Positions 1 through 54,004 of a stretch of 54,004 nt of DNA are shown here, one piece after another; within the stretch, counting starts at the first letter, position 1; every line of letters begins with the position of its first letter. The notes beneath the pieces were generated by a model. It did not search any database. It was not told where the DNA came from and saw only the letters and a list, made by a program, of their open reading frames with translations. The position numbers and the translations under genes are program-made. Origin of the DNA: a virus. Where the stretch lies: IMG/VR virus record IMGVR_UViG_3300046506_000272, positions 1 to 54,004 of that record; one strand, written 5' to 3'.

Positions 1-630
1 GACCGGCTCGTCTGCCGGCCCCACGAGGACGCGACAGCGGCCCGCCTCGCCGAACTCCCCGGCCTGTTCGTGAAGCTGAACACGACGGCGGCCCTGATGC
101 GGGGCGCCCGTCGGATAGGCGGCGGCGGTTCCGGCAGTAAGACTCCGCCGATTCCGCCCCGGCTCGAAGTCCTCGCCCTCGTCGGCCCCGGCGGCGTCGC
201 AGCCCGGCTGTCGGCGATTGAAGACTCGTGGCGGGCCGTGCTCGGCTGGACGGTCGCCCCGTGGCGCGGCAGCCCCGCCCAAGCGGTGCCGCAACTGGTC
301 GAGTTCCTCGCCAACAATCTCCTGTGGGCGTGCTCGTCCTATGAGGAGGTGGGGCAGGACATCGACGAACTGCGGCGCCTGCACGGCGAATGCCTGGCGA
401 TCGTCAACGACGAGCGGAAGCCCGGCCGCGTCCAGATCGGCGCCTGCCCCACCCCGGGCGAAGGCGGGCCGTGCGCGGCGCCGTTGACCGCGCGCGCCGA
501 CAGCCACCGCGTCCACTGCTCGGTGTGCGGGAGCCGGTGGGAGACGTTGGGGGAGTGGCGGGAACTCCGGGCCGCGCAGGAGCGGGTGCTTGCCGAGCTG
601 GCCATCCGACAGGAAGAGGTTGCAGCGTGA
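1..630 (+). CDS. Hypothetical phage protein, 5' truncated by window edge
   Basis: The reading frame is open from base 1, so the gene starts upstream of the window; a GTG at base 70 is only an internal candidate start. The visible part is about 209 residues. Its C-terminal third carries a zinc-ribbon-like set of cysteines (CPTPGEGGPC, then CSVCG) followed by a tryptophan and a helical tail. This architecture (helical N-terminus, C-terminal zinc ribbon) recurs in Streptomyces phage proteins of unknown function. The stop overlaps the GTG start of the next gene, so the two are translationally coupled. No function is assigned. Confidence 0.8.
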   Translation, partial: DRLVCRPHEDATAARLAELPGLFVKLNTTAALMRGARRIGGGGSGSKTPPIPPRLEVLALVGPGGVAARLSAIEDSWRAVLGWTVAPWRGSPAQAVPQLVEFLANNLLWACSSYEEVGQDIDELRRLHGECLAIVNDERKPGRVQIGACPTPGEGGPCAAPLTARADSHRVHCSVCGSRWETLGEWRELRAAQERVLAELAIRQEEVAA

Positions 631-893
631 GTCGCATCGAACTCGACCCGGAGCAGCTCACGTCCATGCGAAATGCTCTGGTACAGCGCGAGCGCGCCAT
701 CATCCAGCAGGTGCTTCAACAGCCCGACTATCCGCCGCTCCCGCCCTGCCCAGAGTGCGGCGCGGTTGTAAAGCAGGTGGACTCGATGGTCGAGCCTCCC
801 GCGTTCGGAGTCGACGCTCGGGCGCTCCTGATCAACCTGAATCCGTGTGGACATCGCTTCCGGGGGGTCGTCGATCTCGATCAGCTCGCGTGA
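627..893 (+). CDS. Small zinc-ribbon-like hypothetical protein
   Basis: This 88-aa protein starts at a GTG that overlaps the preceding TGA in a GTGA arrangement. The N-terminal half is a charged helix and the second half has a CPEC pair and a later NPCGH element, which together could bind one zinc ion. It lies in the same operon as the preceding gene. A hairpin follows about 90 bases downstream. Function is unknown. Confidence 0.75.
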   Translation: MSRIELDPEQLTSMRNALVQRERAIIQQVLQQPDYPPLPPCPECGAVVKQVDSMVEPPAFGVDARALLINLNPCGHRFRGVVDLDQLA

Positions 894-982
894 GTCGCCG
901 TGATGCCATTTCAGCAACGCGACTTGCCGGTTGATCAGCGCTGAGCGTATGGTGTGCTCCAATCGATCTCGCTGTGTCTGGA

Positions 983-1009
983 GGGCCGCCCCCGCTGGCG
1001 GCCCTTTCG
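983..1009 (+). terminator. Hairpin followed by TTTCGCAT
   Basis: A perfect 8-bp stem (GGGCCGCC / GGCGGCCC) with a 6-base loop is followed by a short pyrimidine run. It separates the hypothetical pair upstream from the HTH gene downstream. The same type of element (GC stem, then CTTT and CAT) recurs near 15939, 20458, 24717 and 35916. Confidence 0.6.
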
Positions 1010-1026
1010 CATGCCCGGGGGTGAAC

Positions 1027-1272
1027 ATGCCCGAGCACCTCGTCCCTGAAGACCTCGCGGCCTACTGGACCGGACGGCCCGCCACGACCATCCGGCGGTG
1101 GGCAGCCGAAGGCCGACTCACCCGCCACCACGACCCGGCTCGGCGCAGGAACGGCGTTCTCTACGACCTCGCCGAACTCCCCGAAGCTCGCCGCGACTCC
1201 GACACCCGCGCGCTTATCGCACCCGGTCCCACGCCGGACATCATCGAGACGGCGCCCTTACTCGCCGCCTGA
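1027..1272 (+). CDS. Small helix-turn-helix DNA-binding protein
   Basis: The 81-aa protein carries a MerR/excisionase-type winged HTH: an N-terminal element ending in AAYWTGRPATTIRRWAAEGR, then an arginine-rich wing leading to LYDLAELPEA. I chose the ATG at 1027 because GGGGG lies just upstream; an in-frame GTG at 1021 is possible. It sits alone between a hairpin and a cluster of hairpins, so it may be a separate transcript. It probably binds DNA as a small regulator; its target cannot be read from the sequence. Confidence 0.75.
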   Translation: MPEHLVPEDLAAYWTGRPATTIRRWAAEGRLTRHHDPARRRNGVLYDLAELPEARRDSDTRALIAPGPTPDIIETAPLLAA

Positions 1273-1276
1273 GACC

Positions 1277-1439
1277 CCTGCGCTGGTGGTGCGCAGGCCG
1301 GGCCTTGAGCGCCCCGCGCTCGGCCCACCTCGTCCGCCCGGTCCTGTGGGGGGCCGGGCGGACGCAAACCCCAAGCCGGGGCTGGCCGCTCATCCGGTCC
1401 CGAGTCCCGCCGCCCACGCCCCCCGTCGGGCGGCGGGAC
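1277..1439 (+). terminator. Cluster of three GC-rich hairpins
   Basis: The 214-base gap after the HTH gene holds three inverted repeats: CCTGCGC/GCGCAGG at 1277-1297, GTCCGCCCGG/CCGGGCGGAC at 1332-1363, and a perfect 12-bp stem GTCCCGCCGCCC/GGGCGGCGGGAC at 1404-1439. The first lies five bases after the stop codon. Together they probably end transcription before the tail-fibre block, or act as RNA processing or stability elements. Confidence 0.55.
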
Positions 1440-1486
1440 AGACCCCCAGTGCGCCACAGCGGCGCTGCACAGGAAGGCGCGTCGCT

Positions 1487-1600
1487 GTGGCAGAACCGCA
1501 GACGTTCGTGATCACCGTTGAGGCCTCCGGTGAGGTCACCCCCGCCCAGCCCGAGAACGCCACCGAGCCCGAGCCTGACCCCAACGAGGGGGACCGATGA
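1487..1600 (+). CDS. 37-aa leader-like protein of the tail-fibre operon
   Basis: A GTG at 1487 follows AGGAAGG with 9-base spacing and opens a 37-residue frame. It begins with a beta-strand-like stretch (TFVITVEASGEV) and ends in an acidic Pro/Glu tail. Its stop overlaps the ATG of the next gene. The frame is open further upstream, but only this start has a good ribosome binding site. Tiny proteins of this form often precede tail-fibre genes in actinophages. Function is unknown. Confidence 0.6.
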   Translation: MAEPQTFVITVEASGEVTPAQPENATEPEPDPNEGDR

Positions 1601-2004
1601 CCGCAGGACTCGCCCCCAGCCTCGTCTCCGGCTGGCTCAACACGCTCCGAACCACCGGCAACGGCGGCGCCGCATACAGCGCCGTTGCCGGGACGTTCGT
1701 GCAGCTGCACACCGGCGACCCCGGCGCAGCCGGCACTTCCAACGTGTCCGTCGGCTCGACGACCCGGAACTCGTTCGTCTTCTCCAGCTCCTCGTCCGGA
1801 TCGTCGCTGTCCCTCGGTACAGCTCCGTTGGCGTGGACGAACGGTGGCACGTCGGAAACGCTCACCCACATCTCGGTGTGGACGGCGTCGTCTGCCGGGA
1901 CGCTCTTGTTCACGGTGGCGCTGACGGCGTCGAAGGCTTGGGCGTCGGCTGATTCGTTCTCGCTGGCCACTCTCAGCGCCGCCCTCACTCCCCAGGCGGC
2001 GTGA
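1597..2004 (+). CDS. Small tail-fibre-type structural protein
   Basis: The 135-aa protein is rich in Ser, Thr, Ala and Gly and alternates short beta strands. It contains LHTGDPGAAGTSN near residue 37 and ISVWTASSAGTLLFTVAL near residue 92. This pattern (target temperature, GDP loop, then a strand ending in a W-x-A element) is typical of short phage fibre or fibre-associated proteins in Streptomyces genomes. It heads the host-recognition block and is translationally coupled to the 37-aa gene upstream. The product at 4365-4757 is the same type of protein. Confidence 0.65.
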   Translation: MTAGLAPSLVSGWLNTLRTTGNGGAAYSAVAGTFVQLHTGDPGAAGTSNVSVGSTTRNSFVFSSSSSGSSLSLGTAPLAWTNGGTSETLTHISVWTASSAGTLLFTVALTASKAWASADSFSLATLSAALTPQAA

Positions 2005-2024
2005 CGCCCTGACGGGGAGGGCTC

Positions 2025-3464
2025 GTGGTCAGCTTCAGTGACGACTTCAATCGGGCTGACGGGAGCCCCGGCGCCAACTGGACTCAGGTATCCGGGACTT
2101 GGTCGATCATCTCCAACCAGCTGTCGTCCGGGAACGCGGGCGGCACGATCATCATCCGGGCCACCGGAGCGATGGCCACCAACGACCACTCGGCCCAGAT
2201 CACCATCGCCGCCACTTCAGCCGTCAGCCACGGCGTCTGGGCCCGCGGCAATAGCACCATCACTCAGGGCTACCTGTGGCGCAACGACGGCACCTCGTGG
2301 AACCTCTTCAGCGTCGTCGGCGGCAGCTTCACCTCCATCGGCAGCTACGCGGCAGCAGCCGTGGCGGGCGACATCGCGAAAGTCCAGGCCGTCGGATCGA
2401 CGATCAAAGGCTTCGTCAACGGGGTCGAGCGAGTGTCGGTCGTCAACACCGCCGTCACGACCGGAACGTCCGTCGGCCTCCGCGCCGAATCCACCAGCGC
2501 GCTCCGCTTCGACAACTTCACCGCCACGGACGTCACCTCCGGCACCACGGGCGACGCCGCGCTGTCGGGCACCGGCACACTCGCCGCCACCGGCCTGCGA
2601 GCCGCTGCTGGTGGTGCGGCATCGTCCAGTACGGCAGCACTGTCCGCATCGGGCCTGCGCGCCGCAACCGGCGCCTCCGGCATAGCAGTCGCAGCCAGCC
2701 TTACGACAGACGGCACGCGGGCGGCCTCTGCAGGGGCGGTTCTCACTGCATCGGCAATCCTGGACGCCAGCGGCACCGTAGCCGCCAGCCGCGACGCGGC
2801 ACTCACCGCGACCGCGGCCCTGACCGCGTCCGGTCTGCGAGCCACCGCAGGCGACACCGCCCTCACGGCCACAGCAGCCCTCGCGGCGACCGGCCAATAC
2901 GGGGCGAGCGGCACCGCCGACCTGGCGATCACTTCCGCGCTGGCCGCCGACGGGCTGATAGACCACCCCGGGCAGGCGGGAATCGCCGTAACCGCCGCTC
3001 TCGCAGCAGACGGACTGCGCAACACCCAAGCCAGCACGGGCATCGCTGCCACAGCAGACCTGGCCGCTCAAGGACAGGCCGCCTACCGCAGCAACGCCTC
3101 CCTCGTGGCCGCGGCCACGCTCACGGCCGATGGGTTCACGGGCGTGCCGCCCGTGCTCGGAGACGCCGCCCTGAACGGCACAGGCGTTCTCTCAGCGGCA
3201 GGCGTCCACGCGACGTCCGCAGGCGCCAGCCTCAACGCCGCCGCAGCACTCACAGCAGCAGGCGCCACGGCAACCGCCGGAGCCGCAGCCACCGCCATCA
3301 CGGCCACCCTCACGGCCAGCGGCACAACGCACACCGCCCACGACGACGTCACCATCACCGTCGGCGCCCCCTACAGCCCGTGGAAGACAGGGCTGCCGCA
3401 CGGCGATCCGTGGCCCGCCAGCACGCCGCAGGGCAGCGGCTGGAAGGTGGGCGCCCCGTGCTGA
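2025..3464 (+). CDS. Fibre-like protein with lectin-like head and Ala-rich repeat stalk
   Basis: The 479-aa protein starts at GTG 2025 behind GGGGAGG. Residues 1-165 resemble a LamG/concanavalin-like beta-sandwich, beginning FSDDFNRADGSPGANW. Residues 176-440 are about thirteen imperfect repeats of roughly 19 residues with the pattern AxLxAxAxLxAxG. The C-terminus (YSPWKTGLPHGDPW) is aromatic and lacks repeats. The likely role is a receptor-binding or adhesin fibre at the tail tip, with the repeats as a stalk. That role is inferred from composition and from the neighbouring spike. Confidence 0.7.
   Translation: MVSFSDDFNRADGSPGANWTQVSGTWSIISNQLSSGNAGGTIIIRATGAMATNDHSAQITIAATSAVSHGVWARGNSTITQGYLWRNDGTSWNLFSVVGGSFTSIGSYAAAAVAGDIAKVQAVGSTIKGFVNGVERVSVVNTAVTTGTSVGLRAESTSALRFDNFTATDVTSGTTGDAALSGTGTLAATGLRAAAGGAASSSTAALSASGLRAATGASGIAVAASLTTDGTRAASAGAVLTASAILDASGTVAASRDAALTATAALTASGLRATAGDTALTATAALAATGQYGASGTADLAITSALAADGLIDHPGQAGIAVTAALAADGLRNTQASTGIAATADLAAQGQAAYRSNASLVAAATLTADGFTGVPPVLGDAALNGTGVLSAAGVHATSAGASLNAAAALTAAGATATAGAAATAITATLTASGTTHTAHDDVTITVGAPYSPWKTGLPHGDPWPASTPQGSGWKVGAPC
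2550..3345 (+). repeat. Coding tandem repeats, about 13 units of 19 codons
   Basis: The encoded units share the pattern A-[AL]-x-A-x-A-x-L-x-A-x-G, with turn residues such as LRAxxG or QxxYxS between them. Codons vary between units, so the array is diverged and constrained at protein level rather than freshly expanded. A shorter related array lies at 5356-5550 in another fibre gene. Confidence 0.75.
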
Positions 3465-3745
3465 TCCCCGCCACCTCCACCGAATACCTGCACGTCCCCG
3501 TCACCCTCCCGGTCGGCGTCGACAGCACCAGCACCCCGGTGCGTATCGCCGTCGTCGCCCACCGCGCCGACCCCGCCGACAGCGAATGGCGCGACGCCGA
3601 ATGGGCTGGCACAGACGCCCGGATCCTCGTCGGCCCCGCCAGCAGCCTGCCCCTCACGGCAGGCGACTACCGGGTGTGGATCAACCTCGATCCGCCCGGC
3701 GCCGAAAACGTCGTCCGCAAAGCCGGAATCCTCAGCGTTACCTAG
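3458..3745 (+). CDS. Small beta-rich tail-associated protein
   Basis: The GTG at 3458 overlaps the stop of the preceding fibre gene (GTGCTGA), and GGAAGG lies upstream. The 95-aa product is predicted beta-rich, with HVPVTLPVGVD, VRIAVVAH and GDYRVWINL segments like an immunoglobulin-type fold. The overlap implies co-translation with the fibre protein, so it may be a fibre chaperone or connector. A minus-strand HNH gene begins one base after its stop. Confidence 0.65.
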   Translation: MLIPATSTEYLHVPVTLPVGVDSTSTPVRIAVVAHRADPADSEWRDAEWAGTDARILVGPASSLPLTAGDYRVWINLDPPGAENVVRKAGILSVT

Positions 3746-3746
3746 C

Positions 3747-4328
3747 TCAAAGCCGGGGTGGCGTGCGCTGCGGTGCTGGAGAGCGCACAAAATTGCGCTC
3801 TCCCCGGGCTTGACGGTCGACGATCGAGCGGCCAATTCCGAGCCGCCGCGCAATACTGAGGTGACTTTCCCCCACCTCAAGCGCGGACTCTATTTGTGCG
3901 TCCATCTCGGGTGTCGTACCTACGGGACGACCGCGAGGGAGGTTTTTCTCCTTGAGGTCGGTCATGTTGTCCTGATGGGTGCCGAGAAACCAGTGCTTTG
4001 GATTGTGGCACCAGCCGTGATCGCAGGTGTGACAGACATGTAGCTCTCCCGGCGGGGATCCGTGGGCAATCTCCCATCCGACGCGCGTCGCAATGCGGGT
4101 CTTGCCTCGCCAGCGGAACGCGCCACGGCCCACGTTCGTGAATGCTCCAGTCCAAGGCCAGCACTCGTCCGGGCCTCGCCGGTCAACCTTTTCGAGGTAT
4201 CGAGTTCGCTCATCCTTCCGGGCCGAGCCTAGCGGGTCACCGAATCGATGCCAGCGAAGATAGTGAGCTCGACACCATCCGCGTGACTGGACGTGAATCG
4301 GTCGCGTGCAACCGTCTATTGAGCACAT
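3747..4328 (-). CDS. Free-standing HNH homing-type endonuclease
   Basis: The 193-aa protein has an N-terminal zinc knuckle (CSIDGCTRP, GWCRAHYLRW), a WPW motif, then an HNH core: HVCHTCDH at 97-104 and NPKHWFLGTHQDN at 109-121. A C-terminal HTH (SIARRLGIGRSIV, 158-170) would provide DNA binding. Catalytic and zinc residues look intact. It is the only reverse-strand gene in the first 38 kb, is visibly less GC-rich than its neighbours, and fits with almost no spare bases between two plus-strand tail genes. It is probably a mobile endonuclease insertion. Confidence 0.85.
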   Translation of the reverse strand: MCSIDGCTRPIHVQSRGWCRAHYLRWHRFGDPLGSARKDERTRYLEKVDRRGPDECWPWTGAFTNVGRGAFRWRGKTRIATRVGWEIAHGSPPGELHVCHTCDHGWCHNPKHWFLGTHQDNMTDLKEKNLPRGRPVGTTPEMDAQIESALEVGESHLSIARRLGIGRSIVDRQARGERNFVRSPAPQRTPPRL

Positions 4329-4364
4329 GTCTGCATTTTATTCGATAACGCAGTCGAGAAGGCG

Positions 4365-4757
4365 GTGATTGTCATAAGTGACAACCTTGCGAATACGGGC
4401 GAGAATCGCTGCCTCGACTTCATCATGGGCAACACGGCTACCGCCCCGACCACGCCCCTCAAGGTCGCGCTGGTCACCGCGGCTGGCACCGACACCACGA
4501 ACGGCACCGAGGTGACCGGCGGCAGCTACGCCCGCCAGACCATCACCGCCGGCGCGGCCGTCAACGGCGCCACCGCCAACTCGGCCGACCTCGTGTTCTC
4601 CGGAATGCCGGCCGCGACCGTGGTCGGCGTGGAGATCTGGGACTCCGCGGGCACCCCGGTGCGGCTCTGGTACGGCAACCTGTCGGCGTCCCGCACCGTC
4701 GCGGCCGGTGACGAGCTTCGACTCACCGCTGGTTCTTTGACTCTGTCCTTGAGCTGA
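4365..4757 (+). CDS. Small tail-fibre-type structural protein
   Basis: The 130-aa product contains SDNLANTGENRCLDFIMGN followed by TPLKVALVTAAGTDTT and a GGSYARQTIT strand, a pattern repeated widely in actinophage fibre-block proteins. It ends in strands (GVEIWDSAG, LWYGNLSASRT) also seen in the 1597-2004 product. The GTG start at 4365 lacks a well-spaced ribosome binding site, perhaps because the HNH gene inserted just upstream. It probably forms part of the tail tip or fibre. Confidence 0.65.
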   Translation: MIVISDNLANTGENRCLDFIMGNTATAPTTPLKVALVTAAGTDTTNGTEVTGGSYARQTITAGAAVNGATANSADLVFSGMPAATVVGVEIWDSAGTPVRLWYGNLSASRTVAAGDELRLTAGSLTLSLS

Positions 4758-4772
4758 CGAGGGAGGCGCTGA

Positions 4773-5891
4773 ATGCCGTCCCTCTCAACGCTCGTCGACA
4801 ATTTCAACGACGGGACCGTAGGGCCCGACTGGGGAAACGCCTACGGCGGTGTCAGTGAAAGCGGCGGCAAGGCGCACGTGCCGTGCACGACGGGCTACGC
4901 CGGCTACCAGACCGCGTACAGCTGGACCATGGCTGGCGCCACCTTCTTCGTAGCCGTCACCGCCGTGCCCGCAGCGTCGACCGCGACCGAGGCCTACGCT
5001 TCCGTGTTCGTCAACGCCCCCGACATCGCGACCTCCGGCGTCCGTGTCGGGTTCGTCATCAACACCGTCACCGGGCTGCTGAAGTTCAGCTCGGAGACCG
5101 GCTACTACGACCCGGGCGCCGTCACCGTCACCTACAACGCGACTACCCACAAGTTCCTGCGGCTGCGCGAGGACGGCACCAACGTCTACTGGGACACCTC
5201 GCCAGACGGCACGACATGGACGAACCAGCGGACCCTCGCCACCCCCGGCTGGGTCACCGCGAGCGTCGACACGTGCGCCCTGGACCTGTCCGCCCACCGC
5301 GACGCCGGAACCGCCGACGAGGCGCAGTACGACCTGTTCAACACCCTGTCCGACGGCGCCGTATGGACCGCAGCGGCAGACCTGACCGCAGACAGCAGCC
5401 TCGCCGCGGCGGCCCTCGTGTCCGCACACGCCGCAGCAGACCTTGCAGCAGACAGCGCCCTCGGCGCGGCAGCCGTGCTTTCCGCGCACGCCGTCGCAGA
5501 CCTGACCGGCGAAGCGGAGCTCACCGCCGACGCAGACAGCAGCGGAATCCCGGAGGTGGCAGCCTTGGCCGCGGGAGACTGGGACCTGTGCATCGAACAG
5601 GGCAGCACCTTCGTGCAGACCTATACGGTCACCGACGACGACTCCTTCACCTGGACAGGCTGGGGAGCCCGAGCCCAGATTCGCTCCGCCCCCGCCGACA
5701 ACGGCGAACTTCTCCTCGACCTGACGCCCTACCTGCTCGTGAGCGGCGCGGCAGTCCGGCTGGCCATCCCAGCCGCCCAGACGCAGACCATCACCCGCAA
5801 CGGCGTGTGGGACCTCGAGATGTACCAGGGCTCCATCGTGGTCCGCCTCCTCAACGGGCGCGCGATCATCTCGCCGGAGGTGACCAGGTGA
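4773..5891 (+). CDS. Fibre protein: lectin-like domain, short repeats, LtfC-like C-terminus
   Basis: The 372-aa protein starts at ATG 4773 behind GGGAGG. Residues 1-190 look like a LamG-type beta-sandwich (VDNFNDGTVGPDWGN at the start). Residues 195-258 hold a short Ala-rich repeat array like that of the 2025 gene. Residues 262-372 (GDWDLCIEQGSTFVQTY onward) resemble the beta-sandwich domain of LtfC-type phage proteins found beside long tail fibres. Its stop overlaps the spike start, so it may be a fibre-to-tail adaptor. Confidence 0.7.
   Translation: MPSLSTLVDNFNDGTVGPDWGNAYGGVSESGGKAHVPCTTGYAGYQTAYSWTMAGATFFVAVTAVPAASTATEAYASVFVNAPDIATSGVRVGFVINTVTGLLKFSSETGYYDPGAVTVTYNATTHKFLRLREDGTNVYWDTSPDGTTWTNQRTLATPGWVTASVDTCALDLSAHRDAGTADEAQYDLFNTLSDGAVWTAAADLTADSSLAAAALVSAHAAADLAADSALGAAAVLSAHAVADLTGEAELTADADSSGIPEVAALAAGDWDLCIEQGSTFVQTYTVTDDDSFTWTGWGARAQIRSAPADNGELLLDLTPYLLVSGAAVRLAIPAAQTQTITRNGVWDLEMYQGSIVVRLLNGRAIISPEVTR
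5356..5550 (+). repeat. Short Ala-rich coding repeats
   Basis: About three units of roughly 20 codons encode AADLTADSSLAAAALVSAH-type segments. They share the alternating Ala/Leu pattern of the larger array at 2550-3345, so the two stalks probably have a common origin. Confidence 0.65.
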
Positions 5892-8800
5892 AGCTCCAGA
5901 TCAGCGGCGAACAGCCTGCCGACGGCGTCACCGTCACCGGCGGGCAGCAGTCCGCCGTCATCGAGGTCAACGCGGGCGCGGTGTTCGCGGTCAACGGGCA
6001 GACCGGCAACGTCACCATCGGTGGCGTCACCGACTGGCTGAGCACCGCCCTGCCGCCTTTCAATGCTGTCGGCGACGGCGTCCACGACGACACGGCCGCC
6101 CTGCAGGCCGCGATCGACGCCTGCCAGCCCGGCGGAACCGTCTACCTGCCCCGCGGCGTGTACAAGACCACGGCGACGCTGGATCTGAAGAACGGTGTCA
6201 CCCTGCGCGGCTCCCACGCCAGCCTGATGGTCGGGCCCGGTATGGCCGGCGACGAATACCCGTCGTACATTCAGCCCGCAGGCGAGTTCACCGGCACCTC
6301 CGTCATTCAGATCATCGGCGACGCGGACGGAACCCACCCGAACATTTCCGGCGAGCAGCGGCTCATCGACCTGATGCTGGACGGCTCCAAGCTCGGCGGA
6401 TCCTCGGTCGACGGCCTGTTCGCCCGCGGCAACGTACAGAACGTCGTCCTCGACAACGTGACGATCCGGCAGATGCCGAACAACGGCATCGTCACCGCGA
6501 GCCGCGGCGACGGCACGTTCCCGTACTCGTGGCGCCTGCACCACGTCATGGTCGACAACTGCCACGCGAACGGGATCCTGTTCACCGGCAACACCGACAT
6601 CACGTTGGACGACGTGCAGGTCATCGGCTGCTGGGCCCAAGGCTTCGTCCTCACCAACTGCACGAACGCCCAGCTCCTGGCCTGCCGCGCTGAATGGAAC
6701 GGCTCGCACGGCTACCACCTGACCGGCGCCTGGGGCGACTGGGCCGGATCCGGCGGCATGCAGATGACCGGCTGCTCCACCGACCGCAACGGCCAGCACG
6801 GCGTCCTCGTCGACGCCACAGGCAACACGCCGATCCTCATCTCCGGCCTCATGACCCGTCGCGACGGCCGCAACGGCGGTGCAGGCGGCGGCGGATACGC
6901 CGGCCTGGCCGTCATCGGAGCCACCGTCCCCGTCACCATCGACGGCATCAACTGCTACCCCGGCGTCGACGACGGAGGCGCTTCCACCAACTCGCCGCAG
7001 TACGGGGCGCGCCTGTCCGGCTCCTCCACGGTCACGCTCGACAACGCCTTCCTGCACGCGGCCACGGCAGGGCTCCTGGACGACGGCACCAACACCCTCG
7101 TCTCCTTCGGCGCGAACATCGTCACCGCCGTCGGGCCAACCACCGTCACGACCCGCACCGTCCAGCCCCGCATCCTCGACTGGATCAACGTTCTGCAGCG
7201 CGGCGCCAAAGGCGACGGCGTCACCGACGACACAGCCGCCATCCAGGCAGCCCTCAATGCCTGCCCGGCGGGCGGCGTCGTCTACATGCCCGCCAAGGTG
7301 TACCGCACCAGCGCGCCCATCAATATCCCGCCCTACGTCACCCTGCGCGGCGCACACGGCGGCGGCGAGGCGCAGAGCCTGTCATCACCCACCCCGGCCT
7401 GCATCAAGCCCCTGGCTAGCTTCTCGGGCGCTGCGGCTATCCAGGTGCTGGACCAGCAACTCGGCGGCTACTCCACCATCTCCTCCGAGGTGAAGATCGA
7501 GGGTGTGACGATCGTCGGGTCGGCGATCCCCTCAGGCACGCCGGTGGACGGCATCCTCGCCACCGGTCAGATCCAGATGCTTTCCCTGCGGGACGTCCAA
7601 GTCCGCAGCGTCACCGGCAAGGGCATCAACACCGCTTACAACCCTTCCGCCCCGCCCGGCCCGCAGGCACCCTTCTGTTTGCATTTCGAGAGGGTCTCGG
7701 TGCTGTGGGCGGCTTCCCACGGCGTCGTCCTCAACAACAGCACAGACTCGACATTCCAGGACGTGTACGTCCTGGGCTGCTCCGGCTTCGGCTGGTACAT
7801 CAGCGGCGCCGACAACTCGATGTGGGTCGCCTGCCGGGCAGAGTGGAGCGGGCTGGACGGTTTCAACCTGGCGGGCGGCAAGGGCGTTCAGGCATTCATC
7901 GGCTGTGCCACCGACCGCAACGGGCAGAACGGCATCTCGGTACCTTCCACGACCGACACCGGAACCATTCTGCTGTCCGGCTGCCACCTCAAGCGGGACG
8001 GCAAGAACTCCACCACCGCCGGATACGCCGGACTGAAGGTGGCGAGCAGCAGCCGCAAAGTCGTCGCCGACAACCTCATCACCACGACCGGAGCCAACGA
8101 CGACGGCAGCGGCAACACCACCCCGCAGTACGGGGTGTCCGCCACCAGCTCGGCCTACGTGACCGTCGCGTCCGGTGCACTGACAGCCGTGTCGGCAGGC
8201 TGGAACGATGGCGGCGGCAACACCACGTTCCTGCGCGGGCCGATGGTCACCGGCTCCAACATCACATCCTGGCTGTGGCCCGGCACTGCGGCGACCGTGG
8301 CCGCAGCCGCCAGCTCGATCATCCTTCAGGCCATGGTCGGCGGCGACACCGCGCAGCGGCTCACGGTCGGCGCCGACGGCAAGCTGAACTGGGGCCCCGG
8401 CAACGCCGCAACCGACACCATTGCAGGACGCGCCGCCTCGGGCGTTTGGTACACCAGCAAAAACGCCCTCATCGGTTCTGCCGCCGCACTCGGAGACAAC
8501 GGCGTCGGTGAAATCCAGCTCGCCGACGCCGCCACCGCTCCAACCACAAACCCGACCGGCGGATCGGCGATCTACTCCCAGTCGGCAGCCGCCGTCCCGC
8601 TGCGGATGAGGGACGTCTCCGGCAACGTGCGCGGCCTCGTTTCTGCGGAAGTCATCGCCGCGGCGGCCCAGAACAACAGCACCACCACGCAGGCGGCATC
8701 CACCTCTCTCACGATCCCCGTAGAGGCGTCCGCCACCTATCGGATGACTGGAATGCTGGTCATTCAGAGTCCCTCCGGTGTCAACTTCACGCACTCTTTC

Positions 8801-9037
8801 ACCGGCCCGGCCGGCGCCACCATGACCTGGGGCGACACCACCGCCACGTACATCTCCACCCTGACCGGCGTGGACACCTGGTCGGGGACAGGCGCGAACA
8901 GGGCTGCCAACATCGCCGGGACGCTGGTCACCAGCACCACCGCAGGCAACCTCGTCGTGACCTTCGCCAGCGGTACAGCCGGACAGACAGCCACCCTGGG
9001 ACAGAACAGCTGGCTTCGCCTCGAACGCATCAAGTAG
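5888..9037 (+). CDS. Tail spike with two pectate-lyase-like beta-helix domains
   Basis: The GTG at 5888 overlaps the end of the preceding gene and opens a 1049-aa product. Residues 1-45 form a small adaptor. Two pectate-lyase-3/right-handed beta-helix domains follow, each opening with GDGVxDDTAAxQAA (near residues 58 and 440) and a TLRG(S/A)H turn. Residues after about 830 carry GEIQLADAATAP and MRDVSGNVRGL, a module common at spike C-termini. Such spikes bind or cut surface polysaccharide. Catalytic residues cannot be named by eye, so depolymerase activity is only possible. Confidence 0.8.
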   Translation: MKLQISGEQPADGVTVTGGQQSAVIEVNAGAVFAVNGQTGNVTIGGVTDWLSTALPPFNAVGDGVHDDTAALQAAIDACQPGGTVYLPRGVYKTTATLDLKNGVTLRGSHASLMVGPGMAGDEYPSYIQPAGEFTGTSVIQIIGDADGTHPNISGEQRLIDLMLDGSKLGGSSVDGLFARGNVQNVVLDNVTIRQMPNNGIVTASRGDGTFPYSWRLHHVMVDNCHANGILFTGNTDITLDDVQVIGCWAQGFVLTNCTNAQLLACRAEWNGSHGYHLTGAWGDWAGSGGMQMTGCSTDRNGQHGVLVDATGNTPILISGLMTRRDGRNGGAGGGGYAGLAVIGATVPVTIDGINCYPGVDDGGASTNSPQYGARLSGSSTVTLDNAFLHAATAGLLDDGTNTLVSFGANIVTAVGPTTVTTRTVQPRILDWINVLQRGAKGDGVTDDTAAIQAALNACPAGGVVYMPAKVYRTSAPINIPPYVTLRGAHGGGEAQSLSSPTPACIKPLASFSGAAAIQVLDQQLGGYSTISSEVKIEGVTIVGSAIPSGTPVDGILATGQIQMLSLRDVQVRSVTGKGINTAYNPSAPPGPQAPFCLHFERVSVLWAASHGVVLNNSTDSTFQDVYVLGCSGFGWYISGADNSMWVACRAEWSGLDGFNLAGGKGVQAFIGCATDRNGQNGISVPSTTDTGTILLSGCHLKRDGKNSTTAGYAGLKVASSSRKVVADNLITTTGANDDGSGNTTPQYGVSATSSAYVTVASGALTAVSAGWNDGGGNTTFLRGPMVTGSNITSWLWPGTAATVAAAASSIILQAMVGGDTAQRLTVGADGKLNWGPGNAATDTIAGRAASGVWYTSKNALIGSAAALGDNGVGEIQLADAATAPTTNPTGGSAIYSQSAAAVPLRMRDVSGNVRGLVSAEVIAAAAQNNSTTTQAASTSLTIPVEASATYRMTGMLVIQSPSGVNFTHSFTGPAGATMTWGDTTATYISTLTGVDTWSGTGANRAANIAGTLVTSTTAGNLVVTFASGTAGQTATLGQNSWLRLERIK

Positions 9038-9069
9038 CCCTGATGGAACCCGCGTAAGGAGCCCGCGCC

Positions 9070-9780
9070 ATGGCCGACGACCTGCTCGTCATCATCCCGA
9101 CCCGTGGGCGCCCGCAGGCTGTGCCGGAGATCGTGCAGGCGTGGGACGACACCGGGGCGACCGCCGATCTGCTGTTCGCGGTGGACACGGACGATCCGGA
9201 GCTGGCCGCGTACAAGAAGCACGCCGCGGCGCTGAAGGCGGACCCGCGGGTGCGGTTCACGTTCGGCAAGCGGCGGCGGCTGTGCGGCACCCTCAACGCG
9301 CAGGGGGTGAAGGCCGCCAAGACGTACCGGTACCTTGCCTTCCTCGGTGACGACCACCGGCCCCGGCCCGCCACGATGGCGTGGGACTTCCGGATCCGGG
9401 AGTGCCTGTCGGGTGGGCCCGGCATCGTCTACGGCAATGACCTCCTCCAGGGCGAGGCCATGGCCACGGCGGTTGCGATGACGTCGGACATCGTCGAGAC
9501 GCTCGGGTACTTCAGCCCGCCGTGCCTTGTCCATCTCTGCATGGATCTGGTCTGGGTTGAGTGGGGGCGCGGCATGGGCCGCATCACCTACCTGCCCGAC
9601 ATGGTCATCGAACACCTGCATCCGGCGGCGGGCAAGGCGCCCAGCGATGCGGGCTACGAAGAGGTCAACAGCCCCGAGCAGGTCAGCGCCGACTCGGCCG
9701 CCTACTACGACTACCGCGACAACGGCGGCCTCGAAGCCGACCTGGCCAAGCTGCGGAAGCTCGTCGAGGAGGCAGCGTGA
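9070..9780 (+). CDS. GT-A-type glycosyltransferase
   Basis: The 236-aa protein starts with IIPTRGRP, the usual first strand and loop of GT2-like enzymes. A GDDH motif at residues 93-96, after a hydrophobic strand (RYLAFLGDD), fits a nucleotide-sugar and metal-binding DxD site. RBS AAGGAG precedes the ATG. It opens a four-gene run with two methyltransferases and a sugar epimerase, directly after the spike. It may glycosylate a virion protein or DNA; the sequence does not decide which. Confidence 0.75.
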   Translation: MADDLLVIIPTRGRPQAVPEIVQAWDDTGATADLLFAVDTDDPELAAYKKHAAALKADPRVRFTFGKRRRLCGTLNAQGVKAAKTYRYLAFLGDDHRPRPATMAWDFRIRECLSGGPGIVYGNDLLQGEAMATAVAMTSDIVETLGYFSPPCLVHLCMDLVWVEWGRGMGRITYLPDMVIEHLHPAAGKAPSDAGYEEVNSPEQVSADSAAYYDYRDNGGLEADLAKLRKLVEEAA

Positions 9781-10373
9781 GCGCCGAAGACGTCATCCAA
9801 GCGTGGGATCAGGCCGACCCCGAGGCGATCCACCCCCTCCGCCGCGTCTCCGAGGACGCCTACTGGGAATCCGGCAAGGCGCAGGCGGAGATGCTCGCCA
9901 CCGTCATCCCCGACGGGGCGAAGGTGCTCGACTTCGGCTGCGGTGACGGCCGCGTCGCCATCCCGATGGCAGCGCTCGGCTACGAGGTGACCGCCGTCGA
10001 CTCCTCGCAGAAGATGCTCGACCGGCTCACCGAACGCGCCCCCGAGCTGGCCACCGTCCAGGCCACGGCAGACGGCATCGCCGCACACCTCGGGCGCCGC
10101 AAGATGGACGCCATCTACAGCCTCGCCGTCCTCATCCACCACAGCTACGCCGACTGCCTCAACATCATCGGCAAGCTGCGGGCCGCAACCAAGCTCGGCG
10201 GGATCCTCGTCCTCGACTGGCCGACCTCCGACCAGCCTGGCGAAGCCGACAGCTGGATCGGCGTCACCACCTGGTCCCGCGAGCAGCAGGCCGAAGCGTG
10301 CGAGCGGATCGGACTGGAGCTCGTCGACAGCGACCTGCCGTGGGGCGTCTACCGGGCCGTGAAGGCGAGCTGA
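9777..10373 (+). CDS. Class I SAM-dependent methyltransferase (first copy)
   Basis: The GTG at 9777 overlaps the stop of the glycosyltransferase gene. The 198-aa protein has motif I KVLDFGCGDGR (49-59), an acidic end of strand 2 (TAVDSSQ) and a later LVLDWP strand, a full Rossmann-type methyltransferase layout. It resembles small-molecule methyltransferases of the UbiE/type-11 class rather than DNA methylases, since no DPPY or PC motif is seen. A sugar or peptide substrate fits the context. Confidence 0.75.
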   Translation: MSAEDVIQAWDQADPEAIHPLRRVSEDAYWESGKAQAEMLATVIPDGAKVLDFGCGDGRVAIPMAALGYEVTAVDSSQKMLDRLTERAPELATVQATADGIAAHLGRRKMDAIYSLAVLIHHSYADCLNIIGKLRAATKLGGILVLDWPTSDQPGEADSWIGVTTWSREQQAEACERIGLELVDSDLPWGVYRAVKAS

Positions 10374-10376
10374 CGC

Positions 10377-10982
10377 GTGGCCGAGTGGAAGCTCTTCGAC
10401 GGACCACACCCACACGTCTCCACCATCGACTTTCACCGAGACCGCGAGCGCGCACCGCACCTGGAGCAGCCCGACCATCGGGCCCGCCTCAAGCGCTGCG
10501 CCCGGCTGATCCGCAACCTTCAGCCCGCCAGCGTCGTAGACCTCGGCTGCGGCGACGGAGGACTCCTCAGCCTCATCAAAGACATCCCCTCGTGGGGCTA
10601 CGACTTCCAGCCCAGCAACGAACCCGCATGGGCCGAACGCGGAGTGCAGGCGGAACGGCGCGACGTCTTCAACGCGCATGACGTACCCCGCTGGGGCGAG
10701 CTCGCCGTGCTCACCGAAGTACTGGAACACCTCGCTGACCCGCACGGCACCGTCGAATGGGTCAGCCGCCACACGACGTGGATCGTCGCCTCCTCGCCCC
10801 GGCATGAGACCGCCGACTTCCACGGCGACTGCCACGCCTGGGCCTGGGACGAAGGCGGGTACGTCGCTCTGATCGCACCGCACTTCGAGATCACCGTTCA
10901 CGAAGCCGTGGACTGGTCGCAGATAGTCGTCGGGAGGTCCAAGCGATGCGCGTCCTCATCACCGGTGCCGCTGGCTTCGTAG
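10377..10982 (+). CDS. Class I SAM-dependent methyltransferase (second copy)
   Basis: This 201-aa protein begins at GTG 10377, three bases after the previous stop. SVVDLGCGDGG (52-62) is motif I, and VLTEVLEHLADPHG is the usual post-motif region of type-11/12 enzymes. It is not a close copy of the neighbour, which argues for two different substrates. Its last 37 bases overlap the epimerase start, so all four genes of the cassette are coupled. Confidence 0.75.
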   Translation: MAEWKLFDGPHPHVSTIDFHRDRERAPHLEQPDHRARLKRCARLIRNLQPASVVDLGCGDGGLLSLIKDIPSWGYDFQPSNEPAWAERGVQAERRDVFNAHDVPRWGELAVLTEVLEHLADPHGTVEWVSRHTTWIVASSPRHETADFHGDCHAWAWDEGGYVALIAPHFEITVHEAVDWSQIVVGRSKRCASSSPVPLAS

Positions 10983-11812
10983 GCCGTCACCTGCACGCCG
11001 CCCTCGACGCGCGAGGCGACGACGTCACCGGCATCGATCTTGTCGACGGCCGCGACGCACTCGACCTCTTCCGCTTCGACCAGCGGCCTTACGACCTCGC
11101 CATTCACTGCGCGGCGATCGTCGGCGGCAGGGCCAGCATCGACGGCAGCCCGCTCGGTGTGGCCACGAACCTGGCGCTGGACTCCTGGTACTTCCGGTGG
11201 TTGATCCGCACCGGCACCCCGCGAGCCGTATTCTTCTCCAGCTCGGCCGCCTACCCGGTCGCACTCCAGCAGCCCGGCCCGATCCACCGGCTCGTCGAGG
11301 CGGACATCGACCTCGACAACCCCGGCAAGCCCGACGCCACCTACGGCCTGGCCAAGGTCGTCGGCGAGCAGCTGGCGGCTGTTGCGGAAGCCCACGGCAC
11401 CCGCGTTCACATCCTGCGGCCATTCAGCGGCTTTGGTGAGGACCAGGACGAGGCGTACCCGTTCCCCGCGTTCATCCGCCGGGCCCGTGAGCGGCAGGAC
11501 CCGTTCGAAATCTGGGGCGACGGCAGCTCGACGCGCGACTGGATCCACATCGACGACCTCGTCGGTGCCACTCTCGCAGCCGTCGACCAGGACGCCGCCG
11601 GGCCCATCAACCTGGGCTGGGGCAGGGCGACCTCGTTCGACGAACTCGCCGGGCTCGTCACCGCCGAAGCTGGCTACCAGCCGCAGCTCAAGCACCTCGC
11701 CTCCGCGCCGCAAGGCGTTCACCACCGGGTGTGCGATCCGAAACGGATGCTCGACGTCTACCAGCCGAGGATCACGATCGAAGAGGGCATTCGGCGGGCG
11801 CTCGCCGCATGA
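10946..11812 (+). CDS. NAD(P)-dependent sugar epimerase/dehydratase
   Basis: The 288-aa protein is an extended short-chain dehydrogenase. It has the N-terminal GAAGFVG nucleotide motif (7-13), a serine-rich strand (VFFSSSAAYP, 95-104) and the catalytic YGLAK (Tyr133, Lys137). STRDWIHIDDL and a C-terminal IEEGIRRAL helix are typical of GDP-fucose synthase and UDP-sugar epimerases. It would make an activated sugar for the neighbouring glycosyltransferase. The exact sugar cannot be read from sequence. Confidence 0.85.
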   Translation: MRVLITGAAGFVGRHLHAALDARGDDVTGIDLVDGRDALDLFRFDQRPYDLAIHCAAIVGGRASIDGSPLGVATNLALDSWYFRWLIRTGTPRAVFFSSSAAYPVALQQPGPIHRLVEADIDLDNPGKPDATYGLAKVVGEQLAAVAEAHGTRVHILRPFSGFGEDQDEAYPFPAFIRRARERQDPFEIWGDGSSTRDWIHIDDLVGATLAAVDQDAAGPINLGWGRATSFDELAGLVTAEAGYQPQLKHLASAPQGVHHRVCDPKRMLDVYQPRITIEEGIRRALAA

Positions 11813-12006
11813 GCGGCCAGTGGCTGGCCAAGCACACCGGCGGCAACGAAGTCCACGTCGCCCCGCTCGATGACCTGATCGTCCACGACCTCACCGACCT
11901 CTGCCCGTGCGGCCCCACGCCGAGCCCCAGCCCGATGGGCGACGGCTCCGACGGGTGGATCTACACCCACCACCGCCTCGACGGCCGCGAAGCCGACGAG
12001 ACCTGA
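11809..12006 (+). CDS. Small conserved actinophage protein, HHxLDGRE type
   Basis: The 65-aa product starts at an ATG overlapping the epimerase stop. It contains EVHVAPLDDLIVHD, a CPCGP element and a closing GSDGWIYTHHRLDGRE. Small proteins with this order (HV-P start, CxCGP, DGS-GW, HH-LDGRE) are frequent in Streptomyces phages and are of unknown function. A second, start-less copy lies at 14680-14844. Confidence 0.7.
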   Translation: MSGQWLAKHTGGNEVHVAPLDDLIVHDLTDLCPCGPTPSPSPMGDGSDGWIYTHHRLDGREADET

Positions 12007-12027
12007 CCCCACGGAAGGCCCGCGCCC

Positions 12028-12306
12028 ATGGCTTCCAACACCGACCTGCCCAAGTGGGTGTGGGACCTGACCATCGCCATGCTGAATCACGAAGACGAAC
12101 ACGGATCCGGCGGCGCCTGCCTCAACGCAGTCGTCAGCGCCATCCCCATCGACGTCCGCGAACAGGCCGAGGCCATCCGGGCCTACGTCCGAGCGGCGGG
12201 CCAGAGCTCGACGAAGGACCACATCGAGTCGACGTGGAACCAGATGATGGACGGCTTCGCAGGGTTCAAGGCCCCGCAGGCGGCGGACGACAAGGCGACG
12301 CCGTAA
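12028..12306 (+). CDS. Hypothetical helical protein
   Basis: The 92-aa product starts at ATG 12028 after GAAGG. It is mostly helical and polar, with DLPKWVWDLTIAMLNHEDEH at the N-terminus and an Ala/Asp tail. The stop overlaps the next start (TAATG). No family is recognised beyond its position in the block of small genes before the terminase. Confidence 0.65.
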   Translation: MASNTDLPKWVWDLTIAMLNHEDEHGSGGACLNAVVSAIPIDVREQAEAIRAYVRAAGQSSTKDHIESTWNQMMDGFAGFKAPQAADDKATP

Positions 12307-12908
12307 TGGATCTCCACGCCTGGATCACCCAGCAAGTCGACCGAGCTGAAACCACTGCCCGCGACGCAGGTGGCAGCGCGTGGCACTGGGAGCACAGCAT
12401 CGGCGACATGTGCAACGACCCCACCTGCCCTTACGGCGAACTCGCCACCGAGGACACCGTTCTCATGCAGGTCCACGGCTATGACGTCACCGAGCCCTGG
12501 CAGGGCGCCGCCCACATCGAGCTCAACGACCCGGCCGCCATCCTGCGCCGCTGCGAGGCGGACCGTCGCATCCTCGCCCGGCACCGGCTCGACCCTGACG
12601 CGGCAAGCACTCCCCGCGCGGCGGCCTGCGATGGCTGCGGTTACGAGTGGGTCCAGGACTACTGCGACCCCGTCACCGACAACCTCAACGACTGCCCCGA
12701 GCTGCTGGACCTCGCCCACGCCCACGGCATCACGGACGAGATCCTCGCCGGACTCGACCGGCCGCAGACGCCCGAGCAGCCGAAGCGAGAGCCGCACCCC
12801 GAAGGCTTCGCCGGGATGCTTCGCGACGCGTTCACCGCCGCCCTGACCGTCCCCATCACCACCAGCGACGTGCCCGCCGCACTACGCGGACCCCGCTGGA
12901 AGCCGTAA
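12306..12908 (+). CDS. DUF6221-like protein
   Basis: The 200-aa protein has an N-terminal helix, a central HIELNDPAAILRRCEADRRIL segment and a CDGCGYEW zinc-type pair followed by CPELLDLAHAHG. This order (HI-x-x-DPA-x-VLR-x-x-EA-x-RRIL, then a short cysteine motif and a leucine-rich end) matches DUF6221-type proteins, common in Streptomyces phages. A C-terminal extension of about 50 residues is unusual. Function is unknown. Confidence 0.7.
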   Translation: MDLHAWITQQVDRAETTARDAGGSAWHWEHSIGDMCNDPTCPYGELATEDTVLMQVHGYDVTEPWQGAAHIELNDPAAILRRCEADRRILARHRLDPDAASTPRAAACDGCGYEWVQDYCDPVTDNLNDCPELLDLAHAHGITDEILAGLDRPQTPEQPKREPHPEGFAGMLRDAFTAALTVPITTSDVPAALRGPRWKP

Positions 12909-12932
12909 CCCCACACCACAGGAGCCCGCGCC

Positions 12933-13124
12933 ATGGCCCGCTACGAGATCAAGTTCCTTACCGGTGACGAGCAGGTCATCGAAGCGAAGTACGTCGAACC
13001 TTCCGGCAGCCACTACATCGGCTGGGTCGGAGACGGATCCGCCTGCGCCTACATTCCCATCGCCAACGTGCTCAGCGTCGTCCGTCTCGCCGACGAAGAC
13101 GCGCCCAAGGGGGCGACGAGCTGA
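12933..13124 (+). CDS. Small hypothetical beta-rich protein
   Basis: This 63-aa protein follows AGGAG. It reads as a small beta-barrel (YEIKFLTGDEQVIEAKYVE, then YIPIANVLSVVRL), a form often used for small DNA- or protein-binding phage proteins. The stop overlaps the next ATG (TGATG). Confidence 0.6.
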   Translation: MARYEIKFLTGDEQVIEAKYVEPSGSHYIGWVGDGSACAYIPIANVLSVVRLADEDAPKGATS

Positions 13125-13699
13125 TGGCCCGCCTGCAGATCCTCGAACTCCCCGAAGGCAGCGGTGATGACCGGCCGCCATTCATCCTCGTCATCGACCA
13201 GATGCCCACCAGCGAGCCGGAGTTCGACACTCTCCGCCGCGACCTCGCGGACAACGACATCGCCGCCCGCACCGGCGCCCGCGCCGTCCTCGTCTTCGAG
13301 GACACCATCGACATCCCCGCGAACGGAACGATGGCGCAGGAAGACGAGCCGCCACGCATCGTCGACTTCGCAGACCTGGCCGAGGCCAAGCAGCTGACCG
13401 AAGCCCGCGACGAAGCCCGCCAGTGGGCCCGTCACGGCTACGAGATCGGCCAACGCCACTGCGGGTGGACCGACCACGGCGTCGCACCCGACTGGCTCAC
13501 CGAAGGCTGGCCCCGCAGCTTCGACAGCTGCGAACACCTCCAGAAGGCGGCGGAGTACGACGAAGCTCTCACCCGGGTTCGCGCGGAAGTAGCCCGCATC
13601 CGCGCGATCACGCCCACGTGGGACCCTGTCGCCGACCTCATCGAAGCCGCGCGCAACGGCACCCAACAGCCTGCCGAGCGCAGCGCGCCCGATGCCTGA
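13124..13699 (+). CDS. Hypothetical protein
   Basis: The 191-aa protein begins with a strand-rich segment (LQILELPEGS, FILVIDQM, AVLVFEDTIDIP) in residues 1-65 and continues with helices (ARDEARQWARHGYEIGQRHC; YDEALTRVRAEVARIRAI). A conserved-looking WTDHGVAPDWLTEGWP lies between. No catalytic motif is evident. It overlaps the following gene by 8 bases. Confidence 0.65.
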   Translation: MARLQILELPEGSGDDRPPFILVIDQMPTSEPEFDTLRRDLADNDIAARTGARAVLVFEDTIDIPANGTMAQEDEPPRIVDFADLAEAKQLTEARDEARQWARHGYEIGQRHCGWTDHGVAPDWLTEGWPRSFDSCEHLQKAAEYDEALTRVRAEVARIRAITPTWDPVADLIEAARNGTQQPAERSAPDA

Positions 13700-13898
13700 C
13701 GTCACGGTCAAACTGTCCGACGGCATCCGCGAGATCAGCGTCGAGATCCACGGCAGCGACGACGACCCGCTCGGCCGCGCCGAAGACACCGCCGTCCGGC
13801 TCTACGGAGTCGCCGTCGCCAGCAGCCCGCCCGGACAGCGCACCGGCTTCGCAGGCTGGGCACTCAACAGCGACACCGAACGCAGCCCCGAGGAGTAA
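13692..13898 (+). CDS. Small hypothetical protein
   Basis: The 68-aa product starts at an ATG within the end of the preceding gene and stops two bases before the HNH gene. It is acidic, with a VTVKLSDGIREISVEIHG beta-hairpin at the N-terminus. No function can be given. Confidence 0.6.
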   Translation: MPDVTVKLSDGIREISVEIHGSDDDPLGRAEDTAVRLYGVAVASSPPGQRTGFAGWALNSDTERSPEE

Positions 13899-13900
13899 CG

Positions 13901-14194
13901 ATGGCCGGAGGGTGGCAAGGCTCCGACCGCAAGGCCCGGCTCCCGTCGAACTGGCGGACCATCCGCGCCAAGGTGCTCGCCCGCGACCCGATCTGCAAGA
14001 TCTGCGACGTGCGGCCGTCCACCCACTGCGATCACATCGAAGCCAAGACCGACGCCCACGCCGAGGACAAGCTGCGAGGCGTGTGTGCCGAGTGCCACCT
14101 GCAGAAATCGTCACGCGAGGGGAACGACGCCCAGCGCGCCAACCCGAAGCCCGGACGGAAGCGCGAGCCTGAGCAGCACCCCGGACTCCTGTAA
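13901..14194 (+). CDS. HNH endonuclease, packaging type
   Basis: The 97-aa protein has the short HNH layout: a basic N-terminal helix (NWRTIRAKVLARDP), CKIC (32-35), CDH (43-45), CAECH (62-66) and a basic tail. HNH proteins of this size beside terminase genes are known partners in cos cleavage and packaging. This one lies about 1.8 kb upstream of the small terminase gene, unlike the larger mobile-type HNH at 3747-4328. Confidence 0.8.
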   Translation: MAGGWQGSDRKARLPSNWRTIRAKVLARDPICKICDVRPSTHCDHIEAKTDAHAEDKLRGVCAECHLQKSSREGNDAQRANPKPGRKREPEQHPGLL

Positions 14195-14204
14195 GGCGGT
14201 GACC

Positions 14205-14420
14205 GTGCCCGCCTACCTCATCGTCCACGCCGAACGACGCGGCGACGACACCGTCCTCGAAGACCCCGCCCTCACCCTCGAACTCACCCAAGACTGGGCA
14301 ACCTTTCACGACAGCACCGGAGTCTGCTTCGCCGTACCCCGCGAACGCATCGGCAGCATCATGCGGGTAGACGGAGAACAAGAACCCGCCGATCAAAGAC
14401 CCGCGCCGCAGAAGGAGTGA
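14205..14420 (+). CDS. Small hypothetical protein
   Basis: GTG 14205 has AAGG eight bases upstream and gives 71 residues; GTG 14199 in the same frame is too close to that site. The product reads YLIVHAERRGDDTVLED at the start and shows alternating strands and turns up to VPRERIGSI. Function is unknown. Confidence 0.6.
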   Translation: MPAYLIVHAERRGDDTVLEDPALTLELTQDWATFHDSTGVCFAVPRERIGSIMRVDGEQEPADQRPAPQKE

Positions 14421-14425
14421 TCACC

Positions 14426-14683
14426 GTGGCCAGCAAAGGACGCGGCACCCGACGTGGGGGCGGCAACGCACAGACCCTGCGCAACTACTGGACCCGCGGC
14501 GCCGGCGCCGCCAAGATCCGCTGGGGAACACCGGGCGACTGGTCCCGCTGCAACAGGCTCCTGTCGAAGTACATGGGATCAAGGGCCAAGGGCTACTGCC
14601 AGCTCAGGCACATGGCCGCGACCGGCATGACCACGAGCGCACACGCCAAGGCGCTACGAGGCGGAGCAAGCGGGCGACGGTAA
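14426..14683 (+). CDS. Conserved actinophage basic protein
   Basis: The 85-aa basic protein contains KIRWGTPGDWSRCNRLLSKY and AKGYCQLRHMAATG, a pair of motifs found in many Streptomyces phage proteins near the packaging genes. GTG 14426 is favoured because GAAGGAG lies about eight bases upstream; GTG 14417 would overlap that site. Its charge suggests nucleic-acid contact. Function is not established. Confidence 0.7.
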   Translation: MASKGRGTRRGGGNAQTLRNYWTRGAGAAKIRWGTPGDWSRCNRLLSKYMGSRAKGYCQLRHMAATGMTTSAHAKALRGGASGRR

Positions 14684-14844
14684 GCAGCACCCTTCACGTC
14701 ACGCCGCACTGCGGCCTGGCCGACCACGACACCAGCAGCACCGAACCCGACTCTGTGTGCGGGCCAGTCGCCCAGGACGACGGGTCGATCGGCTGGCTGG
14801 TGGTGCACCACTCCCTCGACGGCAGGGGGCAGGCCGAGGGGTAG
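14680..14844 (+). pseudogene. Second HHxLDGR-type small gene lacking a start codon
   Basis: The frame encodes STLHVTPHCGLADHD, a VCGP element and DGSIGWLVVHHSLDGRG, clearly a relative of the 65-aa product at 11809-12006. There is no ATG, GTG or TTG upstream of the conserved part in this frame back to at least 14401. The expected start is GTA (14680-14682), overlapping the previous TAA. An ancestral GTGA overlap mutated to GTAA would explain this. It is either inactive or uses GTA. Confidence 0.55.
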
Positions 14845-15279
14845 GGGCAGGCATGCCGGCCGCCCGTGCCCGCCCACCGGGTAGGCGTCGGCCGGCACGG
14901 CAGGCAGGTAGGGCGAGGCAGGCGATGTGGTCATGGTCATGCTGTCGACTCGTCGATCTGAGTGATCATCGAAGGTTGATCGAAGATCGATTGATGAAGA
15001 TCCAAAAGTGTTTGGATCAAGGTCGAACCAAGATCCGCAAGGCTGCGGATTCCATGATCCAGAACCAGGAATGATCATGGATTTTGACCATGATCACCTG
15101 GGGGGAGATCCCATGATCCACTTTATTGGGGGATCGGGCCCGTATAGCACCTGACATCGCCCCCGGGTTTCCAAGGCCGCTGACCTGCGACGATGCGCGA
15201 CCGGTCTAGTCCACTCGCCCTCGGGTGACGGGTAGCGGGATGGTAACGATGCAGGTCAGAGGTCTATAGTCGTGACATG
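14845..15279. other. Intergenic region with GATC-rich repeat array
   Basis: No convincing gene lies here. Within 14955-15135 there are thirteen GATC tetramers. Four copies of CCATGATC or its complement occur at 15053, 15073, 15088 and 15111. A perfect 8-bp dyad GATCCAAA/TTTGGATC lies at 14999-15018, an ATCCGCA/TGCGGAT dyad at 15034-15050, and a direct repeat TTGATCGAAGATC / TTGATGAAGATC starts at 14976 and 14991. The stretch is also less GC-rich than its surroundings. Its place before the terminase genes suits a cos or terminase-binding site, or an operator array. Confidence 0.7.
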
Positions 15280-15299
15280 GCACCCGCTAGACTGGGTGC
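15280..15299 (+). promoter_or_regulatory. Predicted leaderless promoter of the prim-pol-like gene
   Basis: A TAGACT -10 box (15288-15293) lies exactly six bases before ATG 15300, so transcription would begin at or next to the start codon. No ribosome binding site is present. The box sits in the loop of a GCACCC/GGGTGC dyad (15280-15299), which could serve as an operator. No good -35 was found. Confidence 0.55.
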
Positions 15300-15938
15300 A
15301 TGACCGCGACCGCCGTTGCCCGCCGCACCGTGTGCAAGCAGTGCGCTGGCCCGATGCCCCTGATGGCGCGGTCCGATGCGCGCTACTGCGGCGCGACCTG
15401 CAGAAAGCGGGCGAGCCGGTCGCGAATCACTGCCCGGCAGGAGCAGTTGGCGGCAGAGCGGCAGTCCCGCATCCCGTCGGAGTTGACTTCGCGCCCTCGC
15501 TGGGTGCGGCACAAGGACAAGGTCCCAATGCGCACCGACGGCCGCTTCGCCTCGGTCAAGGACCCGTCGTCGTGGTCCGACTACGCCACGGCCGCCGCCT
15601 CGAAGACCGGCGACGGAGTCGGCTTCGTGCTCACGGCTGGCGACGGCATCGTGGTCGTCGACCTGGACCACGCGGTCGAGGCAGGCCGGGTGTTGCCGTG
15701 GGCGCAGGGGATCGTGGACCAGTTGCCGCCGACGTACATGGAGCGCGGCCGGTCCGGTACCGGCCTGCACCTGTGGTTCCGTGGCGCGGTCTCGGCTGGT
15801 CGGCGTATCCGCAAGGGGGAGTTGGCGGTCGAGGTGTACTCGGATCGCCGCTACATCATCGTTGGCGACCGGGTTCCGGGTACGCCGCTCAGTCTTGCCG
15901 AGCTGCCTGACGCAGCCGGTTTGGTTGCCTCGCTCTGA
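15300..15938 (+). CDS. Prim-pol-like (AEP) domain protein with zinc finger
   Basis: The 212-aa protein starts with a zinc-finger segment (CKQCAGPM, YCGATCRKR, residues 12-36). Residues 68-205 look like the bifunctional primase/polymerase fold: VVVDLDH supplies an acidic pair, GTGLHLWFRG the central His, and AVEVYSDRRYIIV a further acidic residue. No helicase domain is attached, so it is much shorter than plasmid prim-pol/helicase proteins. It is encoded just ahead of the terminase in several actinophages; its role there is unclear. Confidence 0.75.
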   Translation: MTATAVARRTVCKQCAGPMPLMARSDARYCGATCRKRASRSRITARQEQLAAERQSRIPSELTSRPRWVRHKDKVPMRTDGRFASVKDPSSWSDYATAAASKTGDGVGFVLTAGDGIVVVDLDHAVEAGRVLPWAQGIVDQLPPTYMERGRSGTGLHLWFRGAVSAGRRIRKGELAVEVYSDRRYIIVGDRVPGTPLSLAELPDAAGLVASL

Positions 15939-15965
15939 CGCCCCGGCGGCGTCCCTTGCGGGGCG
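15939..15965 (+). terminator. Hairpin after the prim-pol-like gene
   Basis: A 7-bp perfect stem CGCCCCG/CGGGGCG with a 13-base loop begins at the base after the stop and is followed by CTGTCATTT. It separates the leaderless prim-pol transcript from the terminase operon, which starts 58 bases later. Confidence 0.5.
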
Positions 15966-16022
15966 CTGTCATTTCCAGCCCTTTGCGCGCCCTGGTGGCG
16001 TGCTCTGACCCTGGAGGTCGTC

Positions 16023-16463
16023 ATGGGCGCTCGTGGACCTATCGGTAAGCGCTCCGAGGAGCGCATGGGCCATCGCTCGAAGGAAGAGAAGGACTCGGTC
16101 ACGAAGGCCCCGTCGGGGCCGCCTCTCGATCTGCCGGATCTGCCGGATGCTGATCCGCTGTGGCATCCAATTGCCGTGGACTGGTACCTGTCGCTGCGTG
16201 AGTCGGGGCAGGCGGTGTTCTATCAGCCGTCGGACTGGGCGGTCGCCCGGTACGCCGCGGATCTGATGTCGAAGGTGCTCCTGTCGGAGCGGGGGCCGAA
16301 CGGGCAGCTGGTGGCGGCTCTGAACTCGGTGATGTCGTCGCTGCTGACGACGGAGGGCGACCGGCGCCGGGCCCGCATGGAGCTGGAGCGGAAGCCTGCG
16401 GGGAAGCAGACACCGGCTTCGGTGACAGCAATCGCCGACTACCGCTCTTCGATCGGTGGCTGA
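16023..16463 (+). CDS. terS: Terminase small subunit
   Basis: The 146-aa protein begins GARGPIGKRSEERMGHR, a start typical of actinophage small terminases, followed by a Pro/Asp linker (LPDLPDADPLWHP) and a helical core (WYLSLRESGQAVFYQPSDWAVARYAADLM). It recognises phage DNA and hands it to the large subunit. CTGGAGG precedes the ATG. Its end overlaps the large subunit gene by eight bases. Confidence 0.85.
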   Translation: MGARGPIGKRSEERMGHRSKEEKDSVTKAPSGPPLDLPDLPDADPLWHPIAVDWYLSLRESGQAVFYQPSDWAVARYAADLMSKVLLSERGPNGQLVAALNSVMSSLLTTEGDRRRARMELERKPAGKQTPASVTAIADYRSSIGG

Positions 16464-18198
16464 CGACGAGGTCCCCAACGTCGTCGAGCCTTTCACGCTT
16501 GGCCCGACGTGGAAGCGCGGCCCGGACGGCAAGTTCGTGCTACCCGAGTACACGCTGGGCTGGCATGCCCTGGCATGGACGGCGACCTACCTGCAGCACT
16601 ACGCCGGGAAGCCGTGGCGGTACACGGCCGAGCAGGCCCGGCTGACCCTGTGGTGGTACGCCATGGATCCGGTGACGAACCGGTTCCTGTGGCGGGACGG
16701 GGTCGTGCAGAGGCTGAAGGGTTGGGGCAAGGACCCGGTCGTCGGGTCGTGGGGCGCCTTCGAATTCGTGGGGCCGTGCCGGTTCGCTGGGATCGCGGAC
16801 GAGGGCAATGAGTGGGATGTCCCGCCCGGCCAGCCGTTGGGGCAGCAGCACCCGGCAGCATGGGTGCAGATGGCGGCGGTGTCGCAGGACCAGACCCGCA
16901 ACACGATGACTCTTTTCCCGGGGCTGTTCACGAAGCGCGCTCTGCATGAGTACCGGATCGACCTCGGCAAGGAGATCATCTATGCCGACAAGGGGCGGGC
17001 CCGCATCGAGGCCGTGACCTCGTCGCCGCGCGCTCTCGAAGGCGGGCGGCCGACGGCCACCTACCCCAACGAGACCCATCACTGGGTGGAGTCGAACTCG
17101 GGCCACGATATGGCGGCCGTCATCGAGCGCAACGCGACGAAGTCCGCAGACGGCGCGAGCCGCACCCTAGCCATCACGAATGCATTCGAGCCTGGCGAGG
17201 ACTCGGTGGCAGAGCGCACCCGGGATGCATACGAGGCCGCGGAGGCCGGTCGTGCCGCCGACACGGGCTTGTTCTACGACACCCTGGAGGCTCCGCCTGA
17301 GGCGAAGCTGACCGAGGCGTGGATCGAGCCGACGCTGCGGGCTGTGCGCGGGGATTCGACGTGGCTGGACATCGGTCGGTTGAAGGCGTCGATCCTGGAC
17401 GTCCGTAACCCGCCGTCCCGGTCGCGTCGGTTCTGGTACAACCAGATCGCCGCAGCTGAGGACGCGTGGATGGCCCGCTACGAGTGGGATGCCTGCAAGC
17501 GCGAGGATCTGGCGCTCGCCGATGGCGACGAGGTCGTCCTCTTCTTTGACGGATCCAAGTCGGACGATGCGACGGGCCTGGCAGCCTGCCGCATGTCGGA
17601 CGGATTGGTGTCCGCGCTCGGTGTATGGCAGAAGCCGGCGAACTGGCCGGCGCCGAACACTCCGGGCTTCGTGCCCTACCGGGTGCCGCGTGACGAGGTC
17701 CATGGCGTCGTCGAGAACGCGTTCGGTCGGTTCAAGGTGCTGGCGTTCTTCGCCGACCCGGGCTCCGGTCAGGACGATGACGACGGCGAGATGTACTGGG
17801 ACACCTACATCGACACGTGGGGTCAGACGTGGGGTCCCAAGCTGGCGCTGCGTTCCGTCCTGTCGGGTCCGAAGGCCCATGCAGTCCGGTGGGACATGCG
17901 TGACACCCGTAACCAGGAGACGTTCACGGAGGCCGTGAAGCGGACCCACGCGGACGTGCTGGAGCGGACGCTCATCCACGATGGCCACAAGGTGCTTCGC
18001 ACCCATGTGATCAACGCTCGGCGGCGCACGAACCGTTGGGGCATCACGATCGGCAAGGAGCACCGTGAGTCTGCACGGAAAATCGACTTGGCGGTGTGCA
18101 TGGTCGGGTCCCGAATGCTGCGCCGCATGATCCTCAACTCACCGAAGCGGGCCAAGAAGAGGACGCCGGGCAAGGGACGGGTGGTGGTGCTGCGGTGA
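16456..18198 (+). CDS. terL: Terminase large subunit
   Basis: The 580-aa protein starts at a GTG overlapping terS. The ATPase motif is KGWGKD (88-93), the deviant Walker A seen in this terminase family. The Walker B-type region includes NETHHW (205-210). The nuclease domain opens with FFDGSKSDDATGL, with Asp365 as a likely metal ligand, and continues to a C-terminal helix ending in a basic tail. It pumps DNA into the prohead and cuts it. Length is normal for the family. Confidence 0.93.
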   Translation: MADDEVPNVVEPFTLGPTWKRGPDGKFVLPEYTLGWHALAWTATYLQHYAGKPWRYTAEQARLTLWWYAMDPVTNRFLWRDGVVQRLKGWGKDPVVGSWGAFEFVGPCRFAGIADEGNEWDVPPGQPLGQQHPAAWVQMAAVSQDQTRNTMTLFPGLFTKRALHEYRIDLGKEIIYADKGRARIEAVTSSPRALEGGRPTATYPNETHHWVESNSGHDMAAVIERNATKSADGASRTLAITNAFEPGEDSVAERTRDAYEAAEAGRAADTGLFYDTLEAPPEAKLTEAWIEPTLRAVRGDSTWLDIGRLKASILDVRNPPSRSRRFWYNQIAAAEDAWMARYEWDACKREDLALADGDEVVLFFDGSKSDDATGLAACRMSDGLVSALGVWQKPANWPAPNTPGFVPYRVPRDEVHGVVENAFGRFKVLAFFADPGSGQDDDDGEMYWDTYIDTWGQTWGPKLALRSVLSGPKAHAVRWDMRDTRNQETFTEAVKRTHADVLERTLIHDGHKVLRTHVINARRRTNRWGITIGKEHRESARKIDLAVCMVGSRMLRRMILNSPKRAKKRTPGKGRVVVLR

Positions 18199-19661
18199 CT
18201 ATCTCCATTCCTGAACTGCCGCTGCTGAACCTGTCGGATGACGAGCTCGCCCTGATCAGCATGTTGCGCGCCGATCTACTGTCGGGCCGCTGGCACCTGC
18301 AGCTCCGTGACGCCTACTTCAACGGCGAGCAGCTGGTCCGCGACCTCGGCATCTCGATTCCGCCGCAGCTCAAGGGCCTGCACACGGTGATCGGGTGGCC
18401 GCGGGTCGGCGTCGAGAGCCTGGAGGAACGCCTCGATTTGGAGGCATTCCGTTGGGCCGACGGATCCGACTCGTCTGATCTTGCGGAGATCGCCGAGGCC
18501 AACGACCTCTTTGACGAGTCGAGCCTGGCCCACCTGGATTCCCTGATCTACGGCCGTGAGTATCTGGCGGTCGGCTCGGGGGACTGCGGCGGTGATGACT
18601 GCCCGCCGCTGATCACGGTGGAGTCGCCGCTCGACATGACCATGCTGTGGGACGCCCGGATCCGTATGGGGACCGCGGCGCTGCGAGAGTGCCAGGCCAG
18701 CTCGTATCTGGAGTCGGGCCCCGAGGAGCGGATGCTGGTCCTGTATCTGCCGGATCAGACCGTGACCTGTCTGCCGTCGGAGTCGGGTGGCTGGGAGGTT
18801 ATCGACCGCGACATGCACGGCCTGGGCGTTGTGCCGGTGGTGCGGCTGGCGAACCGTCAGCGGACCGCGGACCGGGTCGGCAAGTCGGAGATCACCCCCG
18901 ACGTCATGTCGATCACGGATGCCGCCTGCCGGCGCCTGATGGGCATCGAGGTGGCCAGCGAGTTCTTCGGCGCCCCTCAGCGGTACATCCTGGGGGCGTC
19001 AGAGTCCGCCTTCCAGGATGCGGAGGGCAACGCCAAGAGCGCCTGGGAGACGTACATCGGCCGGGTGCTGGCGCTGGAGCGGGACGAGGACGGCAACGTT
19101 CCGGACGTCGGCCAGTTCGCTGCGCACGATCCGTCCGGCCAGACGAAAATCATCGACCTGTATGCGCGGATCATGTCCAGCCAGTTCGGTCTGCCGCCGC
19201 ACATGCTCGGCTACACCACCGACAACCCGGCCTCTGCGGATGCGATCCGGTCCACCGAGGCGAAGCTGGTGAAGCGGTCCGAACGCCGGATCCGCCGGTT
19301 CGGGTCCGCCTGGCAGCAGGCCATGCGGCTAGCCCTCTGGGTGCGGGACGGGACGCCGCCAGACAAGGCGCGCCGTATCGAAACGGTGTGGCGGAACCCG
19401 GCGACACCGACCGTGGCAGCCCAGGCGGACGCCACGGTCAAGCTCGTCCAGGCTGGCATCCTGCCTGCCGACTCCGACGTGACGCTCGAGATGGCTGGGC
19501 TGACGGAAGGCCAGCGGCAGCGGGTTCGTGCCGACCGTCGCCGGTCTGCTGGCCAGGCCGGAAGTAGTTCTCTGATGGACCGGCTCGCCGAGCTCGGCGC
19601 CGGCGCTGCGACTCCGGCCGTGACTTCGTCGGGGGCCGACCTTGGCATCAACAACCTCTGA
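18195..19661 (+). CDS. Portal protein
   Basis: GTG 18195 overlaps the terL stop and gives a 488-aa product of the SPP1 gp6-like class. Typical features are an N-terminal helical region, the YFNGEQ segment, ASEFFGAPQRYILG near residue 260, and the HMLGYTTDNPASADAIRSTEAKLVKRSERR helix block near residue 350, written here only as its key part TDNPASADAIR. It forms the dodecameric ring at the packaging vertex. Position after terL confirms it. Confidence 0.9.
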   Translation: MTISIPELPLLNLSDDELALISMLRADLLSGRWHLQLRDAYFNGEQLVRDLGISIPPQLKGLHTVIGWPRVGVESLEERLDLEAFRWADGSDSSDLAEIAEANDLFDESSLAHLDSLIYGREYLAVGSGDCGGDDCPPLITVESPLDMTMLWDARIRMGTAALRECQASSYLESGPEERMLVLYLPDQTVTCLPSESGGWEVIDRDMHGLGVVPVVRLANRQRTADRVGKSEITPDVMSITDAACRRLMGIEVASEFFGAPQRYILGASESAFQDAEGNAKSAWETYIGRVLALERDEDGNVPDVGQFAAHDPSGQTKIIDLYARIMSSQFGLPPHMLGYTTDNPASADAIRSTEAKLVKRSERRIRRFGSAWQQAMRLALWVRDGTPPDKARRIETVWRNPATPTVAAQADATVKLVQAGILPADSDVTLEMAGLTEGQRQRVRADRRRSAGQAGSSSLMDRLAELGAGAATPAVTSSGADLGINNL

Positions 19662-20433
19662 CGGCTCCGCCTCTGCCGGCAGGTGGCGCGCAGCCCAGCG
19701 TGGGCTGACGCGGCTACTGCTGCGGGATCTGCTGACGCTGCGCAGGCTCATCAATCCGAACCGGCTGCAGGCGACGGTGCCGCCGTGGGTCGATGCGGTG
19801 ACGGAGGTCGTGACCCGCTACTCGGAGACGTCAGCGACGCTGGCCGCGGACTTCTACGACGGAGAGCGCGAGGCGGCCGGAGTTCCGGGCTCATTCACTG
19901 TGCCGCTGGCGGACGCGCCGCCGGACGAGCAGGTGGACGCCTCGATGCGGTGGGCGACGAAGGACCTATGGCCTCGCGACGAAGCTGTCGCCACGGTTGC
20001 CCAACAGGAGCCGCTGGACGTGCGGCTGGAAGCGGCAATGGCCAAGGCCGACGGTGCGGCGCAGAAGCTTGTCGCTGACCGGGGCCGGGCCACGCTGCGG
20101 CAGGCCGTGAAGGCGGACCCGCAGGCCGTTGCGTATGCGCGGGCTGCAGCCTTGGGCGCCTGTGCTTTCTGTCGATTGATGGCATCCCGCGGGGCCGTTT
20201 ATGCAACCGCTGAATCTGCGGGCCGGGACGCCAATGCACTGTTCACTGGCGACGCGTCCGTCGTGAAGTTCCACAACGACTGCCACTGCGCGATCGTCCC
20301 GGTCTTCCGTGGGCAGCGCTTCGAGCTTTCCCCTCACGCCCAGGAGTGGGACCGCCTGTACCGCGAGTACGCGCAGGGCCATCCGGGCGATCAGCTCCGC
20401 CTGTTCAGGCGGGCCATAGCCGAGCACGGCTGA
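19642..20433 (+). CDS. MuF-like minor capsid protein
   Basis: The 263-aa protein follows the portal and overlaps its end by 20 bases, starting at TTG 19642. An N-terminal helical half (LLLRDLLTLRRLINPNRL) is followed by a cysteine/histidine core, ACAFCRLMASRG and FHNDCHCAIVPVF, the signature of head-morphogenesis proteins encoded after portal genes. It is likely a minor head component injected or bound near the portal. Confidence 0.85.
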   Translation: MASTTSDGSASAGRWRAAQRGLTRLLLRDLLTLRRLINPNRLQATVPPWVDAVTEVVTRYSETSATLAADFYDGEREAAGVPGSFTVPLADAPPDEQVDASMRWATKDLWPRDEAVATVAQQEPLDVRLEAAMAKADGAAQKLVADRGRATLRQAVKADPQAVAYARAAALGACAFCRLMASRGAVYATAESAGRDANALFTGDASVVKFHNDCHCAIVPVFRGQRFELSPHAQEWDRLYREYAQGHPGDQLRLFRRAIAEHG

Positions 20434-20457
20434 CAGCCGTACTCACCCGTTCAACGA

Positions 20458-20486
20458 GGTTGCCCTGGTGGCGGCCTTTCTCATTT
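20458..20486 (+). terminator. Hairpin with TTTCTCATTT between MuF and scaffold genes
   Basis: GGTTGCC and GGCGGCC form a 7-bp stem with two G-U pairs and a 5-base loop, followed by TTTCTCATTT. It lies inside a late operon, so it may only attenuate or set the scaffold and capsid mRNA boundary. It is one of several like elements in the window. Confidence 0.5.
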
Positions 20487-20513
20487 CCACAGCCCCTGGA
20501 GGGCCGATCCGTC

Positions 20514-21164
20514 ATGCCCGAAGAGAACGAGCAGAGCACCGAGCAGGTCGACAGCGGCACCGAGGAGACCGTCGAGGAGACGGCGACCGAGGAGAGCGGC
20601 ACCGAGTCCACGGACGATGCCCAGGAGGCGGAGACCGAGGCCGAGGAGAAGCCGTTCGACCGGAAGCAGGCCGAGGCGAAGATCCGGAAGGCGAACTCGG
20701 AGGCCGCGAACCTCCGCAAGCGCCTGAAGGAGCAGGAGCCTCAGCTCGCCGAGCTGCAGCGCATCAAGGACTCCGAGAAGTCGGAGTCCGAGCGCCTCAA
20801 CGACCAGCTGGCGGCGGCCCAGGAGCAGATCACTGCGACGCGCAAGCGGCTGGTGACGGCGCGCGTGCAGGCGATCGCCGGGGCTTCCGTCGAAGACCGG
20901 GCGGCGTTCGCCGACCCGGAGGACGCGGTCGGAGCTCTGGATCTCGGCTCGTACATCGACTCTGACGGCGACATCGACGAGGCGGCTATCGAGGCCGACC
21001 TCCAGGCGCTTTTGGAGCGCAAGCCGCACTGGGCGCGAGTCCAGCCCCCGGAGGGCCCGCGGCGCCCCGCACCGGACCGCACTCAGGCGTCCGGCGCCAA
21101 CAAGCAACGGTCCCTCACACCCGCGGACGAGTTCGCCGGGTGGATGAAGTCGCAGCTCAAGTAG
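20514..21164 (+). CDS. Capsid scaffolding protein
   Basis: The 216-aa protein starts at ATG 20514 after CTGGAGG. Residues 1-48 are a strongly acidic tail (Glu, Thr, Ser, Asp). Residues 50-120 form a charged coiled coil (KQAEAKIRKANSEAANLRKR onward). The C-terminus ADEFAGWMKSQLK is the usual capsid-contact helix. It sits directly before the major capsid gene. No separate protease gene is present. Confidence 0.85.
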   Translation: MPEENEQSTEQVDSGTEETVEETATEESGTESTDDAQEAETEAEEKPFDRKQAEAKIRKANSEAANLRKRLKEQEPQLAELQRIKDSEKSESERLNDQLAAAQEQITATRKRLVTARVQAIAGASVEDRAAFADPEDAVGALDLGSYIDSDGDIDEAAIEADLQALLERKPHWARVQPPEGPRRPAPDRTQASGANKQRSLTPADEFAGWMKSQLK

Positions 21165-21182
21165 CTGCGGAAAGAAGGAATC

Positions 21183-22139
21183 ATGGTGGCTACGGCCCCC
21201 CTCAAGCTCTCCGATGTCAATGCGGCACTACTGCCGCGGACCATCACGGCACCCATCTTCGAGAAGAGCGTCGAGCAGTCCGCGGTGATGGCGCTCGCCC
21301 GCCCGGCTCCGCTGGCGATCGACGCGACCACGTCGGTGCCGATCCCGATGGACGTTCCGACCGCGGACTGGGTCGGCCAGGCGGCGAAGAAGCCCCTGTC
21401 TACCAGCAGCGTCGGCATCAAGCAGATGACCGCCAAGAAGCTGGCCGTACTCATCCCGGTCGCCGAAGAGGTCGCGATGACCAACGCGGGCGGCCTGTAC
21501 GAGCAGCTGCAGCGCGACCTGCCCACCGCGTTCGCGCGGGCCTTCGACCACGCCGCGATCCACGGCAAGACCATGAAGGGCGCCACCGGCCCCTTCACCG
21601 ACTACCTCGCCCTCACCAGCCACTCGGTGGCGCTGGGCACCGCGACGCAGTCCACCGGCGGAATCTGGAAGGACTTCGTCACCGGCATGGGCGAGGTCAT
21701 CGACGACGACTGGGACTACACCGGCACGATCGCCGACCACCGGCTGAAGCCGATGCTGCTGCTGGCGACGGACACCACGGGCCGCCCGATTCTGGTCGAC
21801 ACGACCACGCCGGGCACCAACATGGCGGCGGCCGGCACGTTGATCGGCGAGCCTCTCGCGTACTCGCGGTCGGTGTCGGGCAAGCAGCGCCGGCAGTCGA
21901 CGTCGTCGGACTCGGGCCTTCGGGCGATCGGCGGTGACTGGTCGCAGGCGGCTTACGGCGTCGGCATGGACATCACCGTGCGGATCTCCAAGGAGGCCAC
22001 CTACGTGGACGAGGACGGTGGCGTCCACTCGGCGTTCCAGGAGAACCTGGTGCTGATCCTGGCGGAGGCGTTCTACGGCTACGTGCAGGGTGACGCCGAC
22101 GCGTTCGTGAAGTACACCGGCACCCCCTCGGGGTCCTGA
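21183..22139 (+). CDS. Major capsid protein, HK97 fold
   Basis: The 318-aa protein follows the scaffold by 18 bases, with GGAAAGAAGG upstream of the ATG. It shows the HK97-type order: N-terminal helix (LPRTITAPIFEKSVEQSAVM), the IPVAEEVAMTNAG spine helix region near residue 95, and a C-terminal strand with AEAFYGYVQGDADAFVKY. No maturation protease or N-terminal delta domain is present, consistent with an independent scaffold. Its stop overlaps the glycosyltransferase start. Confidence 0.9.
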   Translation: MVATAPLKLSDVNAALLPRTITAPIFEKSVEQSAVMALARPAPLAIDATTSVPIPMDVPTADWVGQAAKKPLSTSSVGIKQMTAKKLAVLIPVAEEVAMTNAGGLYEQLQRDLPTAFARAFDHAAIHGKTMKGATGPFTDYLALTSHSVALGTATQSTGGIWKDFVTGMGEVIDDDWDYTGTIADHRLKPMLLLATDTTGRPILVDTTTPGTNMAAAGTLIGEPLAYSRSVSGKQRRQSTSSDSGLRAIGGDWSQAAYGVGMDITVRISKEATYVDEDGGVHSAFQENLVLILAEAFYGYVQGDADAFVKYTGTPSGS

Positions 22140-23173
22140 TGGTGAGGGCTGTCCCGGCTTCCGCGCCGGGCGGGGCAGCCAAGCCGCTGTCCATCGTCGC
22201 CCGCGTGCACGCGATGCCGCCGGAGCACAATGCGGGCGCCGAGCACATGCTGGTGTCGATGCTGCGGCCTCTGGTGGAGCGTGGGCACGACGTGTCCGTG
22301 TGGCTGTCCCGCTACGGCAAGGCCCACGAGATCTACGACTACCGGGGCATCAAGGTGGTGCCGCTGGAGGCCCGCCTGGACTTTCAGACGGCCGTCAAGC
22401 GGGCGCACGTCCTGCTCGCCCATCTGGAGACGGTGCCGTCGACGGCGTCGATGGCCCGTGGGTATGGCAAACCGCTGGTCGTGGTCTGCCACAACACGCA
22501 CCGGCCGACGTTCCGGGATGCTGCGGCGGGCGGGACCGCTCTGGCGGTCTACAACAGTCAGTGGATGCAGGTCGAGGCGGAGCTGTTCTTTGCCGAGTAT
22601 CCGAAGTCCATTCGGCCCGAGCAGTCGCTGATCGTGCGTCCGCCGGTGTTCGCCGACGAGTATGCGACGAAGCCCGGCAACGCGATCACGCTGGTCAACT
22701 GCAACCCGGAGAAGGGCGGCAAGGTCCTCGAGGCCCTGGCCCGCCGCATGCCGGACCAGCAGTTCCTTGCCGTGCAGGGCGCCTACGGTGAGCAGATCCT
22801 TCCCGACCTGCCCAACGTGGAGATCGTCGAGCACGTCCGCGGCGAGGAGATGCGGGAGAAGGTGTACGCCCGGACCCGCGTGCTGCTGATGCCGTCGTCC
22901 TACGAATCGTGGGGCCGGGCGGGCTGCGAGGCGCTCGCCTCTGGCATCCCTGTGGTCGCGCACCCCACGCCGGGGCTGTGCGAGTCGCTGGGCGAGGCCG
23001 GGATCTTCGTGGACCGCGCCGACGTGGACGGCTACGAGGCCGTGCTGCGGAAGCTGCGGACTGCGGCCGAGTACCGGCTGGCCAGCAAGCGGGCCAAGGC
23101 CCGTTCTGCCGAACTCGATCCTTCCGTCGATCTGGCTGCCTGGTGCAGCGCCGTCGAGGGCCTGGCCCGATAG
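22139..23173 (+). CDS. GT4-family glycosyltransferase coupled to the capsid gene
   Basis: The 344-aa protein is a GT-B enzyme. LVSMLRPLVERGHDVSVW lies in the N-terminal Rossmann domain, and the C-terminal domain has the family E-x7-E motif (Glu256 and Glu264 in YESWGRAGCEALASG) followed by IPVVAHPTPG. ATG 22139 overlaps the capsid TGA (TGATG), so it is translated with the capsid protein. It interrupts the usual capsid-to-connector order. Glycosylation of the capsid is the simplest reading. Confidence 0.88.
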   Translation: MVRAVPASAPGGAAKPLSIVARVHAMPPEHNAGAEHMLVSMLRPLVERGHDVSVWLSRYGKAHEIYDYRGIKVVPLEARLDFQTAVKRAHVLLAHLETVPSTASMARGYGKPLVVVCHNTHRPTFRDAAAGGTALAVYNSQWMQVEAELFFAEYPKSIRPEQSLIVRPPVFADEYATKPGNAITLVNCNPEKGGKVLEALARRMPDQQFLAVQGAYGEQILPDLPNVEIVEHVRGEEMREKVYARTRVLLMPSSYESWGRAGCEALASGIPVVAHPTPGLCESLGEAGIFVDRADVDGYEAVLRKLRTAAEYRLASKRAKARSAELDPSVDLAAWCSAVEGLAR

Positions 23174-23181
23174 GAGGCGTC

Positions 23182-23598
23182 GTGGCTTTCACTCCGCCCA
23201 CCGTTGAGCAACTCGGCCTGTTCCTGGGCTTGGACGAGATCGACGGCAACCGGGCAGACCTGCTGATCGCGTCGGCGATCTCGCTATGCCAGACGATCGT
23301 GAAGCCCCTCCCGGAGGGTGCGGAAGCCGTCGTCTTGTCGGTGGCGGGACGCGCCTACGTGAACCCGCAGCAGGTGTCCTACGAGACGATCGGCCCCATG
23401 TCGGTGCAGCGCCCGTCCGGCTCGGGCGGCCTGTACCTGACGAAGGCCGACAAGTCGGCGCTGAAGTCGCTGGCCGGCCGGGGTGGAGCGTTCACGGTCG
23501 ATCCGACACCGGACACTGCGGATCCGTCGCCGACGTGGCCCCTGGAGCCTGTCTCGGGCTGGGTCGAGGACTATGAGGCGGGCTGGGGGTACATCTGA
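23182..23598 (+). CDS. Head-tail connector (adaptor) protein
   Basis: GTG 23182 follows TAGGAGG and gives 138 residues: FTPPTVEQLGLFLGLDEIDGNRADLL at the start reads as the multi-helix gp15-like adaptor, here given by its core VEQLGLFLG. The middle (VVLSVAGRAYVNPQ) and the FTVDPTPDT tail match actinophage proteins in this slot. It would bind the portal ring. Confidence 0.75.
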   Translation: MAFTPPTVEQLGLFLGLDEIDGNRADLLIASAISLCQTIVKPLPEGAEAVVLSVAGRAYVNPQQVSYETIGPMSVQRPSGSGGLYLTKADKSALKSLAGRGGAFTVDPTPDTADPSPTWPLEPVSGWVEDYEAGWGYI

Positions 23599-23960
23599 TG
23601 CCCGCTCCCTACCCGTTCGGGGAGACGGTGCGGATCCTCCGTACTGGAGCCTCGCCGGGCCGGGATTCGCGCGGCCATCCGCTGCCTGGCCCGGACGAGT
23701 CCTTCGACGTGGACGGCTGCGTGGTGACGCCGCGCGCCGAGACTCCGCAGGTAGGTGGCCCCGAGCAGCAGGCGCGGGACACCGTCATCGTCGGTTGGAC
23801 CGTGTACGCCCCGGCCGGAAAACCGCTGCGGACCACGGACAAGGTTGTGATCCGGGGCGTGACCTGCGACATCACGGGCGAGCCCGGCGACTGGGGGCGT
23901 TCCCCGTTCACCGGCACGCGCGGTGTCATCCAGTTCGCTGCGGACCGAGTTACCGGCTGA
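23598..23960 (+). CDS. Head-tail connector (stopper) protein
   Basis: The 120-aa beta-rich protein overlaps the adaptor gene by one base. YPFGETVRILRTG, a DVDGCVVTPR strand, and DTVIVGWTVYAPAG are typical of gp16-like stoppers that close the portal channel. Gene order supports this. Confidence 0.75.
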   Translation: MPAPYPFGETVRILRTGASPGRDSRGHPLPGPDESFDVDGCVVTPRAETPQVGGPEQQARDTVIVGWTVYAPAGKPLRTTDKVVIRGVTCDITGEPGDWGRSPFTGTRGVIQFAADRVTG

Positions 23961-23989
23961 GTGAGGCCCGATCGAGGACTGGAGGGGCT

Positions 23990-24319
23990 ATGGCGGCACG
24001 GTTCAAACCGAATCGCAAAGGCATCGGCCAGATGCTGCGCATGCCGGGCATGCAGGCGGAGATGCTGCGCCGCGCCGAAGTCATCAAGGGCGTCGCGATA
24101 GCCCTGTCTCCGGTCGATGAGCGCAGTCCCCATCCGGGCCACTACAAGGCCTCGTGGGAGACGAGCAGCACGGCCCGCGGCGGGCGTCGCCGGGACCGGG
24201 CAGTCGCCTATGTGCGCAATACGTCCTACTACGCCCGCTGGGTCGAGTACGGCACCGAGAAGGTGCACGCCCACCACGTCCTGCTGCGGGCCGCGCAGAT
24301 GGGGGGCCGCAACCAGTGA
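23990..24319 (+). CDS. HK97 gp10-like neck protein
   Basis: The 109-aa protein starts at ATG 23990 after GGAGGGG. MLRRAEVIKGVAIALSP, the HPGHYKASWE strand and YYARWVEYGTEKVHAHHVLL are the standard features of gp10-like connector proteins. It overlaps the tail terminator gene by four bases. Confidence 0.8.
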   Translation: MAARFKPNRKGIGQMLRMPGMQAEMLRRAEVIKGVAIALSPVDERSPHPGHYKASWETSSTARGGRRRDRAVAYVRNTSYYARWVEYGTEKVHAHHVLLRAAQMGGRNQ

Positions 24320-24708
24320 CCGCCCTCGTCGACATCGAGCTCGAACTCATCACCCGTGCGACCGCCCGCTTCCCGGATGCGGTGGTCCGGGACGAGCTCG
24401 ACAACAACCTGCTCAACGAGCTGCCGACGATCCAGATCGAACAGATCCCGGCCGGCGGAGACGATGGGCTGAAGGTGTCCCGGATGCTCGTTGACGTCAA
24501 CGTGTATGCCGCGACCAGGGCAGACGCCATCGCCGTGGCCAGGGACGTGCACGACTGGCTGACCAGCGAACTACGGGGCTCGGCCAGCGACACGGCGGTG
24601 ATCGGTCGGACCGGGGCGCTCGCCCTTCCTGCTGTGAGGCCCTACGAAAACGTCGGGCTGCGCCGTGTCGGGGCAACCTACGAAATCTTCTGCCATCCGG
24701 TCTCCTGA
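24316..24708 (+). CDS. Tail terminator protein
   Basis: GTG 24316 overlaps the previous stop. The 130-aa product has an N-terminal helix (DIELELITRATARFP), a central LVDVNVYAATRADAIAVARD strand-helix and a C-terminal YEIFCHPV strand, matching the gpU-like tail terminator fold. It caps tail growth and joins the tail to the neck. Confidence 0.78.
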   Translation: MTALVDIELELITRATARFPDAVVRDELDNNLLNELPTIQIEQIPAGGDDGLKVSRMLVDVNVYAATRADAIAVARDVHDWLTSELRGSASDTAVIGRTGALALPAVRPYENVGLRRVGATYEIFCHPVS

Positions 24709-24716
24709 CCGATTCG

Positions 24717-24760
24717 GGCCCGCGCCGGACCCTCAACACCCGCCCGTGCGCGGGCCTTCC
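24717..24760 (+). terminator. Long-loop hairpin before the major tail gene
   Basis: GGCCCGCG and CGCGGGCC pair over a 24-base loop and are followed by TTCCAT. Located nine bases after the tail terminator stop and just ahead of the major tail gene, it may define an mRNA end or protect the highly expressed tail message. Confidence 0.45.
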
Positions 24761-24777
24761 ATGTCTGGAGACATCTC

Positions 24778-25365
24778 ATGGTCAACATTACCCGCGCCTC
24801 GGAGTTGGCGCTGGTCGGAGCGAACGGCGGCGGCTTCGTGGCGCCGGTGGGTTCTACGGCTCCGGCGTCACCGCTGGATCAGCCCGCGTCGCCGTGGGAG
24901 CCGCTCGGCGCGATCAGCGACGACGGCCTCACCTACGGCTTCGACGAGGACAGCCAGGAGTTCACCCCGTGGGGTCTGACCTCCCCGTTCCGCACCCAGA
25001 TCACCAAGTCGGTCCGGACTTTCGGGCTGACGGTGTGGGAGACGTCGCGGACGACGGTGCAGTCCCTGCAGTACCGACTGGACGCGGCCGATCTGGTCCC
25101 GGACGGCACCGGGCTGACGAAGTACGCCGAGACCGCGTCGCCGGTCCCGGACCGGCGCGCGTTCTGGTTCGTCGTGATCGACGGCGAGGCGTTCAAGGGG
25201 TTCTACGTTCCCCAGGGCGAGATCAACGACCGCAGCGACGTGTCCTTCAAGCAGGACGAGATGTCCGGCTACCAGTGGACGATCACCACCTACCCGGACG
25301 AGGCAGGCAACACGGTCTACCACGTCGACAAGCTGCCCGCCACGCCCGTCTACACGGGCTCCTGA
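24778..25365 (+). CDS. Major tail protein
   Basis: The 195-aa protein has GGAG upstream of its ATG. ITKSVRTFGLTVWETSRTTV, AFWFVVIDGEAFKGFYVP and YQWTITTYPDEAGNTVYHVD are typical of actinophage major tail proteins forming stacked hexamers. Hairpins lie on both sides, consistent with separate high-level expression. Confidence 0.88.
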   Translation: MVNITRASELALVGANGGGFVAPVGSTAPASPLDQPASPWEPLGAISDDGLTYGFDEDSQEFTPWGLTSPFRTQITKSVRTFGLTVWETSRTTVQSLQYRLDAADLVPDGTGLTKYAETASPVPDRRAFWFVVIDGEAFKGFYVPQGEINDRSDVSFKQDEMSGYQWTITTYPDEAGNTVYHVDKLPATPVYTGS

Positions 25366-25368
25366 GCT

Positions 25369-25417
25369 GGTGGGCGGGCCGACTACCGTCGGCGCGGGCC
25401 CGGCCCGCCCACCTTTG
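25369..25417 (+). terminator. Strong hairpin after the major tail gene
   Basis: A perfect 13-bp stem, GGTGGGCGGGCCG / CGGCCCGCCCACC, with a 19-base loop and a following TTTG, begins four bases after the major tail stop. It would reduce readthrough into the tail chaperone and tape measure genes. Confidence 0.75.
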
Positions 25418-25454
25418 AACACCGCCCGCGCCACGACAGAAGGAGGCCCGCGCC

Positions 25455-25892
25455 GTGGCCAACACGCCCCGCAAGACCACCGCCAGCAGCAGGAAGCCCC
25501 GCACCGCAGCCCGAGCGGCATCCCGGCCGCCCACCAGTCGTGTAGTCGGCGAGCCTGAGAACGACTTCGACGAGTCTGAGGTGACCGAGGCGGACGCCCA
25601 GGAGATCGAGGCTGTCGACAATTACGTGACCGCAGACCTGTGCGGCGAAGACGTCCGCGTCATCCCTCCCGGCGCCTGGCGGCAGTCCTGGCAGCGGCTC
25701 CTCAACAGTGGGCAGGTCGACGCCTTCGCCAAGATCGTGCTCCACCCCGACGACTACGACCTGTACGTCGACATCGACCCGACGAACGAAGAGTTCGGCG
25801 AGATGGTCAGCGAGGCCGCCGAGCGCGCTGGTGAGAGCCTGGGGAAATCCAGTGGACCCGCTCCGTCGTCGAGGCGCACGCGGAGGCGGTAG
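25455..25892 (+). CDS. Tail assembly chaperone, short form (G-like)
   Basis: GTG 25455 follows AAGGAGG and gives 145 residues. A basic N-terminal tail (RKTTASSRKPRTAARAASRP) precedes an acidic domain with YVTADLCGEDVRVIPPGAWR and FAKIVLHPDDYDLYVDIDP. The short form ends shortly after the slippery site. It would coat the tape measure during tail assembly. A fraction of ribosomes should shift to make the longer form. Confidence 0.85.
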   Translation: MANTPRKTTASSRKPRTAARAASRPPTSRVVGEPENDFDESEVTEADAQEIEAVDNYVTADLCGEDVRVIPPGAWRQSWQRLLNSGQVDAFAKIVLHPDDYDLYVDIDPTNEEFGEMVSEAAERAGESLGKSSGPAPSSRRTRRR

Positions 25893-26302
25893 AAGCCGAC
25901 CTCCTGCGCTACTACCAGGGCGTCGACCTCCTCGATGTGCACCGCGGGGAGATGTCGTGGCGACGGCTGCGGGTGCTGATCCAGCACCTTCCGCCCGAGT
26001 CCGCCACGTGGACGGAGCTCCGCAACGCCATGTCGGATGAGGAGCTCGCCGAGCAGGCCGACAAGGGCGAGCCCGAGAAGGGCCGCTGGTCGCAGTCCGA
26101 GCAACTGCTGGCCGTCGTAGCCGACCGGGTGGCAGACCTGGCGTATCTCTACGCCAGCGCCAACACCGAGTCGAAGGCGAAGAAGCCGAAGCAGCCGGAG
26201 CCGATCCGGCGCCCCGGCGCGAAGCCGGTCAAGCCCAAGCAGAAGGTCACTGACGAGCAGGCCAACACCCTGTTCCGTCTGATCAACGGAAGCGCTGCGT
26301 AG
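25455..26302 (+). CDS. Tail assembly chaperone, -1 frameshift fusion (GT-like)
   Basis: After GGGGAAA at 25841-25847, a -1 shift joins the short chaperone frame to a frame that runs to 26302. The product would be about 282 aa. The added segment begins IQWTRSVVEAHAEAVEADLL and continues through HRGEMSWRRLRVLIQHLP to a basic tail, which matches the T domain of such chaperones. The T frame has no well-placed start of its own upstream of its conserved part, which supports the fusion. Confidence 0.85.
25841..25847 (+). promoter_or_regulatory. -1 ribosomal slippery sequence
   Basis: The heptamer G GGG AAA is in the correct phase (GGG codon 25842-25844, AAA codon 25845-25847). A -1 slip continues at ATC 25847-25849. 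This is the standard slippery motif for phage tail chaperones, in the expected place between the major tail and tape measure genes. Confidence 0.88.
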
Positions 26303-26321
26303 CGCTGAGGGGAGGCCCTCG

Positions 26322-29300
26322 GTGCCCGCTATCTCTGTCGGCTCGGTCGAGGTCGATGTCCTGCCCAACACGCAGGGGATCTACAACCGTCTGCGGGGTG
26401 CCCTGGTTCCGGCCGCTACCCGGGCCGGCCAGGATGCGGGTAACGCGGCGGGCCGAGCGTTCGGCCCGGCGATGACCTCGTCAATTTCGAACACTGTCGG
26501 GCAGCGCATCGGGCAGCAGCTCGGGCAGCAGATTGCAGCCCGCATCACGGCGTCGATCCGCGGTTCTCTGACGAGTGGAATCACCCAGGCTGGCCAGCAG
26601 GCGCGCCCTGCTGCGGCACGGCAGGGCGAAGAGACCGGTGGCGCGTTCGCCCGCTCACTGCGGGCGAAGCTCACTGAGGCGTTCCGCAGCATGCCCAAGC
26701 TGGACGTCAGGCTCGGCGACACAGGCGTCGACGCCGACCTCGCGCGGCTGCGGGCGAAGTTGGAGTCTCTGGCCGGCAAGACCGTCGGCATCGACATCGA
26801 CGCGGCGACGGCGCGCGCGCAGGCGGCGGACATTGAGGAACGGCTGCGTCGTATCGGCGCCGCCCACCCGAACGTGGCGGTGCGGGCGGACACTGCTCGG
26901 GCGATCGCTCAACTGCAGGCGCTGCAGGCGCAGATCGATGAGGTGTCGGCTGATCCGCTGCGGATCCGCATGGAGACGGACGGCCAGCTCGGCACCCGCC
27001 TGCGTGCTGCGGTGGCGCAGGCCGAGGCTTCCCTCCCGAACGTCAACATCGGGGCGGACACCACCCCCGCCGAGGTCGAGATCGCACGCCTTCGGGCACA
27101 GCTGACGTCGCTGCGGGACGTCCGGGTTGGTGTCGACATCGACGCCGATGCGGCCCTGGCGCGAGTCACCGAAATCCAGGCCCGACTGGCCAGGCTGTCT
27201 GCGCAGAACGCCAACGTCGGCGTCCGTGTTGACGCCGGGGCCGCCGCTGCCCAACTGGCTGCTTTCCAGGCGCAGGTGAACCGGCTGGACGGTCAGAACG
27301 CCCGCGTCGGCGTCGACACGACGTCGGCCGTGTCCGGCATGCAGGTGCTGGTGGCAGCGGCGCTGGCGTTCGGCCCGGCGATTCTGCCGGTGCTTCCCGT
27401 GGTTGCTGCTGGCCTGGGTGCGATCGCCGCTGCGGGCGTCGCGGCGGGTGTGGGTATCGGTTCGGTTGCGCTGGTGGCGGTGCCTGCGTTCAAGCAGATC
27501 GGGACGGTCCTGCAGGCGCAGAAGGCCGCGCAGGATGCGGCCACGAACGCCACCTACAAGGGTGCGCAGGCGTCGTCGCAGGGTGCGTCGAAGGCTTTGC
27601 AGATGGCTGGCGCCCAGCAGGCGTTGGCGACGGCGGAGCGTAACGGTGCGCAGCAGATAGCGGCGGCGCAGCAGCAGGTCAAGCAGGCCAAGCAGGGTGT
27701 CGCGGATGCGATCGTGCAGGCGGGGCAGCGCACCAAGCAGGCCGAGCAGCAGGTCGAGCAGGCCGAAACGTCGCTCGCCCAGGCACAGAAGGACGCCAAG
27801 CAGGCGCAACTGGATCTGACGTCGGCCCGCAAGGAGGCGGAACGTCAGCTCCAGGACATGAACAACCAGCTCGTCGACAGCCAGTTGGCGCAGCGGGACG
27901 CGGCCTTGCAGGTGCAGGAGGCCCAGCAGAACCTCAACGCGGTCAACGCTGCCGGGTCGAAGGCGACCGCGCTGCAACGGGCTCAGGCGCAGTTGCAGTA
28001 CGACGAGGCCGTCCAGCATCTGAAGGAACAGCAGACCGCGACGAAGCGGCAGGCTGCGGACACAGCCGCCGCGAACAAGGCGGGCGTCAAGGGCTCGACG
28101 ACGTACAAGTCGGCCCAGGACAAGCTGACGTCCGCCCAGCAGAACGTGGCCGCGCAGACTAAGGCGTTGAAGGACGCCCAGGATGCGCAGGCGCAGACGG
28201 CGGTGCAGAACGCCCGGTCGATCGCGACTGCTCAGCAGAAGGTCGCGGATGCCGAGCGCAACGTGGCGACCGCCCAGCAGAACGCCGCCGACAGCATCGC
28301 TTCGGCTCAGCGGCAGATCCAGTCGGCATCCGCGTCGGCGGCCGGCGGGGTGGACCAGGCGGCGATCGCTCAGGCCAAATATCAGGCGGAGCTGGCGAAG
28401 CTCACCCCGAGCGCGCGGGATACGTTCAAGGCCTTCCTCGACTTGCGCAGTGCTTTCGGCGACTGGTCGAAGGCGCTGCAACCCAAGGTCATGCCCATTT
28501 TCACCCGGGCGATCGTCGGGCTGAAGAACGCGCTGCCGGGGCTGACGCCGTTTGTCGTGGCGGCGGCGGACGCCATCACGACGCTGCAGGACAAGGCGTC
28601 GAAGGGATTCAAGTCGCCGTGGTGGAAAACCTTCAAGAAGGATCTTGAGGGGTCGATCAAGCCCGCGATCACCGGGCTGGGTGTCAGCTTCGGCCGAATT
28701 TTCAAGGGGATCGTCGGCATCATCGACGCCTTCCTGCCCCACATGGGCCACATCTCCGACACGATGCAGCGGATCACGAAGAAGTTCGCCGACTGGGGTA
28801 CAGGCCTGAAGGGTTCGCCCGAGTTCGAACGGTTCCTCAAGTTCGCCTCGGACAAGGCCCCGTTGCTCGGTGACGCGCTGGGAAAGATCGCCCTGGCGTT
28901 CCTGAGCGTGGGCCAAGCCCTGTCGCCACTGTCCGGCCCGCTTCTGCAGCTCCTGGGCGGCGCAGCCAATGCCATTGCGATCATCGCCGACAAGGCGCCG
29001 TGGTTCATCCTGCTGATCTACGGGATCATCGTGGCGGTCAAGCTATGGACGATCGCACAGGCGGCCCTCAACTTCGTCATGTCGGCAAACCCCTTGGTGC
29101 TGATCGGCCTGGCAGTTCTTGCCCTGGTCGGCTTCGTCATCTACGCCTACAACAGGTTCGCCTGGTTCCGCACTGGAGTGCAGGCAGCCTGGGCTGGGAT
29201 TCAGACGGCTGCGCTGTGGGCGTGGAACAACGTTCTGAAGCCCGCGTTCGCCGGCATCATGGTCGCCGTGTCCGCCGTGGGGGCGGCGGCGATGTGGCTG

Positions 29301-31205
29301 TGGACGAACGCGATCAGCCCCGCGTTCAACTTCATTGTGACCGCGGCGAAGTACCTGCTCATCGTCCTTGCAGTGATCGTCTTCACGCCGATTCTGCTGC
29401 TCTTCAGGCTTGTCGGTGCTATCGCCACGTGGCTGTGGGAGAACGCGATCCGCCCCGCGTTCAGTGCGATAGCGACGGCGGCGACCTGGTTGTGGACGAA
29501 CGCCATCAAGCCCGCGTTCGACTTCATCAAGGCCGGAGTGAGGGCGGTCGGCGACGCGGCAAGCTGGCTGTACAACAGAGCCATCAAGCCCGCGTTCGAC
29601 TTCATCAAGTCCACCATCAGCACGGCGTGGACGTCCGGGATCAAACCGGCGTTCAACGCGATCACCAACACGATCGGCAACGTTCTCGGTCCGATGTTCC
29701 GCTGGCTGCGGGACAAGGTGATCAAGCCTGTCTGGAGCACGATCACCAGCGTGGTCGCGACAGCCTGGTCGAGCGGAATCAAGCCCGCTTTCGACGCGGT
29801 CAAGTCCGCGGTCGGCAGGGTCGGTGACGCGTTCGAGACTGCCCGCAAGGCGATCAAGATCGCCTGGGACAAGCTGAAGGACATCGCCCGCAAGCCCGTC
29901 CAGTACGTGGTTGACGTCGTCTACAACAACGGCATCCGTGGCGTTTGGAACGCCGTCGCAGGCGCGTTCGGTGCGAAGAAGCTCGACAAGTTCACCTTCG
30001 CGTCCGGCGGCATCATGCCCGGCTACACCCCGGGCCGCGACGTGCACCGCTTCGTCTCCCCGACCGGCGGTGCCCTCGAACTGTCGGGCGGCGAGGCCAT
30101 CATGCGGCCCGAGTTCACCCGGGCCGTCGGCTCCGGTTTCGTCGGCGCCATGAACTCGATCGCCAAGTCCCGTGGCGCGCAAGGCGTCAAGGCTGCGCTC
30201 GCCCCGGCTTTCGGCGGCAACCCCAGCATGCCGACCGACCGGTCCCTGCGGTACGCGAAGGGCGGTATCACGCAGCGGTTCGGTGACGGTGGCATCTTCG
30301 GCTGGATCAGCAGCGCCGCCTCCGCCGTGAAGGGCGTCGGCTCGGCTGCCTGGAACGGCATCAAGAAGGGAGCGAGCTGGCTCGCCGACACGCTCGAGTC
30401 GTCGGCTCGCGCGGGCGTCAAGCACGTCGTCGACCCGCTGCTCGCCGGGTTCCCCGGCATGGACACCGGGATCGGCAAGATGATCCGGAAGATCCCCGAC
30501 AAGATCATCGACACCCTGTTCGGCTACAGCAAAAAGGCCGACGAAAAGGGCGGCAGCGGACTCGGCGGGCCGAGGATCCAGGCGGCGCTCAACTGGGCCA
30601 AGACGCAGGCCGGCAAGGCCTACCAGTGGGCCGGCAACGGGAATCCGTCGTGGGACTGCTCCGGCTTCATGAGCGCCATCGAGTCCGTCATCCGAGGCCA
30701 GAAGCCACACAGGCGCTGGGCCACGGGCGCGTTCTCCGGCAAGACCGCGCCGCCCGGCTGGGTCCTGCATGGAAACTCGCCTTTCCGTATCGGTATCACC
30801 AACGCGGGCGTGGGCCACACGGCGGGCACCCTCGGCAAGACCAACGTCGAGTCCCGCGGCGGCGCGGGCGTCGTCGTCGGCAAGGGCGCCCGCGGCTACA
30901 AGGACAGTCTCTTCGGCAGTTGGTATGGCTTCCAGCCCGGCAAGTACGACAGCGGCGGCTACCTGCAACCCGGCATGAACCTTGCGTTCAACGGGACCGG
31001 TCGACCCGAGCCGGTGTTCACGTCGGCGCAGGCCAACGCTCTGACGAATCTCGCAGCGGCGCGGGCCGGTGGATCGGGGCCGACGTCCTTCCAGGGCGAT
31101 CTGTACCTCGACTCCGGCGAGTTCCTAGGCAAGGTCCGCGGCGAGGCCACCCAGGTCATGCAGCAGGGCCAACAGCAGCTGATCTCCGTACTCAACGCGA
31201 GCTGA
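26322..31205 (+). CDS. Tape measure protein with C-terminal NlpC/P60-like domain
   Basis: GTG 26322 follows GGGGAGG; the product is 1627 aa. Residues 1-330 are helical with repeated DIDADAA-type segments. Residues 340-390 form a hydrophobic stretch and 430-690 a Gln/Ala-rich coiled coil. Hydrophobic segments follow near 895-945 and 1011-1032. Residues 969-1160 carry repeats with W-x-W-x-x-AIKPAF. Near the end, WDCSGF (Cys1446) and GVGHTAG (His1499) fit an NlpC/P60-type peptidase. It sets tail length and may cut peptidoglycan during DNA entry. Confidence 0.92.
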   Translation: MPAISVGSVEVDVLPNTQGIYNRLRGALVPAATRAGQDAGNAAGRAFGPAMTSSISNTVGQRIGQQLGQQIAARITASIRGSLTSGITQAGQQARPAAARQGEETGGAFARSLRAKLTEAFRSMPKLDVRLGDTGVDADLARLRAKLESLAGKTVGIDIDAATARAQAADIEERLRRIGAAHPNVAVRADTARAIAQLQALQAQIDEVSADPLRIRMETDGQLGTRLRAAVAQAEASLPNVNIGADTTPAEVEIARLRAQLTSLRDVRVGVDIDADAALARVTEIQARLARLSAQNANVGVRVDAGAAAAQLAAFQAQVNRLDGQNARVGVDTTSAVSGMQVLVAAALAFGPAILPVLPVVAAGLGAIAAAGVAAGVGIGSVALVAVPAFKQIGTVLQAQKAAQDAATNATYKGAQASSQGASKALQMAGAQQALATAERNGAQQIAAAQQQVKQAKQGVADAIVQAGQRTKQAEQQVEQAETSLAQAQKDAKQAQLDLTSARKEAERQLQDMNNQLVDSQLAQRDAALQVQEAQQNLNAVNAAGSKATALQRAQAQLQYDEAVQHLKEQQTATKRQAADTAAANKAGVKGSTTYKSAQDKLTSAQQNVAAQTKALKDAQDAQAQTAVQNARSIATAQQKVADAERNVATAQQNAADSIASAQRQIQSASASAAGGVDQAAIAQAKYQAELAKLTPSARDTFKAFLDLRSAFGDWSKALQPKVMPIFTRAIVGLKNALPGLTPFVVAAADAITTLQDKASKGFKSPWWKTFKKDLEGSIKPAITGLGVSFGRIFKGIVGIIDAFLPHMGHISDTMQRITKKFADWGTGLKGSPEFERFLKFASDKAPLLGDALGKIALAFLSVGQALSPLSGPLLQLLGGAANAIAIIADKAPWFILLIYGIIVAVKLWTIAQAALNFVMSANPLVLIGLAVLALVGFVIYAYNRFAWFRTGVQAAWAGIQTAALWAWNNVLKPAFAGIMVAVSAVGAAAMWLWTNAISPAFNFIVTAAKYLLIVLAVIVFTPILLLFRLVGAIATWLWENAIRPAFSAIATAATWLWTNAIKPAFDFIKAGVRAVGDAASWLYNRAIKPAFDFIKSTISTAWTSGIKPAFNAITNTIGNVLGPMFRWLRDKVIKPVWSTITSVVATAWSSGIKPAFDAVKSAVGRVGDAFETARKAIKIAWDKLKDIARKPVQYVVDVVYNNGIRGVWNAVAGAFGAKKLDKFTFASGGIMPGYTPGRDVHRFVSPTGGALELSGGEAIMRPEFTRAVGSGFVGAMNSIAKSRGAQGVKAALAPAFGGNPSMPTDRSLRYAKGGITQRFGDGGIFGWISSAASAVKGVGSAAWNGIKKGASWLADTLESSARAGVKHVVDPLLAGFPGMDTGIGKMIRKIPDKIIDTLFGYSKKADEKGGSGLGGPRIQAALNWAKTQAGKAYQWAGNGNPSWDCSGFMSAIESVIRGQKPHRRWATGAFSGKTAPPGWVLHGNSPFRIGITNAGVGHTAGTLGKTNVESRGGAGVVVGKGARGYKDSLFGSWYGFQPGKYDSGGYLQPGMNLAFNGTGRPEPVFTSAQANALTNLAAARAGGSGPTSFQGDLYLDSGEFLGKVRGEATQVMQQGQQQLISVLNAS

Positions 31206-31214
31206 GGAGGCGTC

Positions 31215-33452
31215 TTGGCAATCCCCGGGAACCTCCTCAGCTCAACCACGGAGTCCATCGACCCGAACACCAGCGGGTGGACGAGCAAGCTCAACAGCAC
31301 GATCACGCAGGGTGTGGGCGGCCGGAACGGCAATGGCTGCCTCGCCGTCAAGAGCGTGGCGGCGGGCGAGATGCAGGCCCGCACCGTGTCCTCCTACCCT
31401 GTCGTCGCGGGCACCGTGTATGAGACGTTCTCCGACACCGCCGGGGTGGTCGCGGAGCGGATCGGGATTCGCTGGCTCAACTCGGCGGGCACCGAGATCA
31501 GCATCACCTGGTCGCTCACCACCGCCGGGGCATCCAGCGGCTGGCATCGGGTGAGCGTGGCCGGTGCGGCTCCGGTGGGGGCGACGCAGGCGCAGGTGCT
31601 GCTTTCGTCGACCGAGACAGGCGCTAACCAGTATCACTACTGGGAGAACGTCTACCTCGGCCTGCCGATCCGCGTGCAAGGCAATCTGCTGCCGTTCAAC
31701 ACGGAGTCGTCCGAGGTCGACGCCTCAGGCTGGGCCGCAGTCGTCAACGCCACCGTCTCCCGCCAGGTGCCGGTGGTGCAGTGGGCTGTCGACGCCTACA
31801 ACGTCGGCGGCCACACCCTCGCCATGACCGCGGTCGCAGCAGGCAACGCCAGCGTGCTGGCCCTAGACCGGCCCACGGTGACGCCGGGCGTCGAATACCT
31901 CGCCTACGCCTACCTCAACCCGCCCACCCTGGCCGCAGTCGCATGGATCGAACTCCGCTACTACGACGCCACCGGCAACCAGATCGCCGCCCAGCGCAGC
32001 ACACTGGCCACACCCCCGCCCGGGGCGGGGATGTACCGGCAGCGGGCATCCATGGCCGCACCGTCCAACGCCGCGACCTGCTCGGTAGCGGCCGGGCTCG
32101 ACGGGGCATCCGCCGGGCAGGTACTGCGACTGGAGACCGTGGTCGTCACGGTGGCTCCGAAGCTCCAGTCAGGCAGCGTGCTGCCGTATGCGGACAGCTC
32201 CATCGAGCAGGGCGTAGCGGGATGGACGCGCACCGCGGGTGTGGCCACCGTGGCGCAGACCACACCATGGGGCATCGCCTTCTTCGAGGGCTCGTATGCG
32301 CTGGCCATCACGTCAACGACAGCAACCGCATCAACGATCCGATCCGCGAAGTTCCCCACGCCGGGCGGGGCCGGACTGAACTGGCGAGCCCAGATCATCG
32401 CCCACATCGGCGCCGGGACGTGGACGAGCGCCGCGGTGAAAATCCGCTGGTACGACGCCGCCAACACCGACCTGGGCACATCGACAGGCACCACCTACGG
32501 GATATCGCCTGGCCCCTGGTACGTCCTGTCGAGCGACGGGGCTGCCCCAGCGAACGCCACGCAGGCAGCAATCGAACTGGTCGCCACCGCATCGGCCACC
32601 AACAGCGTGCTGCACATCGACCAGATCGCGCTGTGGCAGGTTCTGCCGCAGACCGCCGTGTCAACGGTCGACGCCGACGGCTACATCCAGCTGACGCTGC
32701 GAGAGCTGCCGCTCGACTACCTGCTCACCGTGTACCGGGTGTCGTCGGACGGTTCCCGCACTCTGGTCCGCGGCCCGTCGGGGCTGCTCAGCCTGAGCGT
32801 CATCACCTCCGACCTGATGATCATCGAGGATCATGAGGCGCCGCTCGGTGTGCCGGTCTACTACCTCATCGAGATCTACAACCCGGCCGGCGCGCTGGCG
32901 AGCACCCGATTGTCTACCTCGGTGACGCTCGCTCTCGCCGACATTCAGGAGGCCTGGCTCAAGGATCCGGGGAATCCTCAGCGGGCCTGCCGGGTGCTGG
33001 TGCAGCGGGCCCCGGACTGGCAGCGGCCCATCGAGCAGTCCGCCTACGTGGTCCGCGGGCGCCGAAACAAGGTCGTCCTGTCCGGTAGCCGGCAGGGCCT
33101 GGAGGGCGACCTCGCCATCTGGACCCGCACCGACGAAGAGCGGGCGGCCCTTCACCTGCTCCTCGACTCCGGGAACGTCCTGCTGTGGCAGGCCGATCCG
33201 GGCATGGGCGTCGACGACATGTACGTCACCGTCGGCCAGATCACGGAAGCCCGCACGGGTGGTTTCGCCCAGGAGCCGTGGCGGGCGTGGACGCTTCCGC
33301 TGGTCCAGGCGGACATGCCGGTCACCACCGGCGTGAACGGCGCCCAGGGTCGCACCTGGCAGGACGTGCTCACCGAGTTCGCCACCTGGGGCGATGTCCG
33401 GACCGCGTATGCGACGTGGGAGGACGTGCTCCTCGACCGCCGGAGGGGATGA
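31215..33452 (+). CDS. Minor tail protein with three carbohydrate-binding-like repeats
   Basis: TTG 31215 behind GAGGAGG opens a 745-aa product. Three N-terminal modules each start GNLL-, GNLL- or GSVL-, followed by a W-containing strand (near residues 5, 156 and 320), and resemble CBM4/9-type jelly rolls. From about residue 490, VDADGYIQLTLRELPLDYLL and LSGSRQGLEGDLAIWTRTDE resemble a distal-tail protein. It probably forms the tail tip directly after the tape measure. Sugar binding is inferred from fold similarity only. Confidence 0.75.
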   Translation: MAIPGNLLSSTTESIDPNTSGWTSKLNSTITQGVGGRNGNGCLAVKSVAAGEMQARTVSSYPVVAGTVYETFSDTAGVVAERIGIRWLNSAGTEISITWSLTTAGASSGWHRVSVAGAAPVGATQAQVLLSSTETGANQYHYWENVYLGLPIRVQGNLLPFNTESSEVDASGWAAVVNATVSRQVPVVQWAVDAYNVGGHTLAMTAVAAGNASVLALDRPTVTPGVEYLAYAYLNPPTLAAVAWIELRYYDATGNQIAAQRSTLATPPPGAGMYRQRASMAAPSNAATCSVAAGLDGASAGQVLRLETVVVTVAPKLQSGSVLPYADSSIEQGVAGWTRTAGVATVAQTTPWGIAFFEGSYALAITSTTATASTIRSAKFPTPGGAGLNWRAQIIAHIGAGTWTSAAVKIRWYDAANTDLGTSTGTTYGISPGPWYVLSSDGAAPANATQAAIELVATASATNSVLHIDQIALWQVLPQTAVSTVDADGYIQLTLRELPLDYLLTVYRVSSDGSRTLVRGPSGLLSLSVITSDLMIIEDHEAPLGVPVYYLIEIYNPAGALASTRLSTSVTLALADIQEAWLKDPGNPQRACRVLVQRAPDWQRPIEQSAYVVRGRRNKVVLSGSRQGLEGDLAIWTRTDEERAALHLLLDSGNVLLWQADPGMGVDDMYVTVGQITEARTGGFAQEPWRAWTLPLVQADMPVTTGVNGAQGRTWQDVLTEFATWGDVRTAYATWEDVLLDRRRG

Positions 33453-34546
33453 TCGTGTATCCCGTCTCCGACCGGTTCCTGGCCCGGCTCGCCGAATCGC
33501 ACCAGGTCGCCACCCGCGTGCAACTGTTCCTCACCAACGGCCGCGTCGTCGACGTCGCCCACACGGGCGGCAGCGTCACGGTGGACCGGTCGCAGGCGAT
33601 CCGCCGCACCTGCTCGGTGACCAGCGCCGACACGTCGCTGATCCCGAGAACCCCGACGGACCAGCTCGCCACCTACGGCGCCCGGCTACTGATCTCCCGC
33701 GGCGTCACCTACGGCGACGGCTCCTCGGAACTGGTGCCGCTCGGCGTGTTCCGCCTCGACTCGGTGGACGGCGACGTCAGCCAGGGTCCCGTCACCCTGC
33801 AGGGGAAGGGGCTCGAGGCGGTCGTCGCCGACGACAAGCTCACCACGCCCTACACAGCAACGGGCACGGTCATCACTGCGGTCACCTCGCTGATCCAGCG
33901 GAGCATCCCGGGCGCGACCGTCCTCGCCCAGATCGCTGACACTTCGATCGGATCCCGCACCTGGGACGTCGAGGCCGACCCGTGGGCCGCCGCGCAGGAA
34001 GTCGCCGCCGCAGCGGGCGCCGAGGTGTACGCGAACGCAGACGGCATGTTCGTGATCTCAACCTTGCCCGACCTCGCCACCACACCACCCATATGGGCGG
34101 TCGAAGCGACCGAGGGCGGCGTCTACGTATCCGGCACCCGCGCCATGAGCGCCGACAAGGTCAACAACGGCGTACTGGCGCGCGGAGAGAACGCCGCCGA
34201 CAACGTGCCACCCGTCTCCTACCTGGCCGTCGACAACGACCCGAACAGCCCGACGTACTGGGGCGGGCCGTTCGGCCGGCGGCCGATGTTCTACACCTCG
34301 TCGACGCTGACGACCGCGGGCGCCTGCATGCAGGCCGCGACCCTGAAGCTCGCCGCGGCGAAGGCCCCCAACGCGTCCGGTGACTTCTCCAGCCTGCCCA
34401 ATCCAGCGCTGGAGCCGGGTGACGTCATCCGCGTCATGCACGAGGACGGCACCAAAGAGCTCCACCAGGTCGCCAGCTTCAGCGTTCCGCTCGACGAGGG
34501 CGGCAGCTTCCCGATCTCGACGATCAGCGCCAAGGAGGGCTCGTGA
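33449..34546 (+). CDS. DUF5047-like tail protein
   Basis: The 365-aa protein opens YPVSDRFLARLAESHQVATR and continues GGSVTVDRSQAIRRTCSV and VPLGVFRLDSVDG, the hallmarks of DUF5047 proteins, which occupy the tail-tip position in Streptomyces siphophages. ATG 33449 overlaps the preceding stop; GTG 33455 is an alternative. The second half (VEADPWAAAQEVAAAAGAEVY) suggests a baseplate-hub-like fold. Confidence 0.85.
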   Translation: MIVYPVSDRFLARLAESHQVATRVQLFLTNGRVVDVAHTGGSVTVDRSQAIRRTCSVTSADTSLIPRTPTDQLATYGARLLISRGVTYGDGSSELVPLGVFRLDSVDGDVSQGPVTLQGKGLEAVVADDKLTTPYTATGTVITAVTSLIQRSIPGATVLAQIADTSIGSRTWDVEADPWAAAQEVAAAAGAEVYANADGMFVISTLPDLATTPPIWAVEATEGGVYVSGTRAMSADKVNNGVLARGENAADNVPPVSYLAVDNDPNSPTYWGGPFGRRPMFYTSSTLTTAGACMQAATLKLAAAKAPNASGDFSSLPNPALEPGDVIRVMHEDGTKELHQVASFSVPLDEGGSFPISTISAKEGS

Positions 34547-35298
34547 GCAAGAGCGGCCACGGCGTTCACCGCGACCTCGCCTGGGCGCTCAAGCAGCAGG
34601 CCCAGCGGGCGGGGGAGCAGGCACCGAACGTGCGCGGCGCGGACTGGCGGCTCGCCACGGTTACCGCCGTCGGCGCCGGGACCGTGACGGCGGACGGCAT
34701 CGTCTGCCGCTGCCTCGCCTCCTACGCAGCCCCGGCCGTGGGCGATGTCGCCGTCATCAGCCAGTCCGGCTCCGGCAACTGGGTCGCCCTCAACCGGCTC
34801 GCCGGTAGCGGAACACCCCTGTACACGCCCGTCTACCGGTACAAGGCCGCCGACACCCCGCGCGCTACGGCGACCCTCGCCGACGACCCCGACCTGACCT
34901 GCCTACTCGATGCTGGCGCTGTCTACCGCATCGAATTCGCCCTCCACTACGCGGCGATCGGCCTGGTCTCCGGGAGTCCGGCGGGACGATTCCGCACCCA
35001 GTGGACCGTGCCCGCCGGTGCCTCCGGATTTCGGTCCGCAGTCGGCCCCGACCAAGGGCAGACCCTGTCCGGCACGTCATCCGGCGGCCAAGGACGGTGG
35101 GGTATCCACCAGTTCGGCACCGCCTGCACCTACGGCGACCGCAATGACAACACGCTCCTCTGCTACGCGCAGGAGGAAGCCACCGTGGTTACGACCAACG
35201 CGGGCACGCTCGCCCTGCAGTGGGCGCAGGCCGTCACCAACGCCACCTCGACCGTTCTCGGGCAGGGCTCGACCCTGCGCGTCACCCGCATCGGATAG
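34543..35298 (+). CDS. Minor tail protein
   Basis: The 251-aa product overlaps the DUF5047 stop. Residues 30-85 form a small OB-like barrel (WRLATVTAVGAGTVTADGIV, VGDVAVISQSGSGNWVALN), common in tail-tip proteins. Residues 95-250 form a beta-sandwich (YRIEFALHYAAIG, GTLALQWAQ). It is likely part of the baseplate. Confidence 0.75.
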   Translation: MSKSGHGVHRDLAWALKQQAQRAGEQAPNVRGADWRLATVTAVGAGTVTADGIVCRCLASYAAPAVGDVAVISQSGSGNWVALNRLAGSGTPLYTPVYRYKAADTPRATATLADDPDLTCLLDAGAVYRIEFALHYAAIGLVSGSPAGRFRTQWTVPAGASGFRSAVGPDQGQTLSGTSSGGQGRWGIHQFGTACTYGDRNDNTLLCYAQEEATVVTTNAGTLALQWAQAVTNATSTVLGQGSTLRVTRIG

Positions 35299-35306
35299 GA
35301 GGCCCT

Positions 35307-35903
35307 GTGCCGACCACGGACGACTACGGGCAGGGCGTCAGCATCGCCTCGCTCACCGACGCACCGGACGCCAGCCAGCTGGCCAGGGACATCGCCAACG
35401 GGATCGCCCCGCGGGGCGTGATGCGGTTCGCCTCGGCCACGGCGCGCGGCGCCGCCCTCTCCGGAGCATCCGCACCGGTTGACGGTATGGCGACGTGGCT
35501 GCAGGACGTGGACCGCCTGGAGGTATACAACGGCAGCGCCTGGGTGACCCCGGAGCCGGCACTGTCCAGCACGACCAGCGGCCTGAGTGTCGCCGCAGGC
35601 TTCAGCCTGATCGACTTCTACGGGTTCCGTCAGGGCCGGATGACAACCATCGACTGCTTCATCAGCCGTAGCGGCGGCGCGGTCAACTCCACCAACGGCA
35701 ACATCGCCGACCTGGTCATCTGCACTCTCCCGCCCGGCTGGCGGCCCACGCACAGCACCATCACCGCCTGCTGGGACAACGGGTTGGTGCACGGCGGCTT
35801 CGTCGTCGGCGTCGACGGCATCTGCACCCTGCGCACCGCAAGCGACGACATCGCCAGCGGCAGCACCCTGCGCCTGCACGTCGCCTTCCTCAAGACCACC
35901 TGA
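35307..35903 (+). CDS. Minor tail / baseplate protein
   Basis: GTG 35307 has TAGGAGG upstream; the product is 198 aa. DDYGQGVSIASLTDAPDASQ and the GVMRFASATARGAALS segment with DVDRLEVYNGSAWV are frequent at the N-terminus of actinophage tail proteins next to the lysin gene. The C-terminal half is a beta-sandwich. It ends the tail module. Confidence 0.7.
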   Translation: MPTTDDYGQGVSIASLTDAPDASQLARDIANGIAPRGVMRFASATARGAALSGASAPVDGMATWLQDVDRLEVYNGSAWVTPEPALSSTTSGLSVAAGFSLIDFYGFRQGRMTTIDCFISRSGGAVNSTNGNIADLVICTLPPGWRPTHSTITACWDNGLVHGGFVVGVDGICTLRTASDDIASGSTLRLHVAFLKTT

Positions 35904-35915
35904 TCCGCTCCTGCT

Positions 35916-35946
35916 GCCCTGAGCCGCTGGCCGGGGCCTTTTTCAT
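35916..35946 (+). terminator. Imperfect hairpin followed by CTTTTTCAT
   Basis: GCCC and GGGGC with an inner CCGCTGG stem-loop precede a CTTTTTC run. It divides the tail operon from the lysis genes and is the example in the window with the clearest T-run. Confidence 0.55.
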
Positions 35947-35965
35947 GCCCAGATTGGGGGGCTCA

Positions 35966-36796
35966 ATGAAGCTCGTTACGAGAGCTCAACTCGGCTGGCC
36001 CGCATCGGCCGCGCCGACACAGACGTCCACGAAGGGCGTCAAGGTCCACTACGAGGGGACCGCTGTCAGCACGAAGCTGCTCACGGACCACGCCGAGTGT
36101 CTCGCCGAGTGGCAGGCCATCCGCAAGTCGCACCTGGCGAACAAGAAGGAGAACTACTCCGACATCGCCTACAACTACGGCGCGTGCGCTCACGGCTATC
36201 TCCTCGAGGGCCGCGGCATCGGCAAGCGGACCGGCGCCAACGGCAACCAGCCGCTGAACATCGCGCACTACGCGATCGTCGGCCTCGTCGGCAGTGAAGG
36301 CCTCACGAAGCCGACGGACGCCATGCTCGGGGCGATCCGCGACGGCATCGAGCTGCTGCGGCAGCACGGCGCCGGGACCGAGATCAAGGGGCACCGCGAC
36401 GGCTACGCCACCGAGTGCCCCGGCGGCCCGCTGTACGCCTGGGTCCAGAAGGGCGCGCCCCGCCCGGCCGGAACGGCTACCGGTCCCGGCACGCCCACCC
36501 CGGCGAAACCGAAGGTCTCCCTCGCGCACGTCGTCTACGCCGCCCGGCACGACCCGGCCGTCACGCAGGGCCACACCAGCTACAAGAACGAGGTCCTCCT
36601 CGTCGAGAAGGCGCTGCACGCCGAAGGCCTGCTGGCGACGCAGTACGTCGACGGCAGCTTCGGCACGAAGACCGTCACCGCCTACGCCACCCTCCAGCGC
36701 CGCTACGGCTACTCCGGAGTTGCCGCCGACGGCATCCCCGGCAAGGCCTCCCTGTCCAAGCTCGGCGCCAAGCACGGCTTCACCGTCACCGCCTGA
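35966..36796 (+). CDS. Endolysin: N-acetylmuramoyl-L-alanine amidase with wall-binding domain
   Basis: ATG 35966 after GGGGGG is preferred to ATG 35945. The 276-aa protein has a PGRP/amidase-2-type domain (1-160) with likely zinc ligands His28 (VKVHYEG), His143 and Cys151 (GHRDGYATECPGG). A Pro/Thr linker near 165-180 leads to a C-terminal peptidoglycan-binding domain (YVDGSFGTKTVTAYATLQRR). No signal peptide is visible, so export needs the holin. It cuts peptidoglycan for lysis. Confidence 0.9.
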   Translation: MKLVTRAQLGWPASAAPTQTSTKGVKVHYEGTAVSTKLLTDHAECLAEWQAIRKSHLANKKENYSDIAYNYGACAHGYLLEGRGIGKRTGANGNQPLNIAHYAIVGLVGSEGLTKPTDAMLGAIRDGIELLRQHGAGTEIKGHRDGYATECPGGPLYAWVQKGAPRPAGTATGPGTPTPAKPKVSLAHVVYAARHDPAVTQGHTSYKNEVLLVEKALHAEGLLATQYVDGSFGTKTVTAYATLQRRYGYSGVAADGIPGKASLSKLGAKHGFTVTA

Positions 36797-36822
36797 TCCC
36801 TACTCGCAGAACGGTTCCTCCC

Positions 36823-37191
36823 ATGCCTACAGTCAAGATCTTCGGGCGTGAGCCCGCGGCGATCCTGGCCCTCGTCAGCGTCCTCGTAAAGCTGAGCTCC
36901 GCCTACCTGTTCCACGCCACCGTGAACCAGCAGGCCACCGTCAACACTGTCGCCGCGTGCGGCGTCGCCCTGTTCATCGCGATCAGCGCCCACGACTCGA
37001 TCGGCGCGGCTGTCTTCAACCTGGCGCAGGCCGTTATCGCCGCCGCAGTCGGCTTCGGCCTCAAGCTGGACGCCGACCACCAGGCCATGTGGCTGTCGCT
37101 GGTGACCGTCGCGATCGGACTGTGGTCCCGCACGCAGGTCACCGCACCGGTGCCGGCCGTGGCCGCGGTACGGGCTCCGCAGAACCTCTGA
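36823..37191 (+). CDS. Putative holin
   Basis: The 122-aa protein directly follows the endolysin. It contains three to four hydrophobic helices (AILALVSVLVKLSSAYLF, TVNTVAACGVALFIAISA, AVFNLAQAVIAAAVGFGL, MWLSLVTVAIGLW) and short polar ends. Size, topology and position fit a holin that opens the membrane for the endolysin. Confidence 0.75.
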   Translation: MPTVKIFGREPAAILALVSVLVKLSSAYLFHATVNQQATVNTVAACGVALFIAISAHDSIGAAVFNLAQAVIAAAVGFGLKLDADHQAMWLSLVTVAIGLWSRTQVTAPVPAVAAVRAPQNL

Positions 37192-37203
37192 CCGGAGCCT
37201 CGC

Positions 37204-37548
37204 GTGGACGATCCGTCGAATGGTGAGCTCGCTCGCCGCCTGGAGGCCGTGCACCAAGACCTCAAGGAGGATTTCCGGGAGCTCGCCAAACGACTGGACG
37301 CCAAAGTTTCCCTCGAACGCTACGAGTTGGAGCGGCGGAACCGGGACGAGGTCCACGTACAGATGATGGAGCGGATCGCAGCGATCGAGACGGCCCGCCA
37401 GAAGGAGAGGCAGGACGCGGACGTGGTACGCCAGAAGGCCGAGGACCAACGGCGTGCGGACCGGCGCCTGATCTTCTCGGCGCTGATCGTGCCCGTCCTG
37501 ATCGTCCTGCTGCAGGCGTATCTCGCGGCGAGAGGGGCGGGCACGTGA
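37204..37548 (+). CDS. Coiled-coil protein with C-terminal membrane anchor
   Basis: The 114-aa protein is a highly charged coiled coil (residues 10-88) followed by one hydrophobic helix ([20 protein letters not shown]). Such proteins are common second membrane components of actinophage lysis cassettes. It starts at GTG 37204 and overlaps the collagen-like gene. It may regulate the holin or act as a spanin-like factor, but this is inferred. Confidence 0.72.
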
Positions 37549-38198
37549 GGGCTCACAGCTCCCGGATGAAAGACCGGCGTCGCGGCGACGTGTGGTTCGC
37601 GCTCGCCGCCGCTATCGGGATCGCTGCACTCGCCTGGGTCGTCATTACGATGCAGCAGCTCAGCCACGACCTGCGGACCGCGAACGACGCCCGCGACGCG
37701 CTGTCTCGGCAGGTCCAACAGCTCGGCGAAAAGCCCGTCGCGGGACCGCCCGGCAGCCGCGGCGATCCCGGCCAGTCCATCACCGGACCGCAAGGCCCGC
37801 AGGGTGTTCAGGGGGAGCCCGGTCCGGCAGGTCCTCTCGGTCCGGTCGGACCCTCCGGCGCACCGGGCAAGAACGGCATCGCCGGCGGCAATGGCGTGGG
37901 CGTCATCGGCCCAACCGGAGCCGCAGGCAGCAACGGTGTGGCCGGACAGCAAGGTCCCCAAGGCGAACCCGGGCCGGTCGGCCCAACCGGACCGCAGGGG
38001 CCAGCGGGCGCCGACGGCAAGGACGGAGTAGACGGCAAGAACGGGGCGGCCTGCCCCGACGGGTACTCCATGCAGGCCCCGGTCTACGATCCGGACGCCC
38101 TCGTCTGCCGTAGAGACGGAGCCCCGCAACCCTCGCAGCAGAAGAGCGGCGGCCTGCTCGGCATGGGCCTCGACCCCAGCCGCCGCCAGTACGTATAG
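37545..38198 (+). CDS. Membrane-anchored collagen-like protein
   Basis: The 217-aa protein has a basic N-terminus, one membrane helix ([20 protein letters not shown], 17-36), a short coiled coil, and about thirty Gly-X-Y triplets between residues 67 and 165 with two interruptions. The C-terminus contains CPDGY and LVCRR cysteines. Collagen-like repeats in phages usually form fibres, but the anchor and place in the lysis cassette point to a membrane or envelope role. Function is unknown. Confidence 0.75.
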
Positions 38199-38206
38199 GA
38201 GGCCCC

Positions 38207-38368
38207 ATGCCTGAAGCGATACCCGTCCAGCCGCGCCGCGACGACAGTGCGGCCGACACGGCAAGCCTGGTCAGGCTGGGCCGCGTCGACGAACAACCCG
38301 TCCCGGTGCCGAGCATCAGCCCGTTCCTCGAACCCGACCTGCCGCCAGCACCCTTCGACGGCGAATGA
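38207..38368 (+). CDS. 53-aa proline-rich protein
   Basis: ATG 38207 follows TAGGAGG by four bases and opens a 53-residue frame ending at 38368. It is polar and proline-rich, with VPVPSISPFLEPDLPPAP near the end. Its strong ribosome binding site and place right before a strong terminator make it likely to be real. It is the last gene of the lysis operon. Function is unknown. Confidence 0.65.
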   Translation: MPEAIPVQPRRDDSAADTASLVRLGRVDEQPVPVPSISPFLEPDLPPAPFDGE

Positions 38369-38380
38369 CCGCACGAGAGA

Positions 38381-38425
38381 GCCCCCGTCACCGCCCCTTC
38401 CCGGGGTGGTGGCGGGGGCCTCTTC
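38381..38425. terminator. Bidirectional terminator between convergent genes
   Basis: A 17-bp stem from GCCCCCGTCACCGCCCC and its near-perfect complement (two G-T type pairs) with a 5-base loop is followed by TCTTCGTGT. It lies between the end of the lysis operon and the end of the reverse-strand lipoprotein gene, and would stop transcription from both sides. Confidence 0.85.
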
Positions 38426-38430
38426 GTGTC

Positions 38431-39045
38431 TCAGGACGCCAGATGCTTCTTCACCTCGGCGACGTTCGGGCCCGTGTCCGTGGACGGCATCTCCCACCGG
38501 AAGGCCTTCTCGGCACCGTCGATGTAGATCAGGGTCCCGCCCTTCGCCTGCGCCGACGTCAGGTCGAAGACCTGGGACCGCCACTGGTAGCTGCCGGGCT
38601 GGACCGGCTCGGCGCCGTCGTACTTGTCCATGGTGACGTTGGTGGAGTTCCCACTGTCCCAGCTGATCATTTCTCCGTCGGGGGCCATCCACTTCCATCC
38701 GTCGCCGCTGATCGGCGCCGGTTCGTCGGCGGCGACCGCGGTCATCGCCTTGTCCTTCATCGTGACGACGACGAAGACCCCGTTCGCAGCCTTCTCGCCG
38801 CTCGCTTCCTTCGTGAAGACGACCGTGTCCGGGGTGATCTCAAGAACCCCCGCGCCACCATCGCCCGTCGTCTGCGCCGGCTTCCCGAACGCCATGCCCT
38901 TCTCGGGCTGGCCGGGCTTCGGAGCTGGACTGGACGCTTTGACTGTCGGCGACTCGGCCTTGTCGTCGCCGCCACTGCCACCGCCGCATGCGGTGAGTGC
39001 TGCCAGAAGCAGGACGGCCGTGGCTGCCGTAGCTCGAACACGCAT
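38431..39045 (-). CDS. Lipoprotein, candidate superinfection-exclusion factor
   Basis: The start at 39045 gives MRVRATAATAV, a hydrophobic core and the lipobox LTAC at about residue 18, so it is exported and lipid-anchored. A Gly/Ser/Lys/Pro linker follows. Residues 75-204 form a beta-sandwich like DUF4352 proteins (VFVVVTMKDKAMTAV, SYQWRSQVFDLTSAQAKGG). GGGGGA precedes the ATG. An own transcription unit on the opposite strand in a prophage, between lysis and recombinase genes, fits a lysogenic-conversion gene. Superinfection exclusion is an inference. Confidence 0.75.
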   Translation of the reverse strand: MRVRATAATAVLLLAALTACGGGSGGDDKAESPTVKASSPAPKPGQPEKGMAFGKPAQTTGDGGAGVLEITPDTVVFTKEASGEKAANGVFVVVTMKDKAMTAVAADEPAPISGDGWKWMAPDGEMISWDSGNSTNVTMDKYDGAEPVQPGSYQWRSQVFDLTSAQAKGGTLIYIDGAEKAFRWEMPSTDTGPNVAEVKKHLAS

Positions 39046-39192
39046 ATGTCCCCCAGGGTTGAGCTGATCGGGACACCGTAGGGCAGACGGGGCGGAAGAG
39101 GGAGAGGGGTTGCAGGGCTGTGACATCCGGATCCGACGGCGCCCCCGCTCCTTCCGTCAACCGGCAGGGGAGCGGGGCTTCTTGCTGTGCGG

Positions 39193-39332
39193 GACTGTCC
39201 ATCAATCGATCGTTTGATGGCTAGTTGGACAGTCGGAGGTCGAAACGGACATACCCACCCGTCCGATTGTCCAAAAAGGGTGTACAGAAAGTCTCAATGT
39301 CCATGTACTAGGTATGACCCTTTGTTGGACAA
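39193..39332. promoter_or_regulatory. Two nested dyads upstream of the serine recombinase
   Basis: Dyad A: GACTGTCCA at 39193 and TGGACAGTC at 39226, with CATCAA/TTGATG nested inside. Dyad B: TTGTCCAAAAAGGGT at 39267 and ACCCTTTGTTGGACAA at 39317, inverted with one 1-base difference, with TGTAC elements inside. All contain TGTCCA-type half sites, six in about 140 bases. The region is less GC-rich than its surroundings. It has the look of a resolvase res site and/or an autoregulatory operator. Confidence 0.7.
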
Positions 39333-39339
39333 TGGAGTC

Positions 39340-39990
39340 ATGGAACCCGACTCCCCAGACCTCCTCGCGCCCGTCGGCGGGGGAGGCGCCCTCGTCGGCT
39401 ACGCCCGCGTCAGTACGAAGGGGCAGAAGCTCGACCGCCAGATCGCCTCCCTTGAGGCTGCCGGATGCCAACGGATCTTCAGCGACAAGAAATCCGGCAA
39501 GAACACCGAGCGCGAAGAACTCTGGAAGGCCCTCGACTACTTGCGCGAAGGCGACACTCTCGTCGTCCCGTCGCTGGACCGCCTCGGCCGCTCCATCCAA
39601 GACCTCATCGCCATCGTCGCAGGCCTCCGTAAACGCGGCATTGGCTTCCGCTCCCTACACGAGGCCCTCGACACCACCACGCCCGGCGGCCGGCTCGTCT
39701 TCCATGTCTTCGCCGCCCTCGCCGAGTTCATCCGTGAGCTCATCGTCCAGGGCACCCACGAAGGACTTGCTGCAGCGCGCGCACGCGGGCAACGCCTAGG
39801 CCGCCCGCCCGCGATGACGGAGGAACAGATCCGGCACGCCCGCGCGATGCTCGCCGACCCCGAGGCCTCCATCACTTCCATCGCCAAGCTCCTCGGCGTC
39901 AGTCGCATGACGATCTACAAGTACGTGCCAGAGCTTGCCGCCGGGCGAGCCTCGCTCGTTGCCAGCCAGCCGAAGGAGGTCACGAAGTGA
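39340..39990 (+). CDS. Small serine recombinase (resolvase/invertase type)
   Basis: The 216-aa protein has YARVSTKGQKLDRQ with catalytic Ser25, the Arg pair in SLDRLGRS (81, 84), a long E-helix and a C-terminal HTH (ITSIAKLLGVSRMTIYKYV, 178-196). All catalytic landmarks look intact. ATG 39340 has GGAG only two bases away, while GACAAT ends six bases upstream, so a leaderless transcript is possible. It could resolve multimers, invert a segment or act on the upstream dyads. It is not of the large-serine integrase class. Confidence 0.88.
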   Translation: MEPDSPDLLAPVGGGGALVGYARVSTKGQKLDRQIASLEAAGCQRIFSDKKSGKNTEREELWKALDYLREGDTLVVPSLDRLGRSIQDLIAIVAGLRKRGIGFRSLHEALDTTTPGGRLVFHVFAALAEFIRELIVQGTHEGLAAARARGQRLGRPPAMTEEQIRHARAMLADPEASITSIAKLLGVSRMTIYKYVPELAAGRASLVASQPKEVTK

Positions 39991-40466
39991 CGGTCAACCC
40001 TGTCTGCTGGTACTGGCCCACCGAACACCCCTCGGAGGATGGCGTTCGGCAAAGATTCTTCGAGCGCGCCGCGCGAACGGGATGCACACCCGAGCAGGCG
40101 CAGGTGCTTTGGAGCCTTGAGTGTGCCGCGGAGGCGCTGGTTGGCGGTGACGACGGCATTCTCGCGCGCTGGCAGAACGGGCGCTGCGCGATCTGCGGGA
40201 AGGCGCGGGACCTGGTCTGCGACCACGATCACGAAACCGGGCTGGTACGCGGCTGGCTCTGCCAGTCCTGCAACGCAACCGAGGGCAGGAACCGTGAGCC
40301 CGATACGATCTTCGAGAGGTACCGGGAGCGACCTCCAGCCGCGATCCTCGGCCTCACCATCCGCTACCTAAACCCCGTCACGGGGGAGTACGCCAAGCCG
40401 CAACTGCCGAGCCCGACTGACTGGGCCGACAAGTGGACCGACGCCGCCAGCGACGACATCCTCTGA
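39987..40466 (+). CDS. Recombination endonuclease VII-type nuclease
   Basis: The 159-aa protein has the endonuclease VII core: GRCAICG (66-71), VCDHDHETGLVRGWLC (77-92), QSCNATEGR. Zinc Cys pairs and the DHDH active site are present. GTG 39987 overlaps the recombinase stop, so the two are co-expressed. Enzymes of this type cut branched DNA and are used by phages in debranching DNA before packaging. Confidence 0.85.
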   Translation: MTVNPVCWYWPTEHPSEDGVRQRFFERAARTGCTPEQAQVLWSLECAAEALVGGDDGILARWQNGRCAICGKARDLVCDHDHETGLVRGWLCQSCNATEGRNREPDTIFERYRERPPAAILGLTIRYLNPVTGEYAKPQLPSPTDWADKWTDAASDDIL

Positions 40467-40473
40467 GCACGGC

Positions 40474-40508
40474 AACGCCCCCGCAGCCGATTGGTCTGCG
40501 GGGGCGTT
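40474..40508 (+). terminator. Strong terminator after endonuclease VII
   Basis: A perfect 13-bp stem, AACGCCCCCGCAG / CTGCGGGGGCGTT, with a 9-base loop begins seven bases after the stop codon. The flanks (AGCAC, GTGCT) extend the pairing. Confidence 0.88.
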
Positions 40509-40592
40509 GTGCTGTCCGGCTCATCCCCAGGCGGTGTCGCTCATGTCCCCTCCTATGTCGAGTGCGGCCACGGTAGGAGAACTCCGCCCCGC

Positions 40593-40615
40593 CTGTCAGC
40601 CCCTCGTGCCACACT
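40593..40615 (+). promoter_or_regulatory. PafBC/RecA-NDp-like promoter motif
   Basis: CTGTCAGCC, eight bases, then CACACT approximates the actinobacterial DNA-damage promoter pattern TTGTCRGTG-N8-TANNNT. A nearly identical copy lies at 42208-42230. No clear gene follows directly. Confidence 0.45.
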
Positions 40616-40761
40616 GCCTGTAGGTCACGCTCGTCTGCTCGCGGGAAACCGGGGCACCCGAGATCCTGTCGGTTGATAGCCGGGCGGGCCCGCGGCAGCG
40701 CGGCCTCCTGGGGCCGTCCGATCGGCTGCCGCTGCTGGCCTCATGAACCAGCGTCCGCCTT

Positions 40762-40788
40762 GCGCCCGCCCCGGATTGGGGCGGGCGC
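40762..40788. terminator. Perfect GC hairpin
   Basis: GCGCCCGCCCC and GGGGCGGGCGC form a perfect 11-bp stem with a 5-base loop. It lies directly behind the stop of a small minus-strand membrane-helix frame and could end transcription on either strand. Confidence 0.7.
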
Positions 40789-41268
40789 TCGTGCGTCAGC
40801 TTCTCGTCTTCTTCCAGAGGCTCATGGCTACCCAGCCGAGGAGCGCGCTGATGAGCAGGTCACCGACGGCGGGCAGGAGGCCGCGGAGTGCCTAGTCGGG
40901 CGAGCAGCGGAGGCTGTCTGATGCTCGCGGCTCCGAGGGCAAAACAGTCCCCGGTAGTGCTGCACGTGTCCTGGAGCTCAGTCGTCACTGTCGCTTCGGT
41001 ATCGCGCCGGCTTGCCGGGGGCCTGAACCACATCCTGTCCGGGTCACTCCGTCGACTAGACGTCCTGATCGACGTTGTGGCTCTTTCGGTGCTGTGGCCT
41101 AGTAACCACATTGCCAGCGATATGCCCCCAGTCAATAGCTTTCGGGTAGATTTTTTCAGCGGCCTGGTAGGTGAAGGTGCGTGCCTGGTGCCGCTGGTTC
41201 CGGCGCGTGCCGTACCCGCTCCCTCGCCGTAGTCTGATGCTGCTCGGGGCTTGTCGCGGAGGTCCACC

Positions 41269-42177
41269 ATGCCCCGAACCATCTGGTCAGGCGCCATCTC
41301 GTTCGGCCTGGTCACGGTCCCGATCCACGTCGTGAGCGCCACGGAAGACCACAGCATCCGCTTCCACCAGGTCCACCTCGACGACATGGCCCGCGTCCGC
41401 GTCCGGAAGTACTGCGAACTCGAGGACCGCGAGGTCACCCAGGGAGAGATCGGGAAGGGCTACGAGCTGTCCAAGAACACGATCATCGCGGTGTCGGACG
41501 AGGAGCTGCGGCAGATGCCGCTGCCGACGGCGAAGGCGATCGAGCTGGTGGCGTTCATGCCGGCGGAGAGCATCGACCCAATTCGGGTGGGGCACGGGTA
41601 CTACCTGCAGCCGGATGGGCAGGTGGCGGCGAAGCCGTACAAGCTCTTGGCCCAGGCCCTCGAGCGGAGTAGCAAGGTGGCGGTCGCCAAGTACGCGTGG
41701 AGCGGCCGCGAGCGCCTCGGCTTGCTGCGGGTCCGCGACGGTGTGATCGTGCTGCACGCCATGCGGTGGGACGACGAGATCCGCGACCCGTCCGAGCTGG
41801 CGCCTGACGCGGTGGAGCTCACCGACGAGGAGATTGCCGAGGCGGAGCACCTGATCGACCGCCTGTCCCGCGACGACCTCGAAGGCCCCGAGTTCACCGA
41901 CCAGTACACCGAGGCCGTGGAGCAGCTCATCGAGGCGAAGCGGGAACACAAGGAGCCGCCGAAGGCTGAGGAGCCGGAGGCCCCGACCGGCAAGGTCGTG
42001 GACTTGATGGCCGCGCTACAGGAGTCCGTCGCCAAGGCCCGGACCGCACGCGGCGAGGACGCCACCGTCCACGAGATACCGAAGAAGAAGACCGCGGGCA
42101 GGAAGACGGCGAAGAAGCAGCCCACCAAGAAGACCGCGGCGAAGAAGACGACCAAGGCGCGGAAGTCGAGCGCCTGA
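41269..42177 (+). CDS. ku: Ku non-homologous end-joining protein
   Basis: ATG 41269 follows GGAGG and starts PRTIWSGAISFGLVTVPI, the standard bacterial Ku opening. The core beta-barrel runs to about residue 250 (RFHQVHLDDM, RVRKYCELEDREV, FMPAESIDPIRVGHGYYLQP). The C-terminus is lysine-rich (KKKTAGRKTAKKQPTKKTAA), as in Streptomyces Ku. At 302 aa it is full length. Ku dimers thread onto DNA ends and recruit LigD. No ligase is encoded here, so host LigD would be needed. Confidence 0.95.
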   Translation: MPRTIWSGAISFGLVTVPIHVVSATEDHSIRFHQVHLDDMARVRVRKYCELEDREVTQGEIGKGYELSKNTIIAVSDEELRQMPLPTAKAIELVAFMPAESIDPIRVGHGYYLQPDGQVAAKPYKLLAQALERSSKVAVAKYAWSGRERLGLLRVRDGVIVLHAMRWDDEIRDPSELAPDAVELTDEEIAEAEHLIDRLSRDDLEGPEFTDQYTEAVEQLIEAKREHKEPPKAEEPEAPTGKVVDLMAALQESVAKARTARGEDATVHEIPKKKTAGRKTAKKQPTKKTAAKKTTKARKSSA

Positions 42178-42207
42178 CTTGCGGCTGGCCTGACGGCGCC
42201 GCACCCT

Positions 42208-42230
42208 CTGTCAGCCCTCCGTGCCACACT
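42208..42230 (+). promoter_or_regulatory. PafBC/RecA-NDp-like promoter of the HTH gene
   Basis: CTGTCAGCC-N8-CACACT lies about 60 bases upstream of ATG 42292, with a short GTCGAGGC-containing hairpin (CCCCGTCGAGGCGGG) in the leader. It differs from the copy at 40593 by few bases. It fits DNA-damage control of the downstream regulator. Confidence 0.5.
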
Positions 42231-42291
42231 GGCCGCGCGTCCGTCTCGCATCCCCCCGTCGAGGCGGGCTTCTCGTTGGGTTGGAGGGCGC

Positions 42292-42660
42292 ATGGCTAGT
42301 GAGCTGGTGGAGTTGGTGAGGAGCCGCAGGCTTGAGCTGGGGCTGTCGTATCAATCCCTTGCAGCAGCCTGTGTCGAACCCTCGTCGAGGACGAAAGCAT
42401 CGACGGGTTGGCTTTACCGTCTGGAGACGGGTGCGCCCGTGATTCCACCGTCGATGGAACTGTTGGGCGCGCTAGCTGCGGGATTGCAGCTACCGAGGGT
42501 GCGGCTGCAGGAGGCGGCTGCGGCTCAGTTCTTCGACGTGCGTCTGTCGTGGGACGTGTCCGGCGAGGCCGCCGATCTGGTGGCGGCTCTTGCCGCCCTG
42601 CCCGAGCGGCAGCGTCAAGCGTTCGCAGACCTGATCAGGGTGATGGCTAAGGGCTACTGA
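42292..42660 (+). CDS. XRE-family HTH regulator
   Basis: The 122-aa protein has an N-terminal HTH (LVRSRRLELGLSYQSLAAAC, then SSRTKASTGWLYRLETG) followed by MELLGALAAGLQLP. The C-terminal part LVAALAALPERQRQAFADLIRVMA resembles the tails of actinobacterial XRE regulators. GGAGG precedes the ATG. It may control the accessory genes around it. Confidence 0.8.
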   Translation: MASELVELVRSRRLELGLSYQSLAAACVEPSSRTKASTGWLYRLETGAPVIPPSMELLGALAAGLQLPRVRLQEAAAAQFFDVRLSWDVSGEAADLVAALAALPERQRQAFADLIRVMAKGY

Positions 42661-42666
42661 GGGCGG

Positions 42667-43005
42667 TCATCCCTCCAGGTACCCGAGCTCGCTGTCCGGC
42701 CGGCAGTGGGTGCAGGCGGCGATCCCGTCGGCGAGCGCCCGGAGCGCCTGGTCCCGCTCGACGCCGCGGCTCCTCTTCCCTGCCATGTGGCAGCCGCCGA
42801 TGTGGACGTACACGGCTTGCCGTCCGTCGAGGCCTTGCTCGATGAGCCATTCGGGTTCGGGCGGCCGGGCTTGTTCGCCGCGACGCTGCTCGGCCTGCCG
42901 CTGTTCCTCTGCTGCGATCCACCGTCGGGTGCGTTCGAGGTCGGCTTCCTGGACGCGCTTAAGGAAGAGGAGCTGGTCGAGGCGGGAGCCGTGCTGGTCG
43001 TTCAC
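42667..43005 (-). CDS. DUF6233-like protein
   Basis: The 112-aa protein reads SRLDQLLFLKRVQEADLERT and RRWIAAEEQRQAEQRRG, then a core AVYVHIGGCHMAGKRSRGV and a closing CTHCRPDSELG, which matches DUF6233 proteins common in Streptomyces. GTG 43005 is chosen because a TAGAAT box lies seven bases upstream (leaderless). It converges with the XRE gene, six bases apart. Function is unknown. Confidence 0.8.
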   Translation of the reverse strand: MNDQHGSRLDQLLFLKRVQEADLERTRRWIAAEEQRQAEQRRGEQARPPEPEWLIEQGLDGRQAVYVHIGGCHMAGKRSRGVERDQALRALADGIAACTHCRPDSELGYLEG

Positions 43006-43012
43006 GTGTTCG

Positions 43013-43018
43013 ATTCTA
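43013..43018 (-). promoter_or_regulatory. -10 box of a leaderless promoter
   Basis: On the minus strand TAGAAT is followed by seven bases and then GTG 43005. There is no ribosome binding site. A TAGGCT on the plus strand at 43024-43029 may be the -10 box for the divergent gene at 43062. Confidence 0.55.
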
Positions 43019-43061
43019 GGCGCTAGGCTTCCCTCCGCATCCCCGGGGGAGAGAGGACTAC

Positions 43062-43400
43062 ATGGACGCTGACCTGCTGCGCACCCTCGGCATCGACCCG
43101 GCCGCCCTGGACCCTGCCCCGCCGTGGGCGCCCTACCGCGGCACGAGCACAGCGCGCCTCGACGGCGGCCACCGGTGCGCACAGTGCGGCCAGCCGGCCA
43201 GGGCAACCCGAGTCGTCGACGTGCCCGGCGTGGGGCGCCACTGGCTGGACACCTGCCGGGACCACTTCCTCGCCGTAACCCGCCTGCTGCCGTCCCGGAT
43301 GCCGTCGACGGTGGCGGGCATCGTCGCCGACCTACGCGCGGCCGCCCGGGAAGCGGGCGCCCCGCTGGCGATCCTCACCGACGACGGAATGGCAGGCTGA
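43062..43400 (+). CDS. Zinc-finger-like hypothetical protein
   Basis: The 112-aa protein starts at ATG 43062 after GAGAGGA. HRCAQCGQPARATRVVDVPG and HWLDTCRDHF supply four Cys/His ligands for a single zinc site. The rest is helical. It runs divergently from the DUF6233 gene. Function is unknown. Confidence 0.65.
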   Translation: MDADLLRTLGIDPAALDPAPPWAPYRGTSTARLDGGHRCAQCGQPARATRVVDVPGVGRHWLDTCRDHFLAVTRLLPSRMPSTVAGIVADLRAAAREAGAPLAILTDDGMAG

Positions 43401-43404
43401 CCGC

Positions 43405-43617
43405 GTGGACGACCAGCGCTACCACCTCACCCTGTACGCTGGCGGCCGTCCCGTCATGCACGGCTGGTGGGGCGACCGCGCGACGGCCGAGCGGAAGTTC
43501 CGCCGCTGGATCGGCGAGCACGGGACCGTCGACGGCGCCCGCATCGTCCTCGTCGACGAGCAGGAGCAGTTGGTCCTCGCGTCCTGGCCCGACGAGGCGG
43601 ACGGCCTGGCAGACTGA
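43405..43617 (+). CDS. Small hypothetical protein
   Basis: The 70-aa product starts at GTG 43405, four bases after the previous stop. RYHLTLYAGGRPVMHGWWGD and ARIVLVDEQEQLVLASWPD form a compact alpha-beta fold of a type frequent in Streptomyces accessory genes. Function is unknown. Confidence 0.65.
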   Translation: MDDQRYHLTLYAGGRPVMHGWWGDRATAERKFRRWIGEHGTVDGARIVLVDEQEQLVLASWPDEADGLAD

Positions 43618-43621
43618 TGCT

Positions 43622-43652
43622 GCCCCCGTCGCCATCCCCCGTCGGCGGGGGC
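43622..43652 (+). terminator. Hairpin after the 43405 gene
   Basis: GCCCCCG and CGGGGGC pair over a 17-base loop that itself contains GC-rich pairing. It begins four bases after the stop codon and stands just upstream of a PafBC-type promoter motif. Confidence 0.65.
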
Positions 43653-43659
43653 GCCCTCG

Positions 43660-43682
43660 TTGTCAGTGCCCGCCCGTAGCAT
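43660..43682 (+). promoter_or_regulatory. Consensus PafBC/RecA-NDp promoter
   Basis: TTGTCAGTG, eight bases, then TAGCAT matches the published actinobacterial recA-independent DNA-damage promoter pattern TTGTCRGTG-N8-TANNNT at every fixed position. An ATG lies at its end (43681). Any transcript would run antisense to the gene at 43766-43966 before reaching the 44085 operon. Confidence 0.65.
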
Positions 43683-43765
43683 GGTCGTATCTATCCGCGT
43701 TGCATGGCTGCACGCGCTCGCCTCGCCCCTGATGGACAGCGCCACGGGGGCGGGGCGCTCGACTG

Positions 43766-43966
43766 TCAGGCCGCTGTCCCGTACCGCACGAGCGTCTTCA
43801 GCCCGAGCTCAACATCCATCCGCCGCAGCCCGGACTGTTCGGCGAACGCGCCGACCGCCTCGTGTACGGCGCGCGCCGTGTCCACGGTCAGCTCGCCACG
43901 CTGGATCTCAGCCCAGGAGGTGCGGGCCAGCGCGATCAGATCTTCAGGAAATTCGATAGATGCCAC
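43766..43966 (-). CDS. Small conserved Streptomyces-type protein
   Basis: The 66-aa helical protein reads SIEFPEDLIALARTSWAEIQ, then DTARAVHEAVGAFAEQSG and LGLKTLVRYG. Similar tiny proteins accompany accessory genes in Streptomyces. GTG 43966 has TAGGAT exactly six bases upstream, so the message is probably leaderless. Function is unknown. Confidence 0.7.
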   Translation of the reverse strand: MASIEFPEDLIALARTSWAEIQRGELTVDTARAVHEAVGAFAEQSGLRRMDVELGLKTLVRYGTAA

Positions 43967-44050
43967 CGGGAGATCCTAGGCCGCCTCGACGACGTCCCCG
44001 CGCAGCCGCTCCGCCGCGGCAGCAACGTGCGTATCTTTTTCTAGTTCGCC

Positions 44051-44078
44051 TTGATTGCCAATCTAGATTGGCTACCTT
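44051..44078 (+). promoter_or_regulatory. Promoter whose whole spacer is a 16-bp palindrome
   Basis: TTGATT (-35, 44051-44056), then the perfect palindrome GCCAATCTAGATTGGC (44057-44072), then TACCTT (-10, 44073-44078). ATG 44085 follows six bases later, so the transcript is leaderless. The palindrome fills the 16-bp spacer exactly, which would let a dimeric repressor block polymerase. A GntR-type protein encoded at 46556-46819 is a candidate binder. Confidence 0.75.
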
Positions 44079-44084
44079 GGTTAC

Positions 44085-44255
44085 ATGACGAAAACCGAGA
44101 GCGAGACTCGCGCCGAGGTCCTCCGCGAAGCCATCGAGGCCGCGCGCGGCGAGTACCTGGAAGATGCGACTGGTACCCCGGAGGATGAGGCCTATGACCA
44201 GGCCGTCTCCGACGTCGTCGCAGCCATCGGCGCGCTGCTGGAGGGCGGGCGATGA
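44085..44255 (+). CDS. 56-aa acidic protein
   Basis: ATG 44085 starts a 56-residue acidic helical protein (TESETRAEVLREAIEAARGE onward), with no ribosome binding site but a leaderless promoter. Its stop overlaps the ATG of the next gene (ATGA), so it heads a three-gene operon to 45366. Function is unknown. Confidence 0.7.
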   Translation: MTKTESETRAEVLREAIEAARGEYLEDATGTPEDEAYDQAVSDVVAAIGALLEGGR

Positions 44256-44554
44256 CCGAGCGACTCATCCCCACCGGCTCCTGCTGGTGTGGCTGCGGCA
44301 CGGAGACCGGCATCGGCTCCTTCTTCGCCCGAGGCCACGACAAGATCGCCGAAGCTGCGCTCGTCGCAGCCGAATACGGCGGGACTGTCCCTAAGCTCCT
44401 CGCCACCCACGGCTACGGGCCCGACAAGTCCGTCACCGAGGCAGCCGTCAACGGTGGAGGCTGGGTGCGCTGCTCCGTCCAGGGCTGCACCTACACCGGC
44501 ACCGAGGCCAGCGTCCGCAACCACGAAACCAAGCCCCACAAGGGAAGGGGCTGA
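44252..44554 (+). CDS. Small zinc-finger protein
   Basis: The 100-aa protein has SCWCGCGTETGIGSFFARGH, a compact Cys-rich start found in phage proteins, and a C-terminal CSVQGCTYTG with HETKPH, a C2H2-like finger. The middle is helical (AALVAAEYGGTVPKLLATHG). It may bind DNA or act with the following gene. Confidence 0.7.
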   Translation: MTERLIPTGSCWCGCGTETGIGSFFARGHDKIAEAALVAAEYGGTVPKLLATHGYGPDKSVTEAAVNGGGWVRCSVQGCTYTGTEASVRNHETKPHKGRG

Positions 44555-44556
44555 AC

Positions 44557-45366
44557 GTGGCGAACCGCTCGAACCGTCGCCAGACCCACGGGCGTTATGC
44601 AGACCCGCTAGCTGCCACGAAGAAGCTGGCACGCTCCCCGGAGGGACAACACGGACAGGTCATTGCACCCGACCCGTCTGCGGTGCGCGAAGCCATCGAG
44701 GCAGGCAAGTGCCCATGGTGCGGCCGAGGGCCCTACAAGGTCCTGGCCACCCATACGGGCCGCTCGCACGGCATCGGCGCCTCTGAATTGCGCGAACTGG
44801 CTGGACTGAAGAAGAGGGCATCCATCTGCGACCCCAGTCATTCGCAAAGCTGCCGTGAGCTGCTGACCGAGCGGCCAGCCTGGCCCGAGATGTCACGTAA
44901 GGGCTATGAAGCGGTGGCGGCAGAGCGAGTTGAAGCCGCCAACGAAGGGCGTAGGCGCCAAGTCCGCAGAGATATGGCGCACGTAGATGAACTGGTCGGA
45001 CGCCGCTTCAGAGAGGGCGTCCTCTTGCGAGATATCGCTACCGAAGCAGGGCTCGGGATCGATGGGGTCAGGGGCGCGCTTGCGCGACTCGGCCTTGGAG
45101 GCGCCGACAACCGTGCACGACGGGCGGCAACACCGCAGGAGAAGACCGCCATGTCGAAGAGTGCGGCCAACGCCCGAGAGGGCATCAAGCGTGCCGCCCA
45201 AAAGAGGAGGGAGGGACTCATCGCAGAGTTCAACGAACTTGGCGGGACCCTCGCGGTGGTGGAGGAGTTGGCCAAGTGCCACAACGTCACCCCGAAGAAC
45301 ATGCGAGCCAGGCTCGTCAAGATCGGGGTGATCCCTGGTGGACGCGTGGCGTCTGGCAGCAAGTAG
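44557..45366 (+). CDS. Putative DNA-binding protein with zinc finger and HTH segments
   Basis: The 269-aa basic protein has a C2H2-type finger near residue 51 (CPWCGRGPYKVLATHTGRSH) followed by ELRELAGLKKRASICDP, a motif pair seen in Ros/MucR-like and intron-endonuclease-like phage proteins. Two later segments look like HTH units: LLRDIATEAGLGIDGVRGAL (near 158) and AVVEELAKCHNVTPKNMRAR (near 232). No nuclease motif is visible. It ends a leaderless operon. It may be a regulator or an endonuclease-related protein that lost its catalytic domain. Confidence 0.65.
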   Translation: MANRSNRRQTHGRYADPLAATKKLARSPEGQHGQVIAPDPSAVREAIEAGKCPWCGRGPYKVLATHTGRSHGIGASELRELAGLKKRASICDPSHSQSCRELLTERPAWPEMSRKGYEAVAAERVEAANEGRRRQVRRDMAHVDELVGRRFREGVLLRDIATEAGLGIDGVRGALARLGLGGADNRARRAATPQEKTAMSKSAANAREGIKRAAQKRREGLIAEFNELGGTLAVVEELAKCHNVTPKNMRARLVKIGVIPGGRVASGSK

Positions 45367-45378
45367 GGGGACTCTGTA

Positions 45379-45411
45379 GACGCCCCGCCTGAGGAAAGCA
45401 GGCGGGGCGTC
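45379..45411. terminator. Strong bidirectional terminator
   Basis: A perfect 13-bp stem GACGCCCCGCCTG / CAGGCGGGGCGTC with loop AGGAAAG lies between convergent genes. Its left base overlaps CTGTAGACG (45374-45382), an exact complement of the CGTCTACAG operator core near the repressor gene. Confidence 0.88.
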
Positions 45412-45429
45412 GCCGTGTCACCGTACCGG

Positions 45430-45618
45430 TCACGCCGCCTCAACGATCTCGCCCCGCTCCGCTGCCGTCGCCACCGTCCACTCGTCCCGCAGCACCTCGT
45501 ATCGCTGCCGCGTCTCCCCGTACAGCCAGCCGCCCGCCTGCGCGACCAGGGCGCGGATCTCCTCATTCACCACCTCGGCAGGCCGAACGGGGCCGCAGGG
45601 CGGGGGAGTGGGGGGCAT
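45430..45618 (-). CDS. Small conserved Streptomyces-type protein
   Basis: ATG 45618 gives 62 residues: PPTPPPCGPVRPAEVVNEEI, then RALVAQAGGWLYGETRQRYE and a closing GEIVEAA. TAAACT lies seven bases upstream (45626-45631), so it is probably leaderless. The much longer frame through it is only an overlap with the gene on the other strand. Function is unknown. Confidence 0.65.
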   Translation of the reverse strand: MPPTPPPCGPVRPAEVVNEEIRALVAQAGGWLYGETRQRYEVLRDEWTVATAAERGEIVEAA

Positions 45619-45696
45619 GCTGATCAGTTTAGGGCGCCGGTCCGACGGGCGGCACCGACAGGGCAGGGGTGGCATATGTCGGTCTGGCCATCCCTC

Positions 45697-45725
45697 TTGA
45701 ACTATGCCTCGCAGTGAGGCATAGT
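45697..45725 (+). promoter_or_regulatory. Promoter overlapped by a 10-bp inverted repeat
   Basis: TTGAAC (45697-45702), a 17-base spacer and CATAGT (45720-45725) form a promoter. A perfect dyad ACTATGCCTC / GAGGCATAGT with 5-base loop (45701-45725) covers the spacer and -10 box. It would drive the gene at 45763 and is placed for repression by a dimer. Confidence 0.65.
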
Positions 45726-45762
45726 CATGGGTGTCAGGGCAGCACCGACTCAGGGGGACACC

Positions 45763-46521
45763 ATGGACAGCACCCGCCACCAGCACCGCATCCAGTACGG
45801 CACCCACGGCCGCGTCATCATCCGGCCCCGCCGCGGCCTCATCGAAATCGCCCACCGCCTCGCCGACCCCACCGACAAGTGCCGCTACATCCCGGTCCTC
45901 AACGCCGCACAGTGCGCCGCCATCGAGGCCCTCGGCGCTCGGATCCGCGTCGACTACTACGTTCTCCCCATCAAGCAGGCCGACGCCGTCCTCGCCCTCG
46001 CCGCCGAATACTGGGGCGCGCCCACCGACACCGACGGCTACGAGACCCCCGCCACCGAGGAGCCTGCCGTCGAGGCCGAGCCGCAGCCGACGGAGACTCC
46101 CGCCGTCGAGCAGGCCGCCGAAGCCGACCCCACTCGCGCCGCCGCCCGCATCATCTACGAGCACGGCGACCTGCTCTACGCGGCCCTCCAGGACTACATC
46201 GCCGCCGAGGCCCAGCGCTTCCCCACCGCCGACCCTGAGCTCTTGCAGGACAGCTACGAGGTCGCCAGCAGCCTCGCCGAGCACATCGCCGACGTCATGC
46301 AGGCGCTGAAGTCGCCGGAGCTGTGGACGATCGCGGCCGTCGCCGAACACATCGGAGCCACCACCACCGGCAGCGCCCGCAAGACCCTGTCCCGCTGGGG
46401 CGTCAGGGCGGTCGGCAGGGAAGCGGGCCGCAGCGGAGAGTCCCTGTACGACGCCGAGCAGGTACGCGCCGCACACGCCGCACGCCCCGGCCGCGGAGCC
46501 CGCACCGACCTCACCGCCTGA
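45763..46521 (+). CDS. Hypothetical protein with C-terminal winged-HTH-like domain
   Basis: The 252-aa protein starts at ATG 45763 after GGGGG. Residues 1-90 form an alpha-beta domain (HGRVIIRPRRGLIEIAHRLA, YYVLPIKQADAVLALAAEYW). An acidic Glu/Pro/Ala linker spans 90-130. The C-terminus (LWTIAAVAEHIGATTTGSAR, then TLSRWGVRAV and SLYDAEQVRAA) reads as a MerR/excisionase-type winged helix. A DNA-binding regulator is likely. Confidence 0.65.
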   Translation: MDSTRHQHRIQYGTHGRVIIRPRRGLIEIAHRLADPTDKCRYIPVLNAAQCAAIEALGARIRVDYYVLPIKQADAVLALAAEYWGAPTDTDGYETPATEEPAVEAEPQPTETPAVEQAAEADPTRAAARIIYEHGDLLYAALQDYIAAEAQRFPTADPELLQDSYEVASSLAEHIADVMQALKSPELWTIAAVAEHIGATTTGSARKTLSRWGVRAVGREAGRSGESLYDAEQVRAAHAARPGRGARTDLTA

Positions 46522-46524
46522 AGA

Positions 46525-46549
46525 GAAGCCCCGCTACCGGCGGGGCTTC
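46525..46549. terminator. Terminator between convergent genes
   Basis: GAAGCCCCGC and GCGGGGCTTC form a perfect 10-bp stem with a 5-base loop three bases after the stop codon, between the plus-strand gene and the end of the GntR gene. Confidence 0.82.
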
Positions 46550-46555
46550 GGCATG

Positions 46556-46819
46556 TCAGCCCTCGGCGGGCGGCTGCCCCACGTAGGTGCCGCGCCCCTG
46601 CACCGTCCACACCGCGCCCTCTTCGGCCAGTACGGCGATCGCCCGCCGCACCGTCGACCGGGCCAGCCCGTACTCCTGCACCAGCCGAGTCTCCGACGCG
46701 ATCGGCCGCCCCTCCGTCCAGTCCCCGCGCGCGATCCGCGCCTTCAGGATCTCGGCGAGCTGCCGGTACGGGGTGATCGGACCCTCGTGGTCAATCTCAG
46801 CATCGGGATCTACGGCCAT
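46556..46819 (-). CDS. GntR-type winged-helix regulator (DNA-binding domain only)
   Basis: The 87-aa protein is a GntR N-terminal domain: ITPYRQLAEILKARIARGDW, then SETRLVQEYGLARSTVRRAI and a VWTVQGRGTYVG wing. No effector domain follows, so it resembles the short regulators of integrative elements. ATG 46819 has TAGCTT six bases upstream (leaderless). GntR proteins usually bind palindromes such as those at 44057 or 46863. Confidence 0.85.
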   Translation of the reverse strand: MAVDPDAEIDHEGPITPYRQLAEILKARIARGDWTEGRPIASETRLVQEYGLARSTVRRAIAVLAEEGAVWTVQGRGTYVGQPPAEG

Positions 46820-46825
46820 GATCCG

Positions 46826-46918
46826 AAGCTAGACAGGGCGCCACAGACCAGCATCTTGGGCTACGTATCGATACGTCGCGAGACAGGCCGATACAACTCG
46901 GGCTAGCCTGCAATTGCA
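46826..46918. promoter_or_regulatory. Divergent promoter region with palindromes
   Basis: For the minus-strand GntR gene, TAGCTT (complement of 46826-46831) is its leaderless -10 box. A perfect 14-bp palindrome ACGTATCGATACGT lies at 46863-46876. TAGCCT (46904-46909) may be the -10 box for the plus-strand gene at 46979, next to a TGCAATTGCA palindrome (46909-46918). Confidence 0.55.
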
Positions 46919-46978
46919 AGAGCCCCCGGGGCAGCGGGCCACGCAGCCCCGGAGGCAGCCGACGAACGGAGCGTCGAC

Positions 46979-47188
46979 ATGAACCACCCTACGGAGCCGC
47001 AGCCCGCGGTCCAGACCGCCGACACGATCGACGCCATAGAGCCGGTCGGGCCCAGCCCGTGCCGCTGCGGCAGCCGGGATCACGAGGCCGTGCGCATCGG
47101 CGACCAGCTGTCGCCCACCGGATCCGCGGTACGCACCGTCTACGTGTGCCCCGCCGTATCCGCCACCGGCCTGGACGGCGTCCTGTGA
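46979..47188 (+). CDS. Small zinc-ribbon-like protein
   Basis: The 69-aa product starts at ATG 46979 with GGAG upstream. CRCGSRDHEAVRIGDQL and YVCPAV provide three to four metal ligands. Its stop overlaps the next start. Function is unknown. Confidence 0.6.
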   Translation: MNHPTEPQPAVQTADTIDAIEPVGPSPCRCGSRDHEAVRIGDQLSPTGSAVRTVYVCPAVSATGLDGVL

Positions 47189-47355
47189 AGCCGCCGATCG
47201 CGCGCCGACCGGCTGCATCCGACGAGGGCATTGCGGGCGCGTGCCGCCTCGGCGAGCACGAGGAGTGCCACGGGAACGTCGACCTGCCGTCCGGCCTCAC
47301 CCGGATACCCGTGCCGTTGCTGCGGTGCGCCTGCCGCTGCCACAAGCGTGGCTGA
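47185..47355 (+). CDS. 56-aa cysteine-rich protein
   Basis: GTG 47185 overlaps the previous TGA (GTGA). The product contains ACRLGEHEECHGNVDLPSG and ends CACRCHKRG, a Cys/His-rich zinc-binding pattern seen in small Streptomyces proteins. It is likely real because of the overlap and conserved-looking cysteines. Confidence 0.6.
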   Translation: MKPPIARRPAASDEGIAGACRLGEHEECHGNVDLPSGLTRIPVPLLRCACRCHKRG

Positions 47356-47557
47356 CCCCTCCGTCGACTGCCGTTGGACTGGACCTTGAAATTGCCTGTC
47401 AGGTAAGCCGTGGCCACCGCCTGACCTGCAGCTACAGAAACGTGCGGGGTGCACACAGGTCGCACACAAATATGCAGCGCCCACGCTTCCATTGAGGCCT
47501 AACGTGCTGTTGACTCTGGTTCAGTCACACGGTCAACCGTTGCCCCGCGTAAACCGT

Positions 47558-47788
47558 TTAGCCGTGAAGGAGGTCGGTGACGTGAACCCGCAGTGCGTGA
47601 GCAATCAGCAGAAGGTGGCTCAACTTCATCTCCTGGCCGGCTTCCATGCGCTGGATCGTCGACCGGTCGACGCCGCTGGTGTATGCGAGGGTCTCCTGAG
47701 TCATGTTCTGGTGCAGCCGGCGCACGCGGATGCGGTCGCCGGTGGCTCGGCGGGCGTCGAGGACCCACTCGGGCTGATCGGCTGGCAC
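47558..47788 (-). CDS. Short XRE-family HTH regulator
   Basis: The 76-aa protein is one Cro/CI-type HTH: RIRVRRLHQNMTQETLAYTS, then GVDRSTIQRMEAG and HLLLIAHALRVHVTDLL. GTG 47788 has AGAGG upstream. Upstream lies GATCATGATC (near 47807), which echoes the CCATGATC repeats at 15053-15118. It is transcribed away from the 48120 gene. Confidence 0.82.
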   Translation of the reverse strand: MPADQPEWVLDARRATGDRIRVRRLHQNMTQETLAYTSGVDRSTIQRMEAGQEMKLSHLLLIAHALRVHVTDLLHG

Positions 47789-48119
47789 CCGACCAACCTC
47801 TTACCGATCATGATCATAAGTCAGCAGCAGATTTGAGGCATTAAAAGATCTTGCCTTCGTCTGCGACGGACCGTCAGCTCCCCGCCGTAGAGCAGGAGCA
47901 GGAGCCGCTCCACAGGGGGCGGCACCTCGGCTACACAACGTGCGAGCCCTGCGACGCTCTGGCATATGCCGCAGGGCTCCAGGTAGTGTGCAGGAATCGA
48001 ACGCCCGTTCGCCCGAAAGGGTGAATGACTCCCCACACGCGCATCCCGTCCAGCAAGCCGGGAACTAGCGCTCCACCCCCACAGACCCCTGACCACGCAC
48101 CGCCAGCGGGAGACGCTCC
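47789..48119. other. Intergenic region between divergent genes
   Basis: This holds the promoter side of the XRE gene (TATGAT on the minus strand, GATCATGATC) and, toward the 48120 gene, a TTCGCCC/GGGTGAA dyad near 48009-48026. No gene-like frame with actinobacterial codon bias was found. Confidence 0.45.
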
Positions 48120-48359
48120 ATGGACCGACAGCAGATCCTCGACCTCTACGAGTGGGAGCCCGGAGTGTGCTTCCGGCATCCCGAGCGAGGCGAGGTCCCG
48201 ACGGCCCTGGTCGGCGTCATCCACCCCCGCGCGGACGGTGAGAAGGAGGTCCGCGGTTGCGAGGACTGCGTCATCGCCATAGAGGACACAAGACGGGAGG
48301 CTGCCGCCCGGTCGGGGAGCGAGTACCGCCCGGGACGCGTCGGCGAGACTCCCGAATAG
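48120..48359 (+). CDS. Small hypothetical protein
   Basis: The 79-aa product starts at ATG 48120 after GGGAG. It reads ILDLYEWEPGVCFRHPERGE, then a CEDCVIAIE element with one Cys pair and a basic C-terminus. Similar small proteins occur in Streptomyces phages and elements. It is the last gene before the att region. Confidence 0.6.
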   Translation: MDRQQILDLYEWEPGVCFRHPERGEVPTALVGVIHPRADGEKEVRGCEDCVIAIEDTRREAAARSGSEYRPGRVGETPE

Positions 48360-48399
48360 GGCGTTCTGGCAGTTCGCGGGGTCTCCGGCGAGCGGATTC

Positions 48400-48761
48400 C
48401 TGGGGAGAATCTGGGGAGTGCAGGCTGCCGGGGAGTGGCCGGGGAGAGCCGCCCGTTAGTAGTGCATCTCAACAGATCTCAACTCATCGTCATGCATCAC
48501 AGCAGGTCAGGCAGATCTTGTTTGAGAGGCGCCGAGTCGGCGCAGGTCGACACCCGAAAGCTGGCAGAACACCGCCTACAACCAGCCCCCGCACCCGAGC
48601 TTCTTCATCGGCAACGGGATGGCGACGGCACCCCGGCCGACGGTGTACGTGCCCTGAGCGGCTAAAACACTGCTCGGTGATGGGATTAGAAGGTGGCCGC
48701 CCGACTCGTCCGGACGGCCGCCAAACTCATGATCCACGCGCGCTGGGGAGAATCTGGGGAG
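48400..48761. other. Candidate attP with paired arm-type repeats
   Basis: The hexamer GGGGAG occurs in pairs exactly 11 bases apart at 48402/48413, 48430/48441 and 48745/48756, all in the same orientation. CTGGGGAGAATCTGGGGAG is repeated exactly at 48400 and 48743, the latter inside the end of int. Between the arms lie a less GC-rich segment with ATCTCAAC direct repeats (48463, 48473) and a host-gene-like 3' end. This is the layout of a tyrosine integrase attP. Confidence 0.65.
48541..48657 (+). pseudogene. 3' end of a probable host gene carried at att
   Basis: A frame ending at TGA 48655-48657 reads PESWQNTAYNQPPHPSFF and IGNGMATAPRPTVYVP. Its third codon positions are nearly all G or C, unlike any other frame here, so it looks like true Streptomyces coding sequence. 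It has no start and is open only back to 48526. A hairpin (GGTGGCCG/CGGCCGCC, 48692-48722) follows like a gene terminator. It probably restores the last codons of the target gene on integration. The host gene was not recognised. Confidence 0.6.
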
Positions 48762-50118
48762 ATCCATTTCGGATGACTTCCTCATCCGTCTCAGGGGGCT
48801 CAACCTCTGCTACTGCGGCGCCCGAGAGGAAGCTCCCGAGCGCGGCCCTCCCGCGGCTCCCGGACTTCGGCATGAAGTGCACGTAAGTCCTCAGCGTGAA
48901 CGCCGGATCGCTGTGGCCGAGCCACGCAGCCAGCTGGGTAATGGTCTCACCTGCGGCCAGGGCGACGCTAGCAAACGTATGCCGAAGAACGTGGAAGCCG
49001 AACTCGCGCGGCATGGCCCAAGTCTCCTTGCGCCACGGATTCACGCCCTGCTTCGGCTCCACGTAGGTCACCTCGGGGGACGGGATGAGGCCGGCGTCCG
49101 CGAGCGCCGGCTTCCAGTGCTTGTCGTTGAACGTGTCCTTGTTGACGGCGCCGCCGTTGACGCCGTTCCTGAACTGCGTGGTGACGAGTAGCCGCACCGT
49201 CCGCTTCGGCCGGTCCTCCCACGCCAGACTAGGCCGGTCCGGGTCGACCCATGGCAGCGTGACCTCGACGGTCGGGAAGCGGTTGGCGTACTCCTTGACG
49301 GCCTTGGCCAGCTCGGGCGCACACGGCGTGGTGCGCTCCTTGTTGCCCTTCGGTGGACCGAACCCGAAGTGCCCGTTGACCTTCACGATCTGCCGGACGA
49401 TGCGGATGTCCTCACCGTCGATGTCGTCGGGAGAGAAGCCAAGGGCCTCACCCTGGCGCAGGCCGGCGCCGACGGCGAGGCTCACGAGGATGCGGTAGCG
49501 CTCCGGTAGCTGCTCCTGCACGGAGGCGACAGTGTCCTGCGACCAGGCCAGCGCCTTGGACTTGGGAAGGCGCGGCGCCCGAAGTTCGGAGTCCCGGAAC
49601 GGGTTGGCAGGGATCCGCTTGGCCTTGTGGGCGGCTTGCAGAATGGACGAGAAGTGCGCCCACGTGACGACAAGGGTGCCCACGTCGATGTTCTGTTCGG
49701 CACGCGTCTGCCAAGCCTTGATCTCATCGAAACCGATCCTGTTGAGCGGCATCTGGCCCACGTGCGGCAGGATGTGATTGAAGATGCGCGACCGCATGGA
49801 TAGCTTCGTCGTGGGCGACTTCCGCAGCGTGGGCCACCAGTGGGTGCGCACGTATTCGTCGAGCGTGATGGAGCCGTCGCGCGGGTCGTAGAACTCGCCG
49901 CGGGAGTTGTCCGTGGCGGCCTGCTTCAGCCACGCCTTGGCGCCATGCTCACCCTCAAGCTTCTCGAAGGAGCGGTTGCGGACCCCGGGAATGCCGGCCA
50001 CGCGCCACCGCTTACCTTGGCCGTGGCGGGCCGTGGGAGCCTTCGTCGGCCTCTGCTTGGGATCGTCCGGATCGGGTGGGCCCTTTTTGAACCAGCGATC
50101 CTCGATGTATCCCGCCAT
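48727..50118 (-). CDS. int: Tyrosine recombinase integrase
   Basis: The 463-aa protein has an N-terminal arm-binding region (WRVAGIPGVRNRSFEK), a core-binding domain (85-185) and the catalytic domain with Arg221 (GAGLRQGEALG), HVLRH (His376, Arg379), His402 (LGHSD) and nucleophile Tyr412 (RTYVHF). All are intact. Its 3' end abuts the candidate attP and contains one arm repeat. It is transcribed from the repressor side. Confidence 0.95.
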   Translation of the reverse strand: MAGYIEDRWFKKGPPDPDDPKQRPTKAPTARHGQGKRWRVAGIPGVRNRSFEKLEGEHGAKAWLKQAATDNSRGEFYDPRDGSITLDEYVRTHWWPTLRKSPTTKLSMRSRIFNHILPHVGQMPLNRIGFDEIKAWQTRAEQNIDVGTLVVTWAHFSSILQAAHKAKRIPANPFRDSELRAPRLPKSKALAWSQDTVASVQEQLPERYRILVSLAVGAGLRQGEALGFSPDDIDGEDIRIVRQIVKVNGHFGFGPPKGNKERTTPCAPELAKAVKEYANRFPTVEVTLPWVDPDRPSLAWEDRPKRTVRLLVTTQFRNGVNGGAVNKDTFNDKHWKPALADAGLIPSPEVTYVEPKQGVNPWRKETWAMPREFGFHVLRHTFASVALAAGETITQLAAWLGHSDPAFTLRTYVHFMPKSGSRGRAALGSFLSGAAVAEVEPPETDEEVIRNGSPQILPSARGS

Positions 50119-50134
50119 CGCCGCTCCCGCTCGT

Positions 50135-50578
50135 TCAGATGTGTCTCATGGGCTCCGGGCTGTTGTCGATGATCTCACCGGCGTACAGCTGGAACCACTG
50201 TCCCCCAGCAAGGAACCTCTCGGTGGACGGATTCATCGCCGCAGCGAAGCCTGCGGCGTTGAGGACCGGGTCGATGTACACGCTGATGAGACCCTTGCGC
50301 TCCTCGATGAACACGCCGTCCTCCTCCTTCTTCTCCAGGAGGTACACAACCCGGAGCGAAGAGACTGGCGTACCGCGGGAGACGATCTCGTCCTTCCATA
50401 GTTGGAACCAGTCCGAGCTGGTCAGCAACTGATCGATCTCGATGTTCAGTTGCCGCACTACGTCCGGGAGCGGCGCCGCCGCATCAACCTGAACGCGGAG
50501 CGTCCCACGGTCTTCGTCTATCTTCGCCAGCCTGCCGGGCTCGAGGTCCTCGACGGCTTCATAAGCGACATCCAGCAT
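50135..50578 (-). CDS. Hypothetical protein upstream of int
   Basis: AGGAGG five bases before ATG 50578 fixes the start, giving 147 residues. The protein is alpha-beta (GTLRVQVDAAAPLPDVVRQL, SSLRVVYLLEKKEEDGVFIE, GLISVYIDPVLNAAGF). No HExxH or other catalytic motif is present, so it is not an ImmA-type protease. It ends 16 bases before int and is probably transcribed with it from the promoter at 50640-50668, under repressor control. Confidence 0.7.
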   Translation of the reverse strand: MLDVAYEAVEDLEPGRLAKIDEDRGTLRVQVDAAAPLPDVVRQLNIEIDQLLTSSDWFQLWKDEIVSRGTPVSSLRVVYLLEKKEEDGVFIEERKGLISVYIDPVLNAAGFAAAMNPSTERFLAGGQWFQLYAGEIIDNSPEPMRHI

Positions 50579-50639
50579 GCGGCCTCCTAGCACAACGGTG
50601 CACTACGAGCCAGAACGGCCAGAAGTGCACGGTTGGTGA

Positions 50640-50668
50640 AGACTACGTCTACAGGGAGTCGCCGACAA
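50640..50668 (-). promoter_or_regulatory. Promoter with repressor-type operator in its spacer
   Basis: On the minus strand TTGTCG (complement of 50663-50668), a 17-base spacer and TAGTCT (complement of 50640-50645) form a promoter for the 50578 gene and int. The spacer contains CTGTAGACG, the complement of CGTCTACAG (50646-50654), the same core found twice in the 51279-51355 region. Confidence 0.7.
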
Positions 50669-50734
50669 TCGGTTGAAGAAAAGTCTACTTACGGACATTC
50701 GCGATCAGTTGACAGAAGTTCAGTAGCTACTGGG

Positions 50735-51169
50735 CTACTCGCCGGCCTCGCGCTTCGCCCGCTCGTCCGCCTCGATCATGTAGCGCCAGCGGCGCAGCTC
50801 TTCGGGCGTCTTGCCTGCCAGGTGGCCGACGATGATGCGCACCTCGGAGTCGTATCCGGCCAGCTCGGTGGCCTCATACAACAGCCACTGTTTGGCGACA
50901 GCTTCCTGGATGCGCCGGACCGGCTTGCCGAGGGCTGCCGCGATCGCACCCATCATGGGCGGGGTGGGCGGATTCGCGGGCGGAGTCTTCACGATCCGCT
51001 GCAGGTACGGCTTGGAGACGGTCTCGCCGGTTTCAGGGTCGATGGCCCGGTCGGCGAGCCGCTGATACGAGTCGCCCTTGTCCAGCGCTTCCTGGATGAG
51101 CTGGGAGAGCGCACCGGCAGGGGAGTGTGCGGCCGCGCCGGGGTCTGGGGCGGTGGCCGGAGCCGTCAT
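50735..51169 (-). CDS. HTH protein, candidate immunity repressor
   Basis: The start at ATG 51169 (GAGAGGA upstream) gives 144 residues; an ATG at 51262 adds 31 residues but lacks a spaced ribosome binding site. An HTH-like region reads LSQLIQEALDKGDSYQRLAD and VSKPYLQRIVKTPP, then MMGAIAAALGKPVRRIQEAV, similar to actinobacterial XRE proteins. The C-terminus is a charged helix (EELRRWRYMIEADERAKREA). It lies between two operator-bearing promoters, as a phage repressor does. Confidence 0.7.
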   Translation of the reverse strand: MTAPATAPDPGAAAHSPAGALSQLIQEALDKGDSYQRLADRAIDPETGETVSKPYLQRIVKTPPANPPTPPMMGAIAAALGKPVRRIQEAVAKQWLLYEATELAGYDSEVRIIVGHLAGKTPEELRRWRYMIEADERAKREAGE

Positions 51170-51278
51170 GTCCTCGTCGTCCTCTCGTGGCACTTCAGCA
51201 CCGACTGTCTCTATGTGGGGGAGCGTGCGCCGGAAAAATACCAGGTCAGTCCCTACAACCATCTCCGCTCGGAGACGG

Positions 51279-51355
51279 ATCGTCTACAGATCAATGCTAT
51301 CCAGCCAGAAGTTTTGCCGATACTCGCGGGTCTGTCGTCCAGTTCTGTAGACGAT
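51279..51355. promoter_or_regulatory. Inverted operator pair between divergent regulators
   Basis: ATCGTCTACAGA (51279-51290) and TCTGTAGACGAT (51344-51355) are perfect inverted copies in the gap between the repressor candidate and the Cro-like gene. Weaker relatives (CGTCTCTGTCG) lie alongside. With the copy at 50646, this suggests cooperative repressor binding that controls both divergent transcripts. Confidence 0.72.
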
Positions 51356-51413
51356 TCGTCTCTGTCGTGCTTCACTTATCTCATCAAGGCCGCTCCGCAC
51401 CACGGGGGAACCA

Positions 51414-51698
51414 TTGAGCCGTCGATACGCGCTCCGAAGTGCACAGATCTTCAGATGGATCATGAAACATCCAGGCCGAGGCACCCCCTACGGATACGAC
51501 AGCCTCGCTGAAGCCAGCGGCTGTGGATCCGGCCTCATAGAAAAGCTCGCCACAGGCAGGCAGAAGACCGCCGACATGGAAGACGCCCACTCCCTCGTGG
51601 AGTCCCTCGGTGTCGCCCTCCTGGTCCTCTTCGCGCCCAAAGCGTCTCCGGAACTGGACGATGCGTCTCTCGCGTCTCCCCCCACCAAGAAGGAGTAA
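51414..51698 (+). CDS. Cro-like HTH protein
   Basis: The 94-aa protein starts at TTG 51414 behind GGGGGAA. Residues 26-70 form an HTH: YGYDSLAEASGCGSGLIEKL, then ATGRQKTADMEDAHSL, like an XRE domain. It is divergent from the repressor candidate and first in the early operon, so a Cro-type role is likely. An ATG at 51462 in frame would truncate the first helix. Confidence 0.72.
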   Translation: MSRRYALRSAQIFRWIMKHPGRGTPYGYDSLAEASGCGSGLIEKLATGRQKTADMEDAHSLVESLGVALLVLFAPKASPELDDASLASPPTKKE

Positions 51699-51702
51699 CC
51701 AC

Positions 51703-51993
51703 GTGTACAGGAAGGGCCCCAAGCCACAGCCCCCGAAGGGCTGCCTCTGGATCGAAGGCGCCGCCGAGTACCTCGGCCTGGAGCTCACCACGCTCCGCAA
51801 GTGGCGCCTCACCGGCAAGGACAAGGCCGATGGCATGCCCAGTTTCAAGCCCAGCGGCTACATCGCCTACAGGATCGCCGACCTCGACGCCTACCTCGAA
51901 GGCCAGTACCAGGCCGCCATGACGCCGGACCCGGACCGCGAGAGCGAGAGCCGGCCGGCCGAGGCCCGTCTCCCGCAGCGCGCCGCCGCCTAA
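51703..51993 (+). CDS. Excisionase-like HTH protein
   Basis: GTG 51703 follows AAGGAG. The 96-aa protein has a MerR/HTH-17-type winged helix: WIEGAAEYLGLELTTLRKWR, a K-rich wing, then YIAYRIADLDAYLEGQ. This is the standard excisionase/DNA-bending fold. As the second gene of the early operon near int and attP, a role as recombination directionality factor is plausible. Confidence 0.72.
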   Translation: MYRKGPKPQPPKGCLWIEGAAEYLGLELTTLRKWRLTGKDKADGMPSFKPSGYIAYRIADLDAYLEGQYQAAMTPDPDRESESRPAEARLPQRAAA

Positions 51994-52094
51994 CGGCCGC
52001 GGCCCCAACCGCCGGTTCGCACACCGACAGCCGGGGCCACCGCGGCTCACGCCGCGCGATCCACCCACACATCCCGTACAGAACGGAGTGGACC

Positions 52095-52976
52095 GTGACC
52101 ATGGTCCCATCCCCAAGCACCCCGCTGGTGTTCACCTTCCCGGAGACTGCGCAGCACGTGCGGTCCGTGATGATCGACGGCGAGCCGTGGTGGCTAGCCA
52201 AGGACGTTTGCTCCGTCCTGGACATCAAGAACAGCCGCGACGCCGTCGCACGCCTCGACTCGGATGGGGTCGGTCAGACCGACGTCATCGACTCGATGGG
52301 CCGCAAGCAGTCCGCCCGCATTGTCAACGAGCCGGGCCTGTACGAGCTGATCATCCGCTCGGACCGCCCGCAGGCGAAGGCGTTCCGCCGCTGGATCACC
52401 CACGAGGTCATCCCGTCCATCCGCGAGACCGGCCGCTACGAGGCCCCGGGCGCGCCCACCGCCGAGGTCCAGCTCAACGACCTCGACTCGATCGCGCAGA
52501 TCCATCAGGCGCTCGGGCTTGCCCTCGACGTGGCCCGCTCCGAGCGTGAGCGCGCCGACAAGGCGGAGGCGTTCCAGTCGGCTATCGAGGCTGGCGACGG
52601 GCTGACACTCCGCTCCTTCCACAAGAAGTACTTCTCGGCGCTGACCGAGCGGACCTTCATGGACCACCTGTACGCCCGCGGCTACCTGATCAACCAGCGC
52701 GGTAAGGGCTCGCAGCGAGACAACGGCAGCTACCGCGACGGGTCGCAGCACCGTCACCCCGCGGCGAAGGGTAAGCCGTTCTTCTACCTCCACGGCCACG
52801 GCGAGATCGGCGGAGCGCGCCGCGAGAACACGCGCGTCCGCCCTGGCGAGCCGGAGCTGGAGCTGAAGGCCCGCCTCATCAAGGACGGCCTGACCGCGAA
52901 CAACAACGACACGGGGCAGCCACGCGCCATCGAGGCCACGTCGGCACCGCAGCTGGAACTGGAGGCGGGTCGATGA
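52095..52976 (+). CDS. Phage antirepressor, Bro-N plus KilAC-like
   Basis: GTG 52095 with GGAG six bases upstream gives 293 residues; ATG 52101 is an alternative. Residues 10-115 are a Bro-N domain (EPWWLAKDVCSVLDIKNSRD, NEPGLYELIIRSDRPQAKAF, ITHEVIPSIRETGRY). Residues 160-260 (LTLRSFHKKYFSALTERTF, GYLINQRGKG, KPFFYLHGHGE) resemble the KilAC/ANT domain. Such proteins counter the repressor during induction. Confidence 0.88.
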   Translation: MTMVPSPSTPLVFTFPETAQHVRSVMIDGEPWWLAKDVCSVLDIKNSRDAVARLDSDGVGQTDVIDSMGRKQSARIVNEPGLYELIIRSDRPQAKAFRRWITHEVIPSIRETGRYEAPGAPTAEVQLNDLDSIAQIHQALGLALDVARSERERADKAEAFQSAIEAGDGLTLRSFHKKYFSALTERTFMDHLYARGYLINQRGKGSQRDNGSYRDGSQHRHPAAKGKPFFYLHGHGEIGGARRENTRVRPGEPELELKARLIKDGLTANNNDTGQPRAIEATSAPQLELEAGR

Positions 52977-53320
52977 GCGAGCTGGTCGAACTTCCGCTGC
53001 TGACTATCGAGTCGGCGGGACGTCGTGAGCCGCAGTTCTTCCGCGGCCCGGACGGTGAGGTCGTGCACCTGTCGACGTGGGGCGGTTCTCCGTGCCCCGG
53101 GTGCAATGAGATGACCGCGGTCGGCGAGCCGATCACCAGGGTGCACGGCGACTGGTGGCATGCGCGCTGCGCGAAGACGGCGATGGCGTCGATGTCCGCG
53201 AAGGCTGCGTGGCTGGTGCTGGCGGCGCAGGTCGCGGAGCAGCCGCGCCGGTTCAAGGTCGCCACGATCCGCACGGTCATCCAGCAGCTGATTCACCTGG
53301 CCGAGGGCGGTGCCGCATGA
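52973..53320 (+). CDS. Small zinc-binding-like early protein
   Basis: The 115-aa product overlaps the antirepressor stop (ATGA). SPCPGCNEMTAVGEPITRVH and WWHARCAK give a CxxC and an H-x-x-C pair, like a treble-clef finger. The C-terminal half is helical. It belongs to the early operon. Function is unknown. Confidence 0.65.
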   Translation: MSELVELPLLTIESAGRREPQFFRGPDGEVVHLSTWGGSPCPGCNEMTAVGEPITRVHGDWWHARCAKTAMASMSAKAAWLVLAAQVAEQPRRFKVATIRTVIQQLIHLAEGGAA

Positions 53321-53616
53321 TCCGCCACGCCCGCGTAGATCACTTCGCTGTTGCCGCTTCGTGCCGCGCCAAGCCTGGCGAGTGGCTGCCCGTCGGCGAG
53401 TACAACTCGACGCAGAGCGCCCACGGGGCGATCGGCCACATCCGCAACGCCACCACCAAGAGCCCTGGGCAGCAGTCCGCGTACACCCCGACCGGTTCGT
53501 TCGAGGCCCGGCATGCGTTGACCGAGTTCGGTGCACGGGTCGAGGCCCGCTACGTCGGCGTCAGTGACGTGGCCTGGTCGGACGCTGTGGACGCGCTGAT
53601 CGGCGGTGCGGCATGA
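53317..53616 (+). CDS. Hypothetical early protein
   Basis: ATG 53317 overlaps the previous stop; the product is 99 aa. It is a compact alpha-beta protein with EWLPVGEYNSTQSAHGAIGH and FGARVEARYVGVSDVAWSDA. Its stop overlaps the next ATG. Function is unknown. Confidence 0.65.
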   Translation: MIRHARVDHFAVAASCRAKPGEWLPVGEYNSTQSAHGAIGHIRNATTKSPGQQSAYTPTGSFEARHALTEFGARVEARYVGVSDVAWSDAVDALIGGAA

Positions 53617-54004
53617 CCGACTACTCCGAGTCCGCTGCCCGGTTCGCCCGGGAGACGCGCGGCCACGAGATGACCGTCGAGCACGAGGACGGCCTGTACC
53701 GGCACCTCAAGTTCATGACCGAGGGGCGCGGCAGCATCGGCTCCTTCCAGCTGATCACGTGGCCGTACAACCTGGTCGTGAAGACGGGCTGGACGTTCCA
53801 CTTCGACATCGACGCCACCCCGGACATGTTCGACCTGTTCCGGAACACCGCTTTCAGCGGCGAGATCAACCCGAGCTACTGGCAGGAGAAGGTCCGCGCC
53901 GGACGCGATGAGATCGAGGGCTTCAACCCGGATCTCTTCGAGCAGCAGGTCAAGCAGCACGTCGTCGAAGCGATCCGCAACGGTGACGCCCCGCGCGGCA
54001 TCGG
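53613..54004 (+). CDS. Early protein, 3' truncated by window edge
   Basis: ATG 53613 overlaps the previous TGA and the frame remains open to the last base, giving at least 130 residues. It reads YSESAARFARETRGHEMTVE, then FQLITWPYNLVVKTGWTFHF and FQEKV-like helices (NPSYWQEKVRAGRDEIEGF). The fold and aromatic strands suggest a globular phage protein of unknown function. It continues beyond the window. Confidence 0.7.
   Translation, partial: MTDYSESAARFARETRGHEMTVEHEDGLYRHLKFMTEGRGSIGSFQLITWPYNLVVKTGWTFHFDIDATPDMFDLFRNTAFSGEINPSYWQEKVRAGRDEIEGFNPDLFEQQVKQHVVEAIRNGDAPRGI

Follow-up and report, generated by a model that had tools for sequence, protein, structure and literature searches.

Content and setting of the GATC array

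What is the role of a dense array of GATC tetramers lying in front of the packaging genes of a Streptomyces phage? The question is raised by IMG/VR record IMGVR_UViG_3300046506_000272, of which the whole stretch of 54,004 nucleotides was analyzed and is here called the window. The array (14955..15135, no strand assigned) holds 13 GATC, starting at 14955, 14964, 14978, 14985, 14999, 15015, 15032, 15056, 15073, 15092, 15107, 15115 and 15132, with a spacing of 7-24 bp and a preference for the TGATCA-type extension. An earlier interpretation (the sequence-only reading) had counted 13 GATC in about 180 bases where roughly one was expected. The exact positions and Markov models bear this out, with 1.3 GATC expected per 181 bp at the window rate and 0.6 in a model trained on the flanks. 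The composition-matched count that this reading had called for gave at most 8 GATC per 181 bp when the whole window was simulated 40 times with an order-3 Markov model, while the array is the maximum of the real window, the best values elsewhere being 6 per 181 bp or 7 per 210 bp. When the training sequence was the array with its own GATCs, a Markov model reached 13 with P about 1e-4. A chance cluster was excluded by the simulated and observed maxima across the window.

The four-copy repeat, the dyad and the direct repeat described from the letters were all recovered in the array, namely CCATGATC in three copies and GATCATGG in one, the dyad GATCCAAA/TTTGGATC, and TTGATCGAAGATC. The stretch was also rightly described as non-coding, judged by composition, and as less GC-rich (47% vs. 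68%). To the right of the array, the window has no GATC between 15136 and 15709. Between array sites lies a G-run/C-run stretch (15095..15118, no strand assigned) that in relatives is clearly an inverted repeat (CCCGGGGGGTGACCCCCTCCGGG) and here a weak one, the fold z of the region being +1.15 in the window vs. -2.9 in the relative L005. A DNA hairpin at -60..-35 from the cut deduced below, strong in L005 and absent in the window, was rejected. An RNA element was likewise discarded, with no Rfam match at the array, and a promoter and terminator scan of 14600-15400 returned nothing, including no sigma-70-type promoter match.

All genes around the array run rightward, in the order HNH, PHROG 6439 gene, array, prim-pol, TerS, TerL and portal. 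The HNH endonuclease gene (13901..14194, + strand, PHROG 333) is the constant partner of the array, and a gene for an 88-aa protein (14417..14683, + strand, PHROG 6439), with an all-helical model and no structural match, is nearly constant. On the other side are a prim-pol-like gene (15300..15938, + strand), the small terminase gene (TerS; 16023..16463, + strand, PF25673 Terminase_7) and the large terminase gene (TerL; 16456..18198, + strand). The array had been described as sitting between the packaging HNH and small terminase genes, which holds for the wider setting, while its immediate neighbors are instead the PHROG 6439 gene and prim-pol. In Samy, Krakatau and other actinophages, prim-pol comes first as counted from the left end, and Bauer has a similar gene close to that end. 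The prim-pol transcript may be leaderless, to judge from a TAGACT (15287-15302) that precedes the ATG by seven bases; this TAGACT lies downstream of an inverted pair, CTGACCTGC ... GCAGGTCAG (15180..15260, no strand assigned), that belongs to the left arm and is present with prim-pol-first relatives.

Position of the array relative to the deduced cos

Homology to Samy and the starts of related contigs place a cosN at 15141..15151 (+ strand), with an 11-nt 3' overhang, CGTATAGCACC, and the cut after 15151. The window's CGTATAGCACC, with TGAC following the cut, aligns with CGTTAAGGTGC of Samy, and the ends of Krakatau and VWB also align. Samy's 11-nt cos rests on a prediction from the termini of virion reads (PMC11302927) and is also given in the record annotation. 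Seven out of 47 IMG/VR contigs of relatives start within -10..+7 of the cut (L004 +2, L019 -7, L020 -10, L022 -6, L034 -6, L038 -3 and L026 +7), where we estimate that fewer than 0.2 would do so if starts were uniform over 5 kb. The PHROG 6439 loci included no right-end contigs that stop at the cut; such fragments are possibly rarely called viral. Together, the homology and the contig starts place the array at the deduced right genome end, directly left of the deduced cos cut. The combination of a cosN homologous to a mapped cos, independent sequence ends at the cut and an HNH gene near cos is that of Samy/HK97-like cos sites. The contig starts give a deduced defined-end signature instead of headful packaging from a pac.

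The blocks that flank the cut behave differently. To the left of cosN, GATCGGGCC (15132..15140, + strand) is near-constant in relatives (GATCGGGGCC), with the G of its GATC sometimes lost. Just right of the cut, CCGGGTTTCCAAGG (15163..15176, + strand), i.e. +12..+25, is a conserved stretch that differs between terminase types and is a candidate TerS recognition block. The GC skew changes from negative to positive exactly at cos, both in the window (14000-16000) and in 8/8 relatives examined with both sides, though the genes on both sides run rightward. The same flip is found at the ends of the arrayless Krakatau and Bauer, and not in Samy.

Conservation among relatives

The sequence-only reading had proposed a comparison across related phages, and when 45 distinct relatives were lined up at the cut and profiled in 25-bp bins, the array proved to be conserved at the same cos-anchored place. 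The density is 19-44 GATC per kb in every bin from -225 to 0, 8 at -250 and about 1-11 beyond, giving a sharp boundary near -225. Of 11 records examined, 8 have their densest GATC cluster in the cos array; in G002 the array is tied, G029 has a denser cluster elsewhere, and G011 (L036) has no array. At 80-90% identity, GATC was kept at 0.80, vs. 0.53 for other 4-mers and 0.19 for a displaced-GATC control. The apparently strong conservation at 50-60% identity was mostly alignment attraction (0.42 vs. 0.31 in the control) and was not used. Of the array sites, 73% extend to TGATC or GATCA, against 39% of sites elsewhere; the full TGATCA accounts for 24%, vs. 5% in the background, and TGATC for 50%. 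The modal spacing among relatives is 14-17 bp, to which shared ancestry contributes.

The array is common, not universal. The number of GATC per locus was 2-15 in the relatives first collected and 0 to 15 overall, and L036, L152 and L249 have an identical cosN with almost no GATC. The exact cos was present in 7 of 392 sampled Streptomyces genomes, and these newly found sites had 5, 1, 0, 4, 9, 0 and 4 GATC in -225..-20.

One right arm with different terminase types

A single type of right arm, consisting of HNH, usually PHROG 6439, the array and ATCGGGGCCGT, was found joined to differing left arms. To judge from these combinations, the array is a right-arm module: it accompanies the HNH gene, and the left arm is exchanged between at least three terminase types. 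TerS-A matches PF25673; TerS-B matches PF25673 at about 25% identity and has cosN GTATACGCGC or GTATTGCGGC; TerS-C has a weak Terminase_4 match and none to PF25673, with cosN such as GTCTAGAAGC. The mean number of GATC with the three types was 7.7, 8.6 and 10, while the right half of cosN and the block at +12..+25 change with the type. The comparison of loci thus supports the location of the array, its conservation, its link to cos and its independence from TerS type, although the three types may be weaker support than three independent cases, since the left arms may have recombined few times and recently. Two 88-92 kb Streptomyces plasmids that are probably phage-plasmids (L197 and L198; NZ_CP109578 and NZ_CP108705) have one right arm in common and differ in the left arms joined to it at cos.

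In the records of 10 relatives, HNH, PHROG 6439 and most head-tail genes were found in 10/10, prim-pol in 6/10, XRE in 4/10 and Ku in 2/10. The earlier suggestion of an operator for the prim-pol gene is not supported, as about half of the array-bearing loci lack prim-pol there. An operator array for the XRE repressor (47558-47788) was rejected as well, the homologue being too rarely found for a conserved repressor, and none of prim-pol, XRE repressor and Dam methylases tracks with the array. TerS is a less likely binder than a right-arm product (HNH, PHROG 6439), a host factor or one of the constant proteins of the head module. Aquatic phages of about 47% GC also commonly encode the PHROG 6439 protein, and in many of them the surrounding 6 kb contain few or no GATC; with such arrayless homologues and a model without PDB match, the protein was dismissed as a general GATC-array binder.

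Cos-bearing elements without the array

The two zeros among the newly found sites are chromosomal elements, L250 and L255, with an identical cosN, a TerS-C-like gene and no array; HNH was not detected, and no other phage query genes occur within about 1.5 kb of cos. They are perhaps phage satellites. Cos-like sites without the array were also found on Streptomyces plasmids (L196:2430-2510, L245:6238-6372, L246:6001-6096 and L247:6001-6143). Three of the plasmids, NZ_CP109526 (14 kb), NZ_CP108534 (26,964 bp, with its start repeated at 13,482) and NZ_CP109563, have TraB and a P4-type primase, and a fourth, NZ_CP108862, is 268 kb. Such plasmids possibly hijack phage packaging. Since satellite-like elements and plasmids carry a similar cos without the array, the array is, on this distribution, not essential for cos recognition, and more likely modulates than defines the cut.

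The idea of a cos/terminase-binding site stands in its first half, with the array adjoining the deduced cosN, and becomes doubtful in its second. The array is probably not the TerS site, because it is kept with unlike TerS families, the same cosN occurs without it, and the TerS site of HK97 lies at +15..+29, on the opposite side of the cut (PMC11331095). The simplest reading is that TerS would read the left-arm block and something else the array.

Possible roles of the array

Our preferred reading, to which we give a probability of roughly 0.45, is that the array is a putative accessory multi-site packaging or terminus element, with a P1-pac-like architecture that is one-sided and without Dam. 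It would make up the right-hand end of the linear genome in the virion, adjoining the cos cut from the left, and its TGATCA-type sites, spread over about 210 bp, would be bound in multiple copies by a protein working with the terminase. Like the TGATCA/G hexamers of P1 pac, the bound array would help the packaging complex to assemble on, pause at or cut cos, while TerS would recognize the left-arm block at +12..+25. Both the protein binding and the effect on packaging are inferred.

Other roles were weighed against the same observations. Once the ends are joined, the array could be an enhancer or operator for the late operon just right of cos, with prim-pol or TerS as first gene. It always lies upstream of the first late gene, and multiple short sites at 14-17 bp spacing would suit a cooperative regulator. 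The left arm, where the promoter would be expected, differs among types while the array is unchanged, however, and the XRE and prim-pol genes are inconstant and no sigma-70-type promoter was matched, so that we regard this role as unlikely. A replication origin, in which short sites resembling iterons lie in AT-richer DNA, would be in line with the GC content of 47% and the skew flip at cos, yet it appears distinctly unlikely, given that the flip recurs at arrayless ends and that no constant replication gene stands beside the array. Only GATC is common to the array sites, which sets them apart from the identical direct iterons beside a Rep gene of an iteron origin, and array GC follows the number of GATC (r = -0.87), few-site arrays having 60-70% GC.

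As the last 200 bp on the right, the array could serve in protection, circularization or DNA entry of that end, read on linear DNA by a virion, phage or host protein. The window encodes a Ku-family protein (PF02735; 41269-42177), found in just 2/10 relatives, and we hold this role to be very unlikely. Least probable is a methylation-controlled packaging switch as in P1, acting via GATC adenine methylation: it would make sense of the TGATCA-type hexamers and the high GATC density, but the window has no match to PF02086, PF05869 or PF01555, which gave 2, 0 and 6 hits, respectively, over 34 records.

Comparison with known packaging sites

Lambda, with its cosQ and cosB, is similar in that its cos is also multipart, with accessory sites around cosN. 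The R sites of lambda, however, are longer, small in number and located on the left arm, and cosQ is a single short element. The best functional parallel, by analogy, is P1 pac, where the densest GATC cluster of P1 is exactly pac, all sites are TGATC, and the spacing is 7-28 bp within each side. P1 pac is bound by PacA/PacB, and hexamer mutation was reported to reduce packaging (PMC10028697). The two are alike in having the densest GATC cluster at the packaging cut, and part of the array sites have the TGATCA-type extension. P1, however, has its sites to either side of the cut and within pacA, where Dam regulates them and packaging is headful, whereas the array is one-sided, intergenic and at a deduced defined-end cos, with Dam-type families absent from the window and rare in relatives.

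The HK97-type cos shares the 3' overhang cosN, the nearby HNH gene, the downstream TerS and TerL and the conserved block at +12..+25. It differs in the TerS site on the left-arm side and, as far as the available part of the report goes (PMC11331095), in that a GATC array is not reported. Samy is similar in its 11-nt read-mapped cos, prim-pol as first gene in the left arm and HNH near the right end; its last 225 bp have 5 GATC, fewer and wider-spaced than in the array and mostly inside a coding gene. In the open-access literature searched, we found no earlier account of a cos with such a GATC array.

Should the array act in packaging, cos phages would possess an accessory signal of many sites that can be separated from the TerS site and passed from one terminase to another. 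It would then become testable by what means a phage distinguishes its own end from that of cos-copying satellites. A bolder version, which we consider a long shot, is a new class of cos accessory element, i.e. a right-end TGATCA array whose non-TerS, non-Dam reader would favor the phage's own genome over arrayless satellites and plasmids with the same cosN. The array is also a sequence handle for locating cos sites in Streptomyces prophages and phage-plasmids.

Lastly, elsewhere in the window (9070-11812), genes for a glycosyltransferase, two small-molecule-type methyltransferases and a sugar epimerase may together be a sugar cargo module, which about half of the relatives retain.
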